Assembly: GCA_012729455.1 (NCBI GenBank)
Contig: JAAYDC010000004.1
Location: forward strand, 1-38,183
Length of the DNA stretch: 38,183 nucleotides
Direction of reading: 5' to 3'
Origin: Chloroflexota bacterium
GTDB lineage: Bacteria > Chloroflexota > Anaerolineae > UBA1429
The notes below the pieces were generated by a model. That model made no database searches, was not told the DNA's origin, and saw only the letters and a program-made list of their open reading frames with translations. The translations under genes and the position numbers were made by a program. Shown in pieces: positions 1 through 38,183 of this stretch; within the stretch, counting starts at the first letter, position 1, and each line of letters begins with the position of its first letter.

Positions 1-957
1 ATAAAGAGAGCGAAAATAACAAACAAACGGCTTGCCTCCATCGTGCGCCGCTGCGCAGCCTTTTCGCCGGAGGAACGCTTTGCGGATGCAGCGGCCGTAA
101 AAAAAGCACTGTTGGAGACCGATGGCCGCAAACAGAAACGCTTGGCACGACTTTTCGGGGCAGCGGCCCTCGCTCTTTTCTCGTTATGTGCGGGTTTTAC
201 CGTGGGCCGATATACGGGTTTCCTTTCGCCGCCCGCTATTGTGGATAGAGTGCAATTTGCCGAGCCTCTGATTGAACGGGCCGTGCGCGTTCAGCTTGGA
301 AAAGATGAATCTGAACCCATTACAGGCGAGGACTTGCTCGCCGTCCGAGAGATATACGTTTTTGGCAACGAGGTATCCAAAACGGATGAAGCTTTCACCG
401 ATGGGCTGGGAGGATGGCTGCGCGACACGCCTCGCGGGGAGCTCACTACGCTAGAAGATGTCAGGATGCTGCCCAACCTCGAAGTGCTGTATGTCAATTA
501 CCAAACGCTCACCGATATTTCCCCGGCGTCCGAACTCAGATATCTGACCACCGTATCATTGCGCAGCACCTTTGTGGAGGATATCTCTGCTCTTTCCGGC
601 ATGAAGCAGCTGAACAATGTATGTTTGTTTGATACGCATGTCTCGGACATGTCTGCGCTTGGCTCCTACCCTGCGTTACACTCGCTCGATATCGGAAGGA
701 CGCCGATCACCTCTCTTTCTGTGCTGCCCGACATAGCGGGCCTGCGAGTGCTTTTATTGCATCAGACACAGCTTGCATCGCTCGATGGTATCGAAAGGTT
801 TTCGCATCTGGAACAACTCGACCTGCGCCGGTCGATGTTGTCAGACTTGTCGCCGCTCCTTTCTCTCCCACATCTGCAGGCAATCAGCATTGACGAATCG
901 ATGCGCGGCGCAGCAAAAGCCCTTGAGAGTCCGCCGTTTGAAATCAAGTATGAATAG
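1..957 (+). CDS. Ser/Thr protein kinase C-terminus fused to membrane anchor and LRR ectodomain (5' partial)
   Basis: The frame is open to the first base of the window, so the GTG at 43 is probably internal and the true start lies upstream. The first residues contain FSPEERF followed by a hydrophilic helix ending KKALLE, which fits the last subdomain (XI, conserved Arg) of a PknB-type kinase lobe. A basic stretch and one hydrophobic segment (around codons 49-68) follow. Then comes a capping module (FAEPLIERAV...) and six 22-residue leucine-rich repeats of the internalin/SDS22 type. The inferred topology is a cytoplasmic kinase with an outside LRR sensor, resembling a receptor kinase with the order reversed. 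The catalytic lobe is outside the window, so activity cannot be judged. A strong terminator follows directly. Base composition is lower in G+C than the genes after 3.1 kb. Confidence 0.75.
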   Translation: MKRAKITNKRLASIVRRCAAFSPEERFADAAAVKKALLETDGRKQKRLARLFGAAALALFSLCAGFTVGRYTGFLSPPAIVDRVQFAEPLIERAVRVQLGKDESEPITGEDLLAVREIYVFGNEVSKTDEAFTDGLGGWLRDTPRGELTTLEDVRMLPNLEVLYVNYQTLTDISPASELRYLTTVSLRSTFVEDISALSGMKQLNNVCLFDTHVSDMSALGSYPALHSLDIGRTPITSLSVLPDIAGLRVLLLHQTQLASLDGIERFSHLEQLDLRRSMLSDLSPLLSLPHLQAISIDESMRGAAKALESPPFEIKYE

Positions 958-988
958 AAAAAAGGTGAACTGCCAGTTCACCTTTTTT
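958..988 (+). terminator. Rho-independent terminator
   Basis: A perfect 14-bp inverted repeat (958-971 with 975-988) has a 3-base loop GCC. The A-run on the left arm and T-run on the right arm make it potentially bidirectional. It begins one base after the kinase-LRR stop codon. Confidence 0.93.
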
Positions 989-1069
989 GATTCAGGCTTT
1001 GATATAATGCGAGACTGATACAAAGGGATAGGGATGTTCTTTTAAAGCAATATCTGATGGGGGGACCAC

Positions 1070-1258
1070 ATGAAACGGATTATTTCAGCATAACTCATCG
1101 TCGCTATGGTCGCTTTATCAGCGGCCTGTGCAACAGAACCCGCTGAACCTGCACAGCCGCAATTGGAAGCCACAGCACCTGCTGCGGAGCCGCACAGAGC
1201 AATTGAACAGGCGAACACCTTAGCGCCTGAAGTAACTGTGAAAAACGGAGAGCAATGA
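1070..1258 (+). pseudogene. Lipoprotein N-terminus broken by a nonsense codon
   Basis: A G-rich ribosome site (GGGGGGA) precedes the ATG at 1070. The reading frame gives MKRIISA-stop-LIVAMVALSAAC, a textbook lipoprotein signal with lipobox LSAAC interrupted by TAA at codon 8. A single T-to-A change from TTA (Leu) would explain it. After the stop the frame continues as a Pro/Ala/Glu-rich linker to a TGA at 1256-1258, which overlaps the ATG of the next gene. The whole frame is only 62 codons, so it could be a small lipoprotein or the remnant of a longer LRR lipoprotein like its neighbour. A sequencing error at the TAA is the main alternative. Confidence 0.6.
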
Positions 1259-2916
1259 TGAGAAAACTATCTGTGATCCTGTTGGTCATCGCATTGTCCT
1301 GCACTCTGGCAACATGTTCAAAAACCGCGCCTATAAGTTCCGACCCAGTGCCGACGGCGGTTGAGACCGCAAGCGCTACCCCGGTGCCGACGCCGAAGCC
1401 GGAGAAAACGGTGTCATTTGCAGACCCGATATTGGAGAAAATGGTACGCGCCGCAATGAACAAGCCCGAAGGCGACATTACAGTAGCCGAGGCCGAGGCG
1501 CTTACAGAATTAAAGATCAGCATTGATTGGAATCCGGATCCTGTCCCGAACACGCAAATCAAGGACATTTCCGGCTTGGAGAATTTTAAAAATCTCGAAA
1601 ACCTTGAACTGCACTTCCACGCGATATCGGACATATCCCCGCTTGCGGGGCTTACAAAACTTACCAGGCTATCGCTGGGTGGAAATCCCATATCCGATCT
1701 AACACCCCTTGCAGGGCTTACGAACATTGAGTCTCTGACGCTTTTCAACTGCCAGGCAAAGGACTATACCCCGCTGGCAAAGCTGACCAGGCTGGGAATG
1801 CTGCTTTTGGATTATTCCACACTCGATGATGTCAGTATACTTTCCGGCTTAACGGAGCTGTGGTGGTTAAGTATTGCCAATACGCAGGTCAACGATGTAT
1901 CGCCGCTTTCTAATCTTTCCAATTTGAGGCAGCTTCAGTTGTCGGGATGTCCTATCAGCGATTACACGCCCCTTTTAGCGATCTATCCAAACCTCGAGGA
2001 TAAGGACTTTAATATCGTAACCTCATTGAGGCAGCTCGGGTTTGCCCCAATCAACAACGCTCCGCAGGTGGAAGGCTACAAAGAGGACGACATGTTCATA
2101 ACGGTCCATCATGCGGAGTGGGGCGAGATGGACGATGAGGAACGGGTAGACGCGGTCTTGCTGTGCAAGGACTATGAGACTGAAAACGAGATCATAGTTA
2201 TCTATTACCCTCTCAAAGAGCAATTCCTTGTTTTGAGCCATCCAGGTGACTTTCGATACTTTATTGACGTCAAGAGCTTGGAAGCGGGCGTGGAATACGG
2301 TGAAGACAGAGCCAACGCCTTTATAGAGAAAGCATACGATGAGGTAGATCCATTCGTGTTGGTGACTCCCATAAGGGATTTTGAACGCATTATGACGGAA
2401 ACCTTTGGGGTTTCCGCCGACATGCTGTTTGACTTGCCGCGGGAAGCGGAGGCTGTACAGCCGGCTGCTTCGGAAAACTCCCTTATCGGCATGGGCTTTG
2501 ACTTTAATGATGCGGGTACGTTCGGCGTATACGAGGAGCATGAACCGCATTATGTGAACGTTGCCATCACAAGGCCGGAGTGGGGTGAGTGTTCCGAAAG
2601 CTGGGGCTGGAACGTACAGTTCATGGATACCAATATAAACGGGTATAGTGTGCTTATCTGGTACTTTGTAGACCAGGAAAAATACAATGTGCGGATCGAA
2701 CGAGACGGTCAAGGCGGAAACTATGATTATTTCCCTGCGACCGACGAATACAGCAATATTGGGCCTGACGCTGAAATAGCGGCACAGATGTTCAACAATG
2801 CCTTTGAGACGAAGGGAGACGGCTTCAGGGACAAGCCGATTACCTACATGGAGAAGGTAATACTGGATCGCTTCGGCATGAGCATTGACGAGCTGTATGC
2901 GGCGCCGAAACAATAG
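1255..2916 (+). CDS. LRR lipoprotein with duplicated C-terminal domain
   Basis: Predicted 553-residue exported lipoprotein, function unknown. Signal peptide 1-20 ends in lipobox LATC with Cys21. A Thr/Pro-rich linker runs to about 50. A capping module (FADPILEKMV, about 54-95) resembles the one in the upstream kinase-LRR protein. Six 22-residue internalin/SDS22-type LRRs occupy about 111-245. Two similar domains follow, about 258-395 and 409-551. Each begins with an N-(N/D)-A stretch, carries EWGE about 20 residues later, and ends with FG(V/M)S-x-D-x-L. Start is ATG 1255 or the adjacent ATG 1258; the upstream broken frame overlaps it as ATGA, suggesting former translational coupling. LRR lipoproteins of this type usually bind proteins or glycans at the surface. 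Confidence 0.8.
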   Translation: MMRKLSVILLVIALSCTLATCSKTAPISSDPVPTAVETASATPVPTPKPEKTVSFADPILEKMVRAAMNKPEGDITVAEAEALTELKISIDWNPDPVPNTQIKDISGLENFKNLENLELHFHAISDISPLAGLTKLTRLSLGGNPISDLTPLAGLTNIESLTLFNCQAKDYTPLAKLTRLGMLLLDYSTLDDVSILSGLTELWWLSIANTQVNDVSPLSNLSNLRQLQLSGCPISDYTPLLAIYPNLEDKDFNIVTSLRQLGFAPINNAPQVEGYKEDDMFITVHHAEWGEMDDEERVDAVLLCKDYETENEIIVIYYPLKEQFLVLSHPGDFRYFIDVKSLEAGVEYGEDRANAFIEKAYDEVDPFVLVTPIRDFERIMTETFGVSADMLFDLPREAEAVQPAASENSLIGMGFDFNDAGTFGVYEEHEPHYVNVAITRPEWGECSESWGWNVQFMDTNINGYSVLIWYFVDQEKYNVRIERDGQGGNYDYFPATDEYSNIGPDAEIAAQMFNNAFETKGDGFRDKPITYMEKVILDRFGMSIDELYAAPKQ

Positions 2917-2930
2917 ATAACCATCTTGAC

Positions 2931-3056
2931 ATGGATGAGATTGGGCTTATCGAGTCACTGCTGTTTGTGCTCCATGAGGCGGCATGTGCCCCCAGCCATA
3001 CAGAGCTGTACTATTTTCTGATCAGCACAGCTTTTGGCACACATAGCTTCTTTTGA
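2931..3056 (+). CDS. Possible 41-codon remnant ORF
   Basis: An ATG-initiated frame of 41 codons runs to a TGA at 3054-3056 and is also open upstream into the end of the LRR gene in another frame. The residues (...FVLHEAACAPSHTELYYFL...) look protein-like and faintly recall the middle of a NUDIX fold, but there is no ribosome site and no NUDIX box. It lies at the base-composition border, so a cut-off gene end is possible. The rest of 2917-3180 holds only the hairpin at 3141-3167. Confidence 0.2.
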   Translation: MDEIGLIESLLFVLHEAACAPSHTELYYFLISTAFGTHSFF

Positions 3057-3140
3057 CCATCTGGTGCAGAGAGACAGGCTTCCCAGCGCTGGCAGGTGAG
3101 GGGGGCGAGCGCTGTCGCGTCGCTCAAGGGGGCATCAGCT

Positions 3141-3167
3141 CGGGCAGCCGCACGAGGCGGCTGCCCG
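3141..3167 (-). terminator. GC-rich hairpin, likely terminator of the ThuA-like gene
   Basis: A perfect 11-bp inverted repeat (3141-3151 with 3157-3167, 5-base loop) lies 13 bases beyond the ThuA-like stop codon on the minus strand. There is no U-tract, so it would be a non-canonical or RNA-stabilising hairpin. Confidence 0.55.
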
Positions 3168-3180
3168 GGGGATAGGGCGA

Positions 3181-3921
3181 CTATTCGTCGACGGTGAACT
3201 TTTCGATGGCCGGGTAGTTGGGGGCCGTCATGGTCATGCGTCCGCCGGCGGCCGGCTTGGCCCAACGCACGGCGTTGGTGATGATCTTCTGCACCTCGGG
3301 CTGGTAAAAGATCGGCAGCGTTTCGTGGCCGGGGCGGAAGTAGACCACCTTGCCCTTACCGCGGAACCAGGCGCAGCACGAGCGAAAGACTTCGCCGCCC
3401 TGGAACCAGCTCATCAGCACCAGCTCATCGGGAGTGGGGATATCAAAGAACTCGCCGTACATCTCCACGTGCGGGATCTCGAAATACTCGCCGATGCCTT
3501 CTGCGATCGGATGCCCAGGGTTTACGACCCACAGTCTTTCGCGCTCGCCCACCTCGCGCCACTTGAGCGAGCAGCTGGTGCCCATCATGCGGCGGAAAAT
3601 CTTGCTAAAGTGGGCCGAGTGCAGGCAGATCAAGCCCATCCCGCCCAGCACGGCGGTCTGCACGCGGTCGACGACTGAATCCAGCACATCGCCGTGGGCC
3701 ATGTGCCCCCACCAGATCAGCACATCGGTGTTGGCGAGCACTTCATCTGTTAAACCATTCTCGGGCTGATCGAGCCAGGCAGTGCGCGTCTCGATATCGG
3801 CGTTGGTGCCGAGGAAAGCGGCGATCTGCCCATGGATGCCCTCGGGGTACATGTCGGCAACGGCCTTGTGCGACTTTTCGTGGCGGAATTCGTTCCAGAT
3901 GGTGACGCGGATCTTGGTCAT
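3181..3921 (-). CDS. ThuA-like domain protein (trehalose utilization family)
   Basis: A 246-residue cytosolic protein matching the ThuA fold, a glutamine-amidotransferase-like alpha/beta domain. Typical features are an N-terminal strand IRVTIWNE, the segment [12 protein letters not shown], the motif [11 protein letters not shown], a GHPIAEGI stretch, and a late GHE segment ([11 protein letters not shown]) near the C-terminus. Relatives are linked to trehalose or other disaccharide use, often beside Gfo/Idh dehydrogenases, but the reaction is not settled. Start ATG 3921 has GAGGT upstream (GTGAGGTAAACC-ATG). It is transcribed alone, divergently from the subtilase. Confidence 0.85.
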
Positions 3922-3954
3922 GGTTTACCTCACTGTAGTGTTGTCGGTGGCGCC

Positions 3955-3983
3955 AGTATAACAAGCCTGCGCGCAACTGGCAA
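3955..3983 (-). promoter_or_regulatory. Sigma70-type promoter for the ThuA-like gene
   Basis: On the minus strand: TTGCCA (3978-3983), 17-base spacer, TATACT (3955-3960). The spacing and position 34 bases before the start codon fit a housekeeping promoter. Confidence 0.6.
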
Positions 3984-4007
3984 GGGTGGGCGCACCCTGG
4001 CTCTCAC

Positions 4008-4036
4008 TTGACGTACCTTGAGCGCTAGGGTAAAGT
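4008..4036 (+). promoter_or_regulatory. Sigma70-type promoter for the subtilase gene
   Basis: TTGACG (4008-4013), 17-base spacer, TAAAGT (4031-4036). Transcription would begin near 4043, which excludes the upstream TTG at 4018 and supports the GTG at 4075 as start. Confidence 0.6.
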
Positions 4037-4074
4037 GTATAGGTTTGTCGACCATACCCTTACGGAGTAGTTGT

Positions 4075-5676
4075 GTGCGGCGTGCGATCAATCGTCTGAT
4101 TCGGCTGGCTTGTCTGGTGGCTGTGGTGCTGGCACTGCATGCGCCGGTAGTTGCACAGGGCGGCGGTCCCTACCAGCTGTATATGCCATTGGTGCTGGAT
4201 AAGGTTGACCTGCCTCAGCCATCCATCCTAGCCTTAAATAACGCACCCACCAGTTGCGACTATATCATCCGCTGGCAGACCCTGTCCAATTATTACGATA
4301 GCTATGAGGTGCAGCGCTCGCAGGACGCCGACTTTGGCAACTCGGTGACTGTCTGCATCACCACCGCCGGCGAGTGCACTGTGCCGGCCGAACTGGACGG
4401 AACCTGGTATTTCCGCGTGAGCGGCAGGATAGCCAGTCAGCCCTCCAACGTCTGGAGCTCTACCTATACCGCGACGCTGCGCACTGGCATGCTGGTCTAT
4501 AACGAAAACACCACCCAGCTGTGGAATATGCCCAGAGTTGGTGCGCCCAGCGGCTGGAGCTGCATCAGTGCCGGCCGCGGTGTGACGGTGGCAGTGCTGG
4601 ATACGGGGATATACACCCAGCACCCCGACCTTGTGCCCAACCTGCTGGCTGGTTATAACTTTGTCGACGGCAACACCATCGTGGATGACCTGAATGGCCA
4701 CGGCACGCACGTATCCGGCATTATCGCGGCAGCCATCAATAATGGCGGTGTCGTGGGCGTGGCGCCCAGGGTCTCGCTGCTGCCCGTCAAGGTGTGTGGC
4801 TCGAACTGCCCCTGGGATGCAGTCGCGGCGGGCATCCGTTACGCCGTCGATCACGGCGCGCGCGTGATCAACCTATCCCTGGCGGGAACTACGCCCTCGG
4901 ATACGCTCTACGAAGCCATCAGCTACGCCTATAGTCACAACGTGGTGCTGATCGCGGCGGCCGGAAACTATGACAACGACACCGTGCGCTACCCGGCCGC
5001 TTATACCGAAACCCTCTCGGTGGCCGCCACCGATATCAATGACCTTCGTGCGACGTGGTCTTCGTATGGCCCCAACACCGACCTGGCCGCCCCGGGCGTG
5101 AATATCTCGAGCACGGTACCTAACAGCCCCTACTATGCGCTCAAGTTGGGCACCTCGATGGCAGCCCCGCATGTGGCGGGCGCCGCGGCGATACTGATCT
5201 CGGCACAGCCCAGTCTCACCGCAGTGCAGGCGCGCAACCTGATCACCTCCACCGCCAGAGACCTTGTTTACAGCGGTAATCCAAGTTACGGCGCCGGGTG
5301 GGACCCCTATACCGGTTGGGGACGCCTGGACGTGACGGCCGCCCTGGCCCGTCTGCCGCTTGCGGCCGTAGCCTCTGATGATCCGCCCCTGTCCGCGGAG
5401 GCGTGGTCGAGCGCCGCCAGCCCGCATCCAACGTCCTATGTGGCCGGCGAGGTGCTATATGCGCTGGTGAAGGAGCCGGGTCTGACCCCGCAGGCTGCGC
5501 CTCTTGCGCCTCTTGCGCTGGCACGCGCCGGCATCCGCTCCCGCCGGGTGGCTGCCGGGATGCCGGTCTGGGTGGCCGAGGTGCCGCGCGGCCAGGAAAA
5601 GGCCTGGGTCGAGCGCCTGCGCAACGACCCGCGGGTGGCCTATGCCGAGTTGAACGGCTTCCTTGAGCTGCAGTAG
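4075..5676 (+). CDS. Secreted S8 subtilisin-like protease with C-terminal propeptide-like domain
   Basis: A 533-residue serine protease. The GTG at 4075 is chosen because GGAG sits 7 bases upstream and a signal peptide starts immediately (RLACLVAVVLALHAPVVAQ). A 'YQLYMPLVL' segment follows, then an FN3-like region to about residue 130. The subtilase domain (about 165-425) shows the complete triad: Asp176 in VAVLDTGI, His209 in NGHGTHVSG, Ser361 in GTSMAAPHVAG, plus the oxyanion Asn298 in AAAGN. The last ~80 residues (from 5437) read YVAGEVLYALVKEP ... VWVAEVPRGQEKAWVERLR ... RVAYAELNGF. That is the pattern of a fervidolysin-type N-terminal propeptide, placed here after the catalytic domain. 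The gene abuts the convergent hydrolase without a gap. Confidence 0.92.
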   Translation: MRRAINRLIRLACLVAVVLALHAPVVAQGGGPYQLYMPLVLDKVDLPQPSILALNNAPTSCDYIIRWQTLSNYYDSYEVQRSQDADFGNSVTVCITTAGECTVPAELDGTWYFRVSGRIASQPSNVWSSTYTATLRTGMLVYNENTTQLWNMPRVGAPSGWSCISAGRGVTVAVLDTGIYTQHPDLVPNLLAGYNFVDGNTIVDDLNGHGTHVSGIIAAAINNGGVVGVAPRVSLLPVKVCGSNCPWDAVAAGIRYAVDHGARVINLSLAGTTPSDTLYEAISYAYSHNVVLIAAAGNYDNDTVRYPAAYTETLSVAATDINDLRATWSSYGPNTDLAAPGVNISSTVPNSPYYALKLGTSMAAPHVAGAAAILISAQPSLTAVQARNLITSTARDLVYSGNPSYGAGWDPYTGWGRLDVTAALARLPLAAVASDDPPLSAEAWSSAASPHPTSYVAGEVLYALVKEPGLTPQAAPLAPLALARAGIRSRRVAAGMPVWVAEVPRGQEKAWVERLRNDPRVAYAELNGFLELQ

Positions 5677-6474
5677 CTAGAGCGTGATGCGCAGCCCATC
5701 GTGTGCGCAGATGATGCCGGGATGGGCGAGCTCCCAGGTGCGCCGTTCCGCGGCAGATAACCCTGTTGTCAGCTGCCCTCCGACCAGGCGATGCCCAAAC
5801 AGGTGTGTCAGCACAGTACGGCGTGCCCCGATGCGTCCTGCCAGCGCTGCCACAGCCTCGAGCGTGCGCGCCGCCAGGGCGGGATGGTCGGCATCATCCA
5901 GGCTGGCCTCGAGATAGAGCAGATCGAGCTCGCGCAGCTCGTCGAGGGCGGCACAGCCATCCCCCAGATATGCCCAGCGCCTGGAGGCGCTGAACACATA
6001 GCCGATGGAGGCGGCGGTGTGGTCGGTTTTGACGACCTGAACGGCGGCATCCGGGAGAGTAAAGCGGTCGCCCGCGGTCAGCGGATGCAGACGAAAAGCC
6101 GAGGCGGCATAGGCCAGCTCACGCTCAAAGCGAGGCGCCTCCTCGGCCGGCAGCCACAGCTCTATGGGCTTGAACCCCAGCCTGAGCGGCATGTCGGGCA
6201 ACGCCGCCAGACCGGCGATGTGGTCGTAATGCCAGTGGGTGATGAGGATATTATCGGGCCAGTCGATCTGCTCGCGCTCGAGCTGGGCCTCGAGGTCGGG
6301 CCCGGCATCCACCAGGGTAACCTGGCGGTCGATGATGGCTAGCGACGAGCGTGTGCGGCGCAGCGCCGCATCGGCGCGTGCTGCCTGGCAGACGCTGCAG
6401 CGGCAGAACCAGATCGGCAGGGGCACGGCGCCGCCTGATCCGAGAGTTAATAGCGTTATGCCAGCTTGCTGCAT
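5677..6474 (-). CDS. PhnP-like metallo-beta-lactamase-fold phosphodiesterase
   Basis: A 265-residue metallo-hydrolase. It has the MBL signature THWHYDH (His80, His82, Asp84, His85), a later TDHT and a distal THLFGH. The N-terminal CRCSVC (Cys24, 26, 29) with an RTRSS segment is the extra zinc site typical of PhnP and PqqB-like proteins. PhnP hydrolyses 5-phosphoribosyl 1,2-cyclic phosphate in phosphonate catabolism; no phn genes are nearby, so a general cyclic nucleotide or ribosyl phosphate role is equally possible. No strong ribosome site is visible before the ATG at 6474. The stop codon abuts the subtilase stop on the other strand. Confidence 0.82.
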   Translation of the reverse strand: MQQAGITLLTLGSGGAVPLPIWFCRCSVCQAARADAALRRTRSSLAIIDRQVTLVDAGPDLEAQLEREQIDWPDNILITHWHYDHIAGLAALPDMPLRLGFKPIELWLPAEEAPRFERELAYAASAFRLHPLTAGDRFTLPDAAVQVVKTDHTAASIGYVFSASRRWAYLGDGCAALDELRELDLLYLEASLDDADHPALAARTLEAVAALAGRIGARRTVLTHLFGHRLVGGQLTTGLSAAERRTWELAHPGIICAHDGLRITL

Positions 6475-6498
6475 GTTCGCGTGCCTACCACTGGAGCA

Positions 6499-6527
6499 AC
6501 CCTAGCGCTGTGTCGGCGGGCTGTCAA
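6499..6527 (-). promoter_or_regulatory. Promoter for the PhnP-like gene
   Basis: On the minus strand: TTGACA (6522-6527), 17 bases, TAGGGT (6499-6504), 24 bases before the ATG. It is back-to-back with the deoC promoter; the two -35 boxes are 15 bases apart. Confidence 0.55.
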
Positions 6528-6542
6528 GTGATACCTTGGTCG

Positions 6543-6570
6543 TTGACAGCTAACGCGGACAGGTTACAAT
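6543..6570 (+). promoter_or_regulatory. Promoter for deoC
   Basis: Consensus TTGACA (6543-6548), 16-base spacer, TACAAT (6565-6570). The ATG is at 6621. Confidence 0.75.
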
Positions 6571-6620
6571 GATAGCAGCTGCGGACACTGTCGCAACGCA
6601 CCAAATGAAAGAGGCCAACC

Positions 6621-7304
6621 ATGGATTTCACCTATGCGCAGATCGCCTCGATGCTCGTGCACGGTCTGGTCAACCCCGTCCTTACCGATACCGACTTGGA
6701 ACATGGCTGCCATGTTGCCATGCGCTACAATATTTCGGGAGTGGCGATCAAGCCATTTTTTGTGCTGCGCGCAGTCGAGCTGTTTGCCGGCAAGGACCAG
6801 AAGGTCGGCACAGTGGTGGGCTTTCCGCATGGCTCGGATTCCATCGCTATCAAGGAGCGCGAAGCCTCCGAGGCCCTGCGCGATGGCGCGCAAGAGATCG
6901 ATATGGTCGTCAACATCGGCAAGGTGCTCTCCGAAGACTGGCCTTATGTGATCAGCGAGGTCAATACCATCACCCAATCGGTGCATTCCGCCGGCGGGAT
7001 CGTCAAGGTCACCTTTGAAAACTGCTACCTGCACAACACCCACATCATCAAGTTGTGTGAGATCTGCGGCGAGGCGGGGGTTGACTATGTTAAAACCTCG
7101 ACCGGCTATGGCACCTCCGGCGCCGTGGAGGATGACCTGGTGTTGATGCGGCGCCATTCGCCGCCCCAGACGAAAATCAAGGCTGCCAGCGGCGTCCGTA
7201 CCCTCGACCGCGTGCTCGAGCTGAGGATGTTGGAGGTCGACCGTATCGGCACTACCGCCACCATGGCGATCCTCGAAGAGGCCAAGCGACGCCTGAACGC
7301 TTAG
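6621..7304 (+). CDS. deoC: Deoxyribose-phosphate aldolase (DeoC class I)
   Basis: A 227-residue class I aldolase that splits 2-deoxyribose 5-phosphate to glyceraldehyde 3-phosphate and acetaldehyde in nucleoside catabolism. The key residues are present: Asp94 in EIDMVVNIG, the Schiff-base lysine Lys158 in VKTSTG, and Lys187 in IKAASGVR, together with the phosphate-loop GVR and the FPHG segment. The usual N-terminal 'DHT-LLKP' signature is altered (LVHGLVNPVLTD), so substrate preference may differ. Ribosome site GAGG precedes the ATG. The gene has its own promoter and is probably monocistronic, because the next gene also has one. Confidence 0.9.
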   Translation: MDFTYAQIASMLVHGLVNPVLTDTDLEHGCHVAMRYNISGVAIKPFFVLRAVELFAGKDQKVGTVVGFPHGSDSIAIKEREASEALRDGAQEIDMVVNIGKVLSEDWPYVISEVNTITQSVHSAGGIVKVTFENCYLHNTHIIKLCEICGEAGVDYVKTSTGYGTSGAVEDDLVLMRRHSPPQTKIKAASGVRTLDRVLELRMLEVDRIGTTATMAILEEAKRRLNA

Positions 7305-7320
7305 GCGTCTGAAATCAGCT

Positions 7321-7348
7321 TTGACAGGTCCGGCGTTGTGCCTATGAT
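7321..7348 (+). promoter_or_regulatory. Promoter for the NYN/GHL6-like operon
   Basis: TTGACA (7321-7326), 16-base spacer, TATGAT (7343-7348). An ATG at 7338 lies inside this promoter, so the gene must start later, at 7383. Confidence 0.75.
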
Positions 7349-7382
7349 GGGCGCATCGCCAGTGACTGCCGAGGTAAGTTTT

Positions 7383-8042
7383 ATGTCCGATGAACGGGTC
7401 GTTATCTTTATCGATGGTTCGAACCTTTACATGGGGCTGCGTCAGGAGATCCCCAACGGACGCATCGATATGGGCCGTTTTGCGGCCAAGCTGTGCGGCC
7501 CTGAACGCCAACTGGTGCGCACCTATTATTATTACGCCCCCGTCGACCAGTTCGATGACCCCGAGCTGTACCGCATGCAGCAGCCCTTTTTAAAGGCGCT
7601 GCGCAACATCCCCTACTTTCAGCTGCAGCTGGGCAAGCTCGAACGTACCCCAAGCGGGCAATACATCGAAAAGGGCATCGACGTCTACCTGGCGACCGAC
7701 ATGTTAAAGTACGCCTACAAGGATATTTACGATACTGCCATCATCGTCACCGGCGACGGCGACTTTACCTATGTGGTGCGCGAGGTCAAGGACCTTGGTA
7801 AGCATGTCGAGAACGCCTCGCTGCGCTCAAGCCGCTCACTGATGCTCTCGCAGACCTGCGACCGCTTTACCACCCTGGATTATGCCTTTTTCAGCGATCT
7901 TTTGCTGACGCCCTACGTCTCCAGTACATCGCCTTATGAGAATGGCGACCACGCCGGCGACGCTATGCCGTCTGCCGAGCCCTTGGACGAGGATTCGGCT
8001 GAATCCTATCGGATGACACCCAACGACGAACACCAGGATTAA
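7383..8042 (+). CDS. NYN-domain (LabA/DUF88, PIN-like) putative RNase
   Basis: A 219-residue protein with the NYN/PIN-like nuclease fold. Acidic metal ligands are in place: Asp11 and Asn14 in FIDGSN, Asp100 and Asp106 in KGIDVYLATDM, and Asp125/Asp127 in VTGDGDF. The last ~50 residues are acidic and probably disordered. Start ATG 7383 is supported by GAGGTAAG upstream and by the promoter that covers the earlier ATG. The family includes LabA/VLF-like proteins with presumed RNA-cleaving activity; the target here is unknown. It is followed after 8 bases by the glycoside hydrolase gene, forming a two-gene operon closed by a terminator. Confidence 0.85.
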   Translation: MSDERVVIFIDGSNLYMGLRQEIPNGRIDMGRFAAKLCGPERQLVRTYYYYAPVDQFDDPELYRMQQPFLKALRNIPYFQLQLGKLERTPSGQYIEKGIDVYLATDMLKYAYKDIYDTAIIVTGDGDFTYVVREVKDLGKHVENASLRSSRSLMLSQTCDRFTTLDYAFFSDLLLTPYVSSTSPYENGDHAGDAMPSAEPLDEDSAESYRMTPNDEHQD

Positions 8043-8050
8043 GGAGCGCC

Positions 8051-10042
8051 GTGGTTACCTTACGCACCCGCCAGATCCACCTCGACTTTCACACCAGCCC
8101 CCACATCCTGGATGTTGGGGCCGATTTCGATGAAGCGGCTTTTATCGAGACCCTGCAGCGCGGGCACGTGAATTCGTGCACCGTCTTTGCGCGCTGCCAC
8201 CATGGGTTGATCTACTATCAGCCCTCGCGCTTCCCGGCGGTGCATCCCGGGCTGCATACCAACCTGCTGGGCCGCCAGATCGAGGCGCTGCACCGCGCCG
8301 GAATGCGCGCGCCGATCTATATCACCATCGGCCTGGACGAGTACATGGCCGATCGTCACCCCGAGTTCCAGGAACAGAACCTGGAGGGGCGTGTGGGCAA
8401 CCGCGGTCCGCTCGACGCGCGCTGGCACAAGTTGTGCCTCAACAGCCCCTACCTCGATTATTGCTACGATCAGACCATGGAGGTCATGGACCTCTTTGGC
8501 GACGAGGTAGACGGTTTTTTCTTTGATATCATCAGCCAGGGCGAGTGCCTGTGCATCCACTGCGTACGCGACATGGTGACTGCCGGGCTCAACCCGGAAT
8601 CGAGCGCCGACCGGCGCCGCTTTGCCGACGACGTCGTGGAGCGCTACAAGCGCCGCTTTGCGCAGGGGATCCTGGCGCGCAAGCCGGATGTGACGATATT
8701 CCACAACAGCGGACATGTGGCTGCTACCTACCGGCCCGTGCTGGATACCTATACTCACCTGGAGCTCGAGTCGCTGCCCAGTTCGGGGCAGTGGGGCTAC
8801 AACCACTTTCCGATCGTGGCGCGTTACGCTCAGGTCCTGGACAAGCCCTTTCTGGGGATGAACGGCAAGTTCCACACCTTCTGGGGCGACTTTGGCTCGT
8901 TCAAGAGCCCGGCTGCGCTCGAGTTCGAGGTCATGCAGATGGTGGCCTGCGGGGCGGCCTGCTCTGTGGGCGACCAGCTGCATCCGCGCGGGCGCCTGAA
9001 TGGCCCGGCTTATGAGATGATCGGCAAGGTCTATGCCGAGGTCGAGGCCATGGAACCCTGGACGGCGGGCAGTGTGCCGCAGGCCGAGATCGCGGTGGTG
9101 AACCTGGAGGCGGTCGGACGCGAAGACAGCCGCGTAGACAGCGCGCACGCCGGCGTGCTTAGAATGCTGCTCGAGACCCAGCAGCAGTTCCATTATGTGG
9201 ATTTCGAGACGGATTGGTCGGCCTACAAGCTGCTGATTTTGCCCGACCGCGTCTGCCTGGATGAGGCTTGGGCGGCCAAACTCAAGGCCTACCTGACGCA
9301 GGGCGGTAAGGTGATCGCCACCTGGCGCTCTGGGCTGACGCCGGACGGCGCGCGCTTTGCGCTGGACGAGTTCGGCGTGGAGGCGATCGACGATGCCCCT
9401 TGGCATCCGGATTATGTGACGGCGCGCGAAGCGTTCGGCACCGGCATGTCCATGACCGAGCACGTCATGTACGATACCGGCTATGCCGTCAGAGCGCTGG
9501 CCGGCACCCGAGTGCTGGCAGATGCCTGGGCGCCCTACTTTAACCGCGCCTGGAACCATTTCTGCTCGCATCAGCACACCCCGCCCGAGGAAGGCCGCCC
9601 GGCGGGCTATCCGGCGGCAACGCTCAACGCGGCTGGCAATGTGATCTACCTGGCGCACCCGCTTCTGGCAGGCTACCGCAAGCGCGCCCCGCTGTGGTAC
9701 AAGGCCCTCTTTATGGCGGCCGTGCGGCGCTTTATTCCCGAGCCGATGCTGGCGGTGGAGGGCCCATCGACGGTGCAGGCGGTGCTGCATCACCAGCCCA
9801 ATCAGGGGCGCAGCGTGGTGCACCTCCTGCACTATATCCCCGAGCGGCGCGGCAGCGAGTTTGATACCTTTGAGGATATCATCCCGCTCTATAACCTGCC
9901 GATCCGCTTCCGCACCGATCAAGCCCCCGCGCGGGTCTACCTCGCCCCGCAGGGCGAGGAGGCGGCGTTCGAGTACCGCGACGGCTATGTACACACGGTC
10001 GTGCCGGCACTGGTGGGCCATCAGCTGGTGGTAACTGAATAA
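8051..10042 (+). CDS. GHL6-like glycoside hydrolase with beta-galactosidase trimerisation-type domain
   Basis: A 663-residue protein without signal peptide. The N-terminal ~330 residues look like a TIM barrel of the hypothetical glycosyl hydrolase 6 / fucosidase-related type: HLDFHTSP start, PIYITIGLDEYM, VDGFFFDIISQGECLCIHC (conserved Asp and Cys pair), then HLELESLPSSGQWGY. About 365-470 resembles the GH42-type trimerisation domain (YKLLILPDRVCLDEAW, YLTQGGKVIAT). A beta-rich C-terminus (VVHLLHYIPERR) ends the protein. The substrate is unknown; relatives are annotated as alpha-L-fucosidase or beta-galactosidase-like. GTG start with GGAG four bases upstream, immediately after the NYN stop. 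A long antisense frame mirrors it but is a composition shadow. Confidence 0.78.
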   Translation: MVTLRTRQIHLDFHTSPHILDVGADFDEAAFIETLQRGHVNSCTVFARCHHGLIYYQPSRFPAVHPGLHTNLLGRQIEALHRAGMRAPIYITIGLDEYMADRHPEFQEQNLEGRVGNRGPLDARWHKLCLNSPYLDYCYDQTMEVMDLFGDEVDGFFFDIISQGECLCIHCVRDMVTAGLNPESSADRRRFADDVVERYKRRFAQGILARKPDVTIFHNSGHVAATYRPVLDTYTHLELESLPSSGQWGYNHFPIVARYAQVLDKPFLGMNGKFHTFWGDFGSFKSPAALEFEVMQMVACGAACSVGDQLHPRGRLNGPAYEMIGKVYAEVEAMEPWTAGSVPQAEIAVVNLEAVGREDSRVDSAHAGVLRMLLETQQQFHYVDFETDWSAYKLLILPDRVCLDEAWAAKLKAYLTQGGKVIATWRSGLTPDGARFALDEFGVEAIDDAPWHPDYVTAREAFGTGMSMTEHVMYDTGYAVRALAGTRVLADAWAPYFNRAWNHFCSHQHTPPEEGRPAGYPAATLNAAGNVIYLAHPLLAGYRKRAPLWYKALFMAAVRRFIPEPMLAVEGPSTVQAVLHHQPNQGRSVVHLLHYIPERRGSEFDTFEDIIPLYNLPIRFRTDQAPARVYLAPQGEEAAFEYRDGYVHTVVPALVGHQLVVTE

Positions 10043-10059
10043 CGGCAAAGCAAGCGATG

Positions 10060-10088
10060 TAAGTCCCCTCTCTCACCGGGAGGGGGCT
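10060..10088 (+). terminator. Terminator of the NYN/GHL6-like operon
   Basis: A 10-bp stem (10060-10069 with 10079-10088, one G-T pair, 9-base loop) is followed by TTTTGCTGTTTT. The remaining sequence to 10229 is AT-richer and probably holds the degV-family promoter, but I see no well-spaced -35/-10 pair. Confidence 0.8.
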
Positions 10089-10229
10089 TTTGCTGTTTTG
10101 CGGTGCTGGGCGTCAACTCCTCAAGCAATTGTTAATGTTTTGTAACCTTTTACACGGCTTTGTGTCTTATGATTGATACGCCGCAGTCTCAAGATGCATC
10201 CTATCTAAACCGAAAGCGAGTACCACTAT

Positions 10230-11087
10230 ATGGCAGTTCGCATCCTGACCGATTCTACCGCCAATCTGACCCCCGAGATGTGCCAACGCTATGGCATCCG
10301 TACCGTTTCGTTGCAGGTCACCTGGGGCAATGAGTCGTTCCGTGAAGAAGACCTCACCAACGAGCAGTTTTACCCGATGATGGAAGCGCGCGGTATCCCG
10401 GCCTCTTCGCTGCCGGTGGCGGGCGAGATGCGCAGCGCGATGATCGAGGCGGTCGAGGCCGGCGATGCCGTGCTGGGTATTTTTATTTCGTCTTGGATGA
10501 GCGGCACCTTTGAGAACGCGCGCATGATTGCGCAGATGGTGCGTGATAGCCACCCCGGCGCGCAGATTGCGGTGGTGGATTCACGCTCGAACTGCTTGCA
10601 GGAGGGGTTCTCAGCCATCGCCGCGGCGCGTGTTGCCCAGGCTGGCGGCACGCTCGAGGAGTGTGAGGCGGCCGCCCGCGATATGATATTGCGCAGCCGT
10701 TTTGTCTTTATCCCGAAGACGCTCACCTATCTGCGTAAGGGCGGGCGCATGGGTACAGCTGCTGCCTTGCTGGCGGATCTGTTAAAGATCGTGCCGGTGC
10801 TGACGGTGGAGGATGGAATGACCCAGGTGCACAAAAAGGTGCGCACTCGCCGCGTTGCACAAAACGCCATGCTGGATAGCATGCTGGCGGATTTCGCCGC
10901 GCACGGCAAGAGCGAGGTAGTGGTGCATCACATCAACTGTATCGAGGATGCGCGCGAATACGTGCAGGAGGTGGCGGAGCGCACCGGCATCACCCCCGAG
11001 ATCGTCGACATCGGCCCGGTGATCGGCCTGCATGTCGGGCCGGGTGCTATTGGTCTGGTGTATACGACGGAGCGTCCGCTGCGCTAG
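10230..11087 (+). CDS. DegV family fatty-acid-binding protein
   Basis: A 285-residue DegV-fold protein. It shows the family marks: the N-terminal ILTDSTANL, a SSWMSGTFENA segment, the GRMG motif (LRKGGRMGTAAALL) and the C-terminal GLHVGPGAIGLVY. DegV/FakB proteins bind a fatty acid and, in FakAB systems, present it to a kinase for phospholipid synthesis; no fakA is in the window. A single domain of normal length. Its 3' end overlaps the convergent DUF1538 gene by 41 bases. Confidence 0.93.
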   Translation: MAVRILTDSTANLTPEMCQRYGIRTVSLQVTWGNESFREEDLTNEQFYPMMEARGIPASSLPVAGEMRSAMIEAVEAGDAVLGIFISSWMSGTFENARMIAQMVRDSHPGAQIAVVDSRSNCLQEGFSAIAAARVAQAGGTLEECEAAARDMILRSRFVFIPKTLTYLRKGGRMGTAAALLADLLKIVPVLTVEDGMTQVHKKVRTRRVAQNAMLDSMLADFAAHGKSEVVVHHINCIEDAREYVQEVAERTGITPEIVDIGPVIGLHVGPGAIGLVYTTERPLR

Positions 11088-12573
11088 CGCCTTCGACGTC
11101 CAGCCCGCGCTTGCGGGCTTTCGAACGATAGATTACGCCCACGATCATGATTGACACGATCGGCGCCAGGCTGCAGGCTGCCACCACCCCAAAGGCGTCC
11201 GTGAGCACGTTGGCGGTTTCGACGCGCTGCGCTACCCCCTGAGTGAGTGCCAGAATAAAGGTGCCTGTCATGGGGCCTGAGGCGATCCCGCCCGAATCGT
11301 AAGCGATGCCCACAAAGAGGGGCGGCACAAAGAACGACAGCACGATAGCGCTCAGCAGCACAGGAAAGACCAGCATCCACAACTGGATAGCCGGCACCAG
11401 GATGCGCGCCATCGAGAATACCACAGCCACACCCACACCGGCGGCCAGCGCCACCAAGATAATGCGGCGGCGCACCGCGCCGCCTGTGACGGTCTCCACC
11501 TGTTCGCACAGTACATTGACGGCCGGCTCGGCCGAAACGATCGTGATGCCCACCAGCATGCCGATCGGCAGCACCACCCAGCGATATTCCAGCCCACCCA
11601 GCAGGTAGCCGATCGTGATGCCGGTGTGCAGGAACCCGGCGTGCACACCCGTCAGGAACATCACCAGGCCGATATAGGTGTATATCAGCCCCTTGACGAT
11701 CTGGCTGAACTGGCGGCGCGTGAGGTGCAAGAGCGTGAACTGCGACACCAGCAGAATCACGACTATGGGCAGCAGTGTGAGGGCTACCTCCATGCTCACT
11801 TGGGCGAGCGCCTGGCTGTAGGATTCTACTATCCCCAGGTTGGCGGCTGCAGCCACTTCGAGGTGGCCGTGCAGCTCGCGCGAGCCCGTCAGCAGACTGA
11901 TCGCCAGCACCGTCAAGACCGGCCCTGACGACGAAAGCCCCGCCAGACCAAAGCTGTCTTCCTCAACCGTGCGTCCGCCGCGCACCGAGGAAACACCCGC
12001 GCCCAGCGCCAGGATAAAGGGCACCGACATTGAGCCGGTGGTAGCGCCCGAGCTGTCAAAGGCGATCGCCAAATAGTCGGGCGAGGAAAAGACCGCCAAC
12101 CCCAGCCCCAGCAGGTAGAGGACAGCAAAGAGCTTGGCCAGGGATATGTTAAAGACAATGCGCAGGAGCGCCACCGCCAGCAGGATACCCACCCCGCCCG
12201 ACACGATCACCAGCAGCTCGAGTTTGGTGATGGCGTTGGAGGTAACGGTGCTGACCTGCGAGGCCAGTACCGAGAGGTCGGGCTCCGCTATAGTGATGAA
12301 AAAGCCCAGCAGCAGCCCGGCGGCGATCATCAGCCACAGCTTGCGTTTGCGCACCAACCCCGATCCAAGAGATTCTCCGAGCGGCACCACACCGATCTCG
12401 GCACCGAATAAAAAGATCGTCAGGCCGATGATCATGATGGTGGTGCCAATGAGAAAGCGGATAAAGAGCACATTCGGCAGGGGCGTGAGCACGAAATGCA
12501 AAACCAGCACGATCACTGCAATAGGCAGGATCGCAAGCAGGCTTTCTTTGATTTTCTCCGTCAGAATGTTCAA
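11047..12573 (-). CDS. Two-repeat DUF1538 membrane protein (UmpAB-like fusion, putative cation antiporter)
   Basis: A 508-residue polytopic membrane protein made of two DUF1538 halves. Corresponding segments repeat: ITIAEPDLSVLASQV versus VSAEPAVNVLCEQV, and AIAFDSSGATTGSMSVPFIL versus GIAYDSGGIASGPMTGTFIL. The buried acidic residues and Ser/Gly-rich breaks suggest a transport path. From memory, two-component DUF1538 proteins (UmpA/UmpB) have been described as monovalent cation/proton antiporters; here both are one chain. TTG start with weak GAGAG upstream, 41 bases after the PII-like gene, so one operon. The 3' end overlaps the DegV gene by 41 bases. Confidence 0.85.
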   Translation of the reverse strand: MNILTEKIKESLLAILPIAVIVLVLHFVLTPLPNVLFIRFLIGTTIMIIGLTIFLFGAEIGVVPLGESLGSGLVRKRKLWLMIAAGLLLGFFITIAEPDLSVLASQVSTVTSNAITKLELLVIVSGGVGILLAVALLRIVFNISLAKLFAVLYLLGLGLAVFSSPDYLAIAFDSSGATTGSMSVPFILALGAGVSSVRGGRTVEEDSFGLAGLSSSGPVLTVLAISLLTGSRELHGHLEVAAAANLGIVESYSQALAQVSMEVALTLLPIVVILLVSQFTLLHLTRRQFSQIVKGLIYTYIGLVMFLTGVHAGFLHTGITIGYLLGGLEYRWVVLPIGMLVGITIVSAEPAVNVLCEQVETVTGGAVRRRIILVALAAGVGVAVVFSMARILVPAIQLWMLVFPVLLSAIVLSFFVPPLFVGIAYDSGGIASGPMTGTFILALTQGVAQRVETANVLTDAFGVVAACSLAPIVSIMIVGVIYRSKARKRGLDVEGASAADAPSYTPDQ

Positions 12574-12614
12574 GCGGCACTCTCTCGCGTGTAGTCGGCC
12601 TCTGGCAGGCCAGG

Positions 12615-13280
12615 CTAGGCGTCGTTGCGGTACAGCCCCGAGGTGCGGTTAACCGGCACACTGAACAGGATGCCCTGCCCGGGTTTGTCGACATGCATGG
12701 TCATTTCGATGGCGGTCACCACGGCATTCACCTTGCTCGATTCGACCACCAGCAGGAGCACCTCTTTTTCGGGCTCGATGCGGATGGCGAAAAAGCTCTC
12801 GGTCTCGTGCACCCCGCAGCCGCGCGCGTTGATCACCGTGCCGCCCTCGGCACCGGCGGCCGCCACGGCTTCCATCACTTCTTCGGAGCGACCGCGCTCC
12901 ATAACGGTAAAGATCGCCTCATACGTCGCCACTGGTTCCTCACTTTCAAGCGCGGGCCGCTCGTTGCCCACGTGCATACCCAATAAGCGCGCGATCGGCA
13001 TGCTAAAAGCGATACCGGCACCGCGCTGGTCGAGCTTCAAATGCTCACGCAGCTTCATAAACACATCATCTTCGAGCAGGCGCGGCATGGCCATCAATAC
13101 CACCTCGCGCTTGATATCATCGATACCCAGCAGTTTCAACAGCTGGCTGCGCGCCGTGCCGCGGCCCGTCATGATGGTACCCCCTGAGACGCCCAGCTTG
13201 CGGGCCTTGGCGACCACATCACTGCCCGAGCCCCAGTTGACGATCACTACCAGTACATCATATTCGATTGAGCCGTTCAC
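12615..13280 (-). CDS. Tandem PII-like (GlnB-fold) regulator
   Basis: A 221-residue protein of two PII-like ferredoxin-fold domains in tandem. Domain 1 runs from about 8 to 100 (GGTIMTGRGT then GAGIAFSMPI) and domain 2 from about 118 to 210 (GGTVINARGC then GQGILFSVPV). Both end with the B-loop-like G-x-G-I-x-F-S-x-P pattern. I see no classic uridylylated T-loop tyrosine. GTG at 13280 is chosen because GGAGGAG lies four bases upstream; the longer ATG frame would run through the operator and leader. It sits directly upstream of the DUF1538 transporter, and PII-type proteins commonly gate membrane transporters in response to nucleotides. That role is inferred. Confidence 0.82.
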   Translation of the reverse strand: MNGSIEYDVLVVIVNWGSGSDVVAKARKLGVSGGTIMTGRGTARSQLLKLLGIDDIKREVVLMAMPRLLEDDVFMKLREHLKLDQRGAGIAFSMPIARLLGMHVGNERPALESEEPVATYEAIFTVMERGRSEEVMEAVAAAGAEGGTVINARGCGVHETESFFAIRIEPEKEVLLLVVESSKVNAVVTAIEMTMHVDKPGQGILFSVPVNRTSGLYRNDA

Positions 13281-13294
13281 GTTACTCCTCCGAC

Positions 13295-13308
13295 AGCGTT
13301 TAAACGCT
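13295..13308. promoter_or_regulatory. 14-bp perfect palindrome, candidate operator
   Basis: AGCGTTTAAACGCT is a perfect palindrome between the predicted -10 box (13315-13320) and the ribosome site (13285-13291) of the PII/DUF1538 operon. It would lie at the start of the transcript, a classic repressor position. Confidence 0.5.
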
Positions 13309-13314
13309 CTCACT

Positions 13315-13342
13315 AGAGTACAGATTTAGCGCCGAAAGGCAA
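13315..13342 (-). promoter_or_regulatory. Promoter for the PII/DUF1538 operon
   Basis: On the minus strand: TTGCCT (13337-13342), 16 bases, TACTCT (13315-13320). Spacing is good but the hexamers are imperfect. Confidence 0.45.
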
Positions 13343-13352
13343 ACAGGCCAAT

Positions 13353-14603
13353 TCAGGCGCCAGCGGCTTCCGCCACGGCCTCCTGCGCCGCGCGTGCCCA
13401 CGCCCACAGGCGCTGCGGCTGGTAGCGCACGGTCGAGATATCCTTCAGGATCAGCTCGACGCGGCAGCCGCGAGCAATGTGCAGAACCTCTGCCAGCTGG
13501 GATTTGACATAACCTGCGTCAAAGCTGTCGCCAGCCAGAACGGCGGGGGAGGGCTTGAAGGAAAACACATAGTCGCGCCCCACCGCGGCGGCACCGCGCG
13601 CTACATCCACCCAGGGGCTCATCGAGACCTTGCGCAGCGTCGTCAGGTTGCGCCGCAATATGGCGACCTTGGTATCCAGCGGGTCGCAGCAGCCGTAATA
13701 ACTGAGGCCGCAGCGGTTGAGGAACCTGGCCTCGTACTGCAGGGCAAACTCTTCGTGCATGGCGGGCGAGACGGCCGCCAGGATCTGCGACATGGCGCCG
13801 CCCCACATATTGCCCGGTGTGACGCGCCCGCCGGCATACAGCACGCTGGGCAGCTCGTCGCAGTAGCCCAGCCCGCCCTGGCCGGTCAGGGAGGCGTTGG
13901 AGATATCCAACAGACACTGATCCTCGAGCTGGTCGAGCCAGTACAGGTAGGCATCCGTCAGACGTTGCATGGCCGCGTGCACCAGTTCGGGGCGCTCGAT
14001 GAGGTCCTCGAGGGCCTCCGTCACGCCCCACAGGCGCACCAGCCAATCCCAGGGGGCGTAGGATAGATAGTCGACCCCCACCACCTGCACACTCAGAAGG
14101 TCGCCAAAGGCCTCATGGAGCTCGCTATACCGTGCGATAGTGGCGGGTTCGTCGGCAGTGACACGCGGGAAGCGAATCAGCTCCAGGTCGTCATACTCGC
14201 GAATGCGGGGATGAAAGGCGCGCGAGACCACATCGTTGGCGTCGTCGGTGCGCACGATGTCGACGCTTTCATCCAGTCCGAAGCCCTCGTCGCGCAGCAC
14301 CCGCGGCACACGCCAGACCGGCTCGATCACCATATCGCCGGGCATGTGCCGCCAGCTGTAAAGCCGCCGGCGCATCTCGTCCTCCACGGCGCGCGCATCG
14401 GGAGATGTGCAGCGTAGGGTCAGCTCGTCATCAACGTTCATCTCGTGCCAGGGCACCTGGTAGATCAGCACCATGCTGCGCCCGGGCTGCAGGGCGTTGA
14501 GCGCTGTCCAGCCGGCAATGCGCTCAGTGTTGATGGGTTCGGCAGCGCATTCGGCCAGCGCGCCGGCCAGGTTGCGCAGGTTATTGAGGTCGTGAGTATT
14601 CAT
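13353..14603 (-). CDS. URO-D/methyltransferase-fold protein (I)
   Basis: A 416-residue protein that I place in the uroporphyrinogen decarboxylase/MtaA superfamily from its overall pattern. The pattern comprises a GGRVTPGNMWGG active-site-like loop, EEFALQYEARFLNRCGLSYYG, a CC pair where MtaA-type enzymes carry the H-x-C zinc site, and LRKVSMSPWVDV followed by VFSFKPSPAVLAG. It is not a haem-pathway HemE, since the N-terminal RQAGR signature is absent. Members act as corrinoid methyltransferases or are uncharacterised. The ATG at 14603 directly follows the stop codon of the GH140-like gene (no gap), so it is translationally coupled. Confidence 0.6.
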   Translation of the reverse strand: MNTHDLNNLRNLAGALAECAAEPINTERIAGWTALNALQPGRSMVLIYQVPWHEMNVDDELTLRCTSPDARAVEDEMRRRLYSWRHMPGDMVIEPVWRVPRVLRDEGFGLDESVDIVRTDDANDVVSRAFHPRIREYDDLELIRFPRVTADEPATIARYSELHEAFGDLLSVQVVGVDYLSYAPWDWLVRLWGVTEALEDLIERPELVHAAMQRLTDAYLYWLDQLEDQCLLDISNASLTGQGGLGYCDELPSVLYAGGRVTPGNMWGGAMSQILAAVSPAMHEEFALQYEARFLNRCGLSYYGCCDPLDTKVAILRRNLTTLRKVSMSPWVDVARGAAAVGRDYVFSFKPSPAVLAGDSFDAGYVKSQLAEVLHIARGCRVELILKDISTVRYQPQRLWAWARAAQEAVAEAAGA

Positions 14604-15857
14604 CTATATGCCCTCTAGCAACAATAAAGCATCTTCCCACTCGTTAGGCACGGCGAACCACTGCCGCGTGGTGCGCGGAAAGACTCCCAGCATGTTGCCC
14701 GTGGCGTACGTGCCGGCTTCCGTGCGCGTGCCATCGAGCGGGTTGATCCAGGTGGCGCGCACATCCTTTACCCACACCTTGTTGAGGTAAACCTGCACCT
14801 GACACTGACTGGAGAGGTAGGCGAGCGCCCACGACGAATCCTCACCCCTGACGGCGGCGTTCAGCGTGCGCCCATTGGAGACGCCCTCGGCGAAAAGGCC
14901 CTGGTCGGGCACCCGCTGCCACCAGCGGATGCTCTCGACTACCTTTCGCAGCACGCCCATCTGGCGCGCGGAAGGGGTATCAAACAGCATCTGCCAGCCC
15001 GGGTCGATGCGCCACATCTGTTCGTGGCCGTTGGTAAAGTACCCGCCCGCCATAAAAGCCCACCAGGCCTGACGCCGGCAGATAAGGGGTGTGATCGGTC
15101 CCTTGGGGTAACCGGTGCCGCCCTCGTAGGCGCCCTCACCCAGCACGATGGGCTTGACGGGTGTGCGCGCATAGTCGGCAGCCACGGCGGGGTAGACCAT
15201 GTCCCAATCCGTCCAGGTCTCGATCATGTTAAAATCGAGCCAGTCGCGTTCGTGGTAAAACTGCGACGAGCTGTGCCATCCGCAGGGGTGATAGGTGATC
15301 AGCTGCCTGCCGCCCGATCCCTTGCGCAGGCCCTCAGCCATGCCATCGTAGGCTTCCGGGTTGCGGAAGGGCACACGGTCGCCACCCAGGACCCACACCA
15401 CGTTGTTGGCGCCGCGGTAGCGCTCGCCCAAAAAGCGCCCATAGACACGCGCATTTTCACCGTCAAACAGGCCGATATCCGTCACATAGTAGCCCCAGGT
15501 GGGCAGCATCGCCAGCACCAGCCCCAGCTCGGCGGCATACGCAACCAGCGCATCGACCGGCTCGAAAAAAGCCGGGTCGGGATCGGCGGGCGAAGCGCGC
15601 CAGGGGCGATGCCCGGAGGAGTTGGCATCCGGCAGAGGCTTTTCGAATCCGGTGCCGTTGCCCCATGCCAGCACCCCCTGGATAACGCTATAGCCCAGCT
15701 CGGCGCGCGAACGCAGGTAGGCGCGGGCGTTATCATCGCTATATTGGGTAAAGAGAGGCCAGGCGGTATCGCCCAGCCACAGCCAGGGTTCGCCATCTGA
15801 GATCAAGTAGCGCCCATTGGCGGATACTGCGAGCGGGGTGCGAAAGCGGCTGCTCAT
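14604..15857 (-). CDS. GH140/apiosidase-like (DUF4038) glycoside hydrolase
   Basis: A 417-residue cytosolic protein with a DUF4038-type TIM barrel. It has the opening SANGRYLISDGEPWLWLGDTAW, the WVLGGDR segment, YHPCGWHSSSQF, and a PIVLGEGAYEGG strand whose Glu is a likely catalytic residue. The C-terminal ~90 residues form a small beta domain (VRATWINPLDGTRTEAG) as in the 'putative collagen-binding' tail of this group. GH140 members release apiose from rhamnogalacturonan-II, but DUF4038 covers other activities, so the substrate is unproven. Ribosome site GAGGAAG precedes the ATG. It is 21 bases after the GH20/67-like gene and abuts the URO-D-like gene. Confidence 0.78.
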   Translation of the reverse strand: MSSRFRTPLAVSANGRYLISDGEPWLWLGDTAWPLFTQYSDDNARAYLRSRAELGYSVIQGVLAWGNGTGFEKPLPDANSSGHRPWRASPADPDPAFFEPVDALVAYAAELGLVLAMLPTWGYYVTDIGLFDGENARVYGRFLGERYRGANNVVWVLGGDRVPFRNPEAYDGMAEGLRKGSGGRQLITYHPCGWHSSSQFYHERDWLDFNMIETWTDWDMVYPAVAADYARTPVKPIVLGEGAYEGGTGYPKGPITPLICRRQAWWAFMAGGYFTNGHEQMWRIDPGWQMLFDTPSARQMGVLRKVVESIRWWQRVPDQGLFAEGVSNGRTLNAAVRGEDSSWALAYLSSQCQVQVYLNKVWVKDVRATWINPLDGTRTEAGTYATGNMLGVFPRTTRQWFAVPNEWEDALLLLEGI

Positions 15858-15878
15858 GGCTTCCTCCTCTGGTTGTGG

Positions 15879-17561
15879 TTAATAAGTCGCCGCTACGTCG
15901 GGCATGGCTGCCGAGGCTCGCGTCGGCGGCGCCAGCCAGCCCGGCAGGGCCTTGTGGGCGTAATACATTTCGGTAAGTTCGGTAAAGGCCGCCTCACTCA
16001 CGTCGGTATGCTGCCCCCCAGAGGCTGCCAACTCGGCATCGATCTGGGCCCGCAGATAGAGCAGCCGCCAGCGCCAGGATGAGCGCCGTTCGGGGGGCAG
16101 CAAGGCTTCGAGGTTGCGAAGGATCTCGGCAGCTTCGGCGGCGCCGTCGCTGCATGCCATGTTGGTATAAAAACTGCCGTCGGGGTTGCGCTGCAGGCTG
16201 CGCGCCAGGTTGCGCTCAAGCGTCAGAATGACCTGATGCAGCGGTGTGACGACGTGCGCGCCAAACTCGTATGCCAGATACTGGCGCACCGTCAGCATGG
16301 TGGGCTGGTCGGGATCCCAGAAATACTGGGCGCAGATGGCCTTGTTGAGGTCCTCGTAAATGCCCTCGGAATAGGGAAATCCGCCCGAGAGCACGCCCTC
16401 GAGCGGCTGCCAGAGTTTTTGCAGATGCATGGGCAGCGGGTTGGCGCCCCATCCGCCCCACGGCGCGGCGCTGTACATCGAGATCTCTGGGAACGCCACG
16501 ATGGGCAGCTCGCCAGGCACGCCTACCTCGAGCGGGTAGGGCGGGAAGCGCTCTCCATAGTCATCCGCCAGCAGGTAATCGACCCACTCGGGGCGTTTGG
16601 CAAAGGCCATATCGAGACCCTCCCACTCGCCGGTGGTAAAGTGGTCGAAATACCACGTCGAGAGGATCACTTTGCCCTGCGAGTAGCGTGTCTTGAATGC
16701 CCTGGCTAGCGGTTCGGTGCAGCGTAAAAAGCCGTTGGCGCCCCACGGGGCACACTCGCCGCAGGTGCAGCATCCCTGGTCGTAGGGCCACAGCCAGATA
16801 AAATCGAGCCCCACATCGGCAAAGGCTTCCATCTTTTTCTCAAACTCGCGTTCAAGCAGCTCGAGTGTGCCGGGCTTGGAGGGGCACAGCTCGCGATGAT
16901 AGTGCCCGTGCGGCTCGCTGGTATATCTGTCGTGGCCTGCCGTCCAATCGGCGCGCAGGTGAACGGGCGAGTTGGCATAACCCTCGTTGGCGATGATCCC
17001 CAAGCCCGCCTGCATGCCCACCGCGCGGGCGGCGCGCAGCATGGCCTTGAGCCGCGGGATAAAGGCCTGCGCGGCCGGGTCGTCAATCCCCTCAAAGTGG
17101 TGCTGGTCGAACCAGACCACCAGGGCGTTGGTGCCCCACAACGCCAGCTCTTGAATATACGCCTCAATCTCCTCGAGGGGCGCCTCGTGATACCAGTTGT
17201 GAAAGTGGGTCGCAAAATAGATGCCTCTGAGCGGCATAACGGGGCTGGAGCTGCCGCGCCATACTCCCGGTGTAAAGCTGCCGGGCGCATAGCTGGCCTC
17301 GCGCAGCAGCCGGCCGACGCCATATACCAGCCCGCGCAGACCGCCGCCGGCCACCTCGAGGCCGCCGGCGATATTGCGCAGGGCATAGGTTTCATCGCCG
17401 AGGGATGGGTCAAGCGCGAACCGGATGACCGAGGCGTTTGCCTGCGATTCGGCAGGTTTAAGCGGCTGGCCGCAGCGCTGGCTGATTATGCGCTGCAGAA
17501 TATCGGCTGCGCGCTGGATGACCGGATCGGGCGGGGCAGATAGAGCCCAGTTGTGTGGCAT
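15879..17561 (-). CDS. GH20/GH67-like family protein (putative hexosaminidase/glucuronidase fold)
   Basis: A 560-residue cytosolic protein. Residues 1 to about 105 resemble the GH20b/GH67N accessory domain, ending GLVYGVGRLLRE. A TIM barrel follows, starting PLRGIYFATHFHNWY, with LALWGTNALVVWFDQ, GLDFIWLWPYDQGCCTCGECAPWG (Cys cluster CCTCGEC), STWYFDH and FPEISMYSAAPWGG. The specific family and substrate are not recognised. Start ATG 17561 has GGAGGTG just upstream; an ATG eight codons earlier lacks this. It lies 52 bases after the alpha/beta hydrolase and 21 before the GH140-like gene. Confidence 0.65.
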   Translation of the reverse strand: MPHNWALSAPPDPVIQRAADILQRIISQRCGQPLKPAESQANASVIRFALDPSLGDETYALRNIAGGLEVAGGGLRGLVYGVGRLLREASYAPGSFTPGVWRGSSSPVMPLRGIYFATHFHNWYHEAPLEEIEAYIQELALWGTNALVVWFDQHHFEGIDDPAAQAFIPRLKAMLRAARAVGMQAGLGIIANEGYANSPVHLRADWTAGHDRYTSEPHGHYHRELCPSKPGTLELLEREFEKKMEAFADVGLDFIWLWPYDQGCCTCGECAPWGANGFLRCTEPLARAFKTRYSQGKVILSTWYFDHFTTGEWEGLDMAFAKRPEWVDYLLADDYGERFPPYPLEVGVPGELPIVAFPEISMYSAAPWGGWGANPLPMHLQKLWQPLEGVLSGGFPYSEGIYEDLNKAICAQYFWDPDQPTMLTVRQYLAYEFGAHVVTPLHQVILTLERNLARSLQRNPDGSFYTNMACSDGAAEAAEILRNLEALLPPERRSSWRWRLLYLRAQIDAELAASGGQHTDVSEAAFTELTEMYYAHKALPGWLAPPTRASAAMPDVAATY

Positions 17562-17613
17562 GACACCTCCGAGTGCGGCTGGCACCGGTTATGCGCAGCC
17601 TGTGGAGGGCATG

Positions 17614-18477
17614 TTAGTGCATGTCGGAGGGCTCTGCAACCGCCGGCGTGCGCGCGGCGAGCCATGCGAGCAGATCGCCGATCACCTGGGCGCGTTCGGG
17701 CTCGTTAAAGAGCTCGTGATAAAAGCCTTCGTAACGCTTGAGCGTTACGTCGCGCGAGCCGCACTTTTCCGCCAGGCTGCTAGCGCCTACCGGGTCGATA
17801 ATGCGGTCGGCAGTGCCCTGCAGCACCAGGATGGGCAGCTGGATGCGGCTGAGGTTGGCGCTCACCACATCCATCACGCGAATGATCTCTGAAGCCAGGC
17901 GCGCGGGTGTGCGCCCATGAAACACGAGCGGATCGGCTATGTAGGCATCCACCACGGCTGGATCACGCGAGAGGGCTTCCAGCTCCAGGCCCGTGATGCC
18001 CATGCGCGGGAAGAGGCGCGCCAGCAGCTTGCCTACAGTCACAACGATGGGCTTGACGTTACGCGGTCTGGCGATAGCCGGCGCGCTCAGGATAGCGCCG
18101 CGCAGCCCGGACTGGTGTTCGCGCAGATAGTCGGCCACGACCAGCCCGCCCATGCTGTGGCCCAACATAAAGAGCGGTACGCCTGGCTGCTCGTTGCTCA
18201 CCACCCCGCGCAGGCGATCGAGCGAGATGGTATAGTCATCAAAAGAATCGGGCACTTCGCGCTCGCCGGGCGAATTGCCGTGCCCAGGCAGGTCAAAGGC
18301 GTGCACGGCGATGCCATTGCTAGCCAACTCGGCAGCGAGGAGGGCATAACGCCCGCTGTGCTCGCCCAGTCCGTGAACTACAATCATTACGGCGCGCACG
18401 GGTCCATCTGGCAGCCAGCTACGCCGGTAGAGCGCCAAGTCACGTACACCCGCAAAACTGCTTTCGCGATACAACAT
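17614..18477 (-). CDS. Alpha/beta hydrolase, monoacylglycerol lipase-like
   Basis: A 287-residue serine hydrolase (hydrolase_4/monoacylglycerol lipase group). It shows VHGLGEHSGRY (oxyanion region), FDLPGHGNSPG, the nucleophile Ser108 in GHSMGG, Asp224 in GTADRIID (family acid position) and His254 in EGFYHELFNE. Likely a lipase or carboxylesterase; in this sugar-degrading neighbourhood an acyl-ester-removing role is conceivable but unproven. The ATG at 18477 is chosen because an earlier start (18540) would run back into the lipoprotein gene. It lies 17 bases downstream of that gene. Confidence 0.85.
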   Translation of the reverse strand: MLYRESSFAGVRDLALYRRSWLPDGPVRAVMIVVHGLGEHSGRYALLAAELASNGIAVHAFDLPGHGNSPGEREVPDSFDDYTISLDRLRGVVSNEQPGVPLFMLGHSMGGLVVADYLREHQSGLRGAILSAPAIARPRNVKPIVVTVGKLLARLFPRMGITGLELEALSRDPAVVDAYIADPLVFHGRTPARLASEIIRVMDVVSANLSRIQLPILVLQGTADRIIDPVGASSLAEKCGSRDVTLKRYEGFYHELFNEPERAQVIGDLLAWLAARTPAVAEPSDMH

Positions 18478-18494
18478 CCTGCGTTGAATCCTTT

Positions 18495-19289
18495 CTAGAG
18501 GTTGGTGCGCTGCAAGATCAGCCCGCGCTCGGCACACCAATCGGCCAGCTCCTGCTGAGTGGCATCATCCGGCAAGCGCATCGGCCCGCCATCCAGCTGC
18601 ATCCAGGTGATCGTCTCGCCCGCCGGGAACCCGCTCAGCGTTACCTTGAGCTGTTCGAGATCGGCGGTGGTGCGCGGAGAACTGATCAGCTCGTCCAGTG
18701 TCTTGGCGCGGTTGGTACCCGGCAGGAGGGTATACATAAGCTGCCCATCATCTTCCCAGGTGTACAGTTCCCAACCCTTGGTCAGGGTATTTTGGCGGTC
18801 GGTCTCGATCAGGATATCGCCAATGGGGGCATGATTGAGTGTCACACGATATTGGCCGGGCGGCAGCATATCGAGTGGGATCGTCTCACTAAAGGGCTTG
18901 AGCACCTGAGCGCACATCCCGCTGCGCACACGCACCGCATATACCTCGATCGGCAGGTCGCCGCTACCCGTCGGACGCGGGATCACCACCCGCAGAGCAT
19001 GGCAGGGGGTCGGCAGCGACCCCTCCAGCACCAGGAAATACTTGGGCGGGTAGGTCTCGTGAACCTGCAGGTCGACATGGTCGAGAAAAACATTGCCGCG
19101 CTGCAAGGTGGCGTCGTCAGCCTGGGGCTCCCAGGTGTCGGCGCGCGGGGTGGCATCTGCATTAGCAGCGCGCTCGGGAGTGGCGGTCGGCGGCGGAGGA
19201 AAGGCTTTGGGTGTGTGCGTGACAGCACTGCCGCACCCGCTCAGGGCAATGGCCAGGATCAACAATAATAAAACAAGCGTGTTACGCAT
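18495..19289 (-). CDS. Predicted lipoprotein of unknown function
   Basis: A 264-residue lipoprotein. Signal peptide MRNTLVLLLLILAIALSGC has lipobox LSGC with Cys19, followed by a Pro/Thr/Ala-rich linker to about 60. A beta-rich domain follows (YFLVLEGSLPTPCHALRVVI ... VRSGMCAQVLKPFSE ... PPGQYRVTLN) with two cysteines that could pair, then a C-terminal inhibitor-like segment. The function is not recognised. Start ATG 19289 has GAGGAG eight bases upstream, and the upstream ATGs would cross the promoter. It is the first gene of a possible five-gene operon ending with URO-D-like gene I. Confidence 0.75.
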   Translation of the reverse strand: MRNTLVLLLLILAIALSGCGSAVTHTPKAFPPPPTATPERAANADATPRADTWEPQADDATLQRGNVFLDHVDLQVHETYPPKYFLVLEGSLPTPCHALRVVIPRPTGSGDLPIEVYAVRVRSGMCAQVLKPFSETIPLDMLPPGQYRVTLNHAPIGDILIETDRQNTLTKGWELYTWEDDGQLMYTLLPGTNRAKTLDELISSPRTTADLEQLKVTLSGFPAGETITWMQLDGGPMRLPDDATQQELADWCAERGLILQRTNL

Positions 19290-19314
19290 GTCAGGAACTC
19301 CTCGGGATGTCTCT

Positions 19315-19343
19315 ATACTAGTCATACGCTCGCGTTCGCGCAA
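19315..19343 (-). promoter_or_regulatory. Promoter for the lipoprotein-led operon
   Basis: On the minus strand: TTGCGC (19338-19343), 17 bases, TAGTAT (19315-19320), 25 bases before the ATG at 19289. Confidence 0.5.
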
Positions 19344-19360
19344 CAGTTCCCATCCTGCGC

Positions 19361-19366
19361 TATAAT
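19361..19366 (+). promoter_or_regulatory. -10 box for the sialidase-like gene
   Basis: A perfect TATAAT lies 26 bases before the ATG at 19393. No matching -35 hexamer is seen at 16-18 bases, so an activator may be needed. Confidence 0.5.
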
Positions 19367-19392
19367 GACCCAAAACAGGGGAGGCAAGCAGC

Positions 19393-20418
19393 ATGCAGCG
19401 ATTCAGCGTCTCGCGCGACGACAGCGTTTACGAGGCCTTTCCGGATGTGGCCCTGACTCACAGCGGCCGGCTGGTGTGCGTCTATGCCGAGTGCACCCAT
19501 CATGCCGACCGCGGCTGGACGCGCCTGATGAGCATCTCTTCGGACGACCGCGGACGCAGTTGGGGCTGCAAGGTGTCGCTGGCGCCCGAAACCCACGGCA
19601 CGCCCTATTGGAACTGCCCGCGCATCGTGACGCTCGCGGACGGCACCCTGCTGGTGACGGCCGATATGATCCACCAGGCTGATGAGGCGGGCGGCGAGAT
19701 CTGGCTGATGCGTTCGCACGACGAGGGCGCCAGCTGGTCAGCCCCCGAGCCCACGCCGGCGCGCGGTATCGTGCCCGACCGCCTGTGCGTACTGGCCGAC
19801 GGGCGCTGGCTGTTAACCTGCCATGATAAGCTGGATGGCGACGACTATCTCTCGGTGCGCACCTGGATATCCGATGATGGCGGTGCTGCCTGGCAGCCGC
19901 CCGTGACCGTGGCACGCCAAAAAGGCCTGCAGTTGTGCGAAGCCTCGCTGCTCGAGCTCGGTGACGCGCTGGTGTGCTTTATGCGCGAAAACTCGGGATT
20001 GGGGCTGGATTGCTTCAAGGCGATCTCGCGCGATCGCGGCCAGAGCTGGAGCGCGCCGATCACTTTTCCGCTGCCGGCCTGCCACCGCCCGACCTCCGGG
20101 CAGCTTGCGGATGGCCGCATCCTGATCACCTACCGCATGATGCAGGGCGGTTTGGGCTGGGTGGGCTGGTGGACGCAAAATACCCTGGCAGGCCTCTCGG
20201 ATGTGGCATCCGCCCTGGCGCCTGAGCGTCATGGGGCGCATACGCGCATCCTGCCGCTGGATTACGACCGGTCGCCGCACAGCGATACGGGTTACACTGG
20301 CTGGGTGCAGCTGGATGACGGCGAGATCTATATCGTCAACTATATCGTCGACGACGCCCCAAAGGGGCAGATCCGCGGTTATGCCCTGCGCCCCGAAGAG
20401 TTTCTCTTGGACGCCTGA
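19393..20418 (+). CDS. Sialidase-fold (BNR/Asp-box) glycoside hydrolase-like protein
   Basis: A 341-residue six-bladed propeller protein. Four Asp-box motifs (S-x-D-x-G-x-x-W) are clear: SSDDRGRSWG, SHDEGASWSA, SDDGGAAWQP and SRDRGQSWSA. An RIV arginine in the first blades (NCPRIVTL) and the later HRPTSGQL segment fit the arginine cluster of GH33-type sialidases, but the full catalytic set cannot be assigned without a structure. No signal peptide, so it acts inside the cell if enzymatic. Start ATG 19393 has GGGGAGG upstream. Convergent with panB with 10 bases between. Confidence 0.82.
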   Translation: MQRFSVSRDDSVYEAFPDVALTHSGRLVCVYAECTHHADRGWTRLMSISSDDRGRSWGCKVSLAPETHGTPYWNCPRIVTLADGTLLVTADMIHQADEAGGEIWLMRSHDEGASWSAPEPTPARGIVPDRLCVLADGRWLLTCHDKLDGDDYLSVRTWISDDGGAAWQPPVTVARQKGLQLCEASLLELGDALVCFMRENSGLGLDCFKAISRDRGQSWSAPITFPLPACHRPTSGQLADGRILITYRMMQGGLGWVGWWTQNTLAGLSDVASALAPERHGAHTRILPLDYDRSPHSDTGYTGWVQLDDGEIYIVNYIVDDAPKGQIRGYALRPEEFLLDA

Positions 20419-20428
20419 TCAGCGCGGT

Positions 20429-21289
20429 CTAGTCGGGCCAGAACTCGCGCTCGAGCTCATCGAGCTTTTCCGCCTCGCCCTCGACCATGCGGTAGACATG
20501 CTCAGGGCCGGGGAAGGCGCCGCTACGCACCTCGACGCAATATTCGCCAAAGGCGCGCTTGATCTCGTCGGCCAGGTTGGCATAGCGCTTGACGAACCTG
20601 GGGGTAAAGGCTTGGAAAATCCCCAGCATGTCGGAAACGATCAAAAGCTGTCCGTCGGCTGCCGCACCCGCGCCGATCGAATAGACCGGGATGGTAAGGT
20701 GCTTGTGGATCAGCGCCGTCACTTCCGGGCTGACGGCCTCAACCAGCAGGCAGTGCGCGCCGGCTTCCTGCACTGCCAGGGCATCCTGCAGGGTGGCACG
20801 CGCCGCCGGGATGGTGCGCCCCTGGGCTTTAAAGCCGCCCAGCTGTCCGGAGGATTGCGGCGTCAGGCCGATGTGGCCGAACACCACCATGCCGGCATCG
20901 GCGATGGCGCGGATTTGCGGGGCCACACGCACGCCGCCCTCGAGTTTGATGGCATCTGCGCCGGCTTCCTTGTAAAAGCGTCCGGCATTGCGCACGGCAT
21001 CTCGGCGTGAGGTCTGGTAGCTGAGAAAGGGCATGTCGCCGATCACAAACGTGTTGGGGGCGCCGGTGCGCACCGCACGGGTGTGGTGCAGGCACTCTTT
21101 CATTGTCACCGGCACCGTGCCGGGCAAGCCCATCATGCACATGCCCAGCGAATCGCCTACCAGCAGCATGTCAAGCCCGGCAGCCTCAGCCAGCGAGGCA
21201 GTCGGGGCGTCGTAAGCCGTCAGCCAGGTGACGCGCTCTCCGCGGCGTTTCATCTCGATCAGGTCGAGGAGACTCTTTTTCTTGGCCAT
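20429..21289 (-). CDS. panB: 3-methyl-2-oxobutanoate hydroxymethyltransferase (PanB)
   Basis: A 286-residue enzyme adding a hydroxymethyl group from methylene-tetrahydrofolate to ketoisovalerate, the first step of pantothenate synthesis. The family signatures are intact: LTAYDAP, LVGDSLGM (metal Asp), IGDMPFLSY, GADAIKLEGG, HIGLTPQS, the catalytic Glu in LLVEAVSPEV, and IGAGAAADGQLLI. Start has GGGAGGTTTCGC upstream. It sits 15 bases after the SDR gene. No panC or panD is in the window, and the upstream genes are carbohydrate genes, so it appears to be co-transcribed outside a vitamin operon. Confidence 0.95.
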   Translation of the reverse strand: MAKKKSLLDLIEMKRRGERVTWLTAYDAPTASLAEAAGLDMLLVGDSLGMCMMGLPGTVPVTMKECLHHTRAVRTGAPNTFVIGDMPFLSYQTSRRDAVRNAGRFYKEAGADAIKLEGGVRVAPQIRAIADAGMVVFGHIGLTPQSSGQLGGFKAQGRTIPAARATLQDALAVQEAGAHCLLVEAVSPEVTALIHKHLTIPVYSIGAGAAADGQLLIVSDMLGIFQAFTPRFVKRYANLADEIKRAFGEYCVEVRSGAFPGPEHVYRMVEGEAEKLDELEREFWPD

Positions 21290-21304
21290 GCGAAACCTCC
21301 CTTG

Positions 21305-22207
21305 CTACTGCGGCATGCGCCAACCGCCGCCGGCATAAAGTAACTGGCCCGTCAGCCAGCGCGCCTGACACGACGCCAAAAACACCACCACGTCGGCAAT
21401 ATCCTCGGGCTCGCCTACGCGCCCCAGAGGCGTGCCGGCAGCGATGTCGCCGGCCTGCTTGGGGGTGATATAGCCCGTCTGGATAGGGCCGGGCGCCACA
21501 ATATTGACGGTGATGCCATATTTGCCCAGCTCGGCGGCTGCCGAACGCGCGTAACTCTCGATGGCGTGCTTGCTGGCGGCGTACGAGATGTTGGCCGCGT
21601 GCGCGCTGGCGGCATCTGTGCTGATGGCGATAATGCGCCCCCACTTGGCTTCACGCGCCAGGTAGGCGCTCGTATAGGCACACACCAACAGGGCAAAGGC
21701 CCTGGCGTTAATCTGCATATGCCGGTCGATCTCTTCCGCGCTCACCAGCGCCAGCGGGAACTCGCCCTTGACCTCAGCCAGGGCGGGATCAAAGGTCTCG
21801 AGCACGCAATGGGTGTGATTGACCACCATGATATCGGGCGCGGCGCCCAGCTGGGCACGGCACGCCTCAATGAGGGCGGCGGGAGCGGCGGGGTCAGCCA
21901 GGTCGGCTGGCATGCCGGCAGCCTGAGCGTCCATGGCGGCCAATTCGGCCAGCACGGCCTCGCCAGGATTTTGCTGGTTGGCATCGTATAATGCGGCGCC
22001 GCCCGATCCAGTTTCACGCGCGGCGGTGTGTTGGGTGGCGTCATAACGCGGCGGCGCAATGTGCCAGCTCAGAAAGAGCTTGACGCCTACCCGCGCGAAT
22101 GCCAGCGCAATGGCACGCCCGATGCCGTGGTTGGCGCCCGTCACCAGCGCGGTCGCCTCTGCCAGGTGCGGATCAATCATTCGAAGACCGCGCAATTCAG
22201 TTGTCAT
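21305..22207 (-). CDS. Short-chain dehydrogenase/reductase
   Basis: A 300-residue SDR oxidoreductase. It has the cofactor motif TGANHGIG, the VVNHTH segment at the usual NNAG position, Ser in AISTDAAS, the catalytic YAASK, and the PGPIQTGYI loop, ending with a typical WLTGQLLYAGGGW. A long insert between about residues 50 and 90 is rich in Ala/Gly. Start ATG 22207 is backed by GGGAGGT eight bases upstream. A second in-frame ATG (MIDPHLAEA) lies inside a direct repeat and has no ribosome site. The substrate is unknown; the GH43 context suggests a sugar or sugar-derived alcohol. Confidence 0.88.
   Translation of the reverse strand: MTTELRGLRMIDPHLAEATALVTGANHGIGRAIALAFARVGVKLFLSWHIAPPRYDATQHTAARETGSGGAALYDANQQNPGEAVLAELAAMDAQAAGMPADLADPAAPAALIEACRAQLGAAPDIMVVNHTHCVLETFDPALAEVKGEFPLALVSAEEIDRHMQINARAFALLVCAYTSAYLAREAKWGRIIAISTDAASAHAANISYAASKHAIESYARSAAAELGKYGITVNIVAPGPIQTGYITPKQAGDIAAGTPLGRVGEPEDIADVVVFLASCQARWLTGQLLYAGGGWRMPQ
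22152..22190. repeat. 39-bp direct repeat, copy 1 (inside SDR 5' end)
   Basis: Thirty-eight of 39 bases match copy 2 at 22223-22261 (one A/G difference); the period is 71 bases. This copy encodes the MIDPHLAEA part of the SDR. Confidence 0.93.
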
Positions 22208-22251
22208 AACGTGTACCTCCCTGTCGCCTCTGCCAGGTGCGGATCAATCAT
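22204..22251 (-). CDS. 15-codon mini-ORF linking GH43 and SDR
   Basis: Reading minus: ATG (22251-22249) overlaps the GH43 stop as ATGA, encodes MIDPHLAEATGRYTL, and ends in a TGA (22206-22204) that overlaps the SDR start as ATGA. The SDR ribosome site lies within it. It is probably a remnant of the original SDR start left by a 71-bp tandem duplication, now acting as a coupling leader. The peptide itself may have no function. Confidence 0.45.
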   Translation of the reverse strand: MIDPHLAEATGRYTL

Positions 22252-22261
22252 TCGGAGACCG
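22223..22261. repeat. 39-bp direct repeat, copy 2 (GH43 stop/mini-ORF)
   Basis: This copy matches 22152-22190 at 38 of 39 bases. It contains the GH43 stop codon and the mini-ORF start. Confidence 0.93.
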
Positions 22262-23231
22262 GCGCGCCCGAGGGCATCGGCTGCGGCATGCGGGTGGGGC
22301 CCTGCATGCGCAAGCGTCCCTGGCCGTCGATCGTCAGGCGGTCGATGTTGACGACCCGGTCGCCGCCCATACGGGTTGGGTCGGCATGGGTGTGGTAGAC
22401 GCAAAACAGCTCACTGCCATCCGGCGATTCGACCACCGAGTTATGCCCCGGCGAGGAGACGCCCAGCTCAGGGTTGCTGGTGGCGATCGGGTTGGCGCGG
22501 TTTTTGGTCCATTTGTTCAAGGGGCGCCGCGCGGTAGCATAGCCGATGCCATAGTGGGCCTCAAAGGTCGAGTTGCCCGAGTACATCATATAGTAAACAC
22601 CGCCATGCTTGATCACAAAGGGGCCCTCGTTCGTGCGGTTATACTGCCAGTTGGCATGCTCCCAAGGCTGCGAGGCGTTCAGCAGCAGCTTGGGTTCACC
22701 ATCCAGTTTGGCCAGGTCGTTGGTCAGACGCGCACCAAAGATGCGCCCAAAGTCATAGCCATCCTGATGGCCGTTCTGTGAAAAGTAGAGGTAGGGGGTC
22801 ATATCGTCGTCGATCAGCAGGTGCGAATCGATGGTGTTATAACCCAGGTCGAACCAGGGGGCGCGATAGTCGTGAAAGGGACCGGTCGGCGAATCTGCCA
22901 CGGCAATGCCCATCAGCATACGAGCGGGTTTGGAGGCGCGCAGCTTGCCCGAATAGGTCAGGTAAAAACGGCCGCGATAGAACTTGACTTCGGGGGCCCA
23001 AAAGCGGCTCTCAGCCCACGAATAGGGACTTTTGCGCCATACCCAGCCGTGCTGTTCCCAGTGCACCAGGTCGCGCGAGGTATAGTAGCGAAAGCCCTCG
23101 AGCTCATCGGTGGTGCCATAGAGGTAATAAATCCCCTCGTGGCGCATCACGAACGGGTCGCCCAGGTGGATTGGGCGGTTGCCATCCGAGATGTTGCTGA
23201 CCGGGTTGGTGTAGGTGGCGTCGGCGCTCAT
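22248..23231 (-). CDS. GH43 family glycoside hydrolase
   Basis: A 327-residue five-bladed propeller enzyme, likely an arabinofuranosidase or xylosidase. The catalytic set is visible: Asp25 in HLGDPFV (base), Asp135 in NTIDSHLLIDDD (pKa modulator), and Glu202 in TNEGPFV (acid). FWAPEV and YYLYGT are further family marks. No signal peptide. Start ATG 23231 has AGGAGGT eight bases upstream; a longer frame to 23282 would run into the HTH gene. It lies 19 bases after HTH gene 2 and is coupled to the SDR through a mini-ORF. Confidence 0.92.
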   Translation of the reverse strand: MSADATYTNPVSNISDGNRPIHLGDPFVMRHEGIYYLYGTTDELEGFRYYTSRDLVHWEQHGWVWRKSPYSWAESRFWAPEVKFYRGRFYLTYSGKLRASKPARMLMGIAVADSPTGPFHDYRAPWFDLGYNTIDSHLLIDDDMTPYLYFSQNGHQDGYDFGRIFGARLTNDLAKLDGEPKLLLNASQPWEHANWQYNRTNEGPFVIKHGGVYYMMYSGNSTFEAHYGIGYATARRPLNKWTKNRANPIATSNPELGVSSPGHNSVVESPDGSELFCVYHTHADPTRMGGDRVVNIDRLTIDGQGRLRMQGPTRMPQPMPSGAPVSE

Positions 23232-23250
23232 CGCACAACCTCCTGATATA

Positions 23251-23460
23251 TTAGTCTTGAGAACAGTGGTTCTCTTTGGCATCCGGCTGGGTTGTGTTAG
23301 CCGTCAGCCAGTTTTCGAGCTCCTGGCGGGAAAATATCCAGCTGCGACCCACCTTGGTGGCAGGAATAATTCCCGTTTGGGCCCAGATATAGATCGTCGA
23401 AACTTCAAGTTGGAGGTAGGCTGCTACCTCATTAATCCGCAGGCGATCATCCCCAGTCAT
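23251..23460 (-). CDS. Small HTH DNA-binding protein 2 (excisionase/BldC-like)
   Basis: A 69-residue MerR-like/HTH_17 domain protein: RINEVAAYLQLEVSTIYIWA, then KVGRSWIFSRQELENWL. It is a paralogue of the neighbouring gene at 23670 with the same layout. The ATG at 23460 has GAGGGG eight bases upstream. The longer frame upstream is not conserved-looking and crosses the promoter. It heads the GH43-SDR-panB operon and may be its regulator. A phage-excisionase role is unlikely because no integrase is present. Confidence 0.85.
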   Translation of the reverse strand: MTGDDRLRINEVAAYLQLEVSTIYIWAQTGIIPATKVGRSWIFSRQELENWLTANTTQPDAKENHCSQD

Positions 23461-23544
23461 CGCTTTCCCCTCTTCCTGGGCAGCTATCCGCCCACGGTTG
23501 TACGGATATGTAGTGGAGCCCCCATACTGCGAGCCACTGAGTGA

Positions 23545-23572
23545 TCGATACTTACGACCTAATGATAGACAA
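23545..23572 (-). promoter_or_regulatory. Promoter for HTH2-GH43-SDR-panB
   Basis: On the minus strand: TTGTCT (23567-23572), 16 bases, TATCGA (23545-23550). It leaves an untranslated leader of roughly 75-80 bases before the ATG at 23460. Confidence 0.45.
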
Positions 23573-23619
23573 AAAACGGCTCTTTGCCAACTCATCTGCA
23601 TCGTGCAGCAAGCCAAATA

Positions 23620-23650
23620 AAAGCACTCCCCTTCATCAAGGGAGTGCTTT
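23620..23650 (-). terminator. Hairpin terminator after HTH gene 1
   Basis: A perfect 11-bp stem (23620-23630 with 23640-23650, 9-base loop) is followed on the minus strand by TTATTTGG. It starts 19 bases after the HTH1 stop and separates the two HTH genes into different transcripts. Confidence 0.75.
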
Positions 23651-23669
23651 CGATGGGATCCGAGAGTGG

Positions 23670-23858
23670 CTATTCGTTGATCTCTTCCTTGAGATGGCGT
23701 GAAAGCCAGGTATCCAAGTCGGCCTGGCGGAAACGCCAAGTGCGCCCGATTTTGATCGCCGGGATCTTGCCATCCTGCGCCCAGGCATAGATGGTGGACT
23801 CTTTGAGCTGCAGATAGTCAGCTACCTGCTTGACCGTCATTAACATAGGCTGTGCCAT
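23670..23858 (-). CDS. Small HTH DNA-binding protein 1 (excisionase/BldC-like)
   Basis: A 62-residue HTH_17/MerR-like protein: MTVKQVADYLQLKESTIYAW, then KIGRTWRFRQADLDTWL. The start is supported by AAAGGAG upstream. It is monocistronic, with its own promoter containing an inverted repeat and its own terminator. The protein covers just one winged-helix domain, similar in size to BldC-type regulators. Confidence 0.88.
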   Translation of the reverse strand: MAQPMLMTVKQVADYLQLKESTIYAWAQDGKIPAIKIGRTWRFRQADLDTWLSRHLKEEINE

Positions 23859-23893
23859 GGCTCGCTCCTTTAACTCTGAAGCATAGTTTGGCC

Positions 23894-23923
23894 ATAGCGT
23901 AGCAGATACTCGCTATTTGTCAA
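23894..23923 (-). promoter_or_regulatory. HTH1 promoter with operator-like inverted repeat
   Basis: On the minus strand: TTGACA (23918-23923), 16 bases, TACGCT (23896-23901). Arms ATAGCG (23894-23899) and CGCTAT (23911-23916) form an inverted repeat across the spacer and -10 box, a possible autorepression site. Confidence 0.6.
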
Positions 23924-23997
23924 GTTTACCTGCTCTAACACACCTCTTCATAGCTGATTACGCAAGAGATGTCCATACATGACAACTCAATTGCAGT

Positions 23998-25074
23998 TTA
24001 TAGCACTACTTCACGTCCCGTGGCAGCCGAGGTATAAACGGCCTCAATAATGCGCACCACCTCGGCGGCCTCGCGGCCAGGCATACGCGGCTCCCGCCTA
24101 GTGCGGATCGCATCCACCCAATCCGCCACCAGCAGGGTGTGCAGGTCACCCGGCACCGGTGTAAAGGGCAGCGGTTCTTCGATCAACTCGCCGTCGCGCT
24201 CGCTAAAGAGGTGCACGGGCTGGGATGGATCGGGGTAATTGTCCCTGAACTCCAGGCCGCCCTCGGTGCCATAGACCTGCACGCGATGGCCATCGGTGTT
24301 ATGGGATGCCCACGCGGTATCCAGTACCAGTGTGGCGCCGCCTTCAAAGCGCACAAAGATCGTGGCGAGGTCTTCGACATCGCAGCGCGCGGGTGGCGGG
24401 AAGTGGTCAGCACCCCAGCCACCCAAGCCCTTGCCGTGCACACCAAACTTGCTAAAGAGGCTGGCGCTCACCGAAAGGGGTTTTGCGTGGCCCAGGAACC
24501 ACAGCGACAGGTCGAGGATGTGGCAGCCGATATCCAGCATACAGCCGCCGCCGGCCTGCTCCTGGTTGGTAAACCATGAGCCGTAACCGGGAATGCCCGA
24601 GCGGCGCATATAGGAAGCCTTGACATAATATACTTCTCCGAGCGAACCGCTCGTAATGCGCTCGTACATGGCCACGAGCGGGGCATAGTAGCGCAGTACA
24701 TGACCGACAGAAAGCACCTTGCCGGCGGCATTGGCAGCCTCGACCATCGCCAGGGCATCGGCATAGCGCAGCGCCATCGGCTTTTCGCACATCACGTGCG
24801 CGCCCTGCTGCAGCGCGGCGATCGTCAGCGAGCGGTGGACATGATTGGGCACGCCGATCGAGACCAAATCGGGCGATTCGGCTGCCAGCATGGTGGCGGC
24901 ATCCGGGTAGGCACGCGGGATGTTGAACTCTTTCGCCACGGCCTGCGCGCGGGGATAGTTGACATCGCACACGGCCACCAGGCTGACCCCTTCGGCCGCC
25001 TGCAGGGCGGGGATGTGCGACGCTCGTGAGATGGCGCCGGCACCGATAGCTGCTGCGCGGAACTGATTCGCCAT
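23998..25074 (-). CDS. Gfo/Idh/MocA family oxidoreductase
   Basis: A 358-residue NAD(P)-dependent sugar or inositol dehydrogenase-like protein. N-terminal Rossmann motif AIGAGAISRASHIPAL, the conserved EKP in VMCEKPMALRY, and the substrate-domain DIGCHILDLSLW (Asp/His pair) are present. The ATG at 25074 has AGGAGGT seven bases upstream; the longer frame lacks a ribosome site and overlaps the methyltransferase. It follows the methyltransferase gene by 20 bases. The exact sugar substrate is unknown. The 139 bases between it and HTH gene 1 contain the HTH1 promoter and no clear terminator. Confidence 0.92.
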   Translation of the reverse strand: MANQFRAAAIGAGAISRASHIPALQAAEGVSLVAVCDVNYPRAQAVAKEFNIPRAYPDAATMLAAESPDLVSIGVPNHVHRSLTIAALQQGAHVMCEKPMALRYADALAMVEAANAAGKVLSVGHVLRYYAPLVAMYERITSGSLGEVYYVKASYMRRSGIPGYGSWFTNQEQAGGGCMLDIGCHILDLSLWFLGHAKPLSVSASLFSKFGVHGKGLGGWGADHFPPPARCDVEDLATIFVRFEGGATLVLDTAWASHNTDGHRVQVYGTEGGLEFRDNYPDPSQPVHLFSERDGELIEEPLPFTPVPGDLHTLLVADWVDAIRTRREPRMPGREAAEVVRIIEAVYTSAATGREVVL

Positions 25075-25094
25075 GTAAACCTCCTGTATAACCC

Positions 25095-25652
25095 TTAACG
25101 GGAGCTGATGTGATAGGCACCTGCAAAAAAGGGCAAAACAACAAAGATATAGCGCTGGTAGCGTGTCCTCAGGAGGGGCATCCCCAGGGTGCCAAAAGTC
25201 TCGCGCCACTGCTCGTCGGAGCGATTGCTGTGCGGATGGTTGGTGAATTGAAAGTTAGAGATCGAGCATCCGGCTGCAGCGGTAAACTTGCCGAACCGCG
25301 TGCGGAAAATGTCTTCGATCACCACCAGCTGGTTCGCCACCCGCCCCGCCTCGCGCAGCACGACTTCGGGCGAGGGGGTGTGGTGCAGCACCGTGCACAG
25401 GATGGCGGTATCAAAGCTGCCGCTTTCAAAGGGCAGGTGTGCTCCATCGTACAGCATCGGCTTGAACTCGGGGAAGATGGACGTATCGCGTACATCCACG
25501 GGCGTCACGCGGTGACCAACGCTTGCCAGGTAGCGCGAAATGTAACCTTGTCCGGCGCCGAGATCCAGCACACGGCTGTGCGGGGCAATCCATCCTTCCA
25601 TCAGGCTGGCAATCAGACGGGTACGTTGATTGGGTGTTATTACCAGTTTCAT
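25095..25652 (-). CDS. Class I SAM-dependent methyltransferase
   Basis: A 185-residue methyltransferase. Motif I is VLDLGAGQGYISRYLA, followed by the VTPVDVRD acidic strand end, the LPFESGSFD motif and TVLHHTPSPEVVLRE. The C-terminal part ends in a hydrophobic YIFVVLPFFAGAY, which may touch the membrane. The ATG at 25652 has GAGGT upstream. It lies between GT4 (57 bases) and Gfo/Idh (20 bases). A TATACT is visible 22 bases before the start but without a good -35. Substrate unknown; a glycolipid or lipid role would fit the GT4 neighbour. Confidence 0.85.
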   Translation of the reverse strand: MKLVITPNQRTRLIASLMEGWIAPHSRVLDLGAGQGYISRYLASVGHRVTPVDVRDTSIFPEFKPMLYDGAHLPFESGSFDTAILCTVLHHTPSPEVVLREAGRVANQLVVIEDIFRTRFGKFTAAAGCSISNFQFTNHPHSNRSDEQWRETFGTLGMPLLRTRYQRYIFVVLPFFAGAYHISSR

Positions 25653-25709
25653 AGGCAACCTCAGAATAACAGTATAACGCATTATGCTGCGTTTGTGCGA
25701 ACGGGTGGG

Positions 25710-26942
25710 TCAGCCTTTGGGCCAGATATAGGCGGCGCATGCCGCGGCGCGCACAAACGGCGTCCAGGCAGGATGCCGGTGCTGAGGGGGAGGCTTGGCC
25801 GCCGGGCTGCGGTAGAGCGCCTCTAGGCGGGCGGTCACCTGCGGCCAGGCACAATGGGCAACTCGGGCGCGGGCTGTCGTGCATATGGCCTCATAGTCTG
25901 CGCGGTGGAGCGCCAGCACGCGTTCGACCGCCTCAGCCAGCTCCTCTGGTGTCGCATCCGCTTCCAAGCGCACCCCGACAGATGCATCCACCAGCTCGTC
26001 GATCGTCTCGTTGGCTAGCCCCACCACCGGTGTGCCCGCCGCGAGAGCTTCGATAACGGCCAGGCTCTGCACCTCGAGGGTTGAGGCAGAGACAAACACG
26101 TGCGCGCGGCTTAGATGCGTGCCGATGTCCGAATACGGCACGTGCTGCATGCGCACGCGCTCCTGCAGGCCCAGGCGTGCCGCCGTGTCGTGCAGATGAG
26201 CCAGATAGGTGGGCTCCAGCGTCTCGCCCAGCAACTCGAGCTCGCAGTCTGCGCTCAGATGGGCGAGCATTTCGAGCAATACCAGCTGGTTTTTGCGCTT
26301 TGCAAAGGAGCCGACAAAGATCAGCCTGGGCGCTGCTCCCTGGGGTGCCAACGGCAGGCTGCCCAGCGACGCCAGATCGCGCCCGTTGGGGATGTGATGG
26401 AGCGGTCCGCGGTAGCCAAATGCCCGCAGGTCGGCAGTCTGTGCCTCGTTGAGGGCCGTCATGGCAGTGCTGCGCTCCATATAGCTGCGCACAAAGCGGT
26501 GAAAGGGTCTGCTATCAGCAATACGCTGTAACCATTCGGGCACCTCGGCGGAGCCAAAAGTAGTGCTCTGCGAGGGCAGGAGGTGGAGGGTGAGCACAAA
26601 GGGCAGCCGATGCGCGTTGGCGAAATCCTGCATGAGCATGGCCAACGGGCCGTAATCCTGGGCGTGGATTACCTCGGGGCGAAAGGCAGCCAGCACATCC
26701 TGCAGACGCCGCCAGGCAGCCGGTCGCAGATCGGGCAAGCGCAGCTCGCCCTCGCCGCGCGCCGCCAGCTGGTACAGCCCCGGCTGGCCAGGCTGCGGCA
26801 GCTCCAGCCGTTCTGTATCGCTCGGGCGCAGGAGCATGACGGTGTTCGAGGCGGCCAGAGCGCCCGCCAGGTCGTGCACCAGGCGTGCCATGCCCCCGCC
26901 CGTCAGCTCTGACGCGCAGTGGGTGACGATCAGTATGCGCAT
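25710..26942 (-). CDS. GT4 family glycosyltransferase
   Basis: A 410-residue GT-B-fold retaining glycosyltransferase. The N-terminal IVTHCASELTGGGMARLV fits the Gly-rich acceptor loop, followed by VIHAQDYGP. The C-terminal half carries LIFVGSFAKRKNQLVLLE, and an E-x7-E-like motif TLEVQSLAVIEALAAGTPVV for the nucleotide-sugar site. Soluble or peripheral. The gene begins 14 bases after the amidohydrolase. The acceptor is unknown. Confidence 0.9.
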   Translation of the reverse strand: MRILIVTHCASELTGGGMARLVHDLAGALAASNTVMLLRPSDTERLELPQPGQPGLYQLAARGEGELRLPDLRPAAWRRLQDVLAAFRPEVIHAQDYGPLAMLMQDFANAHRLPFVLTLHLLPSQSTTFGSAEVPEWLQRIADSRPFHRFVRSYMERSTAMTALNEAQTADLRAFGYRGPLHHIPNGRDLASLGSLPLAPQGAAPRLIFVGSFAKRKNQLVLLEMLAHLSADCELELLGETLEPTYLAHLHDTAARLGLQERVRMQHVPYSDIGTHLSRAHVFVSASTLEVQSLAVIEALAAGTPVVGLANETIDELVDASVGVRLEADATPEELAEAVERVLALHRADYEAICTTARARVAHCAWPQVTARLEALYRSPAAKPPPQHRHPAWTPFVRAAACAAYIWPKG

Positions 26943-26956
26943 ACCGCGTGCCGTGC

Positions 26957-27994
26957 TCAGGGATCCAGCCGCAGGATACGAGCGGCGTTGGCCCAGTAGA
27001 CTCTACGCAGGATGTCGTCTTCCAGGGTGATGCCATAGATGTTCCAGCGCCCGTTGTCGCCATGGGGGCGGTTGGGGGCGTAGCTGAAATACTCGTCGGA
27101 GGTTTCCAGGAAGCGGAAAAAGGTGCGATAGCCGGCCGGGGTGTCGTTATCCGTGCCGAACAGGATGCGGTCGGCGTGGCGCGTGAAGAAGGCGTTGGCG
27201 GAATAGGGCACGCGCCCCAGCTCGGGCAGCCTGGCGGCGATGTCGACGCACAGGTTGGGCAGGCGTTCAAGCATGTCGCTCACAAAGCTGAGGTTTTCAG
27301 CATAGCAGCCCACGTGGGCGGCCACGAACTGGGTATTGGGGTGACGGCTCACCAGGCTGATCAACGACTCGATCAGCTCAGCGAACGACGGGAACTGCTC
27401 GCCATAAAAATGCCAGTCGGGATGGTTGATGAGCTCTTCATAGCGCTCGTTTTCGCCGTCCAGCGGCCTGAAAAATGCCACCGGGTCGGCTGTATGGATC
27501 AGCACGGGCACGTTCAGACGGCCGGCCAGCTCCCAGATGGGCGCGAGGCGTTCGTCGTCGGGCATGATCAGCCGGCGGTCGGGGTCATAATAGCGCAGGC
27601 CGAGCTCTTTAAAGATCTTTAAACCGCGCGCGCCTGTGTGAACAGCCTGCTCAAACTGCTTTAGCTGAGCTGCCAGCCAGCCATCGCTGAGCGCATAGCG
27701 CCAATCGAGGTTGGCAAAGCTGACAAAGCGCCCCGGGTAGCCGCGATCGAGCAGGTTGATGCTGCGGCGCAGTGCTTCGCCATATCCGCCCGAGAGGTTG
27801 ACGATGCAGCGCACGTTGAGCTCGTCCATATCGGCCAGCAGCTGCCTCAGGGCAGGGTAGTCGGTAGCAAGCTCTTCGGCGTTGAGGTGGTAGTGAAAGT
27901 CGATCAGTGGGAAGCGCGCACGCGCCACATGGGTTTGCGCCACCACCGCCTCGGACCTTGGATTGAACTGCGACAACTCCAGGCTGCCCGTCAT
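26957..27994 (-). CDS. Amidohydrolase 2 family metal-dependent hydrolase
   Basis: A 345-residue TIM-barrel metal enzyme. The metal ligands are seen as His34 and His36 in DFHYH, a His in VLIHTAD, a His in VAAHVGC and the Asp in LFGTDND. The family covers decarboxylases and lactonases, such as 2-pyrone-4,6-dicarboxylate lactonase or sugar lactonase-type enzymes. The substrate is not recognisable. The ATG at 27994 has GGAG upstream. First gene of a four-gene run with GT4, methyltransferase and Gfo/Idh. Confidence 0.85.
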   Translation of the reverse strand: MTGSLELSQFNPRSEAVVAQTHVARARFPLIDFHYHLNAEELATDYPALRQLLADMDELNVRCIVNLSGGYGEALRRSINLLDRGYPGRFVSFANLDWRYALSDGWLAAQLKQFEQAVHTGARGLKIFKELGLRYYDPDRRLIMPDDERLAPIWELAGRLNVPVLIHTADPVAFFRPLDGENERYEELINHPDWHFYGEQFPSFAELIESLISLVSRHPNTQFVAAHVGCYAENLSFVSDMLERLPNLCVDIAARLPELGRVPYSANAFFTRHADRILFGTDNDTPAGYRTFFRFLETSDEYFSYAPNRPHGDNGRWNIYGITLEDDILRRVYWANAARILRLDP

Positions 27995-28021
27995 AGGTAT
28001 CTCCGCCGGCGTGATGCGCCC

Positions 28022-28051
28022 ATTCTAGCCGAGGCGGTCCACAGCGCGCAA
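28022..28051 (-). promoter_or_regulatory. Promoter for the amidohydrolase operon
   Basis: On the minus strand: TTGCGC (28046-28051), 18 bases, TAGAAT (28022-28027). It lies back-to-back with the promoter for the membrane protein. Confidence 0.5.
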
Positions 28052-28064
28052 GTAAATACAGCGC

Positions 28065-28092
28065 TTTACAAGTGCGCGTTGTATCTTATAAT
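28065..28092 (+). promoter_or_regulatory. Promoter for the small membrane protein
   Basis: TTTACA (28065-28070), 16 bases, perfect TATAAT (28087-28092). It places the transcript start near 28099 and rules out a start at 28072. Confidence 0.75.
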
Positions 28093-28128
28093 CAGATCAG
28101 CTCCACACCCCATGATACACGAGGTGAG

Positions 28129-28650
28129 ATGAAGCGCTGGCTCCTGTATGGCCTGATTGGCACCCTCCTGGGCATGCTCGACCATGTGTGCATCGAACTG
28201 GGCAAGCTGGCGCTGCGTGCAGCCGGCCAGCTCGCTCCTGAGACGCTGCGCGTGCTCAGCCAGGTACTGGGTTACAGCTGCGGCCTGGGCGCCTTTATCG
28301 GCATGGCGGTGCTGATCAGCCTGGTAGAAGTGCGCCGCAGTGCCAGCAGCCTGCGTGCGGCACTAAGCTCTGGGCTGGCAGGGGCTTTGGCTCTCCTCGG
28401 CAAATGCCTGGGATGTTTAATCCATCTGTGGATCGCCATATCGCTGAGCGGAGACAGCATTGGCGCCGGATCTGCCTCCGCCTCCTCGGTGTTCGATGAG
28501 CTGGCTACTTTATTCACCGGGTTGGTGCGCTGGCACCTTTCCCTGTACGCCGTTCCGTTCATCACCCTCGCGCTGGTGCTGGGCTGGCTGGCGGCTTATC
28601 TGTATCAGCGCCAGCGCAACCGCGCGCTGGCTGCTGCCTGTCGCGACTAG
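28129..28650 (+). CDS. Four-helix integral membrane protein, unknown
   Basis: A 173-residue protein, no family recognised. About four hydrophobic segments: WLLYGLIGTLLGML near the N-terminus, an ILS/VLGYSCGLGAFIGMAVLISLV helix, LAGALALLGKCLGCLIHLWIAI, and a C-terminal FITLALVLGWLAAYL followed by a basic tail (YQRQRNRALAA). Ribosome site GAGGTGAG precedes the ATG. The strong promoter suggests real expression. Its stop overlaps the URO-D-like gene stop on the other strand (CTAG). Confidence 0.7.
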   Translation: MKRWLLYGLIGTLLGMLDHVCIELGKLALRAAGQLAPETLRVLSQVLGYSCGLGAFIGMAVLISLVEVRRSASSLRAALSSGLAGALALLGKCLGCLIHLWIAISLSGDSIGAGSASASSVFDELATLFTGLVRWHLSLYAVPFITLALVLGWLAAYLYQRQRNRALAAACRD

Positions 28651-29738
28651 ACCAGGTCCTTTACCAACTCGCCCACCAACCTCACGCGCTCGATGTCGCC
28701 ATCCGGCGGGATCTCGTCCGAGATGCCCAGCACCAGGCGCGGATAGAACAGATCGACAATGCGTTTGACGCACTCGATCAGAGTGTCTTCGTCAAAGGTG
28801 GGCATAAAGTAGATCGCCGGGATACCATCCAGCAGGACCATGTCGCCCAGAGCGTCCTTGATCTGCTCGAGGGTGACATCGCCCTGCGGCAGAGGGGTGG
28901 CGGCTTCGACGCCATCAAAGGGCACATTGCGGATCTCGTTCAGGAGCGGCTTCATGGCGCCGTCGATGTGGATGTGCGCCTTTTTGCCGGCCGCGTGCAG
29001 CTGATCCAGGCGTTTGGTATAGTAGGGCGCCAAATACTGCCGCCAGAGGGTGGGCGGATCCATGTGCGCGTCAATGTTCTCACCAAAGTTGAGGATCTCG
29101 ACGGGGCACGCGCACAGCACGTCATAGAGTGCTTCGTCGGCTTCGGCGGCAGCTGCCAGGTAGTGTTCGACGGCCTTGGGCTCGTCGTGCATGAGCATAA
29201 TGGTGGCTTCGAAACCCATATGCTCGATAAAAAGCCCCTGTAACGGCGAACGGCGATAGTAAAACTGGGGCGCGCCGCGCCCGGCTACCTCAGCCTGGCT
29301 GCGCTGAAAGGCCTCGTCGTCCCAGCCCCAGGTCTCATGAGCCAGCATCCACTCCAGGATTTTCAAGTCGTCAACCGTCTTGATGCGAAACTCGGTGTTA
29401 AACGACGACTGGTTCCAGGCGTCGTAATGCATCAACTCGGTGAGGGTGCCAACAGGCGTATGGGTGGTGATGCGCAGGCGTTTGTCATCCAGCCACTCAC
29501 GCTCGGTCTCGACGCCCGCCACGCTGTGGCGCAACGACCCGCCCGAGTAGCGCACCGAGGCGTGGCAATAGTCGTGCAGCTCTATATAGCCGATATCGGC
29601 CAGATGAGGGGGCATGGTGCCGCGCTTTTTGTTGACGATATGCCAGAAATTAAAACGCGGCTGAAAGAGTACCCTGCCCGGATCCTCGCCGCGAAAGATC
29701 GCCAGGTTCGCCTCGAGACCGGTCATTACTGTGGCCAT
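28647..29738 (-). CDS. URO-D/methyltransferase-fold protein (II)
   Basis: A 363-residue protein of the uroporphyrinogen decarboxylase superfamily, non-HemE type. The core looks like VEILNFGENIDAHMDPPTLWRQY followed by KKAHIHIDGAMKPLL and FDGVEAATPLPQGD. The H-x-C-G zinc motif of MtaA-type corrinoid methyltransferases reads H-I-D-G here, so the Cys ligand is replaced by Asp. Function unknown. It starts 12 bases after the GH127-like gene. A homologous arrangement exists at 13.3-15.9 kb. Confidence 0.78.
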   Translation of the reverse strand: MATVMTGLEANLAIFRGEDPGRVLFQPRFNFWHIVNKKRGTMPPHLADIGYIELHDYCHASVRYSGGSLRHSVAGVETEREWLDDKRLRITTHTPVGTLTELMHYDAWNQSSFNTEFRIKTVDDLKILEWMLAHETWGWDDEAFQRSQAEVAGRGAPQFYYRRSPLQGLFIEHMGFEATIMLMHDEPKAVEHYLAAAAEADEALYDVLCACPVEILNFGENIDAHMDPPTLWRQYLAPYYTKRLDQLHAAGKKAHIHIDGAMKPLLNEIRNVPFDGVEAATPLPQGDVTLEQIKDALGDMVLLDGIPAIYFMPTFDEDTLIECVKRIVDLFYPRLVLGISDEIPPDGDIERVRLVGELVKDLV

Positions 29739-29750
29739 GGGTGTGCCTCC

Positions 29751-31526
29751 CTAGTCGGTGATGGGCAGCCAGGTGCGGTAGGGCGTGCCGCAGCTGCCGG
29801 CGGATGCAAAATCGCACAGGATGAGATCGTGGCCGGTGATGCTGCGCACCTGCACTATCAAGTCCGGCGCGGGGGCTGCCCCTCGGTAAGCTGCAGGCTC
29901 ATACGTGAGCTGGCTGAGCGAGAGGTGCGGCAGTTTGTCCAGTTCCAGGCGGTTGTAGCGCTGGTCGCATGCCAAGAGGAGCGGTCCGCGATAGAGCGAG
30001 GCGGTTCCAGCGCATTCGCGTTCGCCCAGCCACCAGCGCGGAGTAAAGTCAAAGGTGAGCTTGATGCTGGTGCGGCTACCCCAGCTGCGTGTGATCGCCA
30101 GGTAGCTGCCCGCGGCGGGCTCGGGCTGGGCATCAAAGTTGATCGCCAGCCGGGTGTGCACACTCCAACCCGGGATGTGCAGGTACAGGGTGAATTCCTC
30201 GACCTTGCTGCACTCGACCACCACCTCGACCTCGGGCTTGAGGGGATACTCGCCAAAGGTGGTAAGGGTAACCCTCGTGCCCGTGGGTCGCAGCACGGTA
30301 AGGGTATGCGGACCGAAACAGTTCAGCACTAGGTCGCTGCCGCGCTCAAGCAGCGCCCATTCGGAGAGCATGCCGAGGGATCGCGGGCCGTTGACAGAGC
30401 AGCAATTCAGCTCGGGCGAACCAGCACGCGCCTGAAAGACGATCTCGTGCGCAGATGCCTGACGCACGCCGTCCATGGGCGTGTTATAGGTCCACCACCT
30501 GCCAGAGGGGTGTTGGGCGCCCAATGCGGCGTTATAGGTAGAGAGCTCGAGCTCGTCGGCGGCGGTTGGGTCGGCAGTGAGCTGCAGCACATCGGCGGTG
30601 AGAGCCATCCACGCCACGCTGCAGCAGGTCTCGATGGCGCGCGGGTCGTAGGGGTTGCCGGTGGCCTGTTCGCCGGACGAAAACCCGCCGGTGTTGTGGC
30701 GGTCGCCCGAGCGGATGCTCTGCCAGATGTGCAGCAGGGCCTTGAGGTATTGCGGATCGCCCGTGATCTCGTACAGGCTGCGGATGGCCTGCACGCTGTG
30801 GAGCGATTCCCAGCGCGGCTTGGGGGTGGCGTAAAAAGGCGTTCCGGCCAGGGCGGTGCGCACGTAATCGCCCGCGTCGGGCCCCTGCCAGGCCTCCTCG
30901 ACCGTGCGCAGCATCGCCAGGTAGCGCGGCTCGCCGGTCTCCTGGTAGAGCACAGCCATGCCGTGGCTGATCGCCAGGTTCATCTCCTGCCAGCCGGCTT
31001 CGGCCAGTGAATGTTTGGCGAAAAAACCGATGATGTAATCGGCGGTGCGGCGGGCGGTATCGAGCGCCGGCTGATAGCCCGACTCGCGATACCACAGGAC
31101 AAGGCCGAGGATGTTGTGGTAGTGGCCCCACAGATCCCAGGTGGGCGAGCTGCCGTCTTCAATGCGCCCGATCAGGCGCTGGCTGGCGCTAAATGGGCCC
31201 AGATAGCCGTCGGGAGCCTGGCAGGACATCAGCCCGTCGACAAAACGGTCGATCTGGCGGCGCAGCCGTTCGTCGCGATCCAGCCGGTAGCACAGGACGG
31301 CGCTGGTGAGGTACTTGCCGGAGAATTCGCCCGACCAGGGCAGCAGGTTGCGCCCGGGGGGGTGCTCGCGGTCGCGGAACATCTCCAGCATGGCCGGGTT
31401 GGCCTGCGGGGCGCTCAGGAGCCAGCTTTCGAGGTTGGCAGCCAGACGGGTTTTGAGGATGCCTTGAAACTGATAGCGGATGGTCTGAGGCACCCTCAAG
31501 ATGGGCTCGATAGCGTTGTTGGGCAT
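29751..31526 (-). CDS. GH127-like beta-L-arabinofuranosidase family protein
   Basis: A 591-residue (alpha/alpha)6-barrel hydrolase (former DUF1680). The zinc/catalytic set of GH127 is recognisable: Glu299 and Cys301 in AIETCC, and the Cys375-Cys376 pair in ELNCCSVNG, where Cys is the nucleophile in HypBA1. Other barrel motifs are APDGYLGPF, WDLWGHYHNILGL and HNTGGFSSGE, with a beta-sandwich C-terminus. No signal peptide. The ATG at 31526 has AAGGAGAAG upstream; the frame stays open much further but overlaps divergent genes and the promoter. Activities in the family include beta-arabinofuranosidase and aceric-acid release. Confidence 0.88.
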   Translation of the reverse strand: MPNNAIEPILRVPQTIRYQFQGILKTRLAANLESWLLSAPQANPAMLEMFRDREHPPGRNLLPWSGEFSGKYLTSAVLCYRLDRDERLRRQIDRFVDGLMSCQAPDGYLGPFSASQRLIGRIEDGSSPTWDLWGHYHNILGLVLWYRESGYQPALDTARRTADYIIGFFAKHSLAEAGWQEMNLAISHGMAVLYQETGEPRYLAMLRTVEEAWQGPDAGDYVRTALAGTPFYATPKPRWESLHSVQAIRSLYEITGDPQYLKALLHIWQSIRSGDRHNTGGFSSGEQATGNPYDPRAIETCCSVAWMALTADVLQLTADPTAADELELSTYNAALGAQHPSGRWWTYNTPMDGVRQASAHEIVFQARAGSPELNCCSVNGPRSLGMLSEWALLERGSDLVLNCFGPHTLTVLRPTGTRVTLTTFGEYPLKPEVEVVVECSKVEEFTLYLHIPGWSVHTRLAINFDAQPEPAAGSYLAITRSWGSRTSIKLTFDFTPRWWLGERECAGTASLYRGPLLLACDQRYNRLELDKLPHLSLSQLTYEPAAYRGAAPAPDLIVQVRSITGHDLILCDFASAGSCGTPYRTWLPITD

Positions 31527-31546
31527 TGCGCTTCTCCTTCGCGACG

Positions 31547-31575
31547 ATTGTAGCATAACCCGCATGCGCTGTATA
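31547..31575 (-). promoter_or_regulatory. Extended -10 promoter for GH127/URO-D II
   Basis: On the minus strand: TATACA (31570-31575), 17 bases, TACAAT (31547-31552) preceded by TGC (extended -10). Confidence 0.6.
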
Positions 31576-31581
31576 GGACAT

Positions 31582-31610
31582 TTGCTGCCAGATGCGTGGC
31601 GTGATATGTT
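31582..31610 (+). promoter_or_regulatory. Promoter placing the transcript start at the ATG (leaderless)
   Basis: TTGCTG (31582-31587), 17 bases, TATGTT (31605-31610), only 6 bases before the ATG at 31617, with no ribosome site between. Confidence 0.45.
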
Positions 31611-31616
31611 GCGTGC

Positions 31617-32126
31617 ATGCCGCGACATCGCTTCCATGGGGCTCCCGAGCGTTTTGAGGTGCTGGCTGAGTACATTGCCGAGCGCTATGGGCGCCGTGTG
31701 CGTTATATCGCTGATGTGGCGGGCGGGCAGGGCATGCTGACACGGCTCCTCAACAAGCGTTTCAATTATCAGTGCGAGGTGGTGGATCCGCGCGGCTATG
31801 TGCTGACAGGTGTGCCCAGCCGGCGCGAGGAGTTCAGCGCGGCGCTGGCGCTCTACTATGACCTGATCGTGGGCTTGCATCCAGACGAAGCGACACGAGC
31901 GGTGGCTGAGGCTGCCTTGGTGCGTCCGGTGATCCTGGTGCCCTGCTGTAACTTTTGGGCCGCGGACAAGCTGGGGCGCGACGCGCTGCTGGATGCCATC
32001 GCGGATTGGTATGGCACGCAGGGGGTGTGCGCTGAGCGCGTCGTGTTTGACTTTAAAGGACCCAAGAACATCGGGCTGGTATCCGAGCCGCCCGTGGTAA
32101 AGGAGCAGTATGACCCAACACGCTGA
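31617..32126 (+). CDS. SAM methyltransferase-like protein
   Basis: A 169-residue protein resembling a small class I methyltransferase: ERFEVLAEYIAERYG, a Gly-rich motif-I-like VAGGQGMLTRLLN, CEVVDPRGY (acidic strand end), YDLIVGLHPDEATRAV and VILVPCCNFW. Motif I is imperfect (V-A-G-G-Q-G). No ribosome site; leaderless start proposed. The last 17 bases overlap the DUF1801 gene, so the two are co-transcribed. Substrate unknown. Confidence 0.65.
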   Translation: MPRHRFHGAPERFEVLAEYIAERYGRRVRYIADVAGGQGMLTRLLNKRFNYQCEVVDPRGYVLTGVPSRREEFSAALALYYDLIVGLHPDEATRAVAEAALVRPVILVPCCNFWAADKLGRDALLDAIADWYGTQGVCAERVVFDFKGPKNIGLVSEPPVVKEQYDPTR

Positions 32127-32502
32127 CGGCAAGAGCCTGGTGGACGCCTACATCGCCCAGTATCCGCCCGAGGTGCAGGAAAAGCTCGAGGCGATCCGCG
32201 CGGCCATCCGTACTGAGGCGCCCGAGGCGACGGAGGCGATCAAGTACGGCATCCCCACCCTGGTGATGCATGGCAACCTGGTGCACTTTGCGGCCGCCAA
32301 GGACCACATCGGCTTTTACCCTACACCGGCGATAATCGAGACCTTTGCAGAAGAGCTCAAGGGCTATGTGACGCTAAAAGGTGCGGTACAGTTCCCACTG
32401 GAGGACGACCTGCCGCTCGAGCTGGTGCGGCGCATGGTGGCAGCGCGGGTGCGCGAGGTGCAGGCCGCCAGTTACCGCAACTGGCGCGCACTCAGACGCT
32501 AG
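32110..32502 (+). CDS. DUF1801 (YdhG-like) protein
   Basis: A 130-residue DUF1801 protein, single domain of unknown role. The family pattern is seen in VDAYIAQYPPEVQEKLEAIR, EAIKYGIPTLVMHGNLVHFA, KDHIGFYPTP and a late FPLEDDLPLELVRRMV. Ribosome site AAGGAG lies four bases before the ATG. It overlaps the upstream methyltransferase-like gene by 17 bases and shares CTAG with the convergent SpoIID gene. Confidence 0.9.
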   Translation: MTQHADGKSLVDAYIAQYPPEVQEKLEAIRAAIRTEAPEATEAIKYGIPTLVMHGNLVHFAAAKDHIGFYPTPAIIETFAEELKGYVTLKGAVQFPLEDDLPLELVRRMVAARVREVQAASYRNWRALRR

Positions 32503-34787
32503 CACTGGCGTAAGACCAGCGGCAGGTTGGTGTTCACCCCGCGCGTAAAGGCGACGTGGCCGGCCAGGTCGCTGGCCATATAGCGCACATCGGCGGCGGC
32601 GCCGTTGGGCGGTCCAAGCTTGACCTCTTCGGTGGTGCCGTTGCTAAAGGGCGCCGGGCTGTAGGGCTTCCAGGTGCTCCAGGTTTCACCGCCATCCGTC
32701 GAATCGGCCCACCATACGCGGCTGGCATCCAGACCCGAGACGGTATCGCGCGCCAGGGCGGCATCCGCCCCCAGCTGGGCAATAGTGGGCGGGAACAGAT
32801 CCACAGTGACCTGGCGCAAGAACTCGGCATAGTTGCCGGCGGCATCTACCAGGCGAATTATCAGGCTAATCTCACCCTCCTGCGCCGGCATGATATAGTT
32901 AACAACGGGTGCCAGGCTGAGGTTTGGCTCAAAGACCGTAATACAGTCGAGCGAGAGGGTGCGCTGCCCCAGATAATTGGTGACGAACTCGAGGCCATCC
33001 AGCGCACCGGGCACGCTGCAGGTGCCGTTGGCGCTTGAATAGTCGAACGGGATGACAAACTCTTCGTACGTGTTGTCGACGGCGAGATCCTCGCTGGTTA
33101 AAGCGCGCCCGCCCAGTCGGCGTTGGCCGGCGGTATCCTTAACATACAGGCCAGTCAGCGGCACATTCGGGTAGCGCGCGGGAGTCTTGATGCGAAAACA
33201 GGCGAGATACCTCGGCGCCAACGGCAGCCCGCAATAGTAAGGCCCGTACCAATCCCCCGGCAGATCGGTACCAGCGCGCCCGGTAAGGGTCTTGCCTCCT
33301 GAGGCGGCCCCGTCCAGCTCGATGATGCCGGTGTGGTGCCGGATGGCGGGGTCTTCGGCTTCCCAGCGCCAGTTGCAGCTAAAGCGCACTCCCACCGCGT
33401 CCGGACTCCACGTCAGGCTCACCGGCACCACATTGGTGCCGAGCCAGCCGCTGGGGGTGGTGACGGTGCCGGAGGGCGGGGTGTTATCCACCCGGATGGT
33501 AACGGTCGACTCGCACGCGGCAACACCGCTCCACGAAACCGCCTTGAGGGTATAGGAGCCATCCGCAAGGGTGGTAGTGTTGAGGCGCATCTCCCAGGGA
33601 GCCGCCGTTACATGCGCGGCGAGCTGGTCGTTGACATAATAGTCGACATACTCGGGGGTACCTTCCAGCGCGACGGTGCAGAGGACTACACCGCGCAGAT
33701 GGGCGCCGTTAAGCGGGGAGGTGATCGTGACGGGCACCTCCAGTGCCTGGGGCGGGGTGATGCTGATGCCGGTGTAATAGTGCGTCAGGATCTGGGCATA
33801 GTTCCAACCGCTTCTGCTTGCATACCCCTGTGCGCCTTCGTGGCACATCCCGATGCCTTGCCCCCAATAGTCGCCGTTGCCCACGCACGGGTCGCACGGA
33901 ACGCTGCGGCACCAGGGCACGTGCCAGTTGGGGTTGACCTCTTCGCTCGAGCGCGTACGCCCGATGCAATAGCCAAAGTAAAAGGTGTTGGCGATAGCGC
34001 CATTATAGGTCACCACCGAACGGCGCGTGGCGGCCACGGCCTCGTCGGTGGTGGCATAACGTTCATTGCCATATACCTGGCAATGGGTGGTGCGGCAAAC
34101 GTCGGCGTTTTCATGGTAGGGGCCGGAAGTGGCATAGCTGCGCGCAGCAATCGCTTGGGCGCGCAGGGTCTCGGGGTGCCAGGAGGGCGGCGTCTCGTAA
34201 GGCACTACACCGCGCACATATTCTTCCAGGTCCATCCAGTCGTAGGTGGTGGGGTCAGCCGGAAAGTTGCGCAGCACGCGGATCTGGGTCGGCAGGGTGA
34301 CGGCTGGCACGGCATCGGCGCCAGCTACTGGGGCATGGATGCCCGAGCCGGAACCTGCGAGATATTTGGCATCGATGGCGGCCGCCAGATCGGGGCTGAG
34401 ATTCAGCGGGATCAGTACGATCTCGATCTCAGAGGGGGCCTCCAGCGAGCCGTTTAACTCGGTAAGCGACATGCTGATGTAACCCGCCAGGTTTACGGTC
34501 AGCCAGGCGGTATCGGGTGGCGCGAGCAGCCGCCAGGAGCCATCCTCGGCGCTCACGGTCGAGTAGGGCCCCGCGGTGATCACCACGCCCGCCAAGGGGC
34601 GCTCAGTGATCACTTCGGTGGTGATGCCATAGAACACGGCCAGCTGCACGCTCTCCATGGCGCGCGCCGAAGAAGGCCAGCGCCAGCTCCCGATGGCTAA
34701 AGCCGTCAGGCTGCCCAAGCCTGAACGTAGAAACGTGCGGCGGCTGATGCGAGGGCCCTTCCGGGCTCCGCTGCGGATTGTTCGCAT
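32499..34787 (-). CDS. Tat-exported SpoIID/LytB domain protein
   Basis: A 762-residue exported protein. The twin-arginine signal SRRTFLRSG (Arg16-Arg17) precedes a hydrophobic core and a likely cleavage after ARA (43). A carboxypeptidase-regulatory-like beta domain (about 60-130) follows. The SpoIID domain (about 160-345) has LEEYVRGVVPYE with the catalytic-type Glu198, LRAQAIAARSYA, and GQGIGMCHEGAQGYA. SpoIID is a peptidoglycan lytic transglycosylase in sporulation; homologues exist in non-spore-formers. Seven cysteines cluster between 231 and 315. Ig-like modules then extend to the C-terminal NLPLVLRQC. The start fits a leaderless transcript. Confidence 0.85.
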   Translation of the reverse strand: MRTIRSGARKGPRISRRTFLRSGLGSLTALAIGSWRWPSSARAMESVQLAVFYGITTEVITERPLAGVVITAGPYSTVSAEDGSWRLLAPPDTAWLTVNLAGYISMSLTELNGSLEAPSEIEIVLIPLNLSPDLAAAIDAKYLAGSGSGIHAPVAGADAVPAVTLPTQIRVLRNFPADPTTYDWMDLEEYVRGVVPYETPPSWHPETLRAQAIAARSYATSGPYHENADVCRTTHCQVYGNERYATTDEAVAATRRSVVTYNGAIANTFYFGYCIGRTRSSEEVNPNWHVPWCRSVPCDPCVGNGDYWGQGIGMCHEGAQGYASRSGWNYAQILTHYYTGISITPPQALEVPVTITSPLNGAHLRGVVLCTVALEGTPEYVDYYVNDQLAAHVTAAPWEMRLNTTTLADGSYTLKAVSWSGVAACESTVTIRVDNTPPSGTVTTPSGWLGTNVVPVSLTWSPDAVGVRFSCNWRWEAEDPAIRHHTGIIELDGAASGGKTLTGRAGTDLPGDWYGPYYCGLPLAPRYLACFRIKTPARYPNVPLTGLYVKDTAGQRRLGGRALTSEDLAVDNTYEEFVIPFDYSSANGTCSVPGALDGLEFVTNYLGQRTLSLDCITVFEPNLSLAPVVNYIMPAQEGEISLIIRLVDAAGNYAEFLRQVTVDLFPPTIAQLGADAALARDTVSGLDASRVWWADSTDGGETWSTWKPYSPAPFSNGTTEEVKLGPPNGAAADVRYMASDLAGHVAFTRGVNTNLPLVLRQC

Positions 34788-34793
34788 AAAAGC

Positions 34794-34822
34794 ATGATAG
34801 CATGAACGAACGCGGTTACCAA
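34794..34822 (-). promoter_or_regulatory. Leaderless-type promoter for the SpoIID gene
   Basis: On the minus strand: TTGGTA (34817-34822), 17 bases, TATCAT (34794-34799) with TGC extended -10, then 6 bases to the ATG at 34787. No ribosome site is present. Confidence 0.5.
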
Positions 34823-34993
34823 CAACCGTTCTGGAAATAGCAACAGCTGCTGCTGGCGTCTGCGGCGGACCTCTTTTGCAGGGTGAGCCGGCGATTTATC
34901 CAGCGCCGAACGGCTGATCGCTATCAGGAAGTGACTGTGTGATCACCTCTGTACATTTCTGGCGCAGATACCGGATATCTTGCGCTTTGGCAG

Positions 34994-35022
34994 TTGCATC
35001 CTGCGCCAAATGCGAGTATGCT
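34994..35022 (+). promoter_or_regulatory. Promoter for the TPR/Nramp operon
   Basis: TTGCAT (34994-34999), 17 bases, TATGCT (35017-35022). The sequence 34823-34990 holds no other feature I can support. Confidence 0.55.
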
Positions 35023-35042
35023 AAGCGCCAGTTGAGCCACGG

Positions 35043-35786
35043 ATGATGTGCACGATGACGAACGAAGCCTATACCCGAGCGATTACCGAGCATACCTCTG
35101 CCCTGCGGCTGCGGCCGGATGATGCCGACCTCTACCATGCCCGCGGCGAGGCCTATGCGGCGCTCGGACAGTGGAATCGTGCCCTGGCGGATTTCAACAG
35201 CGCCCTGCAGCTGCGCCCCGATTGGGCGGCCGCCCATTATGACCGCGGTATGGCGCAGATCAAGACAGAGCACTGGCAGGAAGCACTGGATGACTTCAAC
35301 GCCGTGCTGCGCGCCTGGCCGGATGACGCCGGCAGCCTGCTGCAGCGCGGGATTGCGCTAGCCAACCTCGGCCACCTGGGAGATGCCCTAGCTGATCTCG
35401 ACCTGGCGATCAGCCGGCGCCCCGAAGACGCCCAGGCTTACCACGAACGCGCCGCAGTACGCGCCCAGCGCGGCGATCTGAAAGGTGCCGAGAGCGACTA
35501 TTCGCGCGCTCTGGAGCTCTTCCCGGCCGACCATTCGGTGCGCCTGGCACGCGGCATGCTGCGTTCGATGCTGGGCGCCACCGAGCCCGCCCTGGCTGAT
35601 CTCGACCAGCTCCTGTGTGCCCAACCCCACAGCGCCCAGCTGTGGTTGGCGAGAGCCCAGGTGTATAAGCGTGCCGGCAACCGCGACGCTGCCCGCAGCG
35701 ACCTGCAATCTGCCGCCCGGCTGGCCGCTGATGACCAGATGCGTGCCGAGATTCAGGATATCCTCGCCGAACTCGATTCGGTCTAG
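35043..35786 (+). CDS. TPR repeat protein
   Basis: A 247-residue, all-helical protein of about six to seven 34-residue tetratricopeptide repeats with typical W/L-x-x-L/I-G-x-Y and A-x-x-D/F-A-L-P positions (for example ALADFNSALQLRP, ALADLDLAISRRP). No signal peptide or extra domain, so a protein-interaction scaffold in the cytosol. Start could be ATG 35043, 35046 or 35055; none has a strong ribosome site. The transporter gene follows after 13 bases, so the two are co-transcribed. Confidence 0.88.
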   Translation: MMCTMTNEAYTRAITEHTSALRLRPDDADLYHARGEAYAALGQWNRALADFNSALQLRPDWAAAHYDRGMAQIKTEHWQEALDDFNAVLRAWPDDAGSLLQRGIALANLGHLGDALADLDLAISRRPEDAQAYHERAAVRAQRGDLKGAESDYSRALELFPADHSVRLARGMLRSMLGATEPALADLDQLLCAQPHSAQLWLARAQVYKRAGNRDAARSDLQSAARLAADDQMRAEIQDILAELDSV

Positions 35787-35799
35787 ACGGTTCGTCCCC

Positions 35800-37035
35800 A
35801 TGTCGCGCAACCGCTTTAAACCGCTGCTTCGCCGCCTGCTGCTCTTTGCCGCCATCCTCGGCCCTGGGCTGATCACCGCCTCCGCCGATAACGACGCCTC
35901 AGGCATTGCCACCTATTCGCTGGCCGGATCATCCTATGGTTATGCCTTCCTGTGGCTGATCGTGTGGGTGACGCTGGGCGAGGTGGTGGTGCAGGAGATG
36001 GCTGCGCGTATGGGGGTGGTGACGGGCAAAGGACTGACAGACCTGATTCGCGAGGAATTCGGCCCCAAAACGACCCTAATCTTTATCGTGGGCTTGGTGA
36101 TTGCCAACCTCGGCACCACCGTGGCGCAGTTCGCTGGTCTGGCGGCGGTGGCTGAGATGTTTGGCCTCTCACGCTATATTGCCGTGCCGATCGGCGCGCT
36201 GGCGGTCTGGTTCCTGGTGTACCGCGGGTCGTATCAGAACGTCGAAAAGGTGATGCTGGTGCTTTGCCTGACGGCTTTCGCCTATGTCATCTCGGGCATC
36301 ATGGTCAAGCCGCCGTGGGGCGAGGTCTTGCGGAGCGCAGTGGTGCCCTCGATGCAGTTCGAGCGCGCCTACATCATGGCGGTGTTGGCTACTATCGGCA
36401 CCACCATGACGCCGTGGGGCTGTGCCTACCTGCAGGCTTCGGTAGCTGATAAGGGCGTCAAGCGTGAGGAATATTTATATACCAAGGTCGACGTGGTGTT
36501 TGGTGCCATCCTGGGCAACGTCGTCTCCGCCTTTGTGATCATCTCTACCGCGTCGGTGCTGCATTCGCACGGCATCGTGGTGGATTCCGCCGAAAAGGCC
36601 GCCATGGCACTCGAGCCGCTGGCTGGCGCGGCAGCCAAGTACCTGTTTGGGGTGGGGCTGCTGGGGGCGTCGCTGCTTTCGGCGATGGTGCTGCCGCTTG
36701 CGACCACTTATGCCGTCAGCGAAGCCTTTGGCTGGGAGCGCGGGGTCAGCTCTAACCCCGAAAAGGCGCCCAGTTTTTACCGCCTGTATACCACCATCAT
36801 TATTATCAGCGCGCTGATTGTTCTGATCCCCGGGATGCCGCTATTCACGATTATGTGGGTGCCGCAGGCGGCCAACGCCCTGCTGCTGCCCTTTACGCTG
36901 GTTCTGATGCTCAAGCTCGCCAACAATACTCGCCTGATGGGCAGCTGGCGCAACAAGCGCTGGACCAACGTAACCGCCACGCTGCTGCTGGTGCTGGTCT
37001 CAGCGGCCGGCATCGCCCTGTTGGTGGGCAGCTAG
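35800..37035 (+). CDS. Nramp-related metal transporter (NRMT-like)
   Basis: A 411-residue membrane protein with about 11 TM helices of the Nramp fold (GPGLITASADND in TM1, the KVDVVFGAILGNV segment and a late LLPLATTYAVSEAFG). The signature DPGN of TM1 is D32-A-S-G, and the TM6 A-x-x-M-P-H reads T201-T-M-T204-P-W. The Asp is kept, while the Asn, Ala, Met and His of classical Mn/Fe transporters are replaced. From memory, this Gly/Thr pattern is that of Nramp-related magnesium transporters. Ribosome site is weak; coupled to the TPR gene. Convergent with the kinase gene, one base apart. Confidence 0.82.
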   Translation: MSRNRFKPLLRRLLLFAAILGPGLITASADNDASGIATYSLAGSSYGYAFLWLIVWVTLGEVVVQEMAARMGVVTGKGLTDLIREEFGPKTTLIFIVGLVIANLGTTVAQFAGLAAVAEMFGLSRYIAVPIGALAVWFLVYRGSYQNVEKVMLVLCLTAFAYVISGIMVKPPWGEVLRSAVVPSMQFERAYIMAVLATIGTTMTPWGCAYLQASVADKGVKREEYLYTKVDVVFGAILGNVVSAFVIISTASVLHSHGIVVDSAEKAAMALEPLAGAAAKYLFGVGLLGASLLSAMVLPLATTYAVSEAFGWERGVSSNPEKAPSFYRLYTTIIIISALIVLIPGMPLFTIMWVPQAANALLLPFTLVLMLKLANNTRLMGSWRNKRWTNVTATLLLVLVSAAGIALLVGS

Positions 37036-37036
37036 C

Positions 37037-38183
37037 TCACCAAACGCACACCAGCGCCAGGTCGTTGACGTTGGTGTTGGTCGGCCCGGTGATCATCAGG
37101 TCGCCGAGGGCCGCGAAAAAGTAGTACGAGTCGTTCTCATCCAGCATTGCACGCCCATCCAGCCCCAGCGCACGCGCCCGCGCCATGGTATCCCCCTCGA
37201 TCAGCGCGCCAGCCGCGTCGGTTGGCCCGTCGCCGCCATCGGTGGCGAGGGTAGCGAGCATGACACCCTCGATGCCGTCCAGCGCCAACGCGGCTGCCAG
37301 GGCCAGTTCCTGATTGCGCCCGCCCTTGCCTTTGCCCCGCAGTGTGACGGTGGTTTCACCGCCCAGGATCAGACAAGCCGGCCGCGCGAGCGGCTGACCG
37401 CGGCAAACCAATTCTTTGGCAAGTGCCGCCAGCACCTTGGCTACCTCGCGCGCCTCGCCCTCGAGATACGTGGTGAGCAGGAGGGTGTTAAAGCCCGCTC
37501 CACGCGCAACCTGAGCGGCGGCCTCAGCGGCCAGGTCGTTGGAGGCGATGATCTGGTTGTGCACCCGCGCGAACACTTGGTCGCCGGGTTTAAGCGTCTC
37601 GGGCAGCGCACCGGCTGCGCCGCGCGCAAGCACCTGACGGATGACCGGTGCGGCGCCTTCCAGCAGGTTGTAGCGCCTGAGGATGGCGAGCGCGTCCGCA
37701 TAGGTGCTCGGGTCGGGCACGGTTGGCCCGGAGGCGATCATATCCAGCGGATTGCCGACCACGTCGGACAATACCAGGCAGAGCACCTGCGCGCCGTTGG
37801 CCAGGGCTGCCAGGCGTCCGCCTTTGAGGCCCTCGAGGTGTTTGCGGATGGTGTTGATCTCGTGAATGGTCGCGCCGCAAGCCAGCAGGCTCTTGGTGGC
37901 GGCCTGCTTGTCCGCCAGATCGATGCCCTCCGAAGGGGCGCTGAGCAGGGCCGAGCCGCCGCCGGAGATCAGGCAGATCACCAGGTCGCGCTCCCCGGCG
38001 CCTTCCAGCAGGTTTAAAATCTGCAAAGTGCCCGCGACCCCGCGTGCGTCGGGCAGCGGGTGGCCGGCCTCGTGAATGCGGATTTTTTTGAGCGGCAGCC
38101 CATGCCCGTCCTTGACCACCAGCCTGCCGGCGTCGATGCGGTCGCCCAGCAGGTCTTCCAGCGCCTTGGCCATCGGCGCGACC
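37037..38183 (-). CDS. Glycerate 2-kinase, MOFRL family (5' partial)
   Basis: At least 381 residues of a GckA-type glycerate kinase, which phosphorylates D-glycerate to 2-phosphoglycerate. The frame continues through the window end (V-A-P-M-AKALE), so the N-terminus is cut off. Recognisable segments are HPLPD, LISGGGSALLSAP, INTIRKHLEGLKGGRLA, LSDVVGNPLDMIASGPT and the MOFRL-domain ILGGETTVTLRGKGKGGRNQ, with LATDGGDGPTDAAGA near the end. It would feed sugar-acid breakdown products into glycolysis. Confidence 0.93.
   Translation of the reverse strand, partial: VAPMAKALEDLLGDRIDAGRLVVKDGHGLPLKKIRIHEAGHPLPDARGVAGTLQILNLLEGAGERDLVICLISGGGSALLSAPSEGIDLADKQAATKSLLACGATIHEINTIRKHLEGLKGGRLAALANGAQVLCLVLSDVVGNPLDMIASGPTVPDPSTYADALAILRRYNLLEGAAPVIRQVLARGAAGALPETLKPGDQVFARVHNQIIASNDLAAEAAAQVARGAGFNTLLLTTYLEGEAREVAKVLAALAKELVCRGQPLARPACLILGGETTVTLRGKGKGGRNQELALAAALALDGIEGVMLATLATDGGDGPTDAAGALIEGDTMARARALGLDGRAMLDENDSYYFFAALGDLMITGPTNTNVNDLALVCVW

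Follow-up and report, generated by a model that had tools for sequence, protein, structure and literature searches.

A Chloroflexota subtilase with a prodomain-like domain after its catalytic domain

Within the 38,183-nucleotide stretch of Chloroflexota DNA analyzed here (the window), a gene on the forward strand encodes a predicted secreted subtilase whose S8 catalytic domain is followed by a domain of the fervidolysin/I9 prodomain type. Judged by alignment, the chain stops where a prodomain at the N-terminus would be cut. We propose, at a rough probability of 0.72, that the prodomain has moved from the N- to the C-terminus and that it folds, docks on and inhibits its own S8 domain without any cutting of a junction. 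The features of the gene are as follows.

4064-4067, + strand: Shine-Dalgarno-like GGAG, read from the sequence; the GTG start at 4075 lies 7 nt further on
4075-5676, + strand: subtilase gene, 533 aa, GTG start, TAG stop (5674-5676); from the ORF, the position of the ribosome-binding site and the S8 match
4075-4155, + strand: predicted signal peptide, residues 1-27, cut after ..HAPVVA; by eye
4180-4194, + strand: YMPLV, a YLPLV-like motif; from sequence comparison
4210-4485, + strand: lead segment, FN3-like by eye, without a significant family match
4543-5361, + strand: S8 catalytic domain (Pfam core 4573-5292); from Pfam, the AF2 model and the catalytic residues
4600-4602, 4699-4701, 4966-4968 and 5155-5157, + strand: catalytic residues Asp176, His209, oxyanion Asn298 and Ser361, respectively
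5362-5430, + strand: Ala/Pro/Ser-rich linker from S8 to the C-terminal domain; from the sequence and low pLDDT
5431-5673, + strand: C-terminal fervidolysin/I9-type prodomain-like domain; from PF22148, profile A1, the AF2 fold and structure matches
5647-5655, + strand: Glu525-x-Asn527, counterpart of the helix-capping pair; from its position in alignment A1, pair counts and PMC6993865
5656-5673, + strand: C-terminal tail GFLELQ, six residues, ending where P1 of a cleaved prodomain falls

The whole 533-residue protein matches the S8 family (PF00082) with an E-value of 1.1e-59, and both the catalytic fold and the Asp/His/Ser triad (D176/H209/S361) that mark family membership are present. When a 506-residue protein was modeled by AF2 from 40 S8 rows, pLDDT exceeded 90 over most of the S8 domain, and the S8 model matched subtilisins, including Bacillus lentus subtilisin (1ndu), with a TM score of 0.94. 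By eye, the putative signal peptide has a basic start, then a hydrophobic core, and an Ala at position -1. By its sequence the window protein is a secreted subtilase with intact catalytic residues, and proteolysis is predicted. The lead segment spans about 120 residues between the signal peptide and S8. The earlier note had described this region as FN3-like, a description that the tools did not confirm: the segment had no Pfam match even at E ≤ 10, matched an FN3 consensus protein at the level of chance (E = 0.86) and had a pLDDT mostly below 50 in the AF2 model.

The earlier note had also likened residues 455-533 (5437-5673) to a fervidolysin-type propeptide, and both family matches and the predicted fold agree with this. 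The part of the protein encoded from 5362 onward has a match to PF22148 (Fervidolysin_NPro-like) with an E-value of 6e-4 and 20.6 bits, the curated cut-off being 21. When twelve C-terminal domains were compared with this family, that of the window and 11 from other genomes, eight matched it, the best with an E-value of 1.4e-12, so the likeness is not due to chance. Modeled by AF2 on its own with eight prodomain rows, the window domain is predicted to adopt the propeptide's ferredoxin-like beta-alpha-beta-beta-alpha-beta fold with a core pLDDT mostly between 83 and 95. Foldseek placed subtilase propeptides (8c4z_A, Tk-pro, BPN' and subtilisin E pro) at ranks 1-6, 9 and 12. The structural Z-scores of the window domain were 5.3-7.0, and since ferredoxin-like RRM and ACT domains, which are unrelated, score alike, the fold alone does not prove kinship with prodomains. 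Kinship is established by the family match, the capping residues and the end point taken together. In the AF2 model of the full 506-residue protein the C-terminal domain, the part without aligned rows, was unfolded.

Subtilase prodomains carry a Glu-x-Asp/Asn pair that caps two helices of the protease (Glu69/Asp71 in BPN', Glu209/Asp211 in PfSUB1), a short tail behind the pair enters the active site, and the PfSUB1 prodomain ends at Asp217, six residues past Asp211 (PMC6993865). As in fervidolysin/I9-type prodomains, the window protein has such a pair, E525/N527, and a six-residue tail. We refer to subtilases with the domain after S8 as C-type and to those with the domain before S8 as N-type. 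The capping pair, as E/D-x-N/D, is present in 23 of 25 C-type proteins, with His replacing Glu/Asp in the other two. The chain stops six residues after the capping Asn/Asp in 15 of the 25 and seven residues after it in 7, the distances in the remaining three being 11, 11 and 14. This end-point pattern was first seen on twelve C-type proteins, and 11 of the 13 found later fit it. Known prodomain structures end at the same place: the pro chains 9rk9_A (97 aa) and 8c4z_A (112 aa) both finish at profile position 78, which is the C-type end, and the last residue of the model, 104, aligns with residue 77, the final one, of the BPN' prosegment 1spb_P. For N-type relatives, the distance from the capping Asn/Asp to the mature 'PND' start is 8 residues in 59 of 92 measured, which places their junction at about +6; the mature start of thermitase we take to be YTPNDP.

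In these alignments the end of C-type chains coincides with the cut site expected for an N-terminal prodomain, and the chain's own C-terminus is therefore probably located in the active site in the manner of a P1 residue. One end, that of L141, is YAEPDYYLYALSIPSR, a sequence that looks like what is left of a former pro/mature junction. The residue at +6 counts against the product-like reading. It is Gln in 14 of 25 C-type proteins and in 4 of 94 N-type proteins (Fisher p = 1.5e-8, relatedness uncorrected), and Gln is an unusual P1 for a subtilisin. We can only guess that freedom from cleavage at this position perhaps allows it.

No prodomain match was detected by Pfam N-terminal of S8 in the window protein, and the genome of the window (99% complete) contains no PF22148 match beyond the window gene and no PF05922 match. 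The classical pro-S8 order is thus not found; the domain, at 5431-5673, follows S8, and no adjacent N-terminal copy speaks against the arrangement that the earlier note described. The same order is shared by homologues. The survey covered 396 genomes from the class and 400 from the phylum, queried first with the domain and then with profile A1, built from the twelve C-terminal domains, and loci were sorted by the place of the domain relative to S8. Among 133 S8-linked matches the domain lies before S8 in 108 and after S8 in 25, numbers drawn from a biased sample that are not to be taken as frequencies, and no ORF among the 133 has the domain on both sides of S8. Six further matches were in ORFs without S8. 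The 25 C-type proteins belong to as many genomes, which represent 12 family-level groups of one phylum and include a genome of the window's own family (G010) and another outside its class (G467). Their catalytic residues are preserved: His and the oxyanion Asn in 23/23 aligned proteins, Asp and Ser in 22/23. A contig scan outside the phylum yielded one usable relative, an Armatimonadota protein, which is N-type. Among plasmid records, 953 matched the query and none did so over 80% of its length, hence none spans S8 and the C-terminal domain. The S8 proteins found on viral contigs were N-type or had no prodomain; none was C-type.

In an unrooted S8 tree the C-type proteins fall in several N-type neighborhoods, with six to seven changes of order, at least three of them forced by well-supported (starred) branches, a distribution that suggests repeated relocation of the prodomain. 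Because the AU test did not reject a single C-type clade (p = 0.40) and the short prodomain tree left the branching order unsettled, we claim neither one origin nor several. The earlier note had interpreted the arrangement as a relocation. The order of the domains and the identity of the prodomain bear this out, while derivation of the C-terminal from the N-terminal position is likely, though not proven by a tree that is unrooted. The different sequence of folding and activation steps that the note drew from it is a prediction. The two types also differ in where they carry the YLPLV-like motif. It occurs between the signal peptide and S8 in all 22 C-type proteins with enough N-terminal sequence and upstream in 3 of 108 N-type proteins, at least two of these inside a hydrophobic leader sequence. 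It occurs downstream in 28 of 85 complete N-type proteins, mostly within the last ten residues ('..YLPLVLR*'). The prodomain and the motif seem to compete for the C-terminus, with the motif at the front when the prodomain is at the end. The motif is perhaps a sorting or anchoring segment of the phylum that has gone unrecognized.

In ordinary subtilases, cleavage leaves the C-terminal tail of the prodomain in the cleft 'in a product-like manner' (PMC10580911). The CspB prodomain can fold and block its protease when it is provided in trans, and P3-P1 act as gatekeeper (PMC3567191). Covalent attachment on the N-terminal side is therefore dispensable, and a prodomain attached at the other end should be able to chaperone and inhibit without the junction being cut. 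We envisage that the whole chain would be exported first, with docking and folding taking place after the C-terminal domain has emerged. Like a prodomain at the N-terminus, this domain would dock onto two helices at the surface of the S8 domain in the same chain and aid folding. The six-residue tail would fill the S4-S1 subsites, where the chain's own carboxylate at P1 would inhibit the enzyme. The protease would start in the 'product' state, which ordinary prosubtilisins reach only by cutting the pro/mature bond, so that autoprocessing of the junction would be unneeded. The inhibitor would remain tethered by the flexible Ala/Pro/Ser-rich linker, and the N-terminus of S8 would be free from the outset. 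Activation could follow from cutting of the linker, destruction of the domain, or both, by another protease or another copy of the enzyme; alternatively, the tail could be released reversibly. We give even odds to the wider idea that subtilase zymogens include a genetically pre-cleaved class, in which a C-terminal prodomain, possibly moved several times, would have its carboxyl end as a product-mimicking tail. In such zymogens junction autoprocessing would be unnecessary, folding would be post-translational, and inhibition would be intramolecular until the linker is cut.

The conservation of the capping pair and of the end point bears on a different reading, in which the domain is a prodomain by descent that has been re-used for substrate, surface or protein binding or for stabilization, and is neither chaperone nor inhibitor, S8 folding unaided. 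Stand-alone I9-like folds do have regulatory roles (PMC6993865), certain subtilases such as Aeromonas ASP have no propeptide (PMC9549277), and I9-like ORFs without S8 exist in the phylum. However, a re-used domain would not keep the capping pair (23/25) together with the exact +6/+7 end (22/25), and we consider re-use fairly unlikely. We think it very unlikely that the domain works between molecules, docking on another subtilase or, as a domain-swapped pair, on a second copy. The linkers, of 11-33 residues, are short in some proteins, with 11 residues past the S8 profile match in L133 and 12 in L033, the CspB prodomain is active in trans (PMC3567191), and the PfSUB1 prodomain is reported to be able to drive dimerization (PMC10936178). 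Nevertheless, the window's genome has only two other S8-like matches to the window query and lacks any further domain of the PF22148 or PF05922 family, which leaves no evident separate partner; a swapped dimer is conceivable. The chance that a frameshift, a misassembly or a missed stop has made the N-terminal prodomain of a following gene look like a C-terminal domain is next to negligible, and we reject it for the C-type family as a whole: although the assemblies are metagenome-type and at one place (L111/L139) a C-type gene precedes a separate N-type gene, the same order stands at 25 loci, each from a different genome, the downstream sequence (up to 1500 bases; 115 and 193 at two loci) has S8 motifs at L111 alone, and the next gene in the window, of the metallo-beta-lactamase fold, is on the opposite strand and ends at 5677.

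Read as a relocated prodomain acting on its own protease, the window domain can be placed among known systems. The fervidolysin/thermitase-type subtilases (S8A, with a PF22148 or I9 N-terminal prodomain) are alike in S8 residues, predicted fold, capping pair and tail length, and probably in prodomain family. The window protein differs from them in that the prodomain follows S8, there is no pro/mature junction, and a YLPLV-containing lead segment precedes S8. The complexes of BPN' and Tk-subtilisin (1spb, 2z56) share the predicted fold and the tail that ends at the P1 residue. Their end, however, is made by autoproteolysis and leaves the prodomain free, whereas the end of the window protein is encoded and its domain is tethered by its N-terminal side. 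In subtilases that have a C-terminal extension or chaperone region, such as a Serratia-type autotransporter serine protease and Aeromonas ASP, which has a separate chaperone, help with folding likewise does not come from an N-terminal prodomain; to our knowledge, the helpers of these two are not I9/fervidolysin-type prodomains. Stand-alone I9 inhibitors (POIA1, yeast IB2, TgMIC5 and Plasmodium SUB1-ProM) are propeptide-like, and their C-terminus is also encoded, not cleaved (PMC6993865). They are separate products that act in trans, whereas the window domain is part of one chain with its presumed target protease.

The standard model for the subtilase family, in which the protease folds with the prodomain, cuts the junction and degrades the prodomain, rests on the N-terminal position. 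This position is described as a near-universal rule, 'Except for ... ASP' (PMC9549277), and the subtilase prodomain as '(usually) N-terminal' (PMC6993865). Because nature has permuted the order and kept the end point fixed, the steps of folding, cutting and degradation become separable. The C-type order tests the need for junction cutting, chaperoning that takes place only after the catalytic domain is made, and inhibition by a product-bound tail alone; it could also serve as a template for engineering switchable proteases with a tethered inhibitor. A search of freely accessible full-text journal papers turned up no description of a subtilase whose I9-type prodomain is C-terminal. Domain-architecture databases may already list S8 with a C-terminal prodomain.

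Several loci of the survey are of interest in their own right. At L111/L139 (G087:C143) a subtilase gene of N-type follows the C-type gene after about 400 bases, in the same orientation, and tandem copies of this kind could produce permuted orders. The I9-like domains at L177 (G481:C19), L082 (G453:C142) and L083 (G470:C17) are in ORFs without S8 and are possible trans-acting inhibitors. They comprise ORFs of about 175 aa, one of them with an N-type subtilase about 1.2 kb away, and a 344-aa ORF with the domain at its end. The viral-labeled IMG/VR contigs at L186 and L194 encode N-type subtilases with a shortened prodomain that seemingly lacks the first helix and second strand. The 1377-aa ORF at L042 (G317:C303) places a C-type subtilase behind two trypsin-like serine protease segments, making a three-protease polypeptide; by eye, the trypsin-like segments have HisAla... 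and GDSGGP motifs, with repeat domains between them.

Elsewhere in the window, 43-957 and 1255-2916 form an adjacent gene pair with leucine-rich repeats, the first of which seems truncated by the contig start and, by eye, may follow a protein-kinase-like part. The gene at 8051-10042 encodes a 663-aa GHL6 / Glyco_hydro_42M protein, a putative secreted-sugar or family GHL6 hydrolase, and adjoins NYN, DeoC and DegV genes.
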